Origin: Prochlorococcus sp. MIT 1341
GTDB lineage: Bacteria > Cyanobacteriota > Cyanobacteriia > PCC-6307 > Cyanobiaceae
Direction: 5' to 3'
Length of the DNA: 64,000 nucleotides
NCBI RefSeq assembly: GCF_034092415.1
Contig: NZ_CP139304.1
Coordinates: 1 to 64,000 of the forward strand
The notes under the pieces are model-generated. The model saw only the letters and a list, made by a program, of their open reading frames with translations. It did no database searches and was not told the DNA's origin. Made by a program: the position numbers and the translations under genes. Of the stretch, positions 1-64,000 are shown piece after piece; position 1 is the stretch's first letter, and the number at the start of each line of letters is the position of its first letter.

Positions 1-137
1 GAGAAAAGGCAGTTGGGGGAAGGTCCTATTGGCTTGGGCTAAGTCCTAGAAGCTTCTCTAGAAGAATTCGAAGTTCAAACCAAGTAATGGACTATCTACG
101 AGAATTGCCTAGATTCCAATACTTATCTGCAAAATAC
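1..137. other. leader region upstream of dnaA
   Basis: This is the left edge of the window. One plus-strand frame is open from base 1 to a TAA at 40-42 (last residues GEGPIGLG), which could be the 3' end of an upstream gene, but 13 codons are too few to judge. A 10-bp perfect palindrome, AGAAGCTTCT, lies at 48-57. No DnaA box resembling the cyanobacterial TTTTCCACA consensus is visible, so nothing here marks a replication origin. Confidence 0.2.
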
Positions 138-1547
138 GTGGTGTCAACGGGTGATGAGATTTGGTTCAAGGTTCAAAAGAGCCTTCAAAGCAATCTCAGT
201 AAACCCACTTTTGAGACTTGGATTCGCCCTGCCCGATGCGGTGGCTTTGTTGATGGGGAGTTGAAGCTTTTAGCGCCTAACAGTTTTTCAAGTGATTGGT
301 TGAGGAAAAATTATGTACATACTATTGAACAAGTTGTTAGGGAAATTTGTGGAAAGGATATAAGAGTTACCGTTCAAGCAAGCGAAGAAGGACAATTTGC
401 TCAATCTTCAACGAGCGGTTTTAAAAGCGCTCCTATTGACTCAACTGTTGGCAGAAATGGTGTAACCGAAGAAAGAAATTCTTCTCAATCAATAATAAAT
501 AGCCCTAAAAGAGTTATCCCAGCTTTAAATCTTCGGTACGTATTTAATCGTTTTGTTGTTGGCCCCAATAGTCGGATGGCTCATGCAGCGGCATTGGCTG
601 TATCTGAGGCACCAGGTCGAGAATTTAATCCATTGTTTATTTGTGGTGGAGTAGGGCTGGGGAAAACTCACTTAATGCAGGCTATTGGTCATTACCGACT
701 GGAAATTGATCCAAAAGCAAAAGTCTCTTATGTTTCAACAGAGAAGTTTACAAATGATTTAATAGTAGCTATTAGAAAAGATGGTATGCAGGCGTTTAGG
801 AATAGATATAGGGAAGCTGACCTAGTACTTGTAGACGATATTCAATTTATTGAAGGGAAGGAATATACACAGGAAGAGTTTTTTCATACCTTTAACGCTT
901 TACATGAAGCTGGCAAACAAATTGTGATTGCTAGTGATCGTCCTCCTAGCCAGATTCCCAGACTTCAAGAGCGCTTAATCTCAAGATTTTCAATGGGTTT
1001 GATTGCTGATATTCAGCCTCCTGACTTGGAGACAAGAATGGCTATTTTGCAAAAAAAAGCGGAGCAAGAGCGGATGAGGCTCCCGCGCGAATTGATTCAT
1101 TTCATCGCTGGAAGGTTTACTTCAAATATTCGTGAGCTTGAGGGTGCCCTTACAAGGGCAGTCGCTTTTGCTTCCATAACGGGATTGCCTATGACGGTTG
1201 AATCAGTTGCTCCCATGCTGGATCCGAATAGCCAGGGAGTTGATGTTACCCCTCAGCAAGTGATGGAAAAAGTGGCCGAGGTTTTTGAGGTAACCCAAGA
1301 GGAGATGCAAAGCACTAGTAGGAGAAGACCCGTTAGTCAGGCGCGTCAAATCGGAATGTATTTGATGCGAAAGGGGACTAATTTAAGCTTGCCCCGTATA
1401 GGAGAAGCTTTTGGGGGTAAAGATCACACTACGGTTATGTATGCAATTGAGCAGGTCGATAAGAAATTGTCTTCGGATCCAAAGATGGCAAGCCAGGTTC
1501 AGAAAATAAAGGATTTGTTGCAGATTGACTCAAGAAGTAAAACATGA
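138..1547 (+). CDS. dnaA: chromosomal replication initiator protein DnaA
   Basis: DnaA is the AAA+ ATPase that binds DnaA boxes and opens the replication origin. The protein shows the N-terminal domain ([10 protein letters not shown]), a variable linker rich in Ser and Thr, the Walker A motif GGVGLGKT, Walker [10 protein letters not shown], and the C-terminal DNA-binding signature [14 protein letters not shown]. The frame is open further left and has an ATG at 87, but the 17 extra residues look nothing like DnaA. Family members usually begin a few residues before the EIW..VQ segment, so GTG at 138 (or GTG at 141) is the more likely start. No clear Shine-Dalgarno sequence precedes any of these. 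It converges with the glutathione S-transferase gene. Confidence 0.95.
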
Positions 1548-1593
1548 TATTTCGTTGATTAGTTTTTTAAGGAGTTGTTCTAGCGAGGTATAT

Positions 1594-2856
1594 CTACTTG
1601 ATCAGATTATTTCCCCTCAGAAATGGGATAGGGTTCTGATCTAATCTGTCTTTTTTAGAGATAGATGGCCCTCCGTCTGGGCCATCTAATGAAGCTGTTC
1701 TTTCTAGTGACTGTCGAAATCTCCGTGCTGCTAGGAGTGGCATGTCTCTTGGGACAGATACTCTGTCTCTTAGGTATCTCAACGCAGAGGCTGATCCTTT
1801 GTTGGGAGAAACATTAGTCTCTAGGATCATTGAAGTTAATGCAGCTCTTAATGGTTGATCAAAATATGTCGGACCAAGAGGATTTGTCGTAATTAGATTT
1901 TTTCTGTGTTTCAAAACTCTTATTAAAGCTATGTTTTGTGAGTTGCTTGTTTCTTCTACCCAGGAAGTTTCCATTTCTCCTAAGCCACTTCCAGAGTCAA
2001 TCGTTTTGGAGAAGTATTGTTGGTTAGGGTTAGACTCAATCCAGCAGCCTCCCATTTGAGGAGGTAAGTCGTGAGCATGTGTATGCATGTCTCCCTGTGT
2101 ACCGCGATAAACAGTATGTGCTTCGAGATTTCGTAACCATTTGTCTATTAAAGGGTGTTGTTCTCTGAGATTGAGGCCCTTGTAGTAGGCAAGTGAGGCA
2201 TTCATCCTCTCTAAGTATGGAATAAAAATAATATCAGCAGTTCCTGGAATATTAAGGTTTTGCTCATTTTGCTTAGGGTCTATCCATTTCCCACCATGCT
2301 GAGCCAGATGACTTTCCATTTTGTTGGCAAGTGTGCGGAATGTCTCCTGATACCTTTTTTCTTTCTCCAAGCCAGGGGATGGAGTACATAGCCATTGACA
2401 CCAAGCTTGAAAAAGTAGTCTTTCTAAGTGACGTAAATCTAGTATCTTTCGATTCATAAAGGGACTCCCTAGTGGCCCAAAAGCTTTTTCAAGAGCCATT
2501 AGAATCAGATCACTTTCAGTGATAAGTCTTTGGTCTATCTCTATTGCTGGAAGCATTCCAGTAGGAACTTTTTTTAGATACCAACCTTCTTTTTTTCCAT
2601 AGCATCGCATAGTTACCTTTTTGATTCTGTATGGAATTTGCTTCCATTCCAGCCAAAGCCATATTTTTTGGCAGTAGGGGCACCATGCGTGATGATCTCG
2701 ATATAGGGTTACTCGTACATTCTCTTCCTTCTTACCAAATAACCTTAGGTTTGATTGTGCATTTGTCGGGCCATGAACTCGGTCCTCTTCTTTAGAGGCA
2801 TATCTTTCCAATTCTTCCCAAGGAAGAGCTTTTAGCGAAGGATTGGATGATTTCAT
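1594..2856 (-). CDS. glutathione S-transferase family protein with an extended C-terminus
   Basis: The protein has 420 residues. An N-terminal thioredoxin-like GST domain is recognisable from a CPYC motif at residues 59-62 and the cis-proline segment VPTGMLPAIEID around residue 100, followed by an all-helical GST C-terminal domain to about residue 250. The remaining roughly 150 residues are not typical of GST and have no recognised domain. CPYC is the dithiol form found in glutaredoxin-like and omega-like GSTs, so a redox role is plausible. The gene is divergent from glutathione reductase at 3050, which fits glutathione metabolism. Substrate is unknown. Confidence 0.85.
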   Translation of the reverse strand: MKSSNPSLKALPWEELERYASKEEDRVHGPTNAQSNLRLFGKKEENVRVTLYRDHHAWCPYCQKIWLWLEWKQIPYRIKKVTMRCYGKKEGWYLKKVPTGMLPAIEIDQRLITESDLILMALEKAFGPLGSPFMNRKILDLRHLERLLFQAWCQWLCTPSPGLEKEKRYQETFRTLANKMESHLAQHGGKWIDPKQNEQNLNIPGTADIIFIPYLERMNASLAYYKGLNLREQHPLIDKWLRNLEAHTVYRGTQGDMHTHAHDLPPQMGGCWIESNPNQQYFSKTIDSGSGLGEMETSWVEETSNSQNIALIRVLKHRKNLITTNPLGPTYFDQPLRAALTSMILETNVSPNKGSASALRYLRDRVSVPRDMPLLAARRFRQSLERTASLDGPDGGPSISKKDRLDQNPIPFLRGNNLIK

Positions 2857-3049
2857 TAGGAGCTTTTGGTTTGTTGGAACTTGATTCAGAGGTTTTGTAT
2901 GATTGCCAAATGTTCCTTCCTTGAATATTAGACAACTATTAGTGGGCTCCTATCTTTTATGTTGCTAGGGCTTAATAGAAAATAGTATAAAAGGGATAGG
3001 TATTGTTTAACAATTAAAATTTGAGCATTCAACAAAATAATTTTTTATT

Positions 3050-4411
3050 TTGGACCATCTTTATGATTTAATCGTCCTTGGAGCAGGCTCCGGAGGCTTG
3101 GCTGCGGCTAAAAGGGCTGCGAGTTACGGGGCTAATGTGGCGATTGTTGAGGGTGACCGTGTGGGAGGCACTTGTGTTATTCGTGGGTGTGTTCCTAAGA
3201 AGCTTTTGGTTTATGGGTCAAATTATCGAGAATTGACTGAAGCCGCGTCTTCCTTTGGGGTGATTTTTAAAGAAGTTGATTTTGATGTGGCTTTATTGTT
3301 GGCAAATGTAAGAGAAGAAGTTTCTCGTCTTAATGTTTTGCATAAAACAATGTTAAAGAAAGCAGGAGTTGAATTGTTTTCTGGTTGGGGAAGTTTTTAT
3401 GATCCAAATAATATTTATATTTCAAGAGATATTGGCAAAGATACTGAGAAAGTTATTTCTGGGAAACGCATTTTAATAGCTTCAGGAGGGAGGCCTTCTC
3501 GCCCATCAATACCTGGTGCTGAGTTGGGTTGGATAAGTGACGATATGTTTATGCTAGAAAAATTTCCTGAGCATGTTGTAGTTGTTGGTGCTGGCTTCAT
3601 TGCTTGTGAGTTCTCATGCATTCTTCATGGATTAGGTGTTCGAGTTACTCAGTTGGTTCGAGGGAAGAGGATGTTGCGTGGGTTTGATGAGGAACTTGTT
3701 AATTACCTGCAGGATAATATGAGAGAAAAAGGAATTTCAATCATCTATGAAAACTCTCCAACAGCAATTTCTGGTAAGCGTGGAAAGTTAAAAGTATTTA
3801 CTCATGATGACTCATCTATTGATTGTGGAGGGATTCTTTTTGCAACTGGACGAAAACCATACATAGAGAATCTAAGACTTCATAATGCAGGAGTCAATAT
3901 AGAAGATGGCCGCATTGTTGTAGACAAGAATCAAGCTACAAATATTCCAAGTATATTTGCGGTTGGAGATGTCACCGACAAAATTAATTTGACTCCAGTT
4001 GCAGTAGATGAAGGACGAGCTTTTGCTGATAGTATTTATGGAGATTCCAACAGAGTTGTAGATCACGAATTAGTTGCGAAGGCGGTCTTTTGTGATCCGG
4101 AAATAGCTAGTGTTGGTTTAACAGAAGTAGAGGCTATAGAGACTTATGGAAAATCTAAAATTAGAATTTATAAGTCTAGGTTTAGGCCGATGTCAAAAGC
4201 TTTAGTTAAGCGGGGTTCGGGCTGCTTTTTGAAACTTGTTACTGAAACCCATTCAGGCAAAATCCTTGGCTGTCATATGGCTGGGGAACATGCGTCTGAA
4301 ATTATTCAAATGGCATCAATCTCCATAGGAATGGGTGCTAAAAAGAGTGATTTCGATAAGACAATGGCACTTCATCCTACAGTGGCTGAGGAATTTGTTA
4401 CTATGGTTTAA
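3050..4411 (+). CDS. gor: glutathione reductase (NADPH)
   Basis: This flavoprotein disulfide reductase reduces oxidised glutathione with NADPH. Visible motifs are the FAD-binding GAGSGG at residues 11-16, the redox-active disulfide in GGTCVIRGC (Cys42 and Cys47), the NAD(P)-binding VVVGAGFIACEF, the second FAD motif IFAVGDVTD, and the C-terminal active-site histidine in LHPTVAEEF. The length of 453 residues is normal. The start is TTG at 3050: an in-frame TAA lies at 3038-3040, and the first residues match the family N-terminus. There is no obvious Shine-Dalgarno sequence. It is divergent from the GST gene and convergent with the exchanger gene. Confidence 0.94.
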   Translation: MDHLYDLIVLGAGSGGLAAAKRAASYGANVAIVEGDRVGGTCVIRGCVPKKLLVYGSNYRELTEAASSFGVIFKEVDFDVALLLANVREEVSRLNVLHKTMLKKAGVELFSGWGSFYDPNNIYISRDIGKDTEKVISGKRILIASGGRPSRPSIPGAELGWISDDMFMLEKFPEHVVVVGAGFIACEFSCILHGLGVRVTQLVRGKRMLRGFDEELVNYLQDNMREKGISIIYENSPTAISGKRGKLKVFTHDDSSIDCGGILFATGRKPYIENLRLHNAGVNIEDGRIVVDKNQATNIPSIFAVGDVTDKINLTPVAVDEGRAFADSIYGDSNRVVDHELVAKAVFCDPEIASVGLTEVEAIETYGKSKIRIYKSRFRPMSKALVKRGSGCFLKLVTETHSGKILGCHMAGEHASEIIQMASISIGMGAKKSDFDKTMALHPTVAEEFVTMV

Positions 4412-4450
4412 CCTCTACGAATCTATTTATTAAGCTTTAACATTATGAAC

Positions 4451-5548
4451 TTACCTAAGACTGTTTGACTTGAGATATCTCCAATAGGAAAGTGTTTGAA
4501 ATATGATGATTAAAATAACAGCTGGAATAACCACGCAAGCAATTGTTATACGGAAATTATCTTGCCATTCAGGTATTGTATGAGGGAGGACTTTTTCAAC
4601 TATATAGAAGATATATAAACCCAGCAATATACCCCCTTCTAGACGGCTAATTAATCCCTTTGTCCAGAAAATTGGCATGCAAGCAAGGGTTGTTAAAACC
4701 ATTACTGGTAAATCTCTATTTATAATTAATTGGTCTACGTATAGCCCCTGTCCTGTTGAGACAATTGCGCTACTACTTAGTACAAGTAGTTGGTTCAAGA
4801 GACTACTGCCAATTACATTGCCAATCGCAAGGTCTGTTCTCCCTTTAAGGGCTGCAACTAAAGATGTAATTAACTCTGGCATAGAGGTTCCCGCTGAAAC
4901 AATCGTCAGCCCTATAACTGTTTCACTTACCCCTAACCAAATGGCTAAATCGCTAGCACCTTTCACAAGAAGGTTTGAGCCAAAACTTAAGAGAACTATT
5001 CCGCTTAATAATAAGGTCAAGGCTTTTGCCAAATTGGTATCGCTGGTTTGAATATTTATTTCTGGTTCAGCTTCCTCTATTTCTTCAGGCTCTTCTCTTG
5101 CTGTACGTATTTCCCAAGCTGAATTAATTATTAGGGCGACTAACAAAGCTGTCCCGGATTGCCAGGTGATATGGCCTGTTGATGACATTCCCCAGACTGC
5201 GGTGGATATGGCTATTAATAACGGGACGTCCCTTCTAACTAGTCGACTTTCGACCTTTAAAGGCACAATAAGAGCACTACAACCTAAAACGACCATTACA
5301 TTAAAGATATTGCTACCAACTACATTGCTTACAGCAAGTGCATCAGAGCCCTTTATTACTGAGCCCACACTTACGAATAGTTCAGGAGCACTAGTCCCAA
5401 GTGAAACTACAGTTAGGCCTATTACGAGTTGAGGAATTCCAAGAATCAAGGCGAGTGCTACTGATCCTTGGACAAAGAATTCCCCACCTCCAAATAATAA
5501 GCATATTCCTATCAGCACTTCTAAGGCTGAAAGGAGAGAGGCTGGCAT
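4451..5548 (-). CDS. CaCA-family Na+/Ca2+ exchanger-like membrane protein (YrbG type)
   Basis: This 365-residue integral membrane protein has two inverted halves, each with the CaCA alpha-repeat pair: LGTSAPELF and GSNIFNVMVVLG in the first half, AGTSMPELI and GNVIGSSLLNQLLVL in the second. The acidic residue in each SAPEL or SMPEL motif is the family's cation ligand. The halves are linked by an acidic, Glu-rich stretch (residues about 150-165), probably cytosolic. It likely exchanges Ca2+ for Na+ or H+ across the plasma membrane; the ions cannot be settled from sequence. Confidence 0.9.
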   Translation of the reverse strand: MPASLLSALEVLIGICLLFGGGEFFVQGSVALALILGIPQLVIGLTVVSLGTSAPELFVSVGSVIKGSDALAVSNVVGSNIFNVMVVLGCSALIVPLKVESRLVRRDVPLLIAISTAVWGMSSTGHITWQSGTALLVALIINSAWEIRTAREEPEEIEEAEPEINIQTSDTNLAKALTLLLSGIVLLSFGSNLLVKGASDLAIWLGVSETVIGLTIVSAGTSMPELITSLVAALKGRTDLAIGNVIGSSLLNQLLVLSSSAIVSTGQGLYVDQLIINRDLPVMVLTTLACMPIFWTKGLISRLEGGILLGLYIFYIVEKVLPHTIPEWQDNFRITIACVVIPAVILIIIFQTLSYWRYLKSNSLR

Positions 5549-5611
5549 AGCATTAAAATACTTTTTTGAATTCTGACTAGTTTGTCTAGATATTTCTTGT
5601 TTTGCAATGAA

Positions 5612-5758
5612 TTAAAAGCGTTTTAAATGATGGTTTAAGAGCTTTTGAAGGGCCCAGAAATTAAAGGAAATGTTTTCTTGACTCAATCCCGCATAGTAAG
5701 TCTTCGCTTTTTCTGCAATATCTGAGGCTCTAATAGAATTAATTACTATAGTGGTCAT
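5612..5758 (-). CDS. small protein of 48 residues, function unknown
   Basis: An ATG at 5758 opens a 48-codon frame ending at TAA 5612-5614. The upstream bases read GAGGAAACCATA, a purine-rich ribosome binding site about 7 bases before the ATG. The peptide begins MTTIVINSIRASDIAEKAK and ends in a basic tail (HHLKRF). It looks like a small folded, amphipathic, partly helical protein, not a membrane peptide. It lies between the exchanger (same strand, 63 bases further on) and pyrC (divergent). I do not recognise a family. Codon use resembles its neighbours. Confidence 0.6.
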   Translation of the reverse strand: MTTIVINSIRASDIAEKAKTYYAGLSQENISFNFWALQKLLNHHLKRF

Positions 5759-5835
5759 TATGGTTTCCTCAAAAATGAAGTTGGTTCTTTATTTTTTATT
5801 GGACCATTTAGAAAGCTACCAAATACCGGATCTTT

Positions 5836-6927
5836 GTGGACGTTTCTCCTGAAAAAATAACTCTGATTCAGCCAGATGATTGGCATGTTCATTTAAGGGA
5901 TGGATCAATTCTTAATGGTGTACTCCCTAGTACAGCTAGGACTTTCAGACGTGCAATTGTAATGCCTAACCTGAAACCACCTATAACTACAGTGGAGTCA
6001 GCGATTCAATACAAAAAACGAATTGTTTCTGCTCTTCCAAAAGGAGTTGAATTTACTCCTCTGATGACTGTTTATTTAACCGAGAATCTGTCTTCTGAAG
6101 TATTAAAAAAAGGACATCGTGAGGGGGTTTTTTTTGCCGCAAAGCTTTATCCAGCTAATTCTACGACTAATTCTTCTGATGGTGTTAGGGATTTAAGTGC
6201 AATTGACTCTTTATTGGAGACGATGGAAAATCTCGGGTTACCACTTTTAATTCATGGTGAGGTGACCGACCCTAAAATTGATATTTTTGATAGGGAGGAA
6301 GTATTTATTGATAGGCATTTGTCTTCATTGATAAGAAAACATCAAGGCCTTCGAGTTGTTCTCGAGCACATTACTACTGAACCGGCTGTTCAATTTGTAG
6401 AGTCAAGTTCTGATATGTTGGCCGCAACAATTACTCCTCATCATTTGCATATAAATCGTAATGCAATGTTTGAAGGTGGATTTCGTAGTGACTTTTATTG
6501 TTTACCAGTTGCAAAGAGAGAGCGTCATAGACTGGCCTTAAGAAAGGCTGCGACAAGTGGGAAAAGTTGCTTTTTTCTTGGGACAGATTCAGCACCTCAT
6601 AGACGTCAAGATAAAGAGAGTTCTTGTGGGTGCGCAGGTATCTTTAATGCCCATTATGCGTTGGAGAGTTATGCAGAGGTCTTTGAACAGGAGTGCGCCC
6701 TTCATAACTTTGAATCTTTTGCAAGTGTTAATGGAGCAACTTTTTATGGATTACCTCTGAATACAAATTTAATTACTTTGGCTCGAAGCCCTCAGGTTGT
6801 ACCAAAAACCTTTCAATTGCCAGGTTTTTGCGAGAGGGAAGAATATCTAGTTCCATTTCATGCTGGACACACTCTGAGATGGTCTGTTGTGTTTGAAGGA
6901 GCTAATCATGAAGATAGATCTGCATAG
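5836..6927 (+). CDS. pyrC: dihydroorotase, homodimeric class II type
   Basis: The enzyme cyclises N-carbamoyl-aspartate to dihydroorotate, the third step of pyrimidine synthesis. Zinc-binding and catalytic landmarks are present: the HVH pair in DDWHVHLRDG, the lysine normally carboxylated in AAKLYPANSTTNS, histidines in LIHGEVTD and LEHITT, and the catalytic aspartate in FLGTDSAPH. The 363-residue length is slightly longer than the E. coli type (about 348). The start is GTG at 5836 and places the metal-binding motif at its usual distance from the N-terminus. Confidence 0.94.
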   Translation: MDVSPEKITLIQPDDWHVHLRDGSILNGVLPSTARTFRRAIVMPNLKPPITTVESAIQYKKRIVSALPKGVEFTPLMTVYLTENLSSEVLKKGHREGVFFAAKLYPANSTTNSSDGVRDLSAIDSLLETMENLGLPLLIHGEVTDPKIDIFDREEVFIDRHLSSLIRKHQGLRVVLEHITTEPAVQFVESSSDMLAATITPHHLHINRNAMFEGGFRSDFYCLPVAKRERHRLALRKAATSGKSCFFLGTDSAPHRRQDKESSCGCAGIFNAHYALESYAEVFEQECALHNFESFASVNGATFYGLPLNTNLITLARSPQVVPKTFQLPGFCEREEYLVPFHAGHTLRWSVVFEGANHEDRSA

Positions 6928-7052
6928 CAAAACACTTTTTTGGTTGGAACCTAATTTTTACCCAATTATTTTTTCAACTTCCAAAGTAGAAACTGAGTAG
7001 GAACTCTTATAAGTTTTCATGCATGGATTGAGGGAAAACCAAATTTTATTAA

Positions 7053-7138
7053 TGGGGGCAGGGGGACTTGAACCCCCACATCCGTTTCGGGACTAGCGAT
7101 TTTAAGTCGCTTGCGTCTACCAATTCCGCCATGCCCCC
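7053..7138 (-). tRNA. tRNA-Leu (anticodon UAA), uninterrupted
   Basis: On the minus strand the sequence begins GGGGGCATGGCGGAATTGG and ends TGCCCCC followed by discriminator A, giving a perfect 7-bp acceptor stem (7132-7138 with 7054-7060). The anticodon loop is CTTAAAA, so the anticodon is TAA. A long variable arm marks a class II tRNA. The T arm contains GTTCAAG between GGGGG and CCCCC. CCA is not encoded. No group I intron interrupts the anticodon, unlike the trnL(UAA) of many other cyanobacteria. Confidence 0.97.
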
Positions 7139-7193
7139 AAAATTGGGCCGGTCAAAGACCTTCAATACATCTTAGATTGAGATTAGTAAGTTG

Positions 7194-7454
7194 ATGCGTA
7201 TTGTGTCTGTTCAGACTTTTGAGACTCTTGCCATGACAAATTCTTTTGTTGTACTTGGCGCGTATGCATTTATCGGGGTTGTGTATTTAGTTGCTGTTCC
7301 ACTTCTTTTGTATTTCTGGATGAACATCCGTTGGCATGAAATGGGTAAAATTGAAAGATTGAGTGTTTATGGCCTGGTCTTTTTATTTTTCCCAGGGTTG
7401 ATTTTGTTTGCTCCCTTCTTAAATTTGCGTTTACAAGGTCAAAGGGAGGATTGA
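7194..7454 (+). CDS. ndhL: NAD(P)H-quinone oxidoreductase subunit L
   Basis: NdhL is a small membrane subunit specific to the cyanobacterial and plastid NDH-1 complex of the thylakoid, acting in respiration and cyclic electron flow. Two hydrophobic helices are visible ([25 protein letters not shown] and [20 protein letters not shown]) with the characteristic [11 protein letters not shown] linker. A TTG at 7191 and an ATG at 7194 are adjacent; another ATG is at 7233. The DUF3007 gene begins 4 bases downstream and trpA follows, an arrangement common in cyanobacteria. Confidence 0.92.
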
Positions 7455-7458
7455 GATA

Positions 7459-7782
7459 GTGACAAGATTAGGAGTGATTCAGCTTGGGTTAGGTGTTTTT
7501 GCGCTGGGTGGACTTGGGTATTTGGTTTTTAGATTGATTGGTGTTAATGGTGGCTCTGCTGGGATTGCATCAGAAGCACTCCTCGTTTTGATTGTGCTTG
7601 GCTGGACAGGTTCCTATTTATTTCGTGTTGTTAGCGGGAAAATGACTTTTATGGAACAGCGTAAGCGTTATCGCAAAGCATATGAAGATCTAAAGACTTC
7701 TGAACTTCAAGAGCGATTTGCTTCCTTACCTAAGGATGAGCAGATTAGGCTCATGAAGGAACTTGAAAGTGATAAAGAATGA
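7459..7782 (+). CDS. DUF3007 family membrane protein
   Basis: This 107-residue protein has two N-terminal transmembrane helices (about residues 6-25 and 38-55) followed by a soluble, charged C-terminal helix region (EQRKRYRKAYEDLKTSELQERF). It belongs to the cyanobacterial and plastid DUF3007 family, whose members typically sit next to ndhL. The GTG start at 7459 lies 4 bases after the ndhL stop, so the two are probably cotranscribed. A role connected with NDH-1 is a guess from position only. Confidence 0.85.
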   Translation: MTRLGVIQLGLGVFALGGLGYLVFRLIGVNGGSAGIASEALLVLIVLGWTGSYLFRVVSGKMTFMEQRKRYRKAYEDLKTSELQERFASLPKDEQIRLMKELESDKE

Positions 7783-7870
7783 CACGTAGAAGCTCCTATG
7801 AATTTGCTTCTAATATCGTTATTCTAATTAATTTCATTCTTTGAATTCTGAGAGTTATCAGGAGACCACA

Positions 7871-8674
7871 TTGGAAAAACAATCCAAAATTCTTCGCACA
7901 TTCGAGTCCCTAGCCAACCAAAAGCGAATCGCGTTGATGCCATTCCTAATGGCCGGTGACCCTGATCTGGACACGACAGCAGATGTGTTATTGGAGCTTG
8001 AGAAAGCAGGTGCCGATATGGTTGAGCTTGGTATTCCTTATAGCGATCCACTAGCAGATGGACCTGTTATTCAAGAGGCTGCTTCACGTGCACTTTTGTC
8101 TGGTACAACTCCTAAAAAAGTCTTGGGAATGTTGAGCACGCTGAAAGTTAAGTTATCGATACCAATTATCCTTTTTACTTATACCAATCCATTGTTGACT
8201 ATTGGGATGGAGGAATTTTGTGCTCAGGCATCTAAATCTGGTGCGGCAGGACTTGTTGTTCCTGACTTGCCTCTTGAAGAAGCTTTGCGCCTTTCTCCTA
8301 TCGCTTCATCAAATGGTTTGGATTTGATATTGCTTGTTGCTCCCACCACACCGATTGAGAGAATGAAAAGGATCGCAGAAAATAGTAAAGGTTTTACGTA
8401 TTTGGTAAGTGTTACTGGAGTGACAGGTGAACGAGTGGCGATAGAAGACCGTGTAGAGGGATTAGTTAAACAACTGAAGGAATCTTCATCTTTACCGGTA
8501 GCGGTAGGCTTTGGTATTTCAGGGCCTGAACAAGTGAGTAAGGTAAGAGCTTGGGGAGCAGATGGAGCAATAGTTGGGAGTGCACTTGTCAAAAGGATTG
8601 CAAACGCATCGCTTGGCAACAAATCTCAAGAAGCAAGAGATTTTTGTCGGCAGTTAAGAGATGCTGCTGGATGA
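7871..8674 (+). CDS. trpA: tryptophan synthase alpha chain
   Basis: TrpA cleaves indole-3-glycerol phosphate to indole and glyceraldehyde 3-phosphate and passes indole to TrpB. Catalytic landmarks are the glutamate in [18 protein letters not shown], the aspartate in [12 protein letters not shown], and the phosphate-binding segments GVTGER and [10 protein letters not shown]. An in-frame TTG at 7841 would add ten residues, but TTG at 7871 is preceded by AGGAG at 7860-7864 with 6 bases of spacing and gives the expected N-terminus, so I chose it. It follows ndhL-DUF3007 and converges on the AbrB gene. Confidence 0.95.
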
Positions 8675-8735
8675 ATCTGTATTGCTTTCTGGATTAATTT
8701 TTTGGTGTTTAGGCTATTAATAAAACCAATAAAAA

Positions 8736-8762
8736 TGTCCTACCCACTATGTAGGCAGGACA
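8736..8762. terminator. hairpin between convergent trpA and abrB genes
   Basis: TGTCCTACC at 8736-8744 pairs with GGCAGGACA at 8754-8762 with one mismatch, leaving a 9-base loop. The hairpin sits between two converging genes and is preceded on the plus strand by an A-run (8731-8735), which would be a U-run for the minus-strand transcript from abrB. It may act as a bidirectional terminator. A second weaker stem (CGAGA with TCTCG) lies near 8794-8809. Confidence 0.5.
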
Positions 8763-8812
8763 GACATCTGTTTAAGGATCTTTGATGGTGTGGCGAGATT
8801 TATTTCTCGTCT

Positions 8813-9169
8813 TCAGCTTTCCCCTTCAGGAATTAGCCTAAAGCCTTTGCGACCCATTTTGATCTCAAAATTGTCTCCGGGCTTCAGGTCAAGTAAAGCC
8901 GTATAGGCTTTACCTATAAGGAGGTTACCATTCCCTTGAACAGTTGCTGTGTAGCTCAATTTCCTTCCACCTTTACCAACACCGCTTGAAGCTTCAGACG
9001 CAAGACTTACACCTTTTGCTTCAAGCAGAGCTTCATAGAAAGCAGTGAAGTTTAGACGTTCACCACCACTTTTCTTTGTGGATACATAACCACAAGCTTT
9101 TACTAAATCGGACTTACTTACATCACCAAGATCTTTGACTTTGGCGAGAAGTTCTTTCCCAGTGAGCAT
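8813..9169 (-). CDS. cyanobacterial AbrB-type transcriptional regulator (cyAbrB)
   Basis: This 118-residue protein has the cyAbrB layout: a conserved N-terminal region (LTGKELLAKVKDLGDVSKSD, ACGY) and a C-terminal swapped-hairpin DNA-binding segment (SYTATVQGNGNLLIGKAY ... LKPGDNFEI). In cyanobacteria these proteins are nucleoid-associated global regulators of carbon and nitrogen metabolism genes. Upstream of the start, at 9201-9217, is a CACTAA-GTTTA-TTAGTG dyad that could be an operator; this is speculative. No strong ribosome binding site is seen. Confidence 0.92.
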   Translation of the reverse strand: MLTGKELLAKVKDLGDVSKSDLVKACGYVSTKKSGGERLNFTAFYEALLEAKGVSLASEASSGVGKGGRKLSYTATVQGNGNLLIGKAYTALLDLKPGDNFEIKMGRKGFRLIPEGES

Positions 9170-9892
9170 GACTATTAGAGGATCAACCTTATTAACATAG
9201 CACTAAGTTTATTAGTGGCAACTATTTTTCTCTGAAAAATGAAAGGAATAGTAGTTTTAAAAATCTGATTCACCTCGTTCTTTACCCATGAGCTGAGAGG
9301 GTGAATAAGGAATATGCATTGCTTTAATAGAGTTGTTTTCCTTGTCACTAAAAAACCTAGGATTTAGTCCAGGGGTTTGCTTAGGTAATTAAGTTCTTTG
9401 TGGATTATTTTTTCAAGCTTTAAGAGGAACTCTTTGATGATGATTGTCATCGATACCTTTAGGAAGAACTCTGGCGTGCTTTTAACCAAGCTTCTCCTCA
9501 AAGTTATCTTCTGCGTTGAGGAGAAGTAAAGCTCCCTATCCCATCTCAATTAATAGATTGCTACCCCTTGAATTATTGCCGGAAGAATTAGCTTTTTTCT
9601 AGCTTTTCAAAAGCAATAAGGCCAGTTGCTACAAGGTTCTAACCCCTCGACCTCAGAAGGAATTTATGGAAGGCGTTAGTTAATATGGTTCTCACTATTC
9701 TTCGTTATGCAGAAATTTACATGGCCGTTTCTATCTTAGACCTGCTTAATTTTTCAATTTCAATTCCTGGCTTAGTAAGTTCTGCAATTTAGTAAGCGGT
9801 GTCAGTCAGGGCTCCAGAGGCCATAGCAATTCATACTGGATATGTGCCATCATTTGTGCATTAATCTCTTGAAGATTTCATCTTTAGCTGTT
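9170..9892. other. 723-base gene-poor stretch with several inverted repeats
   Basis: No recognisable gene is present. I see a dyad at 9201-9217 (CACTAA/TTAGTG), a longer imperfect stem at 9268-9306 (ATTCACCTC with GAGGGTGAAT, one bulge), and a strong hairpin at 9491-9526. Short open frames include minus 9364-9549 (61 codons, TTG start, no good ribosome binding site) and plus 9685-9792 (35 codons, ATG, hydrophobic). The region could encode small RNAs, as picocyanobacterial intergenic regions of this size often do, but sequence alone does not show it. Confidence 0.4.
9491..9526. repeat. perfect 11-bp inverted repeat (hairpin)
   Basis: CTTCTCCTCAA at 9491-9501 is the exact reverse complement of TTGAGGAGAAG at 9516-9526, separated by 14 bases. 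There is no U-tract on either side, so it is not a classic intrinsic terminator. It may be part of a structured RNA or a protein-binding dyad. Confidence 0.55.
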
Positions 9893-10162
9893 ATGGATAA
9901 ATTTGTTCTTTGGGGTACTTACTGCGAAAATGCTCTTGAAAAGCGAACTCCTTTTCGAGAGGAACACCTTGATCGGCTTGGCAAGCTTAAGCATGAAGGC
10001 ACTCTTGTCACATTAGGGCCAACTAAATGTAGTAGTTATGTTTTTGGAATATTTGAAGCTTCTACAATAGATAGAGTTAGAGAGATTCTTGAAGAGGATA
10101 TTTACTGGAAAGAAGGAATTTGGACTTCATTAGAGGTTTATCCCTGGGTCCAGGCATTCTGA
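9893..10162 (+). CDS. YciI-like family protein
   Basis: About 89 residues from the ATG at 9893 match the small YciI-like fold family: a start strand KFVLWGTYCENA, an EEHLDRLGKLKHEGTLVTLGPT segment with the conserved histidine and glycines, and a closing YWKEGIWTSLEVYPW. The frame extends left to an ATG at 9842, but those 17 residues are not family-like. Family members are ferredoxin-like domains, some with hydrolase activity; the function here is unknown. The 3' end overlaps the 3' end of the opposite cytochrome gene by 25 bases. Confidence 0.8.
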   Translation: MDKFVLWGTYCENALEKRTPFREEHLDRLGKLKHEGTLVTLGPTKCSSYVFGIFEASTIDRVREILEEDIYWKEGIWTSLEVYPWVQAF

Positions 10163-10539
10163 GCTTCGTCCCATATCCATTTTGCTACTAGCTGTACCCC
10201 ATCCTCACCCAAGTCTTCTTCGTAGCCTGACATTATTCCAATACCTTCCCTTGTGATCTTGGCTATAGCTTCAGGGCTATCTATACCTCTACGTTTTAAA
10301 GCAGATATTTTTAATGTTCGACTCCTCCTAATGATATTACCTCCATTTATGTGGCAGCCTGCGCAATAGTTTTGGAAAAGTAGCTTTCCGGATTTCTCTG
10401 TGACTGCAGAAGTCTTATTAGGGACCAAAAAAATGATTGTGATTAGAACCAGTAAACTAGTGAGAAAAAGTAGTTTTTTTTGAAAAAAGTGATGGATGAA
10501 ATTGAAGCTTCTATGGAAAATGCTGTTAACAATCTTCAT
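10138..10539 (-). CDS. c6-type cytochrome (PetJ-like), lumenal
   Basis: This 133-residue preprotein has a long basic and hydrophobic N-terminus (membrane or signal segment about residues 22-45, likely cleavage near SAV) and one class I cytochrome c domain. The haem motif is CAGCH at residues 59-63 and the likely sixth ligand is Met103 in GIMSGYEEDL. The layout TLKISALKRRG ... AIAKITREG ... WIWDEAQNAW follows cytochrome c6. It differs from classic c6 in its charged insertions, so it may be a c6B/c6C-like paralogue instead of the main plastocyanin substitute. Its 3' end overlaps the YciI-like gene. Confidence 0.85.
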   Translation of the reverse strand: MKIVNSIFHRSFNFIHHFFQKKLLFLTSLLVLITIIFLVPNKTSAVTEKSGKLLFQNYCAGCHINGGNIIRRSRTLKISALKRRGIDSPEAIAKITREGIGIMSGYEEDLGEDGVQLVAKWIWDEAQNAWTQG

Positions 10540-10556
10540 TTTGACAATAATTTTGG

Positions 10557-10694
10557 ATGATTGTGTTTGTAGCCCAAAGCATGATCGGAGGATCCTTTAA
10601 ACGTATATATCCCTTTACCTTAGCCCTGGCTCAAATTTGGAAGCCAGATGATTTGTTGGTTTTAGCAAAGGTTTTGCAGGATGTCTTTTGTTAG
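10557..10694 (+). CDS. possible small protein of 45 residues
   Basis: An ATG at 10557 opens 45 codons to TAG 10692-10694. The peptide contains SMIGGSFKRIYPFTLALAQ and ends VLAKVLQDVFC, and reads like a real protein: mixed hydrophobic and charged residues, no low-complexity run. It stops 3 bases before the end of the opposite ORF at 10698, a tight convergent arrangement typical of this genome. No ribosome binding site is evident and I do not recognise the family. Confidence 0.35.
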   Translation: MIVFVAQSMIGGSFKRIYPFTLALAQIWKPDDLLVLAKVLQDVFC

Positions 10695-10697
10695 CCT

Positions 10698-10886
10698 TCA
10701 GACTTCTGAGGGGTATTCACAGCAAAGTTTTTCTAAGCTAAAGATTTGTTGCGTGATGTTTTTTGTTGTCTTTTTTGAAAGATTTTTCATCTGCCAAGAA
10801 TTCAAAGCAAGCCGATATATTAATCCACTATCACTTTGTAGGTAATAAGAGGCCCTATGACGTGATAGATGTGCTGATTTAAACAA
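10698..10886 (-). CDS. small protein of 62 residues, function unknown
   Basis: A TTG at 10886 is preceded by GGAG with 7 bases of spacing, a good ribosome binding site. The peptide starts MFKSAHLSRHRASYYLQ, has an aromatic central part (LIYRLALNSWQMKNLSKKT) and ends in a Cys-Cys pair (EKLCCEYPSEV). It seems a soluble basic protein. I do not recognise a named family. It is convergent with the tiny ORF at 10557-10694. Confidence 0.5.
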   Translation of the reverse strand: MFKSAHLSRHRASYYLQSDSGLIYRLALNSWQMKNLSKKTTKNITQQIFSLEKLCCEYPSEV

Positions 10887-11266
10887 TTAGATGCTCCATT
10901 GCTAAAAATGTCTTGTTAGCTTTCGTTTTTGGATTAGAAGTGAATTCTGATCCTGTCAGGGGACTTTCTTTAAGCCTATCTGGCTCATCTAAACAAACCT
11001 TCTGAGATGAACAGGCTTCTTTTTTGATCTAATTAATGCTTGAAAAAGGGCGAAAAGATTTCTGTGATAGGAAATTTTATGTTCTTTTTTAGGCGACAAT
11101 AACGTCTAAGTTAACTTGGCTTCTTTAAGGAAATCTACTTTTATTTTGCCTATGCTTCTTCCCTTGTTCGATTTAAGGATTGACCCGTTTCTTTTTTGAC
11201 TTTTTGAAAAATGATGCTAACTAATCAAATAGACTCTCAGCACTAATATCGGATCCTTGATAGCTC
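10887..11266. other. 380-base stretch without a supported gene
   Basis: Both strands are broken by frequent stops and the longest start-bearing frames are under 20 codons. I see no tRNA and no strong hairpin. It may hold the promoter of the minus-strand ORF ending at 10698, or a small RNA. Confidence 0.4.
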
Positions 11267-11587
11267 TTAGCCCTCATAATCATCTTTGATCTCTTGGAGG
11301 ATTAGATCTAGCTGGCCAAAAGGGTCATCATCTTGTTGGCTTTCTAGAACAGGGATTGCTTCTTTTTCGTTTTCCCATATGGATTCAATTTCACAAAGCC
11401 TGGCGGCAACTTTGGGTAGGCCACCTAGAAGGTATTCCCGCTCAAGCACCTCTAATAAAGCTGGCATTCTTGTGGAAATGGCTTGCAGTTTCTTACTTAG
11501 ATCGGCTTGAGTTTTTCCATGTAGCTTTAACCAATCCTTAATTAGGGATGCCAACTCTTCGTTGATTTCGTTAGACCAATTAGTCAT
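11267..11587 (-). CDS. conserved hypothetical protein, helical, possible XRE-like N-terminus
   Basis: The 106-residue acidic protein is predicted almost all-helical. The segment ASLIKDWLKLHGKTQADLSKKLQAIS resembles the first helices of an XRE-type helix-turn-helix (K-TQ-DL-K-L pattern), but the second half (VLEREYLLGGLPKVAARLCEIESIW, acidic tail DDDPFGQLD) is not a standard domain. I believe homologues exist in marine picocyanobacteria, from memory only. A DNA-binding role is speculative. Spaced palindromes lie 128-151 bases upstream of its start. Confidence 0.65.
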   Translation of the reverse strand: MTNWSNEINEELASLIKDWLKLHGKTQADLSKKLQAISTRMPALLEVLEREYLLGGLPKVAARLCEIESIWENEKEAIPVLESQQDDDPFGQLDLILQEIKDDYEG

Positions 11588-11958
11588 TAGCAGTTTTAAG
11601 GCAGCCAGGTGTTTAGTTCTGCTTCAGTGGTGATTATTGGGTGTTAGATGGTTGCAGCAAGCTGCTTTTAAAGCTGTTAGCACCTTTAGATTATAACTAA
11701 GAACAACGTCAGGAATCTAATCTGAGATTAGATCTAATAAATTAACACTTCAGATCATGGAGCATTGCGGAAGCCTTTGGAACTTTATTGAAGGAAGGCT
11801 TAGCTTAAAGATAATTTTTAAAGGAGGCTCTAGGTTGGAGATTTTAAGATTTCTAGACACTTTTGATGCATAAGAATTTCATGCTTGCATATCGTGAGGG
11901 AATTCTTGTTGTGTTGACTTTTTATAATACGGTTTAAAGAGGAAGCCCTAGATCGGTT
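11588..11958. other. 371-base intergenic stretch with palindromes and one tiny ORF
   Basis: The stretch lies between the helical protein gene and the end of the sigma factor gene. It contains the overlapping palindromes at 11715-11738. A plus-strand ATG at 11757 opens a 38-codon frame to TAA 11871-11873 (peptide begins MEHCGSLWNFIEGRLSLK) without a clear ribosome binding site; I rate it unlikely but not excluded. Nothing else is evident. Confidence 0.4.
11715..11738. promoter_or_regulatory. overlapping palindromes, possible operator
   Basis: ATCTAATCT (11715-11723) and AGATTAGAT (11725-11733) form a perfect 9-bp dyad around one base. A second perfect 12-bp palindrome, ATTAGATCTAAT, overlaps it at 11727-11738. 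The heptamer ATCTAAT thus appears three times in alternating orientation, as expected for cooperative binding of a dimeric regulator. The palindromes lie upstream of the minus-strand gene ending at 11267. Confidence 0.4.
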
Positions 11959-12885
11959 CTATACGGTTGTTTCGATGAGCCCGCTTTGCATACCAGTTTT
12001 TCTAAGTTTTCGAAGAGCACGTTGAACAACCTGACGACAGTATTCACGGCTGCAGTTCATATGCCTAGCAACCTCGGCTAGTGTTCGCCATTCGTTGCTA
12101 CCATCTAATCCAAACCTCAGTGTCAAAATAGTTCTTTCTTTTGGAGTTAAGTTTGAGTTATCTAGTAAGGTCCAAACCGAATCACTTCTTTCTGCTAGCT
12201 CAGCAATCTCCATTGGAGGAGTTTGTTCACTTGGAAGAATATCTACTAGTTCTGAGGGGTCTGCTTTTGACTTGACTACTCCTTGAAGACTTACTGTGAC
12301 GCTTCTTAATTCACAACCGAGCAGTTCTTCTACTTCTGAAAGGGGTATTCGCATGAATTCTGCGAGTTGAGCTGAGGTAGGGGCTTGGCCATTACGTTGC
12401 ATTAGACGCGATTTAGCAGCTCTAAGTTTTGTAAGCTTTTCATTTACATTTACAGGAATTCGGATTGCTCTACTTTGTGTTGAGAGAGCTCGGTTTAATC
12501 CTTGTCTAATCCACCAATATGCATAGGTTGAAAAGCGGTGACCTCGAGTTGGATCATATTTCTCAACTGCTCTAGTGAGTCCAATTGTTCCTTCTTGAAT
12601 GAGATCCAGAAGCTCAAGGCCTTTCCCTTGGTAGCGTTTGGCGAGATTGACCACGAGTCGTAAGTTCGCAGTAATCATATGCTTTTTAGCTCGTTCCCCT
12701 AGCCGAATAGTTCTTTTTTCTGCGTCATTGAATTGACATGCAGGTCCTTGCCCACCGGCCAAATGACAGCGATCAGTTATTTCAACCATCGCTTGGACTT
12801 TCCTTCCCATAGTCAGCTCTTGCTCTGGGGTTAGAAGTTGGTGGCGACCAATTTCGCTGAGATATGCACTTAAGGAACTAAGCAT
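11959..12885 (-). CDS. group 2 (type II) RNA polymerase sigma-70 factor
   Basis: The 308-residue protein begins directly with region 1.2 (LSAYLSEIGRHQLLTPEQE), lacks region 1.1, and carries region 2 (NLRLVVNLAKRYQGKGLELLDLIQEGTIGL, YAYWWIRQGLNRAL), region 3 and region 4 with its helix-turn-helix (TLAEVARHMNCSREYCRQV). This is the layout of cyanobacterial group 2 sigma factors, which respond to light, circadian or nutrient signals. A GGAG ribosome binding site lies about 8 bases before the ATG. Which SigB-SigE orthologue it is cannot be settled without alignment. Confidence 0.93.
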   Translation of the reverse strand: MLSSLSAYLSEIGRHQLLTPEQELTMGRKVQAMVEITDRCHLAGGQGPACQFNDAEKRTIRLGERAKKHMITANLRLVVNLAKRYQGKGLELLDLIQEGTIGLTRAVEKYDPTRGHRFSTYAYWWIRQGLNRALSTQSRAIRIPVNVNEKLTKLRAAKSRLMQRNGQAPTSAQLAEFMRIPLSEVEELLGCELRSVTVSLQGVVKSKADPSELVDILPSEQTPPMEIAELAERSDSVWTLLDNSNLTPKERTILTLRFGLDGSNEWRTLAEVARHMNCSREYCRQVVQRALRKLRKTGMQSGLIETTV

Positions 12886-13091
12886 TAGTAACTCCTCTCT
12901 TTATTGAACTTAGACCTAAAAGGTTTACTTATTTGACACGTAATAAAGAGTTCGGAATTCATATTTTGTACCTTATTTAAGTTTCCTTAAGGTTTGGACT
13001 GTTTAGTTAGTTTGCTTAGTCATATATTTCTAGGGTTGAGCGCATAATTATCTTTATCTTAGCTAGTCTTTTTATAGCTTTTTCTGTTCAA

Positions 13092-13577
13092 GTGTTTTTA
13101 GGAACGACTTTATACCCTGAGATCTTTAAAAGTGCTGGCGTGGCATATGTTCATTACTTAAGCTTCATGATCTGCTTTGGTGCTTTGGTTCTTGAGCGGA
13201 AGTTGCTCAAGGTTGATCCAAGCCGTTTTGAAGCAATTTCTATGGTTGTTATTGATGTCATTTATGGGTTGGCTGCTTTATTACTTTTAGGAAGCGGAGT
13301 CCTTCGAGTTTTATATTTTGGTCAGGGAAGCCTTTTCTATACGACGAATCCTCTTTTTTGGTGGAAGGTAGGAGTTTTCCTTTTTGTTGGAGCATTATCT
13401 CTTTATCCAACAATTACATATATTTTATGGGCGATTCCACTTAGCAGAGGGGAGTTGCCTCGAGTCTCAGTAAACCTTGTAAAACGTCTTGGCTGGGCAA
13501 TAAACATTGAACTTTTTGGTTTTGCGTTAATCCCCTTAATGGCGACCTTAATGGCTCGTGGTGTTGGACTTCAATAA
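13092..13577 (+). CDS. DUF2214 family membrane protein
   Basis: The protein has four predicted transmembrane segments and the DUF2214 features: an early conserved His in VAYVHYLSFMICFGALVLE, a central FFGQG-like LYFGQGSLFYTTNPLFWWKV, and a C-terminal hydrophobic helix. The first usable start is GTG at 13092. The frame stays open upstream and would encode a hydrophobic segment (IIIFILASLFIAFSVQ) but has no ATG, GTG or TTG there, so the true N-terminus is uncertain. Function unknown. Confidence 0.75.
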   Translation: MFLGTTLYPEIFKSAGVAYVHYLSFMICFGALVLERKLLKVDPSRFEAISMVVIDVIYGLAALLLLGSGVLRVLYFGQGSLFYTTNPLFWWKVGVFLFVGALSLYPTITYILWAIPLSRGELPRVSVNLVKRLGWAINIELFGFALIPLMATLMARGVGLQ

Positions 13578-13663
13578 ATTACTGGATTTTTATAGTAGTT
13601 TTTAAGATCATGATTTTCTTGGCTAGTAATTCTTCATAGCTTGTGGATGTGTGATAACAGAAT

Positions 13664-14332
13664 TTATTGCCGTCTAGGTGCATTTCTTCTTGTCGCAAGA
13701 ACATTTAAAACGTCTCTCCAGTTAACTCCATGAAGGGCTAGTGCGACTTGGATATGGAAAATCAAATCAGCAGCTTCTTTGGATATTTCATTCACATCAT
13801 TGTCCTTACATGCCATTACAAACTCCGCCGATTCCTCGCCAATCTTTTTTAGCGTCATGTTGTCTCCACCTTTCAATAACTTGTTGGTATAGCTACCTTC
13901 TTCAGGGTTGCTAACTCTGTTCTGAATTACTTGAAAAAGTTCAGTACAGGTATCTGTTGGGGGTAAAAGAGAGGTTGATACTTTGTTTCCATCATTTAAA
14001 GAGTCTAAAAAGAAGCAGCTTCGGGCTCCAGTGTGGCAAGCTCCTGAGCCAATTTGTTTAATGCTTAGAAGCAATACATCAGCATCACAATCATGCCGCA
14101 TGCCTTTGAGGATTTGCCTGTTCCCGCTTGTTTTTCCTTTGTGCCAAAGTTCTTGTCTAGAACGACTCCAGTAATGAACCTCACCAGTCTGAATAGTTAG
14201 CTCTATAGAAGCCTTGTTCATCCATGCAACCATCAAAACGGCACCATCAAGCCAATCCTGAGCGATGGCGGGTATTAATCCGTTTTCGTTAAAACGAAGT
14301 TGGTTGATGAAATTAGTTTTCATGGCAGTCAT
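13664..14332 (-). CDS. hisIE: bifunctional phosphoribosyl-AMP cyclohydrolase / phosphoribosyl-ATP pyrophosphatase
   Basis: HisIE carries out steps two and three of histidine synthesis. The N-terminal HisI half (to about residue 115) shows WMNKASIELTIQTGEVHYWSRSRQELWHKG, DCDADVLLL with its metal ligands, and the cysteine motif GACHTGARSCFF. The C-terminal HisE half shows LLKGGDNMTLKKIGEESAE and the helix EISKEAADLIFHI. Length 222 is normal for the fused form. It is divergent from the QueD-like gene. Confidence 0.95.
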   Translation of the reverse strand: MTAMKTNFINQLRFNENGLIPAIAQDWLDGAVLMVAWMNKASIELTIQTGEVHYWSRSRQELWHKGKTSGNRQILKGMRHDCDADVLLLSIKQIGSGACHTGARSCFFLDSLNDGNKVSTSLLPPTDTCTELFQVIQNRVSNPEEGSYTNKLLKGGDNMTLKKIGEESAEFVMACKDNDVNEISKEAADLIFHIQVALALHGVNWRDVLNVLATRRNAPRRQ

Positions 14333-14395
14333 TGCTTTTCATACTAGGGAAGACTTTGTTTTTGGACCTTTTTAACTATTTCTAATCTCCTTTTG

Positions 14396-14884
14396 ATGCC
14401 TAACTCTCCTATTGGTTATACCTGCAGCAAACACTTTGCCGAATATCCATGTACGCATCGACAATGGCGTCATCCTGGGCATTGTCGTTTTGTCCATGGA
14501 TACAGTAGGGCTTTTACTTTGTGGTTTGCGGCTCAAGCTCTTGATGAATTTGGTTTCGTGGTTGATTTTTCTAGCCTGAAGCCTTTAGAGCAAAAGTTGC
14601 GACAACAATTTGACCATACTTTCTTGGTGAATTCTGATGATCCTTTGCTAGAAGATTGGCGAAGATTGGCTGAAAAGGGGGCTTTGGATCTCCGTGTAAT
14701 GAATAATGTAGGGATGGAGGCTACTGCCAAGCTGGTTTGGCAATGGGCAAACGAATTTTTGTTAAGTAAAGATTTAGGTAGAACTTGCTGTTGGAAAGTT
14801 GAGGCTAGTGAGAATGACTCTAATGCAGCCTTTTTTAATGAAATACCTCTTTGGTTTAAGACACCTAAGATTTCAGAGAAATAG
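14396..14884 (+). CDS. 6-pyruvoyl-tetrahydropterin synthase / QueD family protein
   Basis: The protein shows the family zinc site: one His in SKHFAEYPCTHRQWRHPGHC and the HGYS motif (FVHGYSRAF), and the strand-loop VVDFSSLKPLEQKLRQQFDHTFLV with the catalytic DH pair. Such enzymes act on dihydroneopterin triphosphate, in bacteria usually as 6-carboxy-tetrahydropterin synthase of queuosine synthesis. It is longer (about 162 residues) than E. coli QueD (about 120) because of an insertion before the C-terminus. A TTG at 14393 precedes the ATG; I use the ATG. Confidence 0.85.
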   Translation: MPNSPIGYTCSKHFAEYPCTHRQWRHPGHCRFVHGYSRAFTLWFAAQALDEFGFVVDFSSLKPLEQKLRQQFDHTFLVNSDDPLLEDWRRLAEKGALDLRVMNNVGMEATAKLVWQWANEFLLSKDLGRTCCWKVEASENDSNAAFFNEIPLWFKTPKISEK

Positions 14885-14972
14885 GTTAGTGATTAAATAG
14901 CTATTGTGATTCTCTAGCACTATCAGTTATTTGGTGGTGTTTTGTTGCTAATTCAATTGTCCATTTGCGAAG

Positions 14973-15596
14973 ATGTATTACATGCAAGGATCTTTAGACA
15001 AGACAACCCCCACGATTGCCCAACCTTTGTTAGGTGCACTGGCATTGGTTTTTCTTTCTGTCTTTTTGATGTCGCCTGTTTATGCGCACCACCCTTTTGA
15101 GGGGCAGACAGCGTCTTTTAACTTCTTGCAAGGATTGATTAGTGGTTTAGCTCACCCTGTCCTGGGGGTTGATCATTGCCTCTTCTTGCTTTCAATAGGT
15201 TTTGCGGGCTTTTCTTCGACAAGAAAAACAATAATTTTGCTTTTAGGAACTGCTTTATTTGGATCATTATTAGGCCTCGGTTTGCCTCAAATTCCGGGTA
15301 CGGAAATATTAATGGCCTTAAGCCTTGTTGTGTCTGCATTTGTTGCTATGGGACGACTTTCTCTTGGCGTCATGTTTCCTCTTTTATTTGCACATGGATA
15401 TGTCCTTTCTGGTGTGATGGTGGGTGTAGAGCCAACGCCTTTATTGGCTTATTTTATTGGCTTATTTTCGAGTGAATTTCTTGTTGTTTCAGTAGGAATG
15501 TTTTTCCTTAGGTATTTAGCAGATAGGAAGAATCTTATAGCTGGAATCCTTATCGGCGTAGGTTTTGCTTTGACTTATGGACTTATTGTCGTTTAA
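14973..15596 (+). CDS. HupE/UreJ family membrane protein
   Basis: The 207-residue protein has an N-terminal signal or first membrane helix, then the HupE hallmark GLAHPVLGVDHCLFLLSIG with its histidines and aspartate, and five further hydrophobic helices. HupE proteins are nickel (or cobalt) permeases; in picocyanobacteria without hydrogenase, nickel would serve urease and Ni-superoxide dismutase. A second in-frame ATG at 14982 is also possible. Its stop is 3 bases from the end of the opposite clpB gene. Confidence 0.85.
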   Translation: MYYMQGSLDKTTPTIAQPLLGALALVFLSVFLMSPVYAHHPFEGQTASFNFLQGLISGLAHPVLGVDHCLFLLSIGFAGFSSTRKTIILLLGTALFGSLLGLGLPQIPGTEILMALSLVVSAFVAMGRLSLGVMFPLLFAHGYVLSGVMVGVEPTPLLAYFIGLFSSEFLVVSVGMFFLRYLADRKNLIAGILIGVGFALTYGLIVV

Positions 15597-15599
15597 TTT

Positions 15600-18191
15600 T
15601 TACCTGAAGGATAGTTTCCCTGCGTCAACATCTATAACAACTCTCCCACCTTCCTCATAACTGCCAGAAAGAATTGCCTTTGCAATTGGTGTCTCTAGCT
15701 TACGTTGTACTGCACGTTTTAGTGGTCTTGCTCCATAAACAGGATCATGTCCTTCGTTCGCTAACCAATCGAGTGCTGATTCGCTGATATGTAAGTTAAG
15801 GCCTTTTTCGTCTAGCCTTTTGCTAAGTTTGTTAATCTGAATGCAAACTATCTTTCTAAGATCTTCTTTTGAAAGACTATTAAAGATGATTGATTCATCC
15901 AGCCGATTGATAAACTCAGGCTTGAAACTATTCCTCATAGCTTCTTGAACTTTATTTTCCATTTCATTTTGATATTCTTTCTTGCCAGATAGGTCGATAA
16001 TTGATTGACTGCCAAGATTACTTGTAATAATTAGAATCGTATTTGTGAAATCCACTACGCGACCTTTGCCATCTGTTAGGCGTCCCTCATCAAGAATCTG
16101 TAGCATTATATTAAAAATATCTTGGTGAGCTTTCTCAATCTCATCAAAAAGAATTACCGCATATGGCCTTCTTCTTATTGCTTCCGTGAGTTGGCCACCT
16201 TTTTCAAATCCAATATATCCTGGAGGTGCTCCAATTAAGCGACTAACAGAATGTCTTTCCATATACTCAGACATGTCTATACGAACCATTGCATCTTCAT
16301 TGTTGAATAATTGCTCTGACAGAGCCTTGCAAAGTTCTGTCTTCCCAACACCTGTAGGGCCAAGAAATAACAAACTTGCGATAGGTTTATTTGGGTCATT
16401 CATTCCAGCTCGAGACCGTTGGATTGAATCTGCAACTGCACCAACAGCTTTGTTTTGCCCAATCACTCTTTCCTGAAGCTTCTCCTCCAAAGATAAGAGC
16501 TTTTCGCGTTCAGACTGCATTAGCTTTGAGATAGGTATTCCGGTCCATTTCGCTATCACTTCAGCAACATCACTCTCGGTTACTTCTTCTCTGAGAAGTG
16601 TTTTTTCTCCTGAGTTACTCTCAATGGCTATCAGGCTTTCTCTTGAAAGTAGTTCTTTCTGCAGTGTCCCTAGTGTTCCATACTCTAACTCTGCTGCTTT
16701 ATTTAGATCATAATTCCTCTTTGCTTGCTCTACCTCTAGTTGTACCTTTTCTATCTCCTCTTTAAGAGAAGATAATTCGCCAATAATTGCTTTTTCTTTT
16801 TCCCATTGCTTATTTAAATTCTCTTGTTGTTTTGTTAAGGTGGATAGCTCTAATTCTAATTTTCCTAATTTTTCTCTACTCGTGGAATCAGACTCGCGAT
16901 TTAAAGATAACTTTTCCATCTCAATTTGTAAGATCTTTCTGTCTATTTCATCTATTTCTTCTGGTTTAGAAGTTATCTCCATCTTTAGCTTTGCAGCGGA
17001 CTCGTCAATTAAGTCAATAGCTTTGTCGGGAAGGAATCGATCAGTGATATATCTCTGACTTAAGACAGCTGCTGCAACCAAGGCATTGTCAGCAATTCGT
17101 ACACCATGATGCACTTCATAGCGCTCTTTTAAGCCTCGAAGAATTGAAATGGTGTCATTCGTATTCGGCTGATCAACCAATACCTGTTGAAATCTTCGCT
17201 CTAATGCAGGGTCTTTTTCAATATATTCTCGATGCTCGTTGATAGTTGTTGCGCCAATACAGCGAAGCTCTCCTCTTGCAAGCATTGGTTTTAGGAGGTT
17301 ACTAGCATCCATGGCTCCTCCAGAGGCTCCTGCCCCTACTACGGTGTGAATTTCATCTATAAAAAGAACAACTTGACCTTGAGAGGATGTCACCTCTTTT
17401 AGAACAGCTTTCAGGCGTTCTTCGAATTCTCCTCGGTACTTTGCCCCCGCAACTAAAGACCCCATATCAAGAGCAATTAACTGTCTGTTTTGAAGTGCTG
17501 CTGGAACGTCTCCATTGACTATTCGTTGTGCGAGCCCTTCGACAATTGCGGTTTTGCCTACTCCAGCTTCTCCAATAAGCACTGGGTTATTTTTTGTCCT
17601 GCGACTAAGGATTTGGATGGTTCGACGGATCTCCTCGTCTCTTCCTATCACTGGATCTAGCTTCCCCTTTCGCGCAGCTTCAGAAAGGTCTCTTCCATAT
17701 TTTTTTAGTGATTCATACTTTGCTTCTGGGTTTTGGTCGACCACCTTTCGGTCCCCTTTGATTTCATGGATTGCAGAATCTATTTTGATGGAGTCTCCCC
17801 CTGATTGTTTAATTAGTTGATTACCGCAACGTGTATCTTCCGAAAGCGCAAATAGGAGATGTTCGACAGAAATGAATAGGTCACCAAAGTTTTCTTTGAT
17901 CTGAACGGCTCTATTGATTATCTTATTAAATGAGTCTCCAAGATAGATCGCATCTTGGCTGCTACTCATTTTTGGTAGCTTGAGAATAAACTCTTCAGTA
18001 AGTGCTTTGAGCTTTTTGATTGAAATACCTGCTTTTTCTATGATTCTTTCTATAAAAATTTTTTGCTCTAAGAGTGCTATAAGGATATGCTCAGACTCAA
18101 GTTGTTGGTGCTTAAAGTACTTTGCTTTGCTTTGAGAACAAATGATTACATCCCAAGCTTTTTCAGTAAACATCTCGGCTTTAGGTTTCAC
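15600..18191 (-). CDS. clpB2: ClpB-type disaggregase (second ClpB paralogue)
   Basis: This 863-residue AAA+ chaperone rescues aggregated proteins with DnaK. In order: a Clp N domain (about 1-150), ATPase 1 with Walker A GEAGVGKT (about residue 205), a coiled-coil M domain (about 405-520), ATPase 2 with Walker A GPTGVGKT (about residue 605), Walker [12 protein letters not shown], and a ClpB C domain ([10 protein letters not shown]). No ClpP-binding loop was recognised. The GTG start at 18191 has GGAGG 4 bases upstream; an ATG follows six codons later. The N domain looks more divergent than usual, suggesting the clpB2 paralogue; the symbol is an inference. Confidence 0.92.
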
Positions 18192-18371
18192 CTTGCCTCC
18201 ATTAACTCTTCGTCATTATGCAGGATTTGATGGAGTTATGAGGTGGTAAACCAGAATAAAATGTTCGGGACTCACCCTAGAGTTCGGTAAACCATCAGCT
18301 GTTCAATATTTCCTTGAATTTATCAGTTTTTTGATGCCTTTTGTTTAGAGGAAGAAGTTTGTCTTAGCTGA

Positions 18372-18587
18372 TTACCTTTTGATTGGATTAATATTGAAGC
18401 CCCTAAACCATTCTTGAACTTTTCTAGATTCCTCTGAGGTCTCTAGATCTACTTGTGTTACGGGAAATCCATTTTTTTTAGCTAAATCAATTAGATCACT
18501 ATCATTTTTGCAACCATTTAACTCTCTTCTTAGAGATGCACTGTGCTCAAGGGAGTGAAGAAAGTCATTCAAGCCTTCTATTGTCAT
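18372..18587 (-). CDS. Nif11-domain protein without a core peptide
   Basis: From the ATG at 18587 the product has 71 residues and begins with a Nif11 domain: MTIEGLNDFLHSLEHS, then LRRELNGCKNDSDLIDLAKKNGFPVTQVDLE. Nif11 domains occur in nitrogen-fixation-linked proteins and as leaders of prochlorosin-type lanthipeptide precursors. Here the protein ends EWFRGFNINPIKR, with no double-glycine cleavage site and no Cys-, Ser- or Thr-rich core, so I do not call it a lanthipeptide precursor. The frame extends to 18638 but those 17 residues are not Nif11-like. Function unknown. Confidence 0.8.
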   Translation of the reverse strand: MTIEGLNDFLHSLEHSASLRRELNGCKNDSDLIDLAKKNGFPVTQVDLETSEESRKVQEWFRGFNINPIKR

Positions 18588-18688
18588 TATTGGGTAGATA
18601 GATAGTCTTATGTTCTGGTAAAAATATACTTCCCGCAATCCTTTTGTTATCTAATAGTATTTTATTAAAAATAGATGGTTCATATTAG

Positions 18689-18730
18689 AATAGGTCTAAC
18701 TGCTCTTAGAAAAGAGCAGTTAGACCTATT
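18689..18730. terminator. 19-bp perfect hairpin with tetraloop, probable petE terminator
   Basis: AATAGGTCTAACTGCTCTT at 18689-18707 is the exact reverse complement of 18712-18730, with loop AGAA. It lies 64 bases after the petE stop and about 100 bases before the Nif11 start on the same strand, so it should end or stabilise the petE transcript. Neither side has a U-tract, which is unusual for an intrinsic terminator. Confidence 0.65.
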
Positions 18731-18794
18731 AGTTACACCCTAGCTCTAATGAAAGAATTGATAAGGACTTGGGTGATCTATCTGTCTTGGAAAT

Positions 18795-19154
18795 TTAATT
18801 GACTACAACTTTTCCAACCATTCCTGCTCCTCTATGGGGCTCGCAATAGAACTCATAGGTTCCAGCGGTTGAGAAGGTTTTTGTCCATGATTCGCCAGGG
18901 GCAAATGCAAGGTCTGCATGACTTAGCTCTTCATGGCCATCAAAAACTGCGTTATGAGGAGCAAGCTTGTTATTCACAAATTTGACACTGTCTCCAGAGC
19001 TAATAGTTACAGTGCTAGGGCTAAAGGCAAGCATTCCATCATCAGTTCCAAGCTTTACTTCGACAGTTGACGCTTGTGCTGAAGGAATTATTAGGCCTAA
19101 TACCAACAGCATCCCAATGCATGCTGCTGCTATTGAGCGAAGTATTGAAGTCAT
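18795..19154 (-). CDS. petE: plastocyanin precursor
   Basis: Plastocyanin carries electrons from cytochrome b6f to photosystem I in the thylakoid lumen. The 119-residue precursor has a Sec signal (residues 1-28, ending PSAQAS) and the copper site His67 ([10 protein letters not shown]), Cys104, His107 and Met112 ([10 protein letters not shown]). All four ligands are intact. Just upstream, ATG CCA TTC AAA TGA at 19165-19151 forms a four-codon frame whose stop overlaps the petE ATG. A purine-rich AAGGAGG lies at 19190-19184, too far away to serve petE directly. Confidence 0.97.
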
Positions 19155-19194
19155 TTGAATGGCATTACTAATTTATATTCTATCCTCCTTATAC

Positions 19195-20187
19195 CTATTT
19201 TAGGCGTTTCTGTAGCCCAGATTGATTTAGTACGGCTTCTAGATCTTTGGCTTTACTCTTCCCCCCAAAGCGTTCCGGAGGGCTTATTGGATTATGAGTG
19301 AAATGCTTTTGTTTAATGCTGAAACGGTCCCAGTCATTGATTTTTATAGGCAAAACTTTGATTAGAACTTCTATTAACCACCCCCATAAAGGTAGCCCTG
19401 GTGTCCACCAAAGACCCCGCCAGATACATAGGGCCTTAATTGCTTGGTTGATTGTGATCGCTGGTTGGCCAAGGACTATTCGTCTTAGAGCTCCTTGGTT
19501 TGCTTCTGGATTCTTCAGGTGGGGTGTTGTAGCAAGATGACCGCATACAAAGGCAATGTCAGCAGCATGAATAAAGTGAAAGCTTGATTCTGTTCGAAGC
19601 AAGCGTGCTAGCCAAAGCCATTTGCTTGCCTCAATGAGCCCTTCTGTTAAGTAGCTGGATGGAAACGAGCTCTTACCATCAATTCGACCTCCGAAAACAA
19701 GCGTTGGGAATACGGCAATAATCCTTTCTGCTAATGGGTGAACTTCTAGTTCACGTAAGCATTGAGCTTTGGTTTGTATATATTCGGTGCCATATAGCAA
19801 GGCTTCTGGCAACGGTTGGAGTTCTCTGTTAAGGATGCTTGCTGTTGAGAAGTAGATGAATTGTTCTAAAAGATTGGGGTTTAGCAGTCTAAGGATTTCT
19901 TTTACTGCAACTACATTGACTTGTCTGGCTCTTTCAGGGTCTCCCCATGCTGTTGCTGTATGAATAACCCTAGTCACCTTGGAAAGTTCTTCATTAAATG
20001 AATCTGCTTCCCTTAAATCTCCAACAATTAAACGAACTCGTGAATTGTTTTTGGAAATAGCAGTGAGTTTTGTTGGGTCCCTTAGCCAGAGGAGTAAATC
20101 AGCTTCCGAGTTTTCCAACAGCCAGGCACAAACATATTGCCCAACACAGCCACTTGCACCAGTAATAAGAATCAGCTCTCTATTCAA
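19195..20187 (-). CDS. NAD(P)-dependent epimerase/dehydratase (extended SDR)
   Basis: The 330-residue protein has the SDR nucleotide-binding motif [10 protein letters not shown] near residue 8, a VGDLRE segment that contacts adenine, and a YxxxK catalytic pair in TEYIQTKAQ, with a preceding serine in FSTAS. It resembles the 3-beta-hydroxysteroid dehydrogenase/isomerase-like subgroup used on sugars or isoprenoids. Its ATG overlaps the hemE stop by 4 bases, so the two are probably translationally coupled. Substrate unknown. Confidence 0.85.
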
Positions 20188-21242
20188 TTATCTGAACCAA
20201 TTAAATCATTTACTGTTTTGCCTGCCTCAAAGAAAACTCTTGCATTATCTTCAGGAGTCCCTGGAAGAATTCCATGTCCAAGGTTAAGGATATGAATACG
20301 ATCTTTGGCTTTCTTAACCGTATCAATAATTCTTTGGCGAATAGCATTAGGGGTTCCAAAAAGAAGTCCGGGATCAACATTGCCTTGAACACCGACTGTT
20401 TTTGGTAGGCGGGCACATCCCTCCGCCATATCTACAGTCCAGTCAAGTGAAACGATGTCCACGCCAGTTTGGCCCATCCTCTCCAGTACTCCTGCACTTC
20501 CTGAGATGTATAGAATTATTGGAGTGTTGGGATGTGTTTTTTTCACCAGATCTATTACTTGTTTTTGATAGGGAGCTGCAAATATTTCGTAATCAATAGG
20601 ACTTAATTGACCCGCCCAGGAGTCAAACATTTGTACAACTTGTGCTCCAGAATTAATTTGATATCGCAAGTATTTTGCAATTGATTCTGCAAAATGATTT
20701 AGGAGCTTATGGAGAAGTTTTGGCTCTTGGAAGGCCATTGCTTTTATTACTGAGTAGTTTTTACTGCTTTTACCTTCGACGACGTAAGCCGCCAGGGTCC
20801 ATGGTGCACCTACAAATCCAAGTACTGCAGCTTCATTCTTAACGCTTTCTCTTAATCGAGTAAGAACTTCCCCTACAAAAGGCATTGAATACTCTGGTTC
20901 TAATTGTCTAAGGCAGTCGACTTGGTTGATACTTCTAATTGGCTCTTGGATGAGAGGCCCTTTGCTCTCAACAATATCGAAATTAATTCCCATTCCAGGT
21001 AGCGGAGTGAGAATGTCTGAGAAAAGAATTACTCCATCAGGCTTGAAAGCTTTAAAAGGCTGCATTGATATTTCATAAGAAAGATCTGGGTTCTCGGATC
21101 TTTCTCTAAAACTTGGGTGTCTGTCACGGAGGTCTCGGTAGATCTTCATGTACCTACCGGCTTGTCTCATCATCCAAACGGGGGGACGCTCTACCGACTC
21201 ACCGCGCGCGGCACGGAGTAAAAGTGGCAAGGAGTCGGACAT
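20184..21242 (-). CDS. hemE: uroporphyrinogen decarboxylase
   Basis: HemE converts uroporphyrinogen III to coproporphyrinogen III, needed for haem and chlorophyll. The N-terminal signature [13 protein letters not shown] with active-site Arg, the [16 protein letters not shown] segment and the [10 protein letters not shown] motif are all present. Length 352 is normal. It is followed with a 4-base overlap by the SDR gene and preceded by glgB on the same strand, 80 bases away. Confidence 0.96.
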
Positions 21243-21322
21243 TAATGAAAAGTGATCAGGCCGAAAACTTACTTTAGGGAGTTACCCTTTCAGCGATTAT
21301 TGATACGTAGTCGAGAGGTTCT

Positions 21323-23623
21323 TCACATGTTTCTCTTGGCGTCAGATGTTTTCAGGTGATTTTTGGGCTGATGTTTTAAGACCACAACGCTAAGCGGTGG
21401 TAGGCAGAGATTTAGAGAATGCTCATATCCATGGCAGTTTTCTTCATCAGCAAATTTGCCTCCCATATTTCCCAGGTTGCTCCCTCCATAAAGGGCTGCA
21501 TCAGTGTTAAGCACCTCTCTATAGAAACCACCTTTGGGAACACCTATTCGGTAATTAGAGTGGCTTTGGGGTGTGAAGTTCCCAATAACTATTAACCAGC
21601 TTCCAGAATCTCTTTCTCGGCGCATAAAGCTAATCACAGAATTTTTGCTGTCTGAGCAGTCAAGCCATTGGAAGCCATATTGGTCAAAATCATCTTTCCA
21701 TAAAGCCCCCTCTGATTTGTATAACTTATTAAGATCATCGACTAAGGCCTGAATCCCTTTATGAGGTTCATAATTCAGTAAATTCCATTCAAGGTCACCC
21801 CAAACATTCCATTCCGAACGTTGGCCAAATTCCATGCCCATGAAAATTGTTTTTTTACCTGGATGCGTCCACATGTAGGCTAGAAGTGCCCTAGTATTAG
21901 CATATTTTTGCCAATCATCACCTGGCATCTTGTGCAAAAGATGACTTTTACCATGCACAACTTCATCATGACTTAAAGCGAGCATAAATTTTTCTGTATA
22001 GTTATACATAATTGAGAAGGTAATATTATTTTGATGGAACTGCCTAAACCAAGGATCATATTCAAAGTAGTCGAGCATATCGTGCATCCAACCCATATTC
22101 CATTTGAGGTTAAAACCCAGTCCTCCTACACTTGTAGGTTGAGTAACCATTGGCCAAGTTGTTGACTCCTCAGCAATAGATAATGCCCCCGGAAAATGTT
22201 CAAAAAGAACATGATTTGCTTGTTGAAGAAAACGAACTGCTTCTGTATTTTCTCTTCCGCCTGATTCGTTAGGTAACCATTCTCCTTCGGGACGAAGATA
22301 GTCTCTGTAGAGCATTGATGCGACTGCATCTACACGTATTCCATCAATATGAAATTGTTCGAACCAGTAGATAAGATTAGCGACAAGAAAGTTCCTGACC
22401 TCATTGCGACTGTAATTAAAAATAAGTGTTCCCCATTCTTTATGCTCGCCAATCCTTGAGTCTGAATGTTCATAAAGGTGGCTGCCATCGAAGAAAGCAA
22501 GTCCATGCCCGTCTTTAGGAAAGTGTCCTGGTACCCAATCTAAAATTATTCCAATACCTTCTTGGTGGCATCGATCTACAAAATTCCTGAATTCATCAGG
22601 GGTTCCGTATCGACTTGTTGGCGCATACCATCCAGTTACTTGATATCCCCAAGAACCATCAAAAGGATGCTCAGAAATTGGCATCAATTCGATGTGAGTG
22701 AACCCTCTTTCTTTGACATAAGGAATCAACTTGTCAGCTAATTCGGTATAGGTAAGGAACCTCGCGTGAGGCTTCATTTCTGCAGCAGGTACAGGAGGTC
22801 TGGCTTGCTCATTATCCTTTTCTATAAAAGGGTTATTAATTGCATCATGCATCCAACTACCTAAATGCATTTCATATACAGAAATAGGCTGGTCTATTGG
22901 ATTTTCGCCATTTCTTTTAGAAATCCATTTTTTATCATGCCATTTATAGTTATCGAGTTTTGTGATTATTGAGCTTGTTGCAGGGCGAACTTCATGTTGA
23001 AAACCATAGGGATCAGTTTTTTGATAACAATGTCCTGCTTCGGTTCGTATTTCGTATTTATAAAGCATTTTTTCTTTCATACCAGGTATGAATAGTTCCC
23101 AAATTCCGCCTTCTCTTTTTTGCATTGGATGATGCCGGCCGTCCCAAGAGTTGAGATCACTTAATACACCAACGCTCCTAGCGTTTGGAGCCCATAGACA
23201 GAAAAGTGTTCCAGCCACACCTTCACGTTCGATGAGGTGGGCACCCATCTTTCTCCAAATGTGGTGATGATTGCCTTCAGCAAAAAGATGCCTATCAATT
23301 TCTCCCATCCATTCTTCGCGGAATGCCCAAGGATCATTTTGTTTATGTGTAACCCCTGCTCTAGTTACTTCTAGTTGGTAGTTGATCCCAGGTTTTTTTT
23401 TGAGAACTACTTCGAAAATCCAAGGGTGGTTTGGATTCTTCATGGCAACGCTTTTGCCATTAAGAAGCAGATTTACTTCAGATGCCTCTGGTATCCAGGC
23501 TCGAATAATCCAATCTTCCTTAAGTTGTTGCGGACCAAGGATTGCATAGGGATCGTCATGCCGACAATCAGCCAAGCGAATTCCTGCTTCTGCCATCCAG
23601 TTAAATACAAAACTGGTGCTCAT
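21323..23623 (-). CDS. glgB: 1,4-alpha-glucan (glycogen) branching enzyme
   Basis: GlgB introduces alpha-1,6 branches into glycogen. The 766-residue protein has two N-terminal beta domains (the second, CBM48, around [25 protein letters not shown]), then a GH13 catalytic barrel with region motifs [25 protein letters not shown] (nucleophile Asp), IAEEST (acid/base Glu) and [10 protein letters not shown], and a C-terminal beta domain. With glgA at 51358 in this window and the glucokinase at 37302 it belongs to glycogen storage and use. Confidence 0.96.
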
Positions 23624-23756
23624 TTGACCTTGGCGGTGGAGGCTTGGAGCTTAATGCGTTGGGCTAGTTGATTTATGTGCATTTGGATATTTATCTGAGG
23701 TTTTCTTTTGAATTCTCTCTGAGATTGTTTATTGGTTTTGTCATCTCCAAATTCAT

Positions 23757-25367
23757 TTAGAATATGAATGGTAAAAATAGTAGCTCTGAGCCTTCAAGGT
23801 TAAGGCTAAGAGTAATTGTATTGGATGATGGCCTTGGTGCACCGAAAGTCTCGTTAGTGCTTCCATTGTTCACTCCAATGGCTGGCCAGGAAGAAGGAGC
23901 AATAGACAACCTTAGATTTTGCCCAGTTAACAAGTCTGCTCTCAATGGTTGAAGAAGGATTTGATGAAATGATTCTTCTAAAGCTTTTGATCCAATGACT
24001 CTTAAAAATCCAGTTGAAAGCTGCATTACTTTCTCCTTTTTTTTATCCACTGCTGAAAGAGCTATACATAGGTCGAAACCTTTCTGGTCAGAATGTGCTT
24101 TGATTCTCAGAGACGGTACACCTTCTAAGTGAAGGGTTTTGGTTAGCACCTTGCTTGTGAACTTGGCTACATCCATCCTTAAGTCAATCTTTCGTCTGTC
24201 AACCAAACCAGGCTCTTCAGATAGATGGCCTCCTACGGCTGGTACTGGGCGCCACGGATCGTGGACTAAGGTCACTCCTCCACTTCCTTTTGCCGCTGTT
24301 AGGAGGGCTCCCTCTTCTTCGCTTGCACAAGCAAGCCCATCACTAGAAAGGCTCCATACAGAACCTAAAGGCTTGGAGGGCTTGCTTAAATCTTTAGGCG
24401 TTTCCCATCGTTCGGTAGTTATGTTCCAAAGTTTTATTAGAGACTTATGATTCGGTGTATCTCCATCTTTTTTTAGGTGTTTGTTAAAGAATTCAAGTTG
24501 TAATTGATTTGTCCCCTGCCACCATTCGAGGTGAGTGGCAGGACCTATATGAATTTCAGGATTTCCACCAGAATTTTTTGAAAGATTGTATAAATCAAAA
24601 ATTCCTCTGAGATGAGGGTCCCACCAACCCCCAATTAAAAACATTGGCTTTTTTAACCATGTTTTTAATGGTTTATGCTTTTGTGAAATGTTGATCTTTT
24701 CGGAGCTCTGCGTAAGCCATTTAATAGCCATCCCTTTTGGGTCGTATGTTTTAAGTATTTGTTCGCCATGCTGTAAATAACTTCCACTTGTAAGGGCTTC
24801 CCTCATGTCGAGCCAATCCGACTCTTTTTTGTCTCTTTTTGCTTTTAAAGCGGCTAATTGAATTCCCCAGGCAATTCCAATATGCCACCAATAAGCACCC
24901 CCATCACAGCTCCAGTGAGAGCATTCGTCTAAACCTGTCATTGCTGGAGCAAGACAATCTGGAGGAGGAGTTCCTGGATTTGCTAATAGTTGGGTAAAAC
25001 CTTGATATGAAAAACCGTAGGTTCCTATTTTTCCGTTGCACTCTGACAAAGACCTTACCCAAGAATGCGTTTCGGTTGTGTCTGATTCCTCTTGGCAAAA
25101 ACCATTAAATTCTCCACCTGAATCACCTTGCCCACGAACATCTTGGACGATTACTAAATAACCATGGCTAGCCCACCATTCTGGATGAGCATAAGTAATA
25201 GTTGATGCTATAGATTTCCCATAGGGTTGACGCATTAGTAATGCCGGCCATGGACCACCTTCTTTAGGGTGCCAACATCTGGAAATTAAACTTACCCCAT
25301 CTTTAAGGGTTAAAGATATGTCTCGCCAGACTATTGAGCCAGGTTGAAAACTTCGTTTAGCGAACAT
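23757..25367 (-). CDS. CocE/NonD family hydrolase (peptidase S15 type)
   Basis: The 536-residue protein has an alpha/beta hydrolase domain with nucleophile Ser in GTYGFSYQGFTQ, the oxyanion region VIVQDVRGQGDSGG, the Asp in GGWWDPHLRGIFDLY and the His in IGPATHLEW, followed by the C-terminal jelly-roll domain typical of Xaa-Pro dipeptidyl-peptidase/CocE proteins. No signal peptide is seen. Substrate could be an ester or peptide; the family name does not decide. It overlaps the upstream small gene by 11 bases. Confidence 0.88.
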   Translation of the reverse strand: MFAKRSFQPGSIVWRDISLTLKDGVSLISRCWHPKEGGPWPALLMRQPYGKSIASTITYAHPEWWASHGYLVIVQDVRGQGDSGGEFNGFCQEESDTTETHSWVRSLSECNGKIGTYGFSYQGFTQLLANPGTPPPDCLAPAMTGLDECSHWSCDGGAYWWHIGIAWGIQLAALKAKRDKKESDWLDMREALTSGSYLQHGEQILKTYDPKGMAIKWLTQSSEKINISQKHKPLKTWLKKPMFLIGGWWDPHLRGIFDLYNLSKNSGGNPEIHIGPATHLEWWQGTNQLQLEFFNKHLKKDGDTPNHKSLIKLWNITTERWETPKDLSKPSKPLGSVWSLSSDGLACASEEEGALLTAAKGSGGVTLVHDPWRPVPAVGGHLSEEPGLVDRRKIDLRMDVAKFTSKVLTKTLHLEGVPSLRIKAHSDQKGFDLCIALSAVDKKKEKVMQLSTGFLRVIGSKALEESFHQILLQPLRADLLTGQNLRLSIAPSSWPAIGVNNGSTNETFGAPRPSSNTITLSLNLEGSELLFLPFIF

Positions 25368-25650
25368 CAGGGCAGTTCAATCCAATAACATACGTTGAAA
25401 GAATCTCTGCATCTATTGGATTTAGATTTCGTTTGCGGGCCACTTCACTTATTGCAATGTTAGAGCTAGCAGATATTCCTTTTTCGTTTAGAGCTTTAAA
25501 TTCCTTGCAAAGTGCAATTGCTTCTTGAGGATTGCCCTTTACACTTTCTAGAAGACTTGACTGAGCCTTAGCCGTTGAGATGTTGCTTAATCCAATCATT
25601 ATGATTGGGACCAAGTATTTAATTGAGATCCCACTTTGCGAAATAAACAT
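25357..25650 (-). CDS. small exported protein, function unknown
   Basis: From the ATG at 25650 the protein has 97 residues; a TTG at 25668 would add six. It begins with a signal peptide (hydrophobic YLVPIIMIGLSNI, cleavage near STAKAQ). The mature part has two cysteines (ALCKEF and GLNCPDV), probably one disulfide, and a repeated pattern around ISEVARKRNLNPIDAEILSTYV. It overlaps the CocE-type gene by 11 bases. I recall similar exported proteins in picocyanobacteria but cannot name a family. Confidence 0.65.
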   Translation of the reverse strand: MFISQSGISIKYLVPIIMIGLSNISTAKAQSSLLESVKGNPQEAIALCKEFKALNEKGISASSNIAISEVARKRNLNPIDAEILSTYVIGLNCPDVR

Positions 25651-25690
25651 ATTTGAATGTAAGAACAACGCATGATGATCTGATGTTAGG

Positions 25691-26095
25691 TCAGTTGGCT
25701 ATTTTTATGCCTTTTGCACGTTGAATCCATTCATTTGCTTTAACAAGATCAATTGAGTTTTGAAAGTCACTTTTAAGTTGACGTTGAAGCCGTCCAGTTT
25801 TTTTAACAACTTCTTGTGGGGTTGTGTTGGTCAGGGCTGCGGCCGATGAAAGCCCTGAGTGCATTAGAAGGGCAGCTTCATGAGGCTCAATGCTTAGTTC
25901 GCAGACAAGTTTTGCTATGCCACGGATTTTTTTCAAGTTTCTACTAGATAAATTGCCCTTTCTTGTTAATAGGCTTATTTCTGAATCCCTTAGAGCTTTT
26001 AGCTCTAGCCAGGTTCTTGTTCCCGCAGCTCGAAGAGTATTGATTTCTTTTTTGAAGTTTTTAGATAAGAACGTTAAGCTATCTTTAGTTTTCAT
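25691..26095 (-). CDS. DUF4332-like helix-hairpin-helix protein
   Basis: The 134-residue basic protein has a helical segment (RGIAKLVCELSIEPHEAALLMHSGLSSAAALTNTTPQEVVKKTGRLQ) that resembles the DUF4332 helix-hairpin-helix, a fold usually associated with nucleic-acid binding or scaffold roles. Its ATG lies inside the last unit of the 24-bp tandem repeat at the end of the ycf51 gene, and the two genes overlap by 11 bases, so translation is probably coupled. Confidence 0.7.
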   Translation of the reverse strand: MKTKDSLTFLSKNFKKEINTLRAAGTRTWLELKALRDSEISLLTRKGNLSSRNLKKIRGIAKLVCELSIEPHEAALLMHSGLSSAAALTNTTPQEVVKKTGRLQRQLKSDFQNSIDLVKANEWIQRAKGIKIAN

Positions 26096-26708
26096 CAGAG
26101 TTTAAGGAAGTTTCTTCATCAGAGTTTAAGGAAGTTTCTTCATCAGAGTTTAAGGAAGTTTCTTCATCAGAGTTTAAGGAAGTTTCTTCATCAGAGTTTA
26201 AGGAAGTTTCTTCATCAGAGTTTAAGGAAATCTCTTCATCTACCTTTAAAGGAACATTGATTGTCGTGTTTTGCTTGAGATCCCGAATCACTTCTCCGAG
26301 GATTTTAGGTTGGCTGATCCCTTCACCATTTGATAACACTTGTCTAATACGTATATGAACAGGGGCGCCATTTCGCCCTCCTCCTCGAAGGTTTTCAGCT
26401 AATTGCAGCAATGTTGGTTCAATTGATTCTTCTGGAAAATCGTTGTTAGCTTGTGCTACAACAAGATTGTCTCCATTGTCGAAGACAATCGGGGGGTGTA
26501 ACGCGCCTTCTATTACTACTGGAGGCGTATAGCTAATACCAAAGGCCCATGAACTGCCAGCTAAAAGCAGCGTAAATGCTAAGACTCCTACTAAGCGAAA
26601 GCTTTGCTTCCATTTGACCAAAAATGAGATCAATGTCAAAAGGCTCAGTGCAAGTGAGGCCCAAAGAAGCCATTTGGTGGATGTTTGAAGAAGCTCGAGA
26701 AGAGACAT
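26085..26708 (-). CDS. ycf51: Ycf51 family (DUF2518) membrane protein with repeat tail
   Basis: The 207-residue protein has two N-terminal transmembrane helices (about residues 10-30 and 38-55) joined by KWKQSFRLVGV, then the Ycf51 soluble domain (VFDNGDNLVVAQANN ... ENLRGGGRNGAPVHIRIRQVL). Residues from about 160 onward are an acidic tail of an 8-residue unit, SLNSDEET, present six times with a divergent first copy (SLNSDEN at the end). The tail is not part of the family domain. The gene is divergent from the TamB-like gene, 66 bases apart. Confidence 0.8.
   Translation of the reverse strand: MSLLELLQTSTKWLLWASLALSLLTLISFLVKWKQSFRLVGVLAFTLLLAGSSWAFGISYTPPVVIEGALHPPIVFDNGDNLVVAQANNDFPEESIEPTLLQLAENLRGGGRNGAPVHIRIRQVLSNGEGISQPKILGEVIRDLKQNTTINVPLKVDEEISLNSDEETSLNSDEETSLNSDEETSLNSDEETSLNSDEETSLNSDEN
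26092..26235. repeat. 24-bp tandem repeat, six copies, within ycf51
   Basis: TCATCAGAGTTTAAGGA recurs at 26092, 26116, 26140, 26164, 26188 and 26212, exactly every 24 bases; the sixth unit diverges at its right end and a decayed seventh may start at 26236. The period is a multiple of three, so changes in copy number keep the frame. Each full minus-strand unit also carries an out-of-frame ATG that opens MKKLP and stops, except the last, whose ATG is the start of the next gene. Confidence 0.95.
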
Positions 26709-26774
26709 GGGCTGGTGAAGATGGGATTGAGTCTTTATAGTTCAGCTAACTCCCTGAAAGATTAAAGCGAAGTC

Positions 26775-29700
26775 ATGGGAGTAAGGTTTAGATCCTTTGC
26801 CAAGAAGCGGTGGAAGCTCCTAGGAGCTTTGACTTCCCTACTTACAGTGGGAGGAGGTTCTTTTGTAGTAACAGACAGGTTAGTTTCTTTAATTGTTGAT
26901 CGTCTTCGCCCAGATCTTGAGAAGCAACTTTCAAAACCTTTAGGCCACCCCATAAAAATTGGTCCATACCGTGGACTAAGGCTTTGGGGATTGGCAATTG
27001 GGCAAACAGAGATTTTTTCAGGACCCCTTGATGAATCATCGGCAAAGTTTTTAGGAGGAAAAATTGGATTTGCGCCGTTAGCTAGTTTTCTTCATTGGCG
27101 ACCGGTTGTTGAGATTAAGTTGAATGGAGCGGATTTTAGATTTCGTCGTAATAAAAATGGCTCTTATTGGGTACCTGGCAATTTAAACGGGGATTCTTCT
27201 CCAAGATTTGATTTTCGTTTCAGTTTTCTTGATCCGGTCAAAGTACACTTGGAACCTTCAGCTTTAACACTACTAGCGAGTGCGAAAGGTCAGGTTCATT
27301 TTGGGATAAGAAGAGTCGGTGGCATGGTGAGGTTGAAATTTCCGGATAGTGGAAGTTTGTTTTTGCAAGGTCAGGGAAGCTGGGACAAATATGACTTCCA
27401 TGCAAATACACGCTTGAAGGATGTTGACCTTGAATCTTTGCAAGAGTTATTTAGTGCTATTCCTCTTACTACTAAGGGGAGACTTGATGGGGACTTCGGA
27501 TTTCATATTAAGAATGGAAGACTTAATTGCCTTGGCGAGTTGAATCTTGACGGATTTAAGATCAAAACCTTTAATCTTAAGCAGCCAGTTTCTTCTCCTA
27601 AAACTAGTCTTAATTGTGCAAAAGACCGCGTTAATTTTCCAAAGAGTAATTGGCAATATGGACCATTGATAGGTTCTTTTGGAGGGGATTTTCTTTTTGA
27701 ATCTTCCCCAAAAAGATTTGGAGGTGGATCTGGCTTGTTACGAGTTAACTACTTTGGCAATGATGATCAGAAGCTTAAAGCTGTTTTGCCTATAGCTGTC
27801 AGGAGAGAAGGTTTAGAAATTGGTGAGCTAGAAGCTGTTTTAGATTTGAAGAGTTTGCCTTTGGCTCGTGTTGGCCAAGTAATTGGTGTTCCAATTGGTG
27901 GCACGCTTACTACTCGGGGTCGAATTAATGGTCCACTCAGGTCTCTAGAACCAGATATTTCTCTTCGACTGGAGAATCCTGAAGTTAGTTCTATTCGTCT
28001 TCAAGAGGATTGGAGGGGCAAATTTCTTTCTGAAAACAGTAAAGGTAGTTCGCTCCATATGACTCCTGTTGGAGATGTAATCCCTGCGAAATTATCGGCT
28101 ACTTTTACGCCCCAATTGAGGTTAAGAAACGTCATTGCTAGACGCTCTGATGGATCTTTTTCCTTAATACGTGATGCAGAAGATGGAAGTTATAGCTGGA
28201 AAGCTGATCGGTTGAAATTAGATGGTGTAGAGTTCGCTTTACCACCTCAAAAACGTTATGAAAGGATTTTTGGAGAGTTAACTGGGGATGGTATCTTTAA
28301 TCTTCAAAAGAAATCAGTAGAAGGGAAGGTTCGACTTAGTTCCCCAAGAACTATGGGTTTGGATCTTCGCGAAGCTTCCTTGGAAGGAAGTGTTGTTGAT
28401 AACTATTACTCACTCCAGGGAAGTATGCTTCCCCCCGATATTGGCGAGGTAGTAATTAATGCATCAGGACGTTTAGGTGGAAGGCTGCATGCCAAGGCAA
28501 AGGCTCGAGGTGTAAGTGCGCGTTGGCTTACTGTTAGCGCCCTCCAGTTACCGAAAATCAGCCTAAGGACAACCCCTTCCAATGGGGATGCAAAAGATCT
28601 AGGAACTTTTATAACAAAATCATTTGGAAGTTCTGTTAATGATCAATTAAAAGGAGTTTTAGCTTCAAAAGATTTCTTGAGGAAAGCAGATGAATCAAGC
28701 AAGAAAAAGATTCTTAACCCCCAAGATCTTAGGGGTAAATTGGATGCAGATTTTGATTTGAAAGGACCTAATTTATCAAAATTAAGTCTTGCTCTCAAGA
28801 TTGAAGGAAATGTGTGGGCTGATGGTCAAGGTGAAAGTTCTTTGAATGATGTAAAGCCTTTTGTGGCTAAATTAAATGGACCGTTGGAAGGAGGAGAGGG
28901 AACATTTTCTCTGCTAAATATTCCTTTTTCACTATTGTCTTTAGTTGCTCCTATCCCAAGTGGCTTAAATGGAGGGTTAGGGCTATCCGGAACATATCGC
29001 AGGAAAAAAGAGGACTTAGAGCTTTCTGCTGATTTGATGCTTGAACAAGCAAAACTTGGCTCTAATTACCTTGTTATTGAACGGGGCAAACTAGGCTTCT
29101 CTAAATCGATTTTAGACCTAGATATATCATTGCGAAGTTCTTCTTCTTCTGAGCCGATTAATTTAATAGGTAAGGTGCCGATAAATGCATCTTTACCGAT
29201 GAATCTAAGATTAGAAAGCCATGGTGATGGTCTTAATTTTCTTGCTAGCTTAAGTAATGGGTCTGCTTTTTGGAACTCAGGGGATTCTCATTTAAAACTT
29301 TTGATTACGGGAACTTTTAACAATCCAAATGCTAATGGATATTTAGTTATAGAGAATGCCGATTTCGTATACAACGATCAATTGATCACTGATGTAAATA
29401 CCTCTATGATATTTGATTTCAATCGATTAGAGTTTCAGGACCTTCAGGCAAAAATAGGGACTAATGGTATTGTCTCAGGCAAGGGTGCTATAGCATTAAT
29501 TAAACCTTCTATTGAGCGACAGCCTTTAGAACTTAATATTGATCAAACTAGGCTTAGATTACCTGTTGCAGATGTAGAGATCTCAGGAAATATAGTTTTA
29601 ACACGATCACTCCTTAAACCGACATTTGGCGGTCAATTAACTATTCAAAAAGGATCTATATCACCAGGGAAATCAGGCTTAGTTGGTAAGACAGTTAATG

Positions 29701-30764
29701 CCAATGTAGATGATAAACAAGAACTCGAGAAAACTTCTGAACAAAATATTTACTCTTCGAGGCTATTGGAAGAACAGAAATGGGATTTTGAAAAGCCTTT
29801 GGTTCTTCTTGGACGCGATGTTGAGCCTAATGCTAGTAAAATGTTGCGTTCAAGTATTCCAAATGTAGAGTCTTTAAGTTTTGATAATCTACGCTTACGT
29901 TTAGGCTCTGACCTTCGAATATTATCTCAACCACTTGCTAATTTTGGTACAGAAGGCTTCTTGACCTTGAATGGTTCTTTAGGGCCTTCTTTGCAGCCTA
30001 GAGGTGTTGTGAAATTGCTAAGCGGACGTGTGAATCTATTTACTACGACTTTTAACCTTGATAGAAAAGCGGCAAATGTTGCTGTATTTACTCCATCTTT
30101 AGGACTAATTCCTTATGTTGATGTCTCTTTGACTAGTAGGGTCGCGGAAAGTGTGAGTGAAAGTAATAACTTTCAGTCTTCTAATGTTTTTGCGAAAAAT
30201 GGTACAGGTCCCTTTGGGGTTGGGGGCTTTCGTCTTGTAAGAGTTATGGTTCAAGCTACTGGCCCTGCTGATCGCATCGCTGAGAACATTCAATTAAGGA
30301 GCTCTCCTCCTATGCCTAGGGCACAACTATTAGGGTTGATTGGGGGTAATACTTTGGCAGGACTAACTGGAGGAGGTGATAATGAAATGATTGCGAGTGT
30401 ACTTGGGAGGTCACTCCTCTCTCCTGTCTTGGGAACTATTTCTGATTCATTTAGTGATCGATTGCAATTATCTCTGTATCCAACTTATGTTAATGCTGAA
30501 GACAACGAAGAAGCTGGTGATGTCAAAGCTACTTCTCAAGAGGATACGCCAGTTGAGGCCCCACCAGAACAAGCCTGGGTAACAGAAATAGGGATCGATA
30601 TTACTGAAAGATTCAACTTTTCTGTACTTGCAACACCCAATCGAAAGGATATTCCTCCCCAGGGCACACTTTCTTACCAGGTGACACCAAATCTTGGGTT
30701 AGCTGGTTCTTTAGATAAGGAAGGAGCATGGCAAAGCCAGTTGCAATTGTTCTTTCGTTTTTGA
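26775..30764 (+). CDS. tamB: TamB-like translocation and assembly module protein (DUF490)
   Basis: This 1329-residue protein begins with a basic N-terminus and one membrane anchor (LLGALTSLLTVGGGSFVV), continues as a very long beta-rich repeat region, and ends with a TamB/DUF490 domain (LRLRLGSDLRILSQPLANFGTEGFLTLNGSLG and a C-terminal aromatic beta strand ending QLQLFFRF). TamB-family proteins bridge the inner and outer membrane and help outer-membrane protein or lipid traffic. The size fits cyanobacterial members. The symbol is by family, not by proven orthology. Confidence 0.88.
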   Translation: MGVRFRSFAKKRWKLLGALTSLLTVGGGSFVVTDRLVSLIVDRLRPDLEKQLSKPLGHPIKIGPYRGLRLWGLAIGQTEIFSGPLDESSAKFLGGKIGFAPLASFLHWRPVVEIKLNGADFRFRRNKNGSYWVPGNLNGDSSPRFDFRFSFLDPVKVHLEPSALTLLASAKGQVHFGIRRVGGMVRLKFPDSGSLFLQGQGSWDKYDFHANTRLKDVDLESLQELFSAIPLTTKGRLDGDFGFHIKNGRLNCLGELNLDGFKIKTFNLKQPVSSPKTSLNCAKDRVNFPKSNWQYGPLIGSFGGDFLFESSPKRFGGGSGLLRVNYFGNDDQKLKAVLPIAVRREGLEIGELEAVLDLKSLPLARVGQVIGVPIGGTLTTRGRINGPLRSLEPDISLRLENPEVSSIRLQEDWRGKFLSENSKGSSLHMTPVGDVIPAKLSATFTPQLRLRNVIARRSDGSFSLIRDAEDGSYSWKADRLKLDGVEFALPPQKRYERIFGELTGDGIFNLQKKSVEGKVRLSSPRTMGLDLREASLEGSVVDNYYSLQGSMLPPDIGEVVINASGRLGGRLHAKAKARGVSARWLTVSALQLPKISLRTTPSNGDAKDLGTFITKSFGSSVNDQLKGVLASKDFLRKADESSKKKILNPQDLRGKLDADFDLKGPNLSKLSLALKIEGNVWADGQGESSLNDVKPFVAKLNGPLEGGEGTFSLLNIPFSLLSLVAPIPSGLNGGLGLSGTYRRKKEDLELSADLMLEQAKLGSNYLVIERGKLGFSKSILDLDISLRSSSSSEPINLIGKVPINASLPMNLRLESHGDGLNFLASLSNGSAFWNSGDSHLKLLITGTFNNPNANGYLVIENADFVYNDQLITDVNTSMIFDFNRLEFQDLQAKIGTNGIVSGKGAIALIKPSIERQPLELNIDQTRLRLPVADVEISGNIVLTRSLLKPTFGGQLTIQKGSISPGKSGLVGKTVNANVDDKQELEKTSEQNIYSSRLLEEQKWDFEKPLVLLGRDVEPNASKMLRSSIPNVESLSFDNLRLRLGSDLRILSQPLANFGTEGFLTLNGSLGPSLQPRGVVKLLSGRVNLFTTTFNLDRKAANVAVFTPSLGLIPYVDVSLTSRVAESVSESNNFQSSNVFAKNGTGPFGVGGFRLVRVMVQATGPADRIAENIQLRSSPPMPRAQLLGLIGGNTLAGLTGGGDNEMIASVLGRSLLSPVLGTISDSFSDRLQLSLYPTYVNAEDNEEAGDVKATSQEDTPVEAPPEQAWVTEIGIDITERFNFSVLATPNRKDIPPQGTLSYQVTPNLGLAGSLDKEGAWQSQLQLFFRF

Positions 30765-30828
30765 ATCTATTTCCCATTCTTCTAGTTAATTGGCTACAAA
30801 GACGAGATGAGGTCTAATTTTTAATTCC

Positions 30829-32145
30829 ATGACGAAATCTCTTCAAGTTCCTGAGCCCTCAAATGACTTGCTTGAACTAGCAGCTGGTGTTCGTCGAAGC
30901 GCAATGTCGTTAGGCCAGAAAGATGATAATCAAAGGAAGTCGGCTATTGAGGCGATGGCAGCTTCCTTAGAAGTTAATAAATCTAAAATAGTGGTAGCTA
31001 ACGAAAAAGATTTAAAGACTGCTAAGCAAGATGGATTGGCAGATGCTTTGATAGCTCGATTAAAACTGGATGAGGTAAAACTTAAAGGGGCTATTGCAGG
31101 AATGTTGCAGGTGGCTGATTTGCCTGATCCCTTAGGGATACGTCAGGTTCATCGAGAGCTTGATGAAAATCTTGTTTTGGATCGTGTGACGGTCCCTTTG
31201 GGAGTGCTTGGAGTGATTTTTGAGGCTCGTCCTGATGCAGTTATACAGATAGCCTCACTTGCTATTCGTTCAGGAAACGGAGCTTTGTTGAAGGGAGGAA
31301 GTGAGGCCTTGCTTACAAATGAAGCTATTATGAAAGCATTAAAAGAAGGTTTGCATTCTTCAGAAGTAGAATCAGATTCTTTAGCTCTTTTAACCACCAG
31401 AAAAGAAAGTCTTTCAATGCTTAAGCTTGATGGCTTCCTTGATTTAATAATTCCTAGAGGCAGTAATCAATTGGTCCAATTTATTCAGGACAATACTAGA
31501 ATTCCTGTTTTGGGACATGCTGATGGGATTTGTCATTTATATATTGATTCAGAGGCTGACCTTCAAAAGGCATTAAGAATTTCGATCGATAGTAAGACGC
31601 AATATCCTGCTGCTTGTAACGCAATAGAAACTTTACTTGTTCATCATGATATTGCGGAACAGTTTCTTACTCTTGCTATTCCTATTTTTAATAAGTTAGG
31701 AGTTCGTTTGCTCGGGGATCTTTCTAGTCAGAAATTAGGAGTGCAGGAATTAGCTGATGAAAGCGATTGGAGTAAGGAATATTTGGACCTTATTCTCTCT
31801 ATAAAGATAGTGTCTAATATTGATGAGGCGATAGACCACATTCACCGTTTCGGGTCAAGGCATACAGAGGCCATAGTTACTAGTAATGAGCAAAATGCTG
31901 AATTCTTTCTGCGCGCAGTTGATAGTTCAGGGGTCTATCACAATTGTTCCACTAGATTTGCTGATGGATTTCGCTATGGATTTGGGGCTGAGGTTGGTAT
32001 TAGTACTCAGACCTTGCCACCTAGAGGCCCTGTTGGGCTTGAGGGACTCGTTACTTATCGCTATAGGCTACGAGGAGATGGTCATATTGCTGAAGAATTT
32101 AACTCTGGAGAAAAGTCTTTTTCTCATATTGATTTGCCATTGTGA
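30829..32145 (+). CDS. proA: gamma-glutamyl phosphate reductase
   Basis: ProA reduces gamma-glutamyl phosphate with NADPH in proline synthesis. Motifs: [17 protein letters not shown] (cofactor side), [24 protein letters not shown], the catalytic cysteine in [14 protein letters not shown] and the C-terminal [20 protein letters not shown]. Length 438 is normal for cyanobacteria. The folB gene starts inside its stop (4-base overlap), so the two are probably cotranscribed. Confidence 0.96.
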
Positions 32146-32528
32146 AAAGTCATCTTCTTAATGGAGTCATCCATGTTTGCGATGTGAACCTATGGGCACA
32201 TGTTGGCCTATTGGAAGAGGAGCAAAGAGATGGGCAATGGTTTTCTTTGGACTTTAGCTTAAAGTTGAACCTTGATCTCGCTGCAAAAGATGATGATATT
32301 GAGGCTACTGCCGACTATAGCCTTGCAATTAAAGCTCTTCAGCAACTTTCCTTTGACTTGACGTGTTTCACAATTGAGCATTTTAGTGATCTAATTCTCA
32401 CTAAGTTAGAGGATTTATATGGTTATTTGCCTATGAGAGTAAGGCTTACTAAATGTTCTCCTCCTTTGTATGGTTTCCATGGAAATGTCTCTATAGAGAG
32501 AACTAGAAATTGTTACTATAAAGATTAA
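32142..32528 (+). CDS. folB: dihydroneopterin aldolase
   Basis: FolB converts dihydroneopterin to 6-hydroxymethyl-dihydropterin in folate synthesis. The 128-residue protein shows the family segments [20 protein letters not shown], the central [12 protein letters not shown], the helix [14 protein letters not shown] and the C-terminal [10 protein letters not shown] with the conserved Lys. It starts with GTG overlapping the proA stop by 4 bases. Confidence 0.92.
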
Positions 32529-32575
32529 TTTAACTGCAAAAAATTATTAATTTATTAAAGGTACTTGAGAGTGAT

Positions 32576-34711
32576 TTATCCATGCTTTTTCAGTCCAGAA
32601 TGTCTAATAAGTGCTTCAGTGCTAGGGGGCCTTCCTCGAAACTTTCTAAAGATATCTGAAGGAGACATGCTTCCTCCAAGGCTTAAGATTGTTTCTTTAA
32701 AAAGGGTTCCTTTTAATTTGATTTCTTCTTCATTATTTAAGTCAGATTCTTCAAAGGCTGCAAAAGCATCTGCACTTAGAACCTCTGCCCATTTATAAGA
32801 GTAATAGCCTGCTGCATAACCTCCTGCAAAGATGTGTCCAAATGAACAGAGGAACTGATCTTCTTTAATTGGTGGAATTACAGTTGTATTCTTTGCTATT
32901 ACACGACGTAATTGATCTGGTTTGACCCCTAATTCTGGCCCCCAAATATTGTGGAGTCTAAGGTCAGTAAGTGCAAAATGAATTTGACGCAATGTTGACA
33001 ATCCTGAATTGAAATTGCGACTTTGGCGTAGTTTCCTAAACTCTTCTTCTGGAAGAGGCTCGTCGGTTTGCCAGTGTCGAGCCATCCCTAGAAGAGTTTG
33101 TCGATCAAGACACCAGTTTTCCATGAACTGGCTAGGAAGTTCAACTGCATCCCACTCCACATTATTTATGCCAGCCGCTTGTGGATAGTTGATCGTAGTG
33201 AGCATATGTTGGAGTCCATGACCAAATTCGTGAAATAAAGTTTCGACTTCTTCAAAACTCATTAGGCTCGGAGAAGACCCAACTGGTGGGGTCTGATTGC
33301 AAATTAAGTAGGCGATCGGAAGCGTTGGCTTTCCTTGATTAGACATGCCTCGAGATAAGCACTCATCCATCCATGCGCCTCCTCTTTTGCTGGCTGGCCT
33401 GCTATACGGATCTAAATAGAAAGCTGCTAAATCCTTACCTTCAAGGTCAAGTACCTTATAAAAACAAACATCAGAATGCCACTTGGGAACATTTGAATTG
33501 TCTGGAACTATTGAAATATCAAACAGTCGATTGCATAAATTAAATAATCCATCAAGGACTTTTGGAAGAGGGAACCATGGGCGTAGTTTTTCATGGTTCA
33601 AGTTGAATTTTTTTTGCCGCAGTTGCTCTGACCAAAAACTCACATCCCAAGGTGCTATTTCGGAGATGTTAGTATCACTACTTTTTTGGGCATAGCTAGA
33701 TAAATTATCAAGTTCCTTCTTTGCAGCTGGTAAAGCAGCCAACCGCAATTCATCCAATAATTTTTCTACAGCATCTACATTCTTAGCCATTTTGTTGGAA
33801 AGGCTTAGTTCTGCCCAGCTTTTATAACCTAAAAGTTTGGCTTGTTGTTTTCTTAAGGTAAGGATTTCTTCGATAAGTGGGTTGTTGTTCTTCTTTCCTT
33901 GGCTAGCTCTTTGTACATATGCCTTATAGACAATTTCTCTTAGCGACCTTTTTTTAGCATGAGTAATGAATGGTATATAGCTAGGGATGTCAAGTTTTAA
34001 TCGCCAGGGACCAGTTTCATATGTCGGAGATTGTTTTTGCTCGTAAAGATCACCTGCATCTTTTGCCTCTTTAGCTAGTGCCTCAAGGATACGCTTTGGC
34101 AATCCATCAACGTCGGACTTTTTTGTAAGCACTAGGCTCCATTGTTGAGTTGCATCGAGAAGATTGTTGCTGAAGTTGGTACTTAATTCAGCAAGCCTTT
34201 CTGTAGCTGAGTTGAATTCCGACTGAGTTTTGCCTTCTAGTCCAACTCCACGATGTTTCATTGATAAAAGCTCAGATTCAAGAATTCTTCTTTGTACCTT
34301 GTCTAGAAATTTGTTATTTTTATTATTTAGTTTAGTAAGGGCATTGTATATTACCTTGCTTTGACCAAGACGGTTTAAGAGGCGAACTACCTCAGGCTGT
34401 TGTTCTGAAAAAACTTTCCTTAGCTCTTTTGTATTTGAGACACCATTAAGATGGGAGATAACTCCCCATGTCCATTTAATTCTTTCTGAAAGCTGATAGA
34501 TTGGATTCATTATCTCTTCCCAAGTTAACTTGTTATTAATTTCTAAGAGCTTGCGGAAATTATTTTCTATTTTCGTTAGGTCTTTATGAAATTCTTTAAG
34601 TAGTATAGGTAGCTCTTTTTCAATAGTTTCGGGTGTTATGTATTGGTAGTTTGGTATGCCATGGCCTACTAGAACTTTTTGTAGCTTTTCAGGAGAATCT
34701 TTTTTAGACAT
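32576..34711 (-). CDS. prlC: M3 family oligopeptidase (oligopeptidase A type)
   Basis: This 711-residue zinc metallopeptidase cleaves short peptides in the cytoplasm. The zinc motif HEFGH lies around residue 495 (TLFHEFGHGLQHML), followed at the expected distance by the third ligand in the VEWDAVELPSQFMENW segment. No signal peptide is seen. It starts 2 bases after the ndhD stop, so it is probably read through from ndhD. The choice between PrlC and related M3 enzymes is by overall size. Confidence 0.9.
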   Translation of the reverse strand: MSKKDSPEKLQKVLVGHGIPNYQYITPETIEKELPILLKEFHKDLTKIENNFRKLLEINNKLTWEEIMNPIYQLSERIKWTWGVISHLNGVSNTKELRKVFSEQQPEVVRLLNRLGQSKVIYNALTKLNNKNNKFLDKVQRRILESELLSMKHRGVGLEGKTQSEFNSATERLAELSTNFSNNLLDATQQWSLVLTKKSDVDGLPKRILEALAKEAKDAGDLYEQKQSPTYETGPWRLKLDIPSYIPFITHAKKRSLREIVYKAYVQRASQGKKNNNPLIEEILTLRKQQAKLLGYKSWAELSLSNKMAKNVDAVEKLLDELRLAALPAAKKELDNLSSYAQKSSDTNISEIAPWDVSFWSEQLRQKKFNLNHEKLRPWFPLPKVLDGLFNLCNRLFDISIVPDNSNVPKWHSDVCFYKVLDLEGKDLAAFYLDPYSRPASKRGGAWMDECLSRGMSNQGKPTLPIAYLICNQTPPVGSSPSLMSFEEVETLFHEFGHGLQHMLTTINYPQAAGINNVEWDAVELPSQFMENWCLDRQTLLGMARHWQTDEPLPEEEFRKLRQSRNFNSGLSTLRQIHFALTDLRLHNIWGPELGVKPDQLRRVIAKNTTVIPPIKEDQFLCSFGHIFAGGYAAGYYSYKWAEVLSADAFAAFEESDLNNEEEIKLKGTLFKETILSLGGSMSPSDIFRKFRGRPPSTEALIRHSGLKKHG

Positions 34712-34713
34712 TT

Positions 34714-36285
34714 TTAGGCAATATGTAGGCTTTGAGAAAGAGCTATGAGGCTGCTACTAAGTAATTTGTCTGACAAGACATTTGTAGAAGCTTTATACAG
34801 GTCAATTGCAATGCGGGGCCAGAAGCCAATCATAAGAGTAGGAATTACAAGGCTAAGTCCAATTAATAACTCTCTAATGTTCATATCATCAATCAATGCT
34901 AATGCTGGTATTCTTGGACCAAAGAATACTCTGCGACACATTGATAATAGATAAATTGGTGTTAAGACAAGACCTATAGCTGCAATGAATATTGCGAGAG
35001 ACCTAAAAGTTGAAGTAAAAAGCTCTTGACTTGTTATCCCTAGAAATACAGTGATTTCACTTATGAACCCGCTCATGCCTGGCAAGGCAAGCGACGCTAG
35101 TGAGCTAGTTAAGAAAAAGGCAAATGTGATCGGAAGGGCTTTCGCTACTCCACCCATATTTGGTATTGAAAGTGTTTTTGTCCTTTGGTAGAACGTTCCT
35201 GTTATAAAAAACATAGCGGCAGCAATCAATCCATGGCTTATCATTTGAAGCATTGCTCCACTTATTCCAAGTGCATTAATTGCCCCAATTCCTAGGAGTA
35301 CAAAACCCATATGACTTACTGAGCTGCATGCAATACGGCGTTTTACATTGTCTTGTGCAAACGCATTTAGGGCGCCATAGATAATATTTACTATCCCAAT
35401 AACAATTAGAGCAGGAGCTAATTGGATATGTATTTGAGGAAGCATTTGAACATTAAATCTTATAAGAGCATATCCACCCATTTTCAGCAGGACTCCTGCT
35501 AAGAGCATTGAGACCGGAGCATTAGCTTCTCCATGTGCGTCTGGTAACCAGGTGTGTAATGGGAAGATCGGAAGTTTTACTCCAAAGCCAATCAAGAATC
35601 CTAAGTAGCAAAGTAAGCCAAAACTTCCATTTGGAGAAAGTTCAGTTAATTCACTCAAGTTAAGAGTAAATGTTGAGCCTGAAAAGGCTAGTGCAAGGCC
35701 GCTAATAAGTATTAGCAATGAGGCTAATGCTGTATAAAGAATAAACTTAGTTGCTGCATATAGACGTCTAGAACCTCCCCAGATAGCAATTAATAGGTAA
35801 ACAGGGACGAGCTCTAATTCCCATGAAAGAAAAAACAGCAGAAAATCCTGTGATAGGAATACTAGAGCTTGTGCAGACGCCTGAATTAGCAACAACGAGA
35901 AATAGAGCTTAGATTTGCTTTTTATCTCCCAGCTCGCAGCAGCAGAGAGAAGTGTAATCACTCCACTAAGTATTACTAGAGGAGCTGAAATCCCATCAAC
36001 TCCAAGAGACCATTCAAGACCAATTGGCTGAATCCAACTAAAACGTTCAACTAATTGAAGACCTCCATCTTGCCTATTAAAATATTTTGTAAAGACGAAA
36101 AGTATCAATAAGAAATCTGCAAAAAGTATCGAGATTGCAAGGTTTCTTGGTGATTCGGAAGAGTTTTTTTCATCCCCCGGCAAAATTTGCATTAAAAGCG
36201 CCCCAGCTGCTGGTAGCAGCACGATGAGCGAAAGCCATGGAATGGTTGCTTGGGACGCAGCCGATATGGGCAGATTGGCGTCCAT
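34714..36285 (-). CDS. ndhD: NAD(P)H-quinone oxidoreductase chain 4
   Basis: NdhD is a proton-pumping membrane subunit of NDH-1. The 523-residue protein is almost entirely transmembrane and shows the conserved Glu in LLFFLSWELELVPVYLLIAIWGG, the Lys in GVKLPIFPLHTWLPDAHGEA, and the segment LLKMGGYALIRFN. It is one of several NdhD paralogues in cyanobacteria; the N-terminus and IAFLTSS-type loops suggest the respiratory form (NdhD1 type) but this needs alignment. thrB lies 55 bases upstream. Confidence 0.94.
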   Translation of the reverse strand: MDANLPISAASQATIPWLSLIVLLPAAGALLMQILPGDEKNSSESPRNLAISILFADFLLILFVFTKYFNRQDGGLQLVERFSWIQPIGLEWSLGVDGISAPLVILSGVITLLSAAASWEIKSKSKLYFSLLLIQASAQALVFLSQDFLLFFLSWELELVPVYLLIAIWGGSRRLYAATKFILYTALASLLILISGLALAFSGSTFTLNLSELTELSPNGSFGLLCYLGFLIGFGVKLPIFPLHTWLPDAHGEANAPVSMLLAGVLLKMGGYALIRFNVQMLPQIHIQLAPALIVIGIVNIIYGALNAFAQDNVKRRIACSSVSHMGFVLLGIGAINALGISGAMLQMISHGLIAAAMFFITGTFYQRTKTLSIPNMGGVAKALPITFAFFLTSSLASLALPGMSGFISEITVFLGITSQELFTSTFRSLAIFIAAIGLVLTPIYLLSMCRRVFFGPRIPALALIDDMNIRELLIGLSLVIPTLMIGFWPRIAIDLYKASTNVLSDKLLSSSLIALSQSLHIA

Positions 36286-36340
36286 GGTGGCAAGTGAGAC
36301 TAGATGAATTTATCAGCTCCTGGTCCTTTGCTGGGTAATT

Positions 36341-37288
36341 TTACCCAGTTGTGTATGGCTGCCAGTGGCTTCCTGTTGTCTGGAGGCTAAGAACAGGAGC
36401 CCTGCTGGCTACACCAGCAGCTTCCCATGCCTTAACCATAGCCTGACTTACTGTTCGTCCGGCACTTTCTGGGCATAGAGCAAGAAGACTTGGTCCTGCG
36501 CCACTTATTACACAGCCCCAAGCCCCTGATTCTATTGCGGCTTCCCTAACAGCTAATCCTCCTTTGATTAGCCTCCATCTGTATGGTTCATGAAGCCTGT
36601 CATGCATTCCATCTGCAATTAAGTCCCCATTGCCGGTCCTCAGTCCCTGTAGAAGAAGAGTTAACGCACCAAGATTTACTACTGAGTCCTCAATTGGAAT
36701 TGTTTTTGGCATTGCTCGTCTTGCTTCGCTAGTGCTTAAACGAATTGAAGGAATCGCAACCACGGCTTTTACTGAATTCGACCATTCGCATCGAACAACT
36801 CTCCACCTATCAGAAAACGCCTTTGCGGTGATGCATAGTCCGCCCAGTAGGGATGGAACGACATTGTCAGGATGTCCCTCGATATCTATTGCCAGTTCTA
36901 ATAGTTTTTCTTTCTTCAATGGGTTCCCTATTAGTGCATTAGCACCAACAAGACCAGCAACTATTGCTGTTGCACTGCTTCCTAATCCTCTTGCTGGCGG
37001 GACAGCGAGCCTTACACGAGCTTGTAACCCAAAAGGCTCTTGCCTCGCTGTTTTCCAGACTCTTTGCGCGGATTTATAAACAAGGTTCTCAGGGCCTCCT
37101 CGGAGATGACTTCCTTCGCTACCTTCAATAATTAGTTCAAACCTTTCGCCATCCCCTTCGACCCTTTGCATCTCAAAGCGATTGTTGAGATCGAGAGCTG
37201 CGCCTAGGCAGTCAAAACCTGGCCCAAGGTTGGCTGTAGTAGACGGAACGTCCACTAAAACTTTTTGACCAATGCGCGGTTGCGCCAT
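36341..37288 (-). CDS. thrB: homoserine kinase
   Basis: ThrB phosphorylates homoserine in threonine synthesis. GHMP kinase motifs are present: the substrate loop VDVPSTTANLGPGFDCLGAAL, the ATP-binding PPARGLGSSATAIVAGL, and the C-terminal GAWGCVISGAGPSLLAL. Length 315 is typical. It lies 13 bases downstream of the glk gene on the same strand. Confidence 0.96.
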   Translation of the reverse strand: MAQPRIGQKVLVDVPSTTANLGPGFDCLGAALDLNNRFEMQRVEGDGERFELIIEGSEGSHLRGGPENLVYKSAQRVWKTARQEPFGLQARVRLAVPPARGLGSSATAIVAGLVGANALIGNPLKKEKLLELAIDIEGHPDNVVPSLLGGLCITAKAFSDRWRVVRCEWSNSVKAVVAIPSIRLSTSEARRAMPKTIPIEDSVVNLGALTLLLQGLRTGNGDLIADGMHDRLHEPYRWRLIKGGLAVREAAIESGAWGCVISGAGPSLLALCPESAGRTVSQAMVKAWEAAGVASRAPVLSLQTTGSHWQPYTTG

Positions 37289-37301
37289 TCTCGTTTATCT
37301 T

Positions 37302-38360
37302 TCAGCCCATCCTCCCACTTTGATAAGCCATTTTGTGGGCTTTACATGCGGCACTAAAGAGTCCTAATTCTTGATCGATCAAGGCTGTGACAGGGATACC
37401 CTTCAAAAACTCAGTGAAACGTCCTTTATTGCGAAGCGCTTCTAGAAAAGTTTTAGATCTAAGCCCATCTATTTGCTTGGGAGTAGTGCCACCACTCAGC
37501 CAAAGGCCCGAGTAGCAAAGTTCGTGTAAGGCAATATCGCCTACAGCTGATCCATAGGCACTTAGCCATATCCTTAGGGCCTTTTTCATCAAGGGATCAC
37601 CTTTTTTGGCAGCATGTGAGGCAAGAGAAGGTAGATCTGATTGGCTATTAATATGAGATTTCTCGGAATTCCAGATTGTTGCAACCTCATGAAGTGGGTG
37701 TGAAACATTGGCTTTTTTAGTGAGAATCCACTTGGCAATATTTCCTAAACCAGTTCCACTAACTATTCGCTCAACGGACAGACGATCTATGTTAAGGTCT
37801 TCTTTTATCCATTTAGATAATTCCCATTCCTCTTGATTACGAGGGGCAAACTCGACATGCCCACCTTCACTAGGAAGAGCTATTACTCCCTCATTTGTTC
37901 TTAAACCTCTCGCTATTCCTAGTCCTGTGCCTGCCCCAACAATTGTAAAAACACCTTTGGAAAGCCTTTGCTTTTTATTAGACTGAATTTCAATTATTTG
38001 ATCTTGGTTTAGGAAATCTAGGCCATAAACTAGAACTTCAAAATCATTTATTATCTCAATATCATCAACTTCAGAAGTCTTGCATATTTCTTCTAAGTCT
38101 AATTTCCATGGAAGGTTTGTTATTTTTACTGATTCCCCTTCTAATCGCCCTGCCACTGCAAGGCAACCATGACTGGGCTTCGTAATCTCAGGAGGTATAT
38201 TCTGCACAAAGTGAGAAATAACTTCCTCCAGTGAAGACCAGTCAGAAGAAAAATACTTCTTCCTATATTTTTGAATAGGGACAATGTCCCATTCATATAT
38301 GGCAAGAAGTATTTTTGTCCCTCCAATGTCACCAGCCAGAAGGTTTAACTTTTTATTCAT
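37302..38360 (-). CDS. glk: glucokinase
   Basis: The 352-residue ATP-dependent glucokinase (Glk family, not ROK) has the phosphate-1 motif LAGDIGGTKILLAIYEW, the substrate segment INDFEVLVYGL, the phosphate-2 motif VGAGTGLGIARGL and the EGGHVEFAPRNQEEWEL segment. It makes glucose 6-phosphate for catabolism or glycogen. A 14-bp perfect palindrome ends 13 bases before its ATG. thrB follows 13 bases after its stop. Confidence 0.94.
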   Translation of the reverse strand: MNKKLNLLAGDIGGTKILLAIYEWDIVPIQKYRKKYFSSDWSSLEEVISHFVQNIPPEITKPSHGCLAVAGRLEGESVKITNLPWKLDLEEICKTSEVDDIEIINDFEVLVYGLDFLNQDQIIEIQSNKKQRLSKGVFTIVGAGTGLGIARGLRTNEGVIALPSEGGHVEFAPRNQEEWELSKWIKEDLNIDRLSVERIVSGTGLGNIAKWILTKKANVSHPLHEVATIWNSEKSHINSQSDLPSLASHAAKKGDPLMKKALRIWLSAYGSAVGDIALHELCYSGLWLSGGTTPKQIDGLRSKTFLEALRNKGRFTEFLKGIPVTALIDQELGLFSAACKAHKMAYQSGRMG

Positions 38361-38373
38361 GCTTGCAAGTTAG

Positions 38374-38387
38374 CTAAAACGTTTTAG
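38374..38387. promoter_or_regulatory. 14-bp palindrome upstream of glk, possible operator
   Basis: CTAAAACGTTTTAG is perfectly self-complementary with a central CG. This matches the general shape of LacI/GalR-family operators (A-rich half sites around CG). It lies 13 bases before the glk ATG, where a bound repressor would block transcription or initiation. Whether a LacI-family regulator exists in this genome cannot be seen here. Confidence 0.45.
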
Positions 38388-38461
38388 AAAATCAATATCT
38401 AATTGGTCTCTATGTATTTTCTTTGGAATTTCTTTTCGGACACTTTGGAGTAGATCTACTG

Positions 38462-40384
38462 TTAATTTGTTTTGATATTTCCCAGTCTTGAAATTTCTTT
38501 GTCCATTAACTTTCTGAAGTTTTCTAGTTTCATTCCACCTAAATCTTCGCCTCCTAAAGTCCTTACTGCTATTAGATTTTTGTTTTCTTCCTCGTCTCCA
38601 ATGATCAATAGGAATGGTATTTTTTGTAATGTATGCTCTCTAATTTTAAAACCTATTTTCTCATTGCGTAAATCAATGTTTACTCTGTAGCCAGAATTCT
38701 TCAGCTTGCTAAGCAGTTTTTGGCAATACTTAGAATTCCTATCTGTAATTGACATTATCATTATTTGTATAGGTGCTAGCCAGACGGGGAACCTGCCTGC
38801 ATAATGTTCAATTAAAATTCCTATAAATCTTTCAAATGAGCCCAGGATTGCTCTATGTAACATTACAGGGTTCTTCCTACTATTGTCTTCTGCAATATAA
38901 GTTGCACCTAGCCTTTCTGGCATGGAAAAATCTACTTGGATAGTCCCACATTGCCATACTCTTCCAAGGCAATCTCTTAGAGAAAATTCAATTTTAGGCC
39001 CATAAAAAGCTCCTTCGCCTGGGAGGAGCTCCCAGTTAAGACCTTTTGCTTCAAGAGCATCTGAGAGGGCTTTTTCAGATTTATCCCAAATCTGCTCACT
39101 GCCAACTCGTTTATCAGGTCTTGTAGATAATTTTATGAGTATTGAATCAAAGCCAAAGGCCTTGTAGACTTTAAATACTAGATCAATAAAATTAGATACT
39201 TCTTCTTGAATTTGTAATTCTGTGCAAAAGATATGTGCATCGTCTTGTACAAAATTTCTGACTCTCATTAACCCATGCAATGCTCCAGATGGTTCGTTTC
39301 TGTGGCATGAACCAAACTCGGACAACCTTAGTGGGAGATCTCTATAGCTCTTAAGATTTCTATTGAAGACTTGTATGTGGCAAGGACAGTTCATTGGCTT
39401 TATTGCATACTCTCTATTCTCTGATGTTGTTGTAAACATTTCATCTTTGAATTTGTCCCAATGACCAGATTTCTCCCATAGAGTCCTATCAACTGCTTGA
39501 GGTGTTTTTATCTCTTCGTAGCCATTAGCTTGCAATTCATTTCTTATATATGTTTCTAGAGTTTGATATATACTCCAGCCTTTAGGGTGCCAAAATATCA
39601 TTCCTGGAGACTCCTCTTGAGTATGAAATAGGGACATCTGCTTGGCTATTTTTCGATGGTCTCTCTTTTCGGCCTCTTCTATCATTTCCAAGTGTTTTCT
39701 TAGTTCCTTAGTTGATGACCATGCTGTTCCATAGATTCGCTGTAGCATTTCATTTTTAGAATCCCCTCTCCAGTAAGCTCCAGAGACCTTCATTAATTTG
39801 AAGTGTTTAAGATGTCTTGTATTGGGGACATGTGGTCCTCTGCACATATCAACATACTCTTGATGATAATAGAGCTTTATTTCCTCATCTCTAGGGATTT
39901 CATTTACTATATCTATTTTATAATTTTCGTCCCTTTCTTTAAAGGTTCTTAGCGCTTGTTCTTTTGTCACTACTTTTACGATAATTTCATAATTTAGTTT
40001 TATTAGCTCTTCCATCCTTTCTTGGATGGAGATTAAATCATCAGGAGTAAATGCCTTTTTGTAGGCGATATCATAATAAAATCCATCTTTTATTACTGGG
40101 CCTATTGCCATTTTTGCTGTTGGATATAATTGTTTGACTGCGTGGCCAACAAGATGAGCACAAGAGTGTCTTATTGTTTCTATTCCTTCCTGATCCCTAG
40201 ATGTAATTATATTGACTACAGCATCATCTTTAATTGGGATGCAGGTATCGATTAAATTACCATTAACTTTTCCCGCAACTGCAGCTTTAGCAAGTCCTGC
40301 CCCAATGCTTTCAGCAACTTCCATAGTAGTAACTGGATCATTGAACTTCTTCTGACTTCCATCAGGCAGGGTAATTAGTGGCAT
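38462..40384 (-). CDS. thrS: threonyl-tRNA synthetase
   Basis: ThrS charges tRNA-Thr. Domains in order: TGS (residues 1-60), editing domain with [16 protein letters not shown] and the later [15 protein letters not shown], class II catalytic core (motif 2 region [22 protein letters not shown], zinc cysteine in [10 protein letters not shown], motif 3 [17 protein letters not shown]), and an anticodon-binding domain. Length 640 is normal and the editing domain appears complete. Confidence 0.97.
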
Positions 40385-40419
40385 GGCTGATTATTTAAGT
40401 TATTGATTAGTGGGTTGGC

Positions 40420-41433
40420 TTAGGGTGATAAGAACCCTAGAGCTTTGCGAACTCGATAAAGTGTATTTTGAGCGGTTTCTTCAGCTTTGTTTTTACCTTT
40501 ATTCAGGATAAGGTATAAATCTTCTGGGTTCTCTCTTAGTTTTTTATACTTTTCTTGGATTGGCTCTAGTGCAGAGATAGTCGCGTCAGTAAGAAGGGGT
40601 TTGAATTTCCCCCAACCCATTTCCGAACATTCTTTTTGTGCCAGATCTTGAGTTTTATTTGTAAGAATTGCATAGATACCTAGTAAATTCTCTGCTTCGG
40701 GGCGCTCCGGATTACCAAATTCGAGACCCATGTGGGGATCTGTTTTGGCACGTTTAATTTTTTTGCGGACTAACTCAGGTGGATCTAGAAGATTAATTCT
40801 ACTGCTTTCATTTTCATCGCTTTTACTCATTTTTCTTTGACCATCACTAAGACTCATGATTCGTGATCCCATTTTTAGGATCAAGGGTTTAGGAACCTTA
40901 AGGATGTTGTTTTCCTTATTGCTTCCAAATCTTGCATTGATGCGTTGTTGGGCGATGTCTCTTGCTAGCTCAAGATGTTGTTTTTGATCTTCTCCAACAG
41001 GTACAAAATCTGCGTCATAAAGGAGAATGTCAGAAGCCATTAGAACTGGGTAATCAAGAAGCCCTACAGATACATTTTCTCCTTGCTTAATAGACTTTTC
41101 TTTGAACTGGATCATTCTTTCTAACCAGTTCAAAGGAGTAACACAATTCAGTAGCCAGCAGAGCTCACTATGAGCGCTGATATGGCTTTGGACAAAGATC
41201 GTGCATTTAGAAGGGTCAATACCGCACGCTACATAGAGAGCTGCTGTTGAGAGGGTGTTTTCAGCAAGTCTTTTGGGATCATGTGGGGTCGTTATTGCAT
41301 GAAGATCAACTACGCAGAAGAATGTTTCATGGTTTTCTTGCAGTGCAGTCCAATTTCTTATGGCGCCTAGCCAATTGCCAAGATGAAGTGATCCAGTGGG
41401 TTGTACACCGGATAGAACGCGAGGGCGCTCCAT
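40420..41433 (-). CDS. trpS: tryptophanyl-tRNA synthetase
   Basis: TrpS charges tRNA-Trp. The class I HIGH motif appears as HLGN (residues 17-20, in PTGSLHLGNWLG), KMSKS is intact (about residue 201-205), and GEDQKQHLELARDIAQ is the family dimer and Trp-binding segment. Length 337 is normal. It starts 3 bases after the stop of the upstream gene at 41437, so the two form an operon. Confidence 0.97.
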   Translation of the reverse strand: MERPRVLSGVQPTGSLHLGNWLGAIRNWTALQENHETFFCVVDLHAITTPHDPKRLAENTLSTAALYVACGIDPSKCTIFVQSHISAHSELCWLLNCVTPLNWLERMIQFKEKSIKQGENVSVGLLDYPVLMASDILLYDADFVPVGEDQKQHLELARDIAQQRINARFGSNKENNILKVPKPLILKMGSRIMSLSDGQRKMSKSDENESSRINLLDPPELVRKKIKRAKTDPHMGLEFGNPERPEAENLLGIYAILTNKTQDLAQKECSEMGWGKFKPLLTDATISALEPIQEKYKKLRENPEDLYLILNKGKNKAEETAQNTLYRVRKALGFLSP

Positions 41434-41436
41434 CTT

Positions 41437-42027
41437 TTAGCCCTCTTTAGGAGTGCTTTTTACTTGATCTTCTATCTGGGTGTTTTTGGGAGTGCCAGAT
41501 TCCTGCTCTTCAATTTTCAAAGAAGGGCTTTCAATGCCTGATTCTTGTTGAGGAATATCATCTTCTTTTAAAATTTCTTCTTCAGGAGGAGGAGATTCTT
41601 GTGATTCTTGATGAGAATTTTTAGGTTGTGGTTTGTCAGGTCTTGCAAAAGGATTAGGTTTGTTTTCACCTTTCCTTGGATTATTAAAACCACCTTTTCT
41701 AGAAAAGTTAGAGCTCTCGTCTCTTCGCCCAACTTTGTGTTGGTCTTGAGATTTGGATAGCTCTAGTACTTCATCAAGTTTTCCTTCTTCAAGCATTTGT
41801 CCCAAAGTCCTTAGGGAAAATCCCAGAACTGCAACTGTAGAACGAAGGTTGAAGGCTTCTTGAAGTGCACGAGCAGAGCGCATTTCATTATCGCTAAGGC
41901 GAATTTTAAATCCACCTCCATCTCTATTGCCAGGACCCCGCCCTCCTCGGAATCCGGCTTGTCGGTTTTCTCGAGAGCCGTAAGAGTTCCTTTCTCTTTG
42001 CTGCGGATCGCTGTATGAATCCGTCAT
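41437..42027 (-). CDS. conserved cyanobacterial protein with disordered flanks
   Basis: The 196-residue protein has a Gly- and Arg-rich N-terminus (RQAGFRGGRGPGNRDGGGF), a short conserved core (residues about 40-85: FKIRLSDNEMRSARALQEAF and VLGFSLRTLGQMLEEGKLDE), and a long Pro-, Glu- and Ser-rich tail predicted disordered. The RGG-like start suggests RNA or nucleic-acid contact, but that is inference. It is directly upstream of trpS. No family name is known to me. Confidence 0.75.
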   Translation of the reverse strand: MTDSYSDPQQRERNSYGSRENRQAGFRGGRGPGNRDGGGFKIRLSDNEMRSARALQEAFNLRSTVAVLGFSLRTLGQMLEEGKLDEVLELSKSQDQHKVGRRDESSNFSRKGGFNNPRKGENKPNPFARPDKPQPKNSHQESQESPPPEEEILKEDDIPQQESGIESPSLKIEEQESGTPKNTQIEDQVKSTPKEG

Positions 42028-42260
42028 TGTGTTGCTTTTGCTTATGCCAAATTGTTGCTCATACTAGGGGCAAATGTCGAATAATTTTCACCCTCGGGTA
42101 CGGATTTGGTATTGGGAAACCTTAAAAACCTCTTTCTGAAAGCTTTGAAAATCTTTTGTTGATTTTTTTGCTCGTTTGTGACCTTCTTCAAAGAGTGGGG
42201 CAAATATAATTTGCCTTTGGCGTTAATTGAGCTAAGAAGAATGAAATACCCTTAGGCGAA

Positions 42261-43616
42261 GTGAAATTTCTATCTCTGCCTTCCGCTCCTTTTGCACCTT
42301 CTTTAAATCATCTTGGCAAATGGGCACTATTGCTTGGAACTTTGTTGTTTGGTCAATGGTTTTTCAATGATGTTGTTCATATACCTGGAGGTGGGTTAGG
42401 ACTTCTCTTTGCAGGTGCAGGTTTTTGGTGGCTATCCAAGCCTTTGGTTGCAAAATTTGAGGCACCCATAACTATTCAAGGATGGGTTAGAAAATGTGAG
42501 GAGGTCTTGAAAGATTTCGAAGAACTAGATGAGGATTCCTCTCCCCAGCAAATTAATCAGCGAGCTTTGCTTCTTAAGCAAATAACAGAAAGGTCGGGTC
42601 CTCAAGATATTGCTTTGGTTACTTCTATTGGAGGATCTCTACCGGAGAAAGACTCTTTTCAGAAAGGGTTTGCCCCTCTTTCTACTCTCACTTTTTCCTG
42701 GTCAAGTCCTTTGCCATTGGCAGATGAAGCATGGCTATGGCCAGATGAGTTGCATCAGAAGGATGTTGTTCTGTATTTCTTGCCTTTGCCATTAAGGGCT
42801 GCCGATCTTCTTTGGCTTGAAAATGTTCCCAACTCACAGCCCTCGTGGATTGTTGTTACCTGGAAGGATTCTGAAGCATGGTCTGATCAGCTAAAAACAC
42901 TTCAAGCTCAATTACCTCATAGATGGACTGGTCGTGTTATTAGGTTGTCAGAAAGCGAGGTGCAGGATTCAGTTCAAAGAGCATTGCTTCCGGTTAGAGA
43001 TTGTTTGGAGAATTCCAAAAAGAATCTCGAGAACACTAAACATAGATTGCTTTCAAAATTACATTCCACTTGGCAGGCAGAACTAGAGAATCTTCGTCGA
43101 GAACGCTTCAGAAGCATCCAAAAGAGAACACAATGGATGGTTGCAGGGGCTGTTTTTGCTTCTCCAGTCCCCTCTACAGATTTACTCGCTGTTGCCGTAG
43201 TGAATGGATTAATGATTAAGGAGATGACAAAAATATGGTCATGTCCTTGGAAACCAGAAGTCATGCAAATAGCTGCTCGTCAACTGGCTGGCGCAGCAAT
43301 TGCACAAGGTGTTGTTGAATGGAGTGGCCAAGCTTTGATCTCTGCATCCAAATTAGATGGGGGGAGCTGGGTGGCTGCTGGCACACTTCAGGCTCTTAAT
43401 GCAGCTTATTTAACTCGTGTTGTAGGTAGATCAATGGCAGATTGGCTCGCCTTAAATAGTGGTGTAGAAGAGCCTGATCTCGAGGCCTTGAAGTTGAAGT
43501 CATCTGAATTGGTTGCAAATGCCGCTGAGAAGGAACGAGTCGATTGGTCCGCTTTCCTAAAGCAATCAAGAGATTGGCTTAGTGAAAGGGCAATACCATT
43601 GGCCTTTAATTCCTGA
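42261..43616 (+). CDS. DUF697-type membrane protein (YcjF-like)
   Basis: The 451-residue protein starts with GTG. It has a hydrophobic N-terminal hairpin (LGKWALLLGTLLFGQWF and IPGGGLGLLFAGAGFWWL), a soluble middle part, and a C-terminal DUF697 segment (WMVAGAVFASPVPSTDLLAVAVVNGLMIKEMTKIWS). DUF697 proteins often carry a GTPase domain; here no P-loop is visible in the middle part, so it appears to be a GTPase-less form. Function unknown. Confidence 0.75.
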   Translation: MKFLSLPSAPFAPSLNHLGKWALLLGTLLFGQWFFNDVVHIPGGGLGLLFAGAGFWWLSKPLVAKFEAPITIQGWVRKCEEVLKDFEELDEDSSPQQINQRALLLKQITERSGPQDIALVTSIGGSLPEKDSFQKGFAPLSTLTFSWSSPLPLADEAWLWPDELHQKDVVLYFLPLPLRAADLLWLENVPNSQPSWIVVTWKDSEAWSDQLKTLQAQLPHRWTGRVIRLSESEVQDSVQRALLPVRDCLENSKKNLENTKHRLLSKLHSTWQAELENLRRERFRSIQKRTQWMVAGAVFASPVPSTDLLAVAVVNGLMIKEMTKIWSCPWKPEVMQIAARQLAGAAIAQGVVEWSGQALISASKLDGGSWVAAGTLQALNAAYLTRVVGRSMADWLALNSGVEEPDLEALKLKSSELVANAAEKERVDWSAFLKQSRDWLSERAIPLAFNS

Positions 43617-43647
43617 AAACATCTAATACTTTCAAAAAATCGATTAT

Positions 43648-43679
43648 TGCCCAAAATGCTCAATAAGAGCTTTTTGGCA
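43648..43679 (+). terminator. candidate terminator hairpin after the DUF697 gene
   Basis: Between the DUF697 stop and the mntC-type start, TGCC-AAAA-GCTC pairs with GAGC-TTTT-GGCA around loop AATAA, with one mismatch and one bulge. There is no long U-tract after it, so I rate it moderate. It would separate the upstream gene from the metal transporter operon. Confidence 0.4.
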
Positions 43680-43724
43680 ACCTAAGCTGGTCCATAATCA
43701 TTTATTGAATTTTTAATAGTACTT

Positions 43725-44699
43725 TTGGGCTCCCTTCTCTCTAAAAGAAAAATTTTCACAGGGCTGTTTTTGTTGTCGTTTACCCTTCTAGTCGCTTGTG
43801 GAAGAACGATGAGAGGAGTAAGTAGAAGCGTTGATGACAATAAACCACTTGTCTTGACTACATTTACTATTCTTGCTGATATGGCGAGGAATGTTTCAGG
43901 TGATCTAATTAGAGTCAGGTCAATAACAAAGCTCGGAGCTGAAATTCATGGATATCAACCTACTCCTAGTGATTTAGTTAAAGCCTCTGGAGCAGATTTG
44001 ATTATTGAGAATGGTCTTGGACTAGAGCTTTGGGCTCAAAAGTATGTTGCTGCTGCTGGAAATATTCCTAAGGTCATTCTTAGTGATGGGATAAACCCCT
44101 TAATGATTGAAGGTGATGCTTATGCAGGAAAACCTAATCCACATGTCTGGATGTCGCCTAGTAAAGCAATAGATTATGTCGATAAGCTTGTTGAGGCATT
44201 TATTATTCTTTATCCGGAAGGAAGGAATACATTTTTGAAAAATGGCTCTAAATATAAGCAGAAGCTTCATGCTCTTGATGCAGAGCTGCGTTCTTCTCTT
44301 TCCTCAATACCAAAGGAAAGAAGGATATTGGTCACTTGTGAAGGAGCTTTTAGTTATTTAGCTAAGGATTACGGTATGGATGAGGCGTATTTATGGCCTG
44401 TAAATGCAGAAAGTCAAGTGACTCCTAGGAGGATGCTTAATTTGATTAAGACTGTAAAAGCAAGGCAGGTACCAGCTATTTTTTGCGAGAGTACTGTTAG
44501 CTCTAAAGCTCAACGTGAGGTCGCCAAGGCCAGTGGCTCAAGTTTTGGAGGTATTTTTTACGTTGATTCTCTTTCAGAAGAGTCTGGTCCAGCACCTACC
44601 TTGCTTGAATTAATGCGCCATAATGTGTCGTTAATTGTGGATGGGCTTACAGTTAGGGGTGAACTTGAGAACGCTACAAAACCCATAGATGATTTATAA
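43725..44699 (+). CDS. mntC: manganese-type ABC transporter, substrate-binding lipoprotein
   Basis: This is a cluster A-I metal-binding protein for periplasmic Mn2+ (or Zn2+). It has a lipoprotein signal (lipobox LVAC, Cys25) and the likely metal ligands: His in AEIHGYQPTPSD, His in PNPHVWMSPSK, Glu in FCESTVSSKAQ and Asp in FYVDSLSEE. It lacks the His-rich loop common in ZnuA, which favours manganese. The start is TTG at 43725 without a clear ribosome binding site. mntA follows 2 bases after its stop. Confidence 0.88.
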   Translation: MGSLLSKRKIFTGLFLLSFTLLVACGRTMRGVSRSVDDNKPLVLTTFTILADMARNVSGDLIRVRSITKLGAEIHGYQPTPSDLVKASGADLIIENGLGLELWAQKYVAAAGNIPKVILSDGINPLMIEGDAYAGKPNPHVWMSPSKAIDYVDKLVEAFIILYPEGRNTFLKNGSKYKQKLHALDAELRSSLSSIPKERRILVTCEGAFSYLAKDYGMDEAYLWPVNAESQVTPRRMLNLIKTVKARQVPAIFCESTVSSKAQREVAKASGSSFGGIFYVDSLSEESGPAPTLLELMRHNVSLIVDGLTVRGELENATKPIDDL

Positions 44700-44701
44700 A
44701 A

Positions 44702-45490
44702 ATGAAGAATACTTTTCGTGGTTCTCCATCAGATGAATTTTTGAGAATAGAAGCAGATCAACTATGTGTTGATTACAACGGAATGGTCGCGCTTTATGAC
44801 GCAAGCCTCGACTTAAGAGCGGGATGTATTTGTGGCCTTGTTGGAATGAATGGAGCAGGTAAATCTACTTTTATTAAAGCACTTATGGGTTTTGTAAGGC
44901 CCTCAAGAGGGAGCATTAAAATTAATGGTCTCCCTTTGCATAGGGCACAACGAGAACAATCTGTTGCCTATGTTCCTCAAAATGAAGGAATCGATTGTTC
45001 GTTTCCTGTGAGTGTTTGGGATGTTGTCATGATGGGCCGTTATGGCTCTATGAATCTTATGCGGGTACCAAGAGAGTCAGATAGGAAGGCTGTGCACCAT
45101 GCGCTTGAAAGAGTTGAGTTATCTCAATTGCGAAATAGGCCTATAGGAACACTTTCTGGTGGACAAAGGAAAAGGGCTTTTTTAGCGAGAGCTATTGCGC
45201 AGCGAGCGTCTGTTCTTTTACTTGATGAACCATTTAGTGGAGTTGATATTCGGACAGAAAAGATGATGGCAGAATTATTTAGACAATTTAAACAAGAAGG
45301 GAGGTCAATATTGATATCTACCCACGATCTGAGTCATGTTAGAGATTTTTGTGATTTGGTTGTTTTGATAAACAAAACTGTTTTAGCCTATGGAAAGACT
45401 TCAGAGATATTTACCCCGGAAAATCTCACGATGACTTTTGGAGGGATGCCTCCAGATTTGCTTTCGGGCACATCATCACTAGATCAATAA
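44702..45490 (+). CDS. mntA: manganese-type ABC transporter, ATPase subunit
   Basis: The 262-residue ATPase shows Walker A GMNGAGKSTF, the ABC signature LSGGQRKRAFLARAIAQ, Walker B VLLLDEPFSGVD and the switch histidine in LISTHDLSHV. It energises the permease encoded 5 bases downstream. The operon order, substrate-binding protein then ATPase then permease, matches manganese transport systems of cyanobacteria; metal identity is inferred. Confidence 0.92.
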   Translation: MKNTFRGSPSDEFLRIEADQLCVDYNGMVALYDASLDLRAGCICGLVGMNGAGKSTFIKALMGFVRPSRGSIKINGLPLHRAQREQSVAYVPQNEGIDCSFPVSVWDVVMMGRYGSMNLMRVPRESDRKAVHHALERVELSQLRNRPIGTLSGGQRKRAFLARAIAQRASVLLLDEPFSGVDIRTEKMMAELFRQFKQEGRSILISTHDLSHVRDFCDLVVLINKTVLAYGKTSEIFTPENLTMTFGGMPPDLLSGTSSLDQ

Positions 45491-45495
45491 ATTAG

Positions 45496-46362
45496 ATGAG
45501 CGATATTTTTTCTTCGTTAGCGATATTCTCCTGGTTGACTGAACCATTAAGCCATGAATTTATGCGCAGGGCTCTTTTAATTAGTGCCGTTGTTGGAGGG
45601 GTTTGTGGTCTTCTTTCCTGTTATATGACTTTGAAGGGTTGGGCCTTGATGGGAGATGCTGTCTCTCATGCTGTTATGCCAGGTGTGGTTGTTGCTTATG
45701 CGCTTGGCTTGCCATTCTCTATTGGTGCATTTGTCTTTGGAGTTGGATCTGTTGCTCTTATTGGATTTATAAAGCAGAAATCTCGTGTCAAAGAAGACAC
45801 TGTTATTGGACTAGTTTTTACAGGTTTTTTTGCTCTTGGCTTAGTACTTGTCTCAAAGATCAAGAGCAATATTGACTTGATGCATATTCTTTTTGGAAGT
45901 CCTTTGGGGATATCTAATGAAGACCTTCGGCAAACGCTAATAATTGCTGTGATTGTTCTATTGGTTCTTGTTGTTTTCCGAAGAGATTTGATGCTTTATT
46001 GCTTTGATCCAACGCACGCACGATCAATAGGGATAAATACAGGTTTACTGCACTATTTGTTATTATCTTCTTTGTCCCTAACTGCTGTTGTAGGCCTTCA
46101 GACAGTTGGGATTATCCTTGTTGTAGCAATGCTTATTACGCCTGGTGCAACTGCTTATTTATTAACTGATCGCTTTGATCGAATGACCTTTCTGGCAATT
46201 AGTAGCAGTGCCTTCTCAAGTGTTTTAGGCGTTTACATTAGTTTTTGGTCTGATATTGAGACTGGTGGAGCTATCGTTCTTGTTCAAACTTTTCTTTTCC
46301 TGATAGCATTTTTGTTTGCGCCTAGGTATGGAATTTTGATGAATAAAAATGTTTCTGCTTAA
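45496..46362 (+). CDS. mntB: manganese-type ABC transporter, permease subunit
   Basis: The 288-residue ABC-3 family permease has about eight transmembrane helices and conserved segments LMGDAVSHAVMPGVVVAYALG and LQTVGIILVVAMLITPGATAYLL. It forms the metal channel with MntA. The DUF4336 gene starts 5 bases downstream, so all four genes are probably one transcript. Confidence 0.92.
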   Translation: MSDIFSSLAIFSWLTEPLSHEFMRRALLISAVVGGVCGLLSCYMTLKGWALMGDAVSHAVMPGVVVAYALGLPFSIGAFVFGVGSVALIGFIKQKSRVKEDTVIGLVFTGFFALGLVLVSKIKSNIDLMHILFGSPLGISNEDLRQTLIIAVIVLLVLVVFRRDLMLYCFDPTHARSIGINTGLLHYLLLSSLSLTAVVGLQTVGIILVVAMLITPGATAYLLTDRFDRMTFLAISSSAFSSVLGVYISFWSDIETGGAIVLVQTFLFLIAFLFAPRYGILMNKNVSA

Positions 46363-46367
46363 TAGTT

Positions 46368-47588
46368 ATGGAAGTATCGAATATTACCAGTAAAAAAGAC
46401 TCTTTATCAAAGGATATTTCTTGGCCATGGTGGCCTCTCCTTCCTTTATATCCATATGGCCGTAGGAAAACTCTGGTTAAAGAATTGATCCCTGAAAGTA
46501 TATGGAGCTTTGAGCAACTTCAAGGGCTTTATTACGTAGCAGTTCCAGTTCGATTAACAGTTGTAAAAGTAACTGGTGGTTTAATGCTTTTTAATCCGCT
46601 GCCCCCAACAGAAGAACTCCGGAAAAACATTTCTGTATTGGAGGATTCACATGGACCTGTCCTGACAATTGTTCTTCCAACTGCTTCAGGCCTTGAGCAC
46701 AAGATTTCCTTACCTGCCCTTTCTAGAGCTTTCCCTGAGGCTGAGATTTGGATTTGTCCAGGTCAGTGGAGTTTTCCTGTTAACTATCCTCTTGATTGGT
46801 TAGGTATTCCAGAGAAAAGGGCAAAGATTTTGCTTAAAGATGGGTGTCCACATGAAGATCTTTGTTCATGGATTTCATTGGGGCCTTTGGATATTGGATT
46901 AGGGAGGTTTCAGGAGGTGGCTTGTTTTCATAAGCCTTCAGGGTCCGTATTGGTAACAGATGCTTTAGTTGGTATTTCTAAAGATCCTCCAGAAATTTTT
47001 GATATTGATCCAACACCATTGATTTTTCATTCAAGAGACAGAGGAGATGAGCCTTTGTTGGATTCTCCCGAGGCGCGTAAAAAGGGTTGGGCTCGTTTGG
47101 TTCTGTTCGCTTCTTTTTTACGACCAGCTTTGCTTGATATCCCTCCTGTTTTAGATGTAATGCGCTTTGCTTTTAGGCCTGCTTTGCTTAGCCCTAAGTC
47201 CCATTTTGGTGTTTTCCCCTTCTCATGGAGAGATGGCTGGGAAAATTCCGCTAATGAGTTGCTTGGAGAGAATAAACCTCGTTTGCAAATCGCACCTGTT
47301 CTGGAACGTTTGGTCTTTCCAAGAGCAAAAGAAACTATCTTTAATTGGCTAGATGAACTTAGGGAAATAGATGGAATTAAGTGGCTGATTTCCTCACATT
47401 ACAATGCCCCACTTGAATTTAATTCAAGGGTTTTGGATGAGTTCAAGACTGAAGTTACTATGAGGACTTGGGCATCATCAGAAGGTAATTGGAGCTTCCT
47501 AGGTAGTGTTGATACCGCTCTTTTAAAAATAGGAGTTGTCCCTAATGATCCTTTGAAAGAATTTAAAGATCGAGATCGTCTGGGTTAA
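46368..47588 (+). CDS. DUF4336 domain protein
   Basis: The 406-residue protein belongs to the DUF4336 family, a cyanobacterial and plant branch with a metallo-beta-lactamase-like fold. Visible segments include WPWWPLLPLYPYGRRKTLVKEL, the metal-like HK and DA residues in EHKISLPALSRAFPEAE and VLVTDALVG, and SSHYNAP near the C-terminus. Its position as the last gene of the manganese operon suggests co-expression, possibly a metal-dependent enzyme; that is inference. Its 3' end overlaps the opposite DUF760 gene by 26 bases. Confidence 0.8.
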   Translation: MEVSNITSKKDSLSKDISWPWWPLLPLYPYGRRKTLVKELIPESIWSFEQLQGLYYVAVPVRLTVVKVTGGLMLFNPLPPTEELRKNISVLEDSHGPVLTIVLPTASGLEHKISLPALSRAFPEAEIWICPGQWSFPVNYPLDWLGIPEKRAKILLKDGCPHEDLCSWISLGPLDIGLGRFQEVACFHKPSGSVLVTDALVGISKDPPEIFDIDPTPLIFHSRDRGDEPLLDSPEARKKGWARLVLFASFLRPALLDIPPVLDVMRFAFRPALLSPKSHFGVFPFSWRDGWENSANELLGENKPRLQIAPVLERLVFPRAKETIFNWLDELREIDGIKWLISSHYNAPLEFNSRVLDEFKTEVTMRTWASSEGNWSFLGSVDTALLKIGVVPNDPLKEFKDRDRLG

Positions 47589-47913
47589 CTTCCATCGCTT
47601 CGTCAGCAAATAGTGATTCCTCAAGCTCCATGCGCTGTTCCATTTGACGTAGAAAATATCCAGTCATCATTGCTGATGCGAGCATGTTTGCCAGGTTGTC
47701 TCGGCTTGCTGTGACTTTTACATCAAATTGATCACTCGGAATCATTCCAAGAAGACCTTGTACGTTGTGCCTAATAATTTCTTGAATATCCCCACTTGCA
47801 GATTTGGCAACTCTTTGCAGTACGTCAGGAGATTGCTCCTGGAGGTATTGCACAAGGCCATTGTAATCATGGCCATCACTACTATCTGTGGTTATGAACT
47901 CCGGGTTTATCAT
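47563..47913 (-). CDS. DUF760 family protein
   Basis: This 116-residue acidic protein shows the DUF760 core: LVQYLQEQSPDVLQRVAKSAS, IIRHNVQGLLGMIPSDQFDVKVTASRDNLANMLASAMMTGYFLRQMEQR. The family is conserved in cyanobacteria and chloroplasts. Function unknown. Its 3' end overlaps the DUF4336 gene. Confidence 0.88.
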   Translation of the reverse strand: MINPEFITTDSSDGHDYNGLVQYLQEQSPDVLQRVAKSASGDIQEIIRHNVQGLLGMIPSDQFDVKVTASRDNLANMLASAMMTGYFLRQMEQRMELEESLFADEAMEVNPDDLDL

Positions 47914-47941
47914 CCCAGTTTGTTCTTTTCACTTATAAGAC

Positions 47942-47974
47942 CTTAGACCACTGAGGGGAGAACCTCAAGCTAAG
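47942..47974 (-). terminator. candidate terminator hairpin at the lepB 3' end
   Basis: On the minus strand CTTAG-CT-TGAGG pairs with CCTCA-GTGGT-CTAAG around a 6-base loop. It starts within the last lepB codons and covers the stop. It is interrupted by unpaired bases and lacks a strong U-tract, so the call is tentative. DUF760 starts 29 bases further on the same strand. Confidence 0.35.
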
Positions 47975-48549
47975 TTTTGATCGGAGAACCGAATTGGACC
48001 AAACTTTTGCAATGGCCAATATCTCCAAACAGCTGTGCCAATAACATTTTCTTCGGGTAAAGGCCCCCAAAGATGTGAGTCAAGACTGTTGTTCCGATTG
48101 TCACCTAGAACCCATAGCTGATGCTCTGGGATTCTGATTACTTCCATTTCATAGTTGATAGGGCTGTCTCTCCAAATTTCTTTGACTAATTCACCATTCC
48201 GAAATAATTGCCCATTTTGAATTTCGATTTCGTCACCGGGAAGGCCTACCACCCTTTTTATAAGAGCGGAATTTTTGTCGTACCCAGCTTCTAAAAGTCT
48301 TGCGGGAGGGTGAAAAACTACAACACTACCTATCTTTAAGCTTTTATTCCTTCTTCTATAGATTCGAGGCGTTATCTTTTCGACCAGGATTCGATCTTGA
48401 ATTTGTAATGTTGGGAGCATAGAGCCTGAGGGGATCCATCTAGGCTCAAGAATTTGCCACCTGACAATAAGAGCTATCACTAGCCAAAGGAATAGGTTTT
48501 GCCAAGAAATACCAGCTTTTTTTTTTGTTGGTGTTGTGTTGGTGGACAT
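47965..48549 (-). CDS. lepB: signal peptidase I
   Basis: LepB removes Sec and Tat signal peptides at the membrane. The 194-residue protein has one N-terminal membrane helix (about residues 16-34), catalytic Ser43 in PSGSMLPTL and catalytic Lys98 in IKRVVGLPGDEIEI, and the LGDNRNNSLDSHLWGPLP box. Both catalytic residues are intact. It is divergent from menD. Confidence 0.96.
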   Translation of the reverse strand: MSTNTTPTKKKAGISWQNLFLWLVIALIVRWQILEPRWIPSGSMLPTLQIQDRILVEKITPRIYRRRNKSLKIGSVVVFHPPARLLEAGYDKNSALIKRVVGLPGDEIEIQNGQLFRNGELVKEIWRDSPINYEMEVIRIPEHQLWVLGDNRNNSLDSHLWGPLPEENVIGTAVWRYWPLQKFGPIRFSDQNLA

Positions 48550-48650
48550 AGGAAATATTCTGACCGAGTCTTGAAGAGACTTCTTATCAGAGAATCGTAT
48601 TAGTTGGGGGTTAAGTCCTGTCTATAGCAAAGGCCAATTTTTATTTTTCC

Positions 48651-50408
48651 TTGAAATTGCTAAAAGCTTTTCATGCAAAAGGGTTGCGAGATGTGGTTCT
48701 TTGTCCTGGAAGTCGATCGGGCCCTTTAGCGCTTGCCGCAGGTGCTCTTGCTAATGGTGAACTTTTAAAGCTCCAGAACTCTATTGATGAGCGTTCAGCA
48801 GCTTTTTTTGCACTTGGTCGTAGTTCCTCACAAGGCGTTGCCCCAGCGGTGATTACTACCTCAGGAACTGCCGTCGCAAATCTTCTTCCTGCAGCTGTGG
48901 AGGCTGATAGGTCTTGTCAACCTTTATTGCTTTTAACCGCAGATCGCCCTAATAGATTAAAGGATTGCGGAGCTAATCAAACTGTAAATCAGGAGGATTT
49001 TCTTCGTTCTGTTTGCAGGGGTTTTTTTAGCGGGCCTCCTGAAGGAGCGCATTTTCTTTCAGAGGAAGCTTTGGACTCATTAGTTAATGAAGCTTGGGAG
49101 AATGCTCATTGCTTGCCAGGACCCGTCCACATTAATTTCCCTTTCGAGGAGCCTTTGCACGCTTCTAGGGTTCAGCAGGTAAAAATATTTTCCGGGTGGA
49201 CGCCTACTTCTGATCGGGGTGATTTCAATTCGTTTGGAGAGGGAAATGTTTTACTTTCAAAGAAAACTTCTCGGTCTTTTCCTGCTTTGGACCCATCACG
49301 CCCAGGCTTAATCGTGGCTGGGCCATGGCAAGGATTAAACCAAAACTTGTCTGGGTTTAAGAATGCACTTTCTAGGTGGCAGAGTATTAGTGGTTGGCCA
49401 ATATTTGCGGATCCCCTTTCTGGAGTCTCATTTGATCAACAAGGATTAATTCACTCATGGGAGCTTTTAATACCTTTTGTCTTTAATTTATATGATTTCC
49501 AAATTCAAATCTTGCGCCTTGGGCCAATGCCTGCGAGTAGGAATCTTGAACGATGGTTGAGTGAAGTTGATTCTAAGCAGGTTTTAATTACAGAAGGAAA
49601 CTTTAGGAATTTAGATCCATTAGGGCTTTCTTCCCAGTGGGATGGCGGGCTGTTGCAGTGGGTTGAATTAATTGAGAAATCTAATCAGATTGATTTTGTG
49701 CAGAACCAAAATCATCTTTTTATGAAGGATTTTGGATCCCTTGATCTTGTCGCTCAAGATTGGTTGGATGACCAACTACCTCTAAAAGGACCTGTTAATG
49801 AGCCTTCTTTGGCTCGATGGCTTCCTCGTCTATTGCCAAAAGGTTTTTCAGTAATGCTTGCTGCGAGTAGCCCCGTTAGAGACTGGATAAAGTTTGCGGG
49901 TAAAGGATCACAAAATAGGCGATGTTTTGGGTTTCGTGGGGCTTCTGGGATTGATGGAACTCTTTCATTGGCTCTAGGTCTTTGTGCAGAAGAACGTATT
50001 TTCTTGGTAACAGGAGATCTCGCTCTTCTCCATGACACAAATGGATGGTTGATGACTAATGCTGAAGACCACTTTCTGATTATCTTCTTGATAGATAACC
50101 GAGGTGGTGGGATCTTTGATCAACTTCAACTAGAAACTGATCCAAGGAGTGATTTTCACCTTCTTTTTGCAATGCCTCAAGAAGTAGACCATGCTTTAAT
50201 TGCATCAGCCCACTCAATACCCTCTAGAGAGGTATCTTGCCTTGAGGATTTGAATTCTTCACTTGACTGGGCATTTGCTCAGAAGAGCAATGTTTTATTA
50301 AGGGCATCAACTTGTCGCGAAACGGATGCTGTTCTAAGAAGAAATCTTGCCAAAGGATTAGTTCAGTTTTTAGAAAAGATTCCCAAAGATAGTTTGTCTG
50401 ATTTATAG
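48651..50408 (+). CDS. menD: SEPHCHC synthase of phylloquinone (menaquinone) synthesis
   Basis: MenD is a ThDP enzyme joining isochorismate and 2-oxoglutarate, needed for phylloquinone of photosystem I. Motifs: VVLCPGSRSGPLALAAGAL, SIDERSAAFFALG (catalytic Glu), TTSGTAVANLLPAAVEADRSC, TADRP, NQTVNQEDF and the ThDP signature LVTGDLALLHDTNGW...NRGGGIFDQL. The only TTG/GTG/ATG start in frame is TTG at 48651, yet family-like residues (SIAKANFYFSLKLL) are encoded upstream from about 48621, after a stop at 48612-48614. CTG at 48618 may be the true start. See findings. Confidence 0.93.
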   Translation: MKLLKAFHAKGLRDVVLCPGSRSGPLALAAGALANGELLKLQNSIDERSAAFFALGRSSSQGVAPAVITTSGTAVANLLPAAVEADRSCQPLLLLTADRPNRLKDCGANQTVNQEDFLRSVCRGFFSGPPEGAHFLSEEALDSLVNEAWENAHCLPGPVHINFPFEEPLHASRVQQVKIFSGWTPTSDRGDFNSFGEGNVLLSKKTSRSFPALDPSRPGLIVAGPWQGLNQNLSGFKNALSRWQSISGWPIFADPLSGVSFDQQGLIHSWELLIPFVFNLYDFQIQILRLGPMPASRNLERWLSEVDSKQVLITEGNFRNLDPLGLSSQWDGGLLQWVELIEKSNQIDFVQNQNHLFMKDFGSLDLVAQDWLDDQLPLKGPVNEPSLARWLPRLLPKGFSVMLAASSPVRDWIKFAGKGSQNRRCFGFRGASGIDGTLSLALGLCAEERIFLVTGDLALLHDTNGWLMTNAEDHFLIIFLIDNRGGGIFDQLQLETDPRSDFHLLFAMPQEVDHALIASAHSIPSREVSCLEDLNSSLDWAFAQKSNVLLRASTCRETDAVLRRNLAKGLVQFLEKIPKDSLSDL

Positions 50409-50443
50409 TTTCAAGGTATGAACAGCTTGCTTGGAAAGGTTAA

Positions 50444-51307
50444 TTGACTAGAAAAGTATTGCCCGGAAACATTTCTGTCGATTGGGATCCATGGCATGAA
50501 TATAAGGATGTTTTTTTAGACAGATGTGTTGAGGGGATCGCACGCGTTGCAATAAATAGACCTGGAAAGAGAAATGCTTTTAGTCCTCGCACAGTTTCTG
50601 AGCTTTGCGATGCTTTTACCCGAATAAGAGACGATAAGGAAATAGGGGTTGTTCTATTTACTGGCGTCGGGCCAGCTGATGATGGAGGATACGCTTTCTG
50701 TTCTGGAGGGGATCAAACTGTCCGTGGGGACGGGGGCTATCTAGATGAAGGAGGTTTGGCTCGACTTAATGTTCTTGATCTTCAGAGAATTATTCGTAGT
50801 CTCCCTAAGGTTGTTATTGCACTTGTTGCTGGGTATGCCATTGGTGGTGGTCAGGTCCTTCATTTGCTTTGTGACCTTAGTTTGGCAGCTGATAATGCAG
50901 TGTTTGGTCAGACGGGCCCTAGGGTTGGAAGCTTTGATGCAGGTTTTGGTGCTGGATATTTAGCGAGAGTCGTTGGTCAACGTAAGGCCAGAGAGATTTG
51001 GTTTTTGTGCCGCAAATACGATGCAAAGCAAGCTCTACAGATGGGCCTAGTAAATAAAGTTGTTCCTATTGATCAGCTTGAGAGTGAGGGTATTAACTGG
51101 GCAAAGGAGATTTTGCGGAATAGTCCTACTGCTATTCGTTGTTTAAAGGCAAGCTTTAATGCTGAAACTGATGGCTTGGCGGGCCTGCAGGAGTTGGCTG
51201 GGCAAGCTACCCATCTTTTTTATCGGACAGATGAAGCGCTTGAGGGTAGAAATGCATTTCTTGAAAAAAGGGACCCTGACTTTTCAGATTCCGGCTGGCT
51301 TCCTTAA
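50444..51307 (+). CDS. menB: 1,4-dihydroxy-2-naphthoyl-CoA synthase
   Basis: MenB, a crotonase-fold enzyme, closes the naphthoquinone ring. Signature parts: [15 protein letters not shown], the oxyanion and active-site segment [35 protein letters not shown] and [12 protein letters not shown]. Length 287 is normal. The TTG start at 50444 is preceded by GGAAAGG-like purines and lies 35 bases after menD, so the two genes form the phylloquinone pair. Confidence 0.95.
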
Positions 51308-51357
51308 TGTGGGTTGGCTCATGCATTTAGAGTTTTCGCTCTTTCCCAAGATTTGAA

Positions 51358-52824
51358 ATGCGCTTGCTTTTTGCGGCTGCGGAATGTGCACCGATGGTCA
51401 AGGTTGGGGGAATGGGTGATGTTGTTGGAGCATTGCCCCCTTTCCTTGCAAATCTTGGACATGACGTCCGCTTGATTATTCCAGGCTATGGAAAGTTGTG
51501 GAGTGAGCTTGATATTCCTAAGCAACCCATTTGGCGTGCTCAGACAATGGGGACAGATTTTGCTGTTTATGAAACTTTTCATCCGGAAAATGGGTTGCCT
51601 CTTTATTTAGTAGGTCATCCGGTTTTTGATCCGGAAAGGATTTATGGAGGTGAGGACGAAGATTGGCGCTTTACTTTTTTTGCAAGTGCCACTGCTGAAT
51701 TCGCCTGGAACTGTTGGAAGCCTGAAGTCCTTCATTGTCACGATTGGCATACGGGAATGATTCCTGTTTGGATGCATCAAGATCCAGAGATCAGTACAGT
51801 TTTCACTATTCATAACCTTAAGTACAAGGGGCCTTGGAGGTGGAAGTTGGACAGGATTGCCTGGTGCCCTTGGTACATGCAGGGTGATCACACAATGGCA
51901 GCCGCACTTTTATATGCAGATCGTGTTAATTCTGTTTCACCTACCTATGCAAGGGAAATTTGCACATCGGAGTATGGAGAGATGCTTGAGGGTTTATTGA
52001 GCTATATCTCCGGCAAGCTCCGTGGAATTCTTAATGGGATTGATCAGGATAGATGGAATCCTGCTACTGATACTGCTCTTGCCGCTAATTTTGATTCCCA
52101 AGATGTTTTTGGACGTATTGCGAATAAGCGTCTACTTCAGAAGCGAATGGGACTTGATGTAAATCCAGATACATATTTGCTAGGGATGGTTAGTAGGCTT
52201 GTCGATCAAAAAGGCGTTGATCTTCTATTGCAGGTTGTCAAACGATTGCTTGCTTATACAGATTCTCAGATTGCAATTTTGGGAACTGGTGATAGATCTC
52301 TTGAGTCAGCTCTTTGGCAGCTTGCTATAGAACATCCAGGTCGTTTTGCAGTTTTCCTTACCTATGATGATGAGTTGTCTCGGCTGATTTATGGAGGAAG
52401 CGATGCCTTTTTAATGCCAAGTAGGTTTGAGCCTTGTGGAATTAGTCAATTGCTTGCAATGCGTTATGGCTCAGTTCCCGTAGTTAGAAAGGTTGGGGGT
52501 CTTGTAGATACTGTGACTCCTCATGATCCAGTTAACAATTCAGGTACTGGGTTCTGCTTTGATCGATTCGAGCCAATTGATTTATACACTGCCTTGGTTA
52601 GATCTTGGGAAGCCTTTCGCCATAAGGAAAGTTGGCATGCACTTCAAATTAGAGGCATGAAGACGGACTTTGGCTGGGAAAGGTCTGCTGATGAATATGA
52701 TCAGATGTATAAGGATGTTTGCGGGATAAAAGAACCCTCTCCAGATGCTTCTGTAGTCGAAAAACTTTCTGTTGGACAAGCGGCTGATCCTGCTTTTGAC
52801 AAATCAGATGGTTCTGATACTTAG
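51358..52824 (+). CDS. glgA: glycogen (starch) synthase, ADP-glucose type
   Basis: GlgA is a GT5 glycosyltransferase extending glycogen from ADP-glucose. The N-terminal [13 protein letters not shown] has Met where KVGGLGDV is common (conservative). Other motifs: [44 protein letters not shown], and the C-terminal [18 protein letters not shown] with the catalytic Glu. Length 488 is usual. Its end overlaps the murF start by 17 bases. Confidence 0.96.
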
Positions 52825-54205
52825 TGACTTAATAGATCTTTGGGGTGAACCACATTTCCGTGGTTGTAGAAAAATGCACCAGCCTCTTGGAACTGTTTCT
52901 ACAGATACAAGACTTTTATCACAAGGCGACTTTTTTATACCTTTGATAGGTGAGAAGTTTAATGGTCATGAGTTTCTTCTTGAGGCATCTGATAAGCGGG
53001 CCCAGGCTGCATTGGTGTCTTTTGATCATGCCTCCTTAGTCCCAGATGGATTTCTTCATTGGATTGTTGAGGATACTCTTATTGCCTATCAACAGTTGGC
53101 ATGTCTCCACCGCTCAAAATTCAAGATACCTTTTGTGGCTGTTACTGGCTCCGCAGGTAAAACCACAACAAGAGAGATGATTGTCTCGGCTCTTCGAACA
53201 TCAGGACTAGTATTGTCGAGTAGAGGAAATGAGAACAATGATATAGGAGTAGCTTATTCCTTAATGCAAGTGCATTCAGGCCACAAAGCTGCTGTTATTG
53301 AAATGGGAATGCGTGGGCTTGGAGAAATTAAGAGACTCTCTAAATGCACGCAACCCGACATCGCCGTAATTACAAATGTAGGTAATGCTCATATAGGTCG
53401 TCTTGGCAGTAGAGCTAATATTGCTATTGCTAAATGTGAGATCACTTCTTCCTTAAACCCAAAAGGAGTTTTGATAATCCCTGCGGGGGATCAACTTTTG
53501 GAGTCAACTCTTTCAAAGAGTTGGCATGGACGAACTGTTCGAGTCGCTCTTGCCGAAGGGATTGCTGAAAAGAAAAAGGGTTTAGATTATTTCGAACTTC
53601 CCCAACCTGATCTTGTTGGACACCCTGATTTCATAAAGCAAATTATGGAGGTAGAAGGGGACCTCTTTGATTTGCCATTGAGAGGAAGACATAATGCTCT
53701 GAATTTTATGCTTGCATTAGCGGTAGCAAAAGAGTGTGGTATTGATCGAACTCTCTTGCAAAAGCTCTACGTAAAGCTACCCGTTGGTAGGAGTCGAGAG
53801 ATTCAAATTGGTGGAATAACTGTTTTAGATCAGACTTACAACGCTTCACCAGAAGCAGTGTTGGCCGCTTTGGACTTATTGGCTGAATATTCCGGGCGTC
53901 ATTTTGCTGTTCTTGGTTCGATGTTGGAACTTGGCGAACAAAGTCACGCTTTACATGCTCAAGTAGCTAAAAAGACGGTAGATCTTTCTTTGGATGGATT
54001 AATTGTTCTCGCTGATGGTGTTGAAGCAGATGCGATGACAGAAGTTGCCAGTTGCCTTAATCGTTTTGTAGTAGTCAAGGATATTTCAGAGGCATATCAT
54101 TATCTTTGTGTTTGGTTGAAGTCAGGAGATAATTTGCTTGTTAAGGGAAGCAGGAAGGTTGGTTTAGAAGAATTATTGATTCGATTAGAAAAGTTTAATA
54201 GTTAA
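52808..54205 (+). CDS. murF: UDP-N-acetylmuramoyl-tripeptide--D-alanyl-D-alanine ligase
   Basis: MurF completes the peptidoglycan precursor. Present are the ATP P-loop [41 protein letters not shown], and the C-terminal ligand domain around [18 protein letters not shown] and [17 protein letters not shown]. The frame starts earlier with TTG at 52772, but the ATG at 52808 gives the standard N-terminus, so I chose it. It overlaps glgA by 17 bases and its stop overlaps the glmU stop by 4. Confidence 0.95.
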
Positions 54206-55557
54206 GGTGGGCTTATTTTTATCCAGCTCTCTTTAATAAGTTGTTTCGACCTACTTATAGCTAGTGCGTTTGAAGGGACATTCTTGGTAAGAGTAGACCC
54301 TGCACCAACCGTTACATCTTGACCAAGAATGATTGGAGCAACAAGTACTGAGTTGGCTCCAGTTTTGCTTCTGTCTCCGATTGATGTTTTGTGCTTTTGC
54401 TTCCCATCAAAGTTAGCTGTTATTGTTCCTGCTCCAATATTTACTTCTGCCCCCAATTTTGTGTCACCTATGTAGCTGAGGTGATTTACTTTTGAAGACC
54501 TACCTATTTGACTGTTTTTTATCTCCACGAAGTTTCCTATCCTAGACCTATCACTCACATTTGAACCTGGTCGAAGATGTGAAAAAGGTCCTATAGAAAC
54601 ATCGTTTTCAACTGTTGATTCGGATATGACGGAATAAATAGCATTGACTCTTTTCCCGAGGGTTGAATTGTTCAGAAATGTCCCTGGTCCAATTCGACAT
54701 GAATCCCCAATTATGCACTTCCCTCTTATATGGGTTTGAGGTTCGATAACAACATCTCTGCCAATTTTGCAGTTATCACTTATGGTGCAGCTTGATGGAT
54801 GAATGAAGGTTACACCTTCATTCATCCAATGGTTTCGAATTTTGGATTGTAGATATTCTTCGCAGATTGATAGTTGTTCGCGGTTATTGATTCCATTCAC
54901 TTCATTTGTATCTTCTACTTCAATGTGCCTTGATGATTCGAACATACCAATTGTATCTGTAATATAAAGTTCTCCTTGGGAGTTATTGTTATTTAGTTTT
55001 GGGAGAACTTTCCTGAGGCTTTGCCAATCAAAACAATAAATCCCTGAATTTATAAGATTGTTTTTCTTCTCCTCTTTGTTACAGTCACGATCTTCAACGA
55101 TTCGTTTAACTAAGCCTTCCTCATTTGCAAATACACGTCCATAGCCGGTAGGGTTTTCTAGTAGTGCTGTGAGTAAAGTAACCGATGTTTTCTTTCTTCT
55201 ATGTTCGGTAACAAGTTTGATTAGTGTTTCTGAACTCAATAATGGAACATCACCGTTAAGGACTAATAGTTCTCCTTTGAAGCTTTGAAGTACTTTGTCT
55301 AATTGTTTAACAGCGTGACCCGTTCCATTTTGAGGTTCTTGTAAGACGAACTCCAAATTTATATGATCTTTCATCTGCTTTTCAATCTGCTCAGCTTTAT
55401 GGCCAACGATTACTAGTTGTCTGTCAGGGTTCAGTTGCTGACAACTTTTTAAAACCCTTTCAAGTAGGGTTGTGCCTCCAAGTGTTTGAAGGACTTTGGG
55501 AAGGGCACTTTTCATACGTGTGCCTTTGCCAGCAGCTAATACGGCGATGGCGAGCAT
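54202..55557 (-). CDS. glmU: bifunctional GlcNAc-1-phosphate uridyltransferase / glucosamine-1-phosphate acetyltransferase
   Basis: GlmU makes UDP-GlcNAc for wall and lipopolysaccharide. The N-terminal uridyltransferase shows [22 protein letters not shown] and LNGDVPLL; the C-terminal left-handed beta helix has hexapeptide repeats from about residue 250, with the acetyltransferase catalytic region SHLRPGSNV and [13 protein letters not shown]. Length 451 is standard. It lies 50 bases downstream of the MnmC-type gene. Confidence 0.96.
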
Positions 55558-55607
55558 ATAAAAAAAAGCTTATTCGAGGAATCTAAGGGATCTTGACTCC
55601 TTAGGCG

Positions 55608-56585
55608 TTACTTCTTTAACCAGCGCCTCTGCCAAGAGCTAGTACTTTCTAATTCGCAGCTTTCTTGTTCCTGTTTTCTACGTTGCAAGATCCTAGTAGC
55701 AGTATCTATACCGCTTGGGTCCCGATAAGGAATTGCGGCACGAGTAAGTAGATGCTCCCTTTCCATATGGGTTAGTCGATGTAATTTTTGGTTTGTTTGA
55801 AGTAATAAATTGTTTTTCTTGTATCGAGTGGCAATCGTTCCATTACTCCATCTTTTTTTGTTGTTAGAGGGCGAGGATAAAGACAGTAATTCAAGCCCTT
55901 CTTCTTGGAGTGTGTTTCTTACAGCTGCAGCTGTGCAGTAGGTGACGAGCCGACCATCGGGAGCAAGTTTCTTGGAAATACTTCTAAGAAATTCTTTGGT
56001 CCATAGTTCCGGACAATGTTTTGGAGAGAAGGGATCAAGCATGATCAGGTGAAAATTAATGTCTTTAGGCAGACGGCTAATGCACTGCCTCGCATCTCCC
56101 CAAAGGATTTGCCCTTTACTTATGCTGTTTTCCCAGAATCCATGGTCACGGATTTTTTCAAGACTTTTAAGGACCTCAGGAGACCAAGAGCTTCTAAAAG
56201 CATTGATATCTAGAGCAAGTTTGATTGGTCTGGGATCTAGTTCTAATCCCCACCAGTTGAGTTTTAATGACAACTTTTCGACTTCTTCCATTGCACAGGC
56301 TGTGTTATATCCCAGTCCAACGCAGACATCGAGGATGCGAAGATGTTCATTTGTTTTAAAGGTTTTTAATTTTGCTGGGTTAATAAATTTTGTTTTTGCT
56401 TCAACCATGGCTCCTGCATGGTCGTGGAAATTTTCTTTGAAATGGCCACTATGTAGTGAAAAGCTACCGTCAAGGGTTACATGGCCTGCAAGCTCACCAA
56501 GAGGATGAGGGGATAAAACATTTTTAGTTGTGTAGGTATGCAAGGTCGTTCCAGAAATTTGGATATGAAATTGCGGCAGCTTCAC
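55608..56585 (-). CDS. MnmC-type tRNA methyltransferase domain protein (DUF752)
   Basis: The protein matches only the methyltransferase half of MnmC (DUF752): the entry segment [24 protein letters not shown], a SAM-binding [26 protein letters not shown] and the [14 protein letters not shown] motif. MnmC methylates the wobble uridine of some tRNAs; cyanobacteria carry the domain alone. The ATG at 56585 overlaps aroA by 62 bases; a TTG at 56543 would cut this to 20 and still leave the whole domain. Confidence 0.85.
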
Positions 56586-57849
56586 TTTTTAAGAGAGTCG
56601 AATCGGTTTCAGCTAAGAGGGCGGCTATCGCAAGGCTCATTGCGACTCGATGATCGGTCTCACTATCTAGGGAGGCCCCTTTTAGTGGTTGGCCACCATG
56701 GATTAGGAGGCCATCAGTATGTTCTTCAATATCAGCCCCCATTTTTTTTAGTTGCCTTGTCATTACGGCAAGACGATCCGTTTCTTTTACTCGAAGTTCG
56801 CTTGCACCAGAAATCTTGCTCTCTCCATCACAAAAGCATGCAGCAACTGTAAGGATTGGGACTTCATCAACTAAGCGGGGAATCATCTCTTCATTAATTG
56901 AAAAAGGTTTCAGGGCACCACTTCTTACTCGGAGATCTCCAACAGGTTCCCCCGCTATTTCTTTTTGAGCTAACACTTCTATTCGTGCGTCCATTTGTTG
57001 CATTATTTCTAGGATTCCTGTTCTTGTTGGATTTAGTCCAACGTTTTCAATGGTCAAATCAGAGTTTGGTAAGAGAGAACCTGCAACCAGCCAGAAAGCT
57101 GCTGAGCTGATGTCACCAGGGACAACTACTTTTTGTCCTTTAAGCCTTGCTCCAGGCCTGACAATTATGTGGCGTCCTATTTCTCCACCAACTTGAAGGT
57201 TTGCTCCAAATGCGCGAAGCATTCTTTCGCTATGGTCTCTTGAGTGTGCTGGCTCAATAACAGTTGTGGGCCCCTCCGCTGTCAATGCTGCTAGCAACAA
57301 AGCTGATTTAACTTGAGCACTTGCAACAGGTGTTCCTATTACGGCTCCATGAAGTTGGCAACCATGAATGGCAATAGGGGCGAAATTGCCATTTGATCTA
57401 CCGGTTACTTTGCCTCCCATAATTGACAAAGGGCGACTGACTCTTTCCATTGGACGATGTCTAAGTGAATTATCGCCAGTTAAAACAAAATGACGATCTT
57501 TTTGGCCAACAAGCATCCCCATAAGTAGGCGCATTGTGGTTCCTGAGTTCCCGCAATCCAGTATCTCCTCAGGTTCTTTAAGGCCATCGAGTCCGACACC
57601 TGTTATCTCTACAGACTTGCCATGACTAATTGAACTTATCTTAGCTCCCATTGCTCTCAGACAATTCGCAGTGCATAGTGGATCTTCTGCAGGGAGAAGA
57701 CCTTCAACTGTTGTCACTCCATCGGCAATTGCCCCAAACATGAGAGCTCTGTGTGAGATCGATTTATCGCCGGGAACCTGAACTTTTCCTATCAATACAC
57801 CACCCGACTTTAGTTCTTTTTTAGATGGTGCTTTATTGAAATCCATCAA
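56524..57849 (-). CDS. aroA: 3-phosphoshikimate 1-carboxyvinyltransferase (EPSP synthase)
   Basis: AroA makes EPSP in the shikimate pathway for aromatic amino acids and quinones. Motifs: [18 protein letters not shown], the [17 protein letters not shown] segment, [33 protein letters not shown], and the C-terminal [18 protein letters not shown] and [13 protein letters not shown]. Length 441 is normal. It lies between ubiD (42 bases upstream) and the MnmC-type gene, which overlaps its 3' end. Confidence 0.96.
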
Positions 57850-57891
57850 GGGAAAAAGTTTTTCTTATAAAGATTGTATGGTTCATTGAGC

Positions 57892-59481
57892 TCAGTCATT
57901 CGACGGATAACTTTTTACTAAGTATTTAAGCTGTTCTTTTTTGATGATTCGGTCAATGACATAACCAAATAGTGATGGATCAGGCTCTTTATTAATTAGG
58001 TCTTCCAATCCAAGCTCTTTCCATCGAGCATCAACTTTCTCTTCAAGTTCCCTTGATCGAGTAAGAGGTTCGCCCCACTCGTGATTTTTTTCTGGACCGA
58101 TTTTTGTTGTTGCATCGATAGCAAGTCTTCCTCCCATACCAATATGGTCACTAGCAAAGTCAAGACTGTCGAAAGGGGTGTTTTCTATAACGCAAAGATC
58201 TCGTTGAGGATCTACTTGTGCCGCTATAGCCCAAATAACTTGTCTAGGGTCTCGTATGTTGATCTGCTTATCAACAACAACAACAAACTTTGTGTAGGTA
58301 AATTGTGGGAGTGCGCTCCAGAAGGCCATGGCGGCTCGCTTTGCCTGCCCTGGATAATCTTTTTGAATTGAGATGATGGCTAACTTGTAACTAAGAGCTT
58401 CCATTGGCAAGAAAAAATCAATAATTTCAGGTACTTGTTGTCTAAGAATGGGTGTGTAGATCCTGTTTAGAGCTATTGCAATCATTGCTTCTTCTTTTGG
58501 AGGCCGCCCGCTAAAGGTTGTTAGGAAGACAGGCTCTTTACGATGAGTGACGCAATGAATATCTATTAGCGGGGAGCTCTCTTCTGCTCCATAAAAACCC
58601 ATATGGTCTCCAAAAGGACCATCGAGTAATTCCTTCCCTGGTGTAATTGTTCCTTCCAGGATTATTTCGCTCTGACTAGGCACTTGTATGTCAATAGTTT
58701 TGCAGCCTGTTAGCTGGACACCTCTTCCTGCGTAAAGGCCTGCAAAAAGCCATTCACTTAATTGAACGGGTATTGGTGTGGCTGCAGCCATTACAAGTAA
58801 AGGATGAACTCCTATTGCAATGGCTATTTCAAGTTTCTTTCCTAGTGAGGCTGCTTTCCTTAAGTGTCTCGCGCCACCTCTAACGCTTAGCCAATGAACC
58901 GTCATTGAATTTTTAGATTGGCGCTGGAGTCGATATACACCAATATTTGGAGTCTTGGTTTCAGGATCTTTAGTAATTACTAACCCTAAGGTGATTACTC
59001 CACCTGCATCATTTGGCCAGGGCCTAATTAATGGAAGCCTGTCAAGGTCAACATCCTCTCCAGTCAAAACTTTTTGATGGCAACTAGGAGTAAAGTCACG
59101 ATCTGGTCTTGCTTTATACAAATCCCAAAGCAAACTTCCGAATTGCGTTGTTTCTCTTAGTCCTTTTGGAGGTTTTGGTTGTTGAAGTAGGGAGAGTCGG
59201 GAGCCAAGCTCTTCAAGTTCTTGTGGATCTTCTAAACCCATACTCCAAACAACCCTCTCTAATGTCCCAAGAACATTTACTGCCACTGGAATTGAAGACC
59301 CTATTACATTCTCAAAAAGCAAGGCTGGTCCTCCCATGCTTAAGACACGATCACTAATTGCAGAAAGTTCCAAGTCTGGATCTACTGGCGCAGAAATCCT
59401 TCTTAACTGCCCTCTCTCTTCAAGTAAGGAAAGAAATTGACGTAGGTCTCGTGTGGCTGTTTTTGGATTTATGGAGGACAT
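57892..59481 (-). CDS. ubiD: UbiD family decarboxylase
   Basis: UbiD-type enzymes decarboxylate aromatic acids with prenylated FMN; in cyanobacteria the usual role is decarboxylation of 4-hydroxybenzoate derivatives for plastoquinone. The protein of 529 residues shows the metal and cofactor segments: GVYRLQRQSKNSMTVHW, GPFGDHMGFYG with Glu residues nearby (EGTITPGKELLDGP), PKEEAMIAIALNRIY and the C-terminal IGMGGRLAIDATTK. It heads the minus-strand run ubiD-aroA-MnmC-glmU. Confidence 0.92.
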   Translation of the reverse strand: MSSINPKTATRDLRQFLSLLEERGQLRRISAPVDPDLELSAISDRVLSMGGPALLFENVIGSSIPVAVNVLGTLERVVWSMGLEDPQELEELGSRLSLLQQPKPPKGLRETTQFGSLLWDLYKARPDRDFTPSCHQKVLTGEDVDLDRLPLIRPWPNDAGGVITLGLVITKDPETKTPNIGVYRLQRQSKNSMTVHWLSVRGGARHLRKAASLGKKLEIAIAIGVHPLLVMAAATPIPVQLSEWLFAGLYAGRGVQLTGCKTIDIQVPSQSEIILEGTITPGKELLDGPFGDHMGFYGAEESSPLIDIHCVTHRKEPVFLTTFSGRPPKEEAMIAIALNRIYTPILRQQVPEIIDFFLPMEALSYKLAIISIQKDYPGQAKRAAMAFWSALPQFTYTKFVVVVDKQINIRDPRQVIWAIAAQVDPQRDLCVIENTPFDSLDFASDHIGMGGRLAIDATTKIGPEKNHEWGEPLTRSRELEEKVDARWKELGLEDLINKEPDPSLFGYVIDRIIKKEQLKYLVKSYPSND

Positions 59482-59544
59482 TCTTGAAACACGCTTAGAA
59501 GATGATCTGGTTACTGTGACGCAAAAGCACTATGAATTGATTTT

Positions 59545-60276
59545 ATGAAAGTTTCTTATTTTCATGTTGCTGCTGATGTCCCAAAAGGGAGTTTGCCCGA
59601 TGCAGCAGTTGTAATCGATGTCCTTAGAGCAACAACTACAATTGCTTTCGCATTGCAGAACGGGGCTGAGTCGGTTCAGGTCTTCGAAAATCTTGATGAG
59701 CTTAGAGAAACGGCAGGGAAATGGCCCGAATCTTCTCGTCTTATGCTGGGAGAGAGAGGGGGTAAACGTGTTGAAGGGTTTGACTTGGGGAATTCTCCCC
59801 TTGCAGTAGTACCTGGTCAGGTGGCTGGTAAAAGGCTTTTTATGAGCACCACAAATGGTACTAGATCTCTTCATCGAGTTAGAGATGTTCAAAAGTTATA
59901 TACGATGTCTCTTCCTAATCGCAAAGCAGTTGTTGAACGATTGCTAAATGAATGGTTTGCAGAAATATGGATTGTTGGGAGTGGTTGGGAAGGAGCATAT
60001 TCCTTGGAAGATTCTTTGGCGGCAGGGGCTTTGATCTCAATGCTTATGAAGAATTCTTCAAGAAAAGTGGATGTAATAAATGATGAACTCTCGTCAGCCT
60101 TTGCCTTATGGGAGAAATGGAAGGATGATGTCGAGGGATGCTTACGAGAGTCAACCCATGGAAAACGCCTTCTGAGCATTGGAGATCATGATGAGGATTT
60201 GAAGTGTTGTGCGACATTGGATCAACTAATGGTGGTTCCAACACAGAGTTCCCCTGGAATTCTGAGTGCTGCCTAA
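59545..60276 (+). CDS. comB: 2-phosphosulfolactate phosphatase family protein
   Basis: The 243-residue protein belongs to the ComB family: [54 protein letters not shown], and [19 protein letters not shown]. In methanogens it removes phosphate from 2-phosphosulfolactate in coenzyme M synthesis; cyanobacteria lack that pathway as far as known, so the local role is open (sulfolactate production is possible). It is divergent from ubiD, 63 bases apart. Confidence 0.9.
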
Positions 60277-60319
60277 GAGCTCTATGGAGATTTAGAGTTT
60301 TGATGTTTTCTGTGAACTT

Positions 60320-61141
60320 GTGACCGACTTCTTGGCGGCCGCTTTGCAGCTAACTAGCTCTTCAGAGCTAGAAGCTAATTTTTTAGCGGCAGAAGAGCAG
60401 GTTGAACTTGCAGCCCGAAGAGGGGCTGAGCTGGTTGGGCTGCCAGAAAACTTTGCCTTTATGGGAGATGACCAGAAAAGACTAGAACTCGCACCGGAGC
60501 TAGCTGAAAAATGCAGTCGTTTTTTAGTAACGATGGCTAGGCGTTATCAGGTTGTACTTCTTGGAGGAGGCTTTCCTGTCCCTATTGGTGATGGACTACA
60601 TACTCTTAATAGGTCTGAGTTAGTAGGACGAGATGGTCAGTTGTTAGCAAGATACGACAAGATTCATTTGTTTGATGTAGACCTTCCTGATGGCAATACA
60701 TATAGGGAATCTGAAACTTTTACCCCAGGGGATTCTTTACCTCCGGTAGTTGATGTGCCTGGGCTGTGTCGAGTAGGGATGTCTATTTGTTATGACGTGA
60801 GGTTTCCTGAGCTTTATCGTTATCTAATTAGTTCTGGCGCTGAATTGTTAATGATTCCTGCCGCTTTTACAGCATTCACAGGGAAAGATCATTGGCAGGT
60901 ATTGCTTCAGGCTCGTGCAATTGAAAATACGGCTTATGTAGTTGCCCCTGCTCAAACAGGGTTGCATTCAGGAAGAAGGCAGAGTCATGGACATGCAATG
61001 GTTATTGATCCTTGGGGTACGGTCTTGGCAGATGCAGGCGTTCTTCAAGGCGCAGCTATTGCGCCCGTTGACACATTTCATATTGGAAGGATTAGAGAGC
61101 AAATGCCATGTTTAAAGCATAGGCAGCCAGAGCTTTTTTGA
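60320..61141 (+). CDS. carbon-nitrogen hydrolase (nitrilase family, Nit1-like)
   Basis: The protein has the Glu-Lys-Cys triad: Glu in LVGLPENFAFMG, Lys in RYDKIHLFDVDLPDG and Cys in GMSICYDVRFPELYR. The pattern IHLFDVDLPDG with a following ESETFTPGD fits the Nit1/Nit2-type amidases that act on deaminated glutathione. That fits a repair role, though substrate is inferred from similarity. The GTG start is at 60320. amiC overlaps its stop by 4 bases. Confidence 0.92.
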   Translation: MTDFLAAALQLTSSSELEANFLAAEEQVELAARRGAELVGLPENFAFMGDDQKRLELAPELAEKCSRFLVTMARRYQVVLLGGGFPVPIGDGLHTLNRSELVGRDGQLLARYDKIHLFDVDLPDGNTYRESETFTPGDSLPPVVDVPGLCRVGMSICYDVRFPELYRYLISSGAELLMIPAAFTAFTGKDHWQVLLQARAIENTAYVVAPAQTGLHSGRRQSHGHAMVIDPWGTVLADAGVLQGAAIAPVDTFHIGRIREQMPCLKHRQPELF

Positions 61142-62241
61142 AGCTTATGAAATCGGTTGTTTCTCGTCGACTTGGCAGTCTTTTAGCGGGATTCTTACCG
61201 ATCTTCTTTTATCTTTCAAGTGTTCCATTAAGGGCTGCAAGTGCTTTGGCGGCTTGGTCTATTGATGTCAACGGAGTTTTACAACTCAGAACATCTAGGA
61301 ACGCTCAATTAAAGGCTTTTTTTCAGACATCTGACCATCGAAGAGGAGATCGGGTTTGGATAGATTTTCCAGGCGAGCTCGTAAGACCGAGAACAATTGA
61401 GGGTACTGGACCAATAAAGGAGATTCGATTAGGAAAACCTAGTTATGGATTTACTCGCTTAGTTATTGAATTTGCACCTGGAATTGTGATTGATTCGTCA
61501 GAGTTGCAATTGGTAGCTGTTTCTGAAGACCGTTGGGAGCTTCCTTTAAAGGGCATACCAACTAATGGACTTTTAAAGATAGGTGAGGGAACCTTGAGAT
61601 CACCTAATTGGCTGAGAAAATCCAAGGGAAATTTCAGTCCTTTAAGAGCAACTTACTCGACAAATTCCATACTGCCGGAAGTTAAAAGAGGTATTTATAG
61701 GGTAGTAATTGACCCAGGACATGGCGGACCTGATCCAGGAGCTGTAGGAATAGGACGTTTACGTGAAACAGATGTAGTTCTTGACATTGCGCTTCAGGTT
61801 AGAAGTCTTTTGGAGTCGAAAGGGGTAAAGGTAAGCATGACTAGAACTAAAGAGGTGGATTTAGATTTACCACCTAGAGTTGCTTTAGCTAATCGCTTAA
61901 GAGCTTCGGCTTTTGTAAGTATTCATGTAAATGCTTCTAGAAAGAATAAGCGTGGAGTTAATGGAATAGAAACTTTTTTCTATTCTGGTTGGAGAGGAAA
62001 GAAATTGGCTGAGAACATTCAAGAACAAGTTTTGAATGTTTCTCCTGGTAGTCCAGATAGAGGAGTTAGGCAAGGACGTTTTTTTGTTATTAGAAGAACA
62101 ACAATGCCCGCTGCTTTAGTTGAGGCAGGATTTGTTACTGGTGATTTGGATGCTCCAAGGCTTGCAAGGGTCGATCATAGGAAAAAACTTTCTTTTGCTA
62201 TTGCGAAAGGAATTCTTAACTACTTGAAGGAGGTTTATTAG
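61138..62241 (+). CDS. amiC: N-acetylmuramoyl-L-alanine amidase with AMIN domain
   Basis: This periplasmic enzyme cleaves septal peptidoglycan. It has a signal peptide (residues about 1-36), an AMIN peptidoglycan- or lumen-targeting domain (about 40-150), and a C-terminal amidase_3 domain with zinc His in VVIDPGHGGPDPGAVG, Glu in LRETDVVLDIA, His in VSIHVNAS and Glu in ALVEAGFVT. The start TTG at 61138 overlaps the previous stop by 4 bases; an ATG is found three codons later. Confidence 0.94.
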   Translation: MKLMKSVVSRRLGSLLAGFLPIFFYLSSVPLRAASALAAWSIDVNGVLQLRTSRNAQLKAFFQTSDHRRGDRVWIDFPGELVRPRTIEGTGPIKEIRLGKPSYGFTRLVIEFAPGIVIDSSELQLVAVSEDRWELPLKGIPTNGLLKIGEGTLRSPNWLRKSKGNFSPLRATYSTNSILPEVKRGIYRVVIDPGHGGPDPGAVGIGRLRETDVVLDIALQVRSLLESKGVKVSMTRTKEVDLDLPPRVALANRLRASAFVSIHVNASRKNKRGVNGIETFFYSGWRGKKLAENIQEQVLNVSPGSPDRGVRQGRFFVIRRTTMPAALVEAGFVTGDLDAPRLARVDHRKKLSFAIAKGILNYLKEVY

Positions 62242-62242
62242 G

Positions 62243-63040
62243 TTGACTTTTGGCCTTTTTGACAGCGGTGTTGGTGGTTTTACTGTGCTTATGCAAGTCC
62301 TAAGAAGATATCCTTTAAGTTCTTGTTTGTATTTAGCTGACACTGCTCGTGTTCCCTATGGTGACAAAGGAATAAACGAAATAAGAGAAATAGCTCTAGA
62401 AGTTACTCACTGGCTTCGAGGGCAAAATGTTTCTTTTGTGTTAGTGGGATGCAATACAACCAATTCTTTAGCATTAGACATTGTGCAAAGAGAAGCTGGT
62501 GTTCCTGTGGTTAGCTTGATAAGTTCTGCCGCAGAGATGATTACTAAGAGAAGGGTGGGTGTACTGGCAACTCCTGCTACGGCCTTGTCGGGTGCATACA
62601 AATCTGAAATTGAATTATCTAGTTCAGATAAGATTGTCTTTGAGCAAAGTTGCCCTGCCTTTGTGCCAATGATTGAGGACGGGAAAATCGATTCAGTTGA
62701 GTTACGTCGTGTTGCAATTAAGTATTTGAGCCCCCTCTTAGAGGCTCGTGTTGAAGAAGTTGTTCTTGGATGCACTCACTACCCTCTTTTAGAGCCACTA
62801 CTCCGTGAATTATTACCTCAGGAAATTAGGATAATTGATCCTGCTGTTGGTTTAGCTGACAAGCTTGATAAATTCCTGGGCCCTCCTGTTTGGAGGTTCA
62901 ATCGGAGGTACTCACTAGCTTCTACTCGTTTTTGCGTTACTAAGGACCCCCTGAATTTTGCGGCTCGAGCTAACGATTGGTTGGGCGAGTGTCCAGAGGT
63001 TGAGCTGGTTTCGCTACAGCAGAGGTCCTGTTTCTTTTAG
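62243..63040 (+). CDS. murI: glutamate racemase
   Basis: MurI makes D-glutamate for peptidoglycan. The two catalytic cysteines are in VGCNTTNSLALD and VLGCTHYPLLEP; LFDSGVGGFTVL and ADTARVPYGDKG are the substrate segments. TTG at 62243 lies directly after the amiC stop and is preceded by AAGGAGG about 8 bases away, within the end of amiC, which decides the start. The length of 265 is usual. Confidence 0.96.
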   Translation: MTFGLFDSGVGGFTVLMQVLRRYPLSSCLYLADTARVPYGDKGINEIREIALEVTHWLRGQNVSFVLVGCNTTNSLALDIVQREAGVPVVSLISSAAEMITKRRVGVLATPATALSGAYKSEIELSSSDKIVFEQSCPAFVPMIEDGKIDSVELRRVAIKYLSPLLEARVEEVVLGCTHYPLLEPLLRELLPQEIRIIDPAVGLADKLDKFLGPPVWRFNRRYSLASTRFCVTKDPLNFAARANDWLGECPEVELVSLQQRSCFF

Positions 63041-63062
63041 GATTGGAGAAGAGAGGGTTTGC

Positions 63063-64000
63063 ATGGCTACAGTCACTGAGCTGCTAGAGCCGGTAGAGCT
63101 GGATCTTGAGACCCTGCTCTCAGATCTTCGTAGCCTTATTGGAGCAGGACATCCAATACTTCAGGCTGCTGCAGAACATCTTTTTAGTGCTGGTGGTAAA
63201 CGTCTTCGCCCAGGAATCGTTCTTTTGATTTCGAGGGCCTTGTCCCAAGGGGGTGATCTGTCTCCTAGGCACCGACGTCTGGCTGAGATCACAGAGATGA
63301 TTCATACAGCATCATTGGTTCACGATGATGTGGTTGATGAGGCAGCAACAAGAAGAGGGGTCGAAACAGTTCATAGTCGCTTTAATCATCGTGTTGCAGT
63401 TCTTGCTGGTGATTTTCTTTTTGCCCAAGCGAGTTGGCATCTGGCGAATCTAGATAATCTTGATGTCGTCAAGCTTCTTAGTAGGGTCATCATGGATCTT
63501 GCTGACGGTGAGGTTAAGCAAGGTCTTTATAGATATGACTCAGGTCAGTCTTTTGAGAATTATTTGGAAAAAAGCTATTGCAAAACAGCCTCTTTGATAG
63601 CCAATAGTGCTCAGGCTGCTGGTGTATTAAGTAATCAATCCGAAGATCGACTGCAATTGCTTCATCATTTTGGACGACAGCTTGGACTGGCTTTTCAGGT
63701 TGTTGATGACATACTTGATTTCACTGGTAGCGAGAAGCAGCTTGGAAAACCAGCAGCTAATGACTTGGCCAGTGGATATTTGACTGCACCAGTACTTTTC
63801 GCCCTCCAGGAACACCCATCCTTGGCAGTATTGATTGAGAGAGAGTTGACTTCTGCGGATGATTTAGAACAAGCTCTTCAGCTCGTAAGAGGATCTGATG
63901 CGATTCCTAGGAGTAGGGAGCTTGCTGAAAGATTTGCACGAGAATCTCGAGAGGCCTTGACGTGGTTGCCAGATTCTTCTTACAAGAGGGCTTTGGTCGA
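63063..64000 (+). CDS. sds: solanesyl (all-trans polyprenyl) diphosphate synthase, cut by window end
   Basis: The ATG at 63063 opens a frame still open at base 64000 (312 codons), so only the last residues are missing. It shows GGKRLRPGIVLLISRAL, the first aspartate-rich motif LVHDDVVDEA, ADGEVKQGLYRYD and the second motif FQVVDDILDFTGS, plus LGKPAANDLASGYLTAP. Residues before the first DDxxD and the absence of a two-residue insertion fit a long-chain enzyme that makes the plastoquinone side chain. It lies 22 bases after murI. Confidence 0.93.
   Translation, partial: MATVTELLEPVELDLETLLSDLRSLIGAGHPILQAAAEHLFSAGGKRLRPGIVLLISRALSQGGDLSPRHRRLAEITEMIHTASLVHDDVVDEAATRRGVETVHSRFNHRVAVLAGDFLFAQASWHLANLDNLDVVKLLSRVIMDLADGEVKQGLYRYDSGQSFENYLEKSYCKTASLIANSAQAAGVLSNQSEDRLQLLHHFGRQLGLAFQVVDDILDFTGSEKQLGKPAANDLASGYLTAPVLFALQEHPSLAVLIERELTSADDLEQALQLVRGSDAIPRSRELAERFARESREALTWLPDSSYKRALV

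Follow-up and report, generated by a model that had tools for sequence, protein, structure and literature searches.

The tandem repeat that closes ycf51 in the stretch of DNA analysed here (64,000 nucleotides from Prochlorococcus sp. MIT 1341, referred to as the window) is best understood as a protein tail that has been lengthened repeatedly, since relatives carry different, separately arisen repeats in the same position. In-frame tandem duplication appears to have recurred in the unfolded, acidic, cytoplasm-facing tail of Ycf51 while the conserved overlap with the next gene stayed unchanged, a reading to which we assign a probability of about 0.8. It draws on the array itself and its frames, on recurrence with unrelated units, on the acidity and predicted disorder of the tail, and on the conserved start and overlap. 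The features concerned, in window coordinates, are the following.

26085..26708, minus strand: ycf51 (DUF2518), encoding a PSI assembly factor homologue of 207 aa (ORF and PF10726 match, E=1.9e-43).
26091..26240, minus strand: 24-bp tandem array of 6.2 copies, encoding (SLNSDEET)n (TRF score 286; unit unique to the locus).
26241..26258, minus strand: possible decayed "zeroth" unit, encoding NVPLKVDE together with 26235-26240; putative end of the ancestral tail of ~20 aa (in-frame match to unit 1 at 9/18 bases).
26102..26239, minus strand: six closed out-of-frame mini-ORFs, MKRFP-stop from 26239 and MKKLP-stop from 26215, 26191, 26167, 26143 and 26119 (sequence).
26093..26095, minus strand: ATG start of the DUF4332 gene within the last repeat copy, giving an 11-bp overlap (26085-26095) with ycf51 (ORFs and conserved start-to-motif distance).
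25691..26095, minus strand: DUF4332 gene (PF14229), 134 aa (PF14229 match, E=1.5e-26).

The array has a period of 24 and a 98% match between its copies, and its TRF score of 286 compares with 58 for the runner-up in the 64-kb window. Its presence at the end of ycf51, described in the sequence-only reading, is thereby confirmed to the base, and the accompanying view that the array is young agrees with the five copies that are identical at every base. In the 1.94-Mb genome the unit occurs as five exact copies and one with two mismatches, all within the ycf51 array and nowhere else, and the exact unit was absent from the viral contigs searched. A promoter and terminator scan of the region gave nothing above chance. 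The 9/18-base match of the sequence preceding the array is equalled by 6 of 149 in-frame windows, and the identity of NVPLKVDE as a decayed zeroth unit is suggestive only. If the six units were removed, the tail would read ...NVPLKVDEN-stop, which at 20 residues has the usual length.

The array has the properties of an in-frame minisatellite within a gene: tandem near-identical units, a period that is a multiple of three, a lineage-specific unit and an acidic, unstructured product encoded in a disordered region. It differs from such minisatellites in spanning a gene overlap, so that every unit also copies the start codon of the neighbour. With phase-variable contingency loci it shares the tandem repeat and the potential for copy-number change, but the 24-bp unit, a multiple of three, keeps both frames and leaves the overlap as it is; a change of copy number therefore cannot frameshift either gene off or on.

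According to a commentary and a review (PMC11062422, PMC11449065), Ycf51 acts in PSI assembly, has two membrane helices and a C terminus on the stromal side, and in Synechocystis interacts with PsaC and Ycf3. The window protein matches PF10726 over residues 1–142 (148 bits against a curated cut-off of 25), and begins with two membrane helices, followed by a folded domain extending to about residue 152 and an unfolded acidic tail. In the AlphaFold2 model, the helices comprise residues 3–30 and 36–59 and are followed by an alpha/beta domain; pLDDT is 94–98 up to residue 150, and from residue 161 onwards it is 52–64 and the chain lacks secondary structure. The tail is thus predicted to be unfolded, with the array starting just after the end of the modelled fold. 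It reads ...VDEEISLNSDEETSLNSDEET...SLNSDEN-stop. The protein resembles Synechocystis Ycf51/DUF2518 (sll1702) in its two N-terminal membrane helices, conserved folded domain and full Pfam match, but carries a 50-residue repeat tail past the conserved domain, while the tails of Synechococcus-like relatives measure 5–15 residues. All 46 Ycf51 tails of at least 30 aa are net acidic, compared with 40% of gene ends in this genome, the 46 being partly related, with about 20 of them from one genus. A search of solved structures gave no credible relative of Ycf51 or of the DUF4332 protein, an NCBIfam search gave no match, and a literature search found no paper on repeats in Ycf51.

The downstream protein matches PF14229 with 93.4 bits (cut-off 23.2); a literature search on DUF4332 function gave nothing beyond one passing mention. 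The final ATG of the array is very probably the true start of this gene, since its distance to a conserved [LP]xxNF motif is maintained among homologues: it is nine residues in the window and likewise in 57 of the 82 loci in which the motif could be located, arrays present or not. The earlier proposal that the ATG of the last unit opens a DUF4332-like gene overlapping ycf51 by 11 bases is backed by this distance. Among the 73 loci whose tails have at least 10 aa, 56 show an overlap between the two genes, most commonly of 8, 11 or 4 bp. Near relatives that overlap share the 11-bp length whether they carry an array (L008, L011) or are array-free (L009, L010), in agreement with the earlier claim that neither frame need shift when the repeat gains or loses copies. 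The short conserved overlap between adjacent genes is like that of translationally coupled pairs, of which the present pair is a candidate, with the difference that an array lies directly upstream of the second start. The DUF4332 gene appears to have been lost in L060, L031, L035, L055 and L139, where the next gene is a homologue of window 25357-25668. In relatives of genus g18 (L084, L085, L087-L090, L094), Ycf51 is 147 residues long and almost tail-less, and DUF4332 starts 10–11 nt past its stop.

The recurrence of arrays was assessed in the family, where ycf51 is present in 350 of the 400 genomes searched; 113 loci were read, one genome per species, many of the relatives being partial single-cell or metagenome genomes. 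A search of genome contigs gave three relatives, among them the nearest named one, L037 (Prochlorococcus sp. AG-363-P19), whose tail and array are identical to those of L008. Twelve of the 113 loci (11 distinct, L037 being the same as L008) have tandem arrays in the stretch from the folded domain to the stop. There are 13 arrays in 9.0 kb of tail against 11 in 305.6 kb of flanks in the 113 loci, a density about 40 times higher relative to a control made up largely of folded coding sequence. All main periods are multiples of three: 18, 24, 36, 39, 42, 45, 48, 51, 54, 54 and 57 bp.

The units themselves are diverse and include NEIIEP in four copies (L008), a 19-residue unit in four copies (L011), QNAENLQASEPPLD in three copies (L025) and an 18-residue unit in 12 copies (L062). 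They are not recognisably one family, since only one of 55 unit pairs compared fell at p<0.03, which is about chance level. L023 and L062, which share a genus code and a 54-bp period, might have a common origin. Ycf51 of L062 (L062:1001-2113) has a tail of 232 residues with about 12 copies of its unit, which makes the tail longer than the folded domain. The window's own genus contains two relatives with other units (18 bp and 57 bp) and one array-free species. When the array label is mapped onto a Ycf51 domain tree (147 columns), at least nine changes are needed, with many forks poorly supported and the starred branches forcing only three.

Array-free neighbours have tails of about 20 residues that end in [N/D]-E-x-stop, such as ...VQKQINEI-stop (L009) and ...QQENEN-stop (L027), and the AATGA or GATGA within this ending provides the start of the following gene. 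The arrays of L011 and L032 visibly repeat this ancestral motif. The ancestral tail of the clade probably had about 20 residues and this same ending, its codons holding the ATG with which the next gene begins. If a multiple of 3 bp were duplicated beside the junction, the tail would lengthen and the ATG would be copied as a fossil start, while the last copy would stay the working start, which leaves the geometry of the junction unchanged. Copies may then be gained or lost through replication slippage or recombination between copies. Constraint appears to act on composition (acidic and unstructured) and on frame only, which would explain why each lineage has its own unit; constraint on tail length is presumably weak. 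The out-of-frame ATGs would arise from GAT-GAA pairs and would normally be read through by ribosomes translating ycf51, presumably with no initiation there.

Array enrichment in the ycf51 tail may be a property of acidic tails in general. The genomic background was a 464-kb sample, made up of the window and 20 evenly spaced stretches, in which further strong in-frame arrays occur. At L168:11408-11965 (genome C1:1731408-1731965, plus strand) a small membrane protein unrelated to Ycf51 has an acidic tail in which a 24-bp in-frame array of 8.3 copies encodes SEELTGSV. Four relatives of that protein carry different arrays (L171, 48 bp; L173, 18 bp; L192, 45 bp; L195, 87 bp in 5.3 copies), which suggests that acidic tails in these genomes tend to expand recurrently and that ycf51 is no special case. 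Two other repeats were observed in the sample. At L165:1472-2782 (genome C1:1451472-1452782, plus strand) a 436-residue frame consists almost entirely of imperfect KAAEDRKAA-type repeats and probably encodes a coiled-coil or charged-helix protein, and at L169:1-99 (genome C1:1810001-1810099) a 15-bp unit is repeated at least 6.6 times with a 98% match, up to the edge of the stretch.

An alternative would make the tail an adaptive tether: selection would act on the length of an acidic repeat arm that binds or shields PsaC, among the stromal subunits of PSI, or Ycf3 during assembly. The tail may contact these proteins. In favour of a tether are the stromal C terminus of Ycf51 and its interactions with PsaC and Ycf3 (PMC11449065, PMC11062422), the retention of acidity despite sequence turnover, and the repeated expansion. 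Yet marine Synechococcus-like and g18 relatives are nearly tail-less (5–15 residues), so the tail is not required for the core function of Ycf51. Moreover, the published interactions concern Synechocystis, where neither paper maps them to a tail (PMC11449065, PMC11062422), and another, unrelated acidic tail expands likewise. We consider a tether of this kind unlikely. Similarly doubtful is its broader form, in which Prochlorococcus-like lineages would have repeatedly reinvented an acidic arm from whatever local sequence was at hand, under selection for length or charge, so as to tune PSI assembly through PsaC/Ycf3 contact.

The out-of-frame ATGs gave rise to another proposal, that they tune translation of DUF4332: each copy would catch initiating ribosomes and free them after five codons, and copy number would set expression. 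Such ATGs precede the DUF4332 start by 24, 48, 72, 96, 120 and 144 nt in the +1 frame, and a TAA closes every one of them. The sequence-only reading had every unit but the last opening MKKLP-stop, which is correct for five; the most upstream, with its first base at 26239, reads MKRFP-stop. The local arrangement suits a decoy, since each copy has the same 24 upstream bases as the true start and each stop lies 6 nt before the next ATG, and the 11-bp overlap conserved in near relatives is consistent with coupling. Closed mini-ORFs, however, are not a common feature of the relatives' arrays. Upstream ATGs number from zero to six across the loci, with four in an open frame in L008, three in L011 and two in L131; upstream ATG mini-ORFs were not found in L009, L010, L014, L025, L027 and L032, so that even the arrays of L025 and L032 lack them, and there is no conserved mini-ORF.

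Arrays are also present where the two genes do not overlap or the second is missing: in L023, L053, L062 and L063 DUF4332 starts beyond the ycf51 stop, and L060 has an array but no DUF4332 gene, ycf51 being followed there by the gene that usually comes after DUF4332. The RNA over the window array folds no better than shuffled sequences and is less stable than they are (z +0.94), with no stable structure found around the start; inspection of the sequence revealed no Shine-Dalgarno-like motif at the internal ATGs, which would be covered by ribosomes elongating along ycf51. An acidic tail, finally, yields such ATGs automatically, because 486 of the 634 Asp/Asn-Glu codon pairs in this genome (77%) create one, and the decoy ATGs are best read as a by-product of Asp-Glu codons. 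That the repeat serves to provide or tune the downstream start is not supported, and regulation by copy number is very improbable.

An assembly or sequencing artefact is hardly credible: short reads do assemble near-identical copies poorly, but the genome is a single 1.94-Mb contig of 99.98% completeness, the 150-bp array leaves both frames intact, and analogous arrays occupy the same place in independent genomes.

Under the preferred reading of recurrent in-frame tail duplication, the repeat itself is ordinary, and what is new is that many lineages have grown unrelated in-frame arrays in the same tail of a PSI assembly factor, often with the array spanning a gene overlap that is itself preserved. 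The finding also advises caution, in that out-of-frame ATGs in acidic repeats should not be taken as regulatory. The ycf51 tail offers a small natural example of duplication shaping the evolution of both disordered tails and overlapping start codons.
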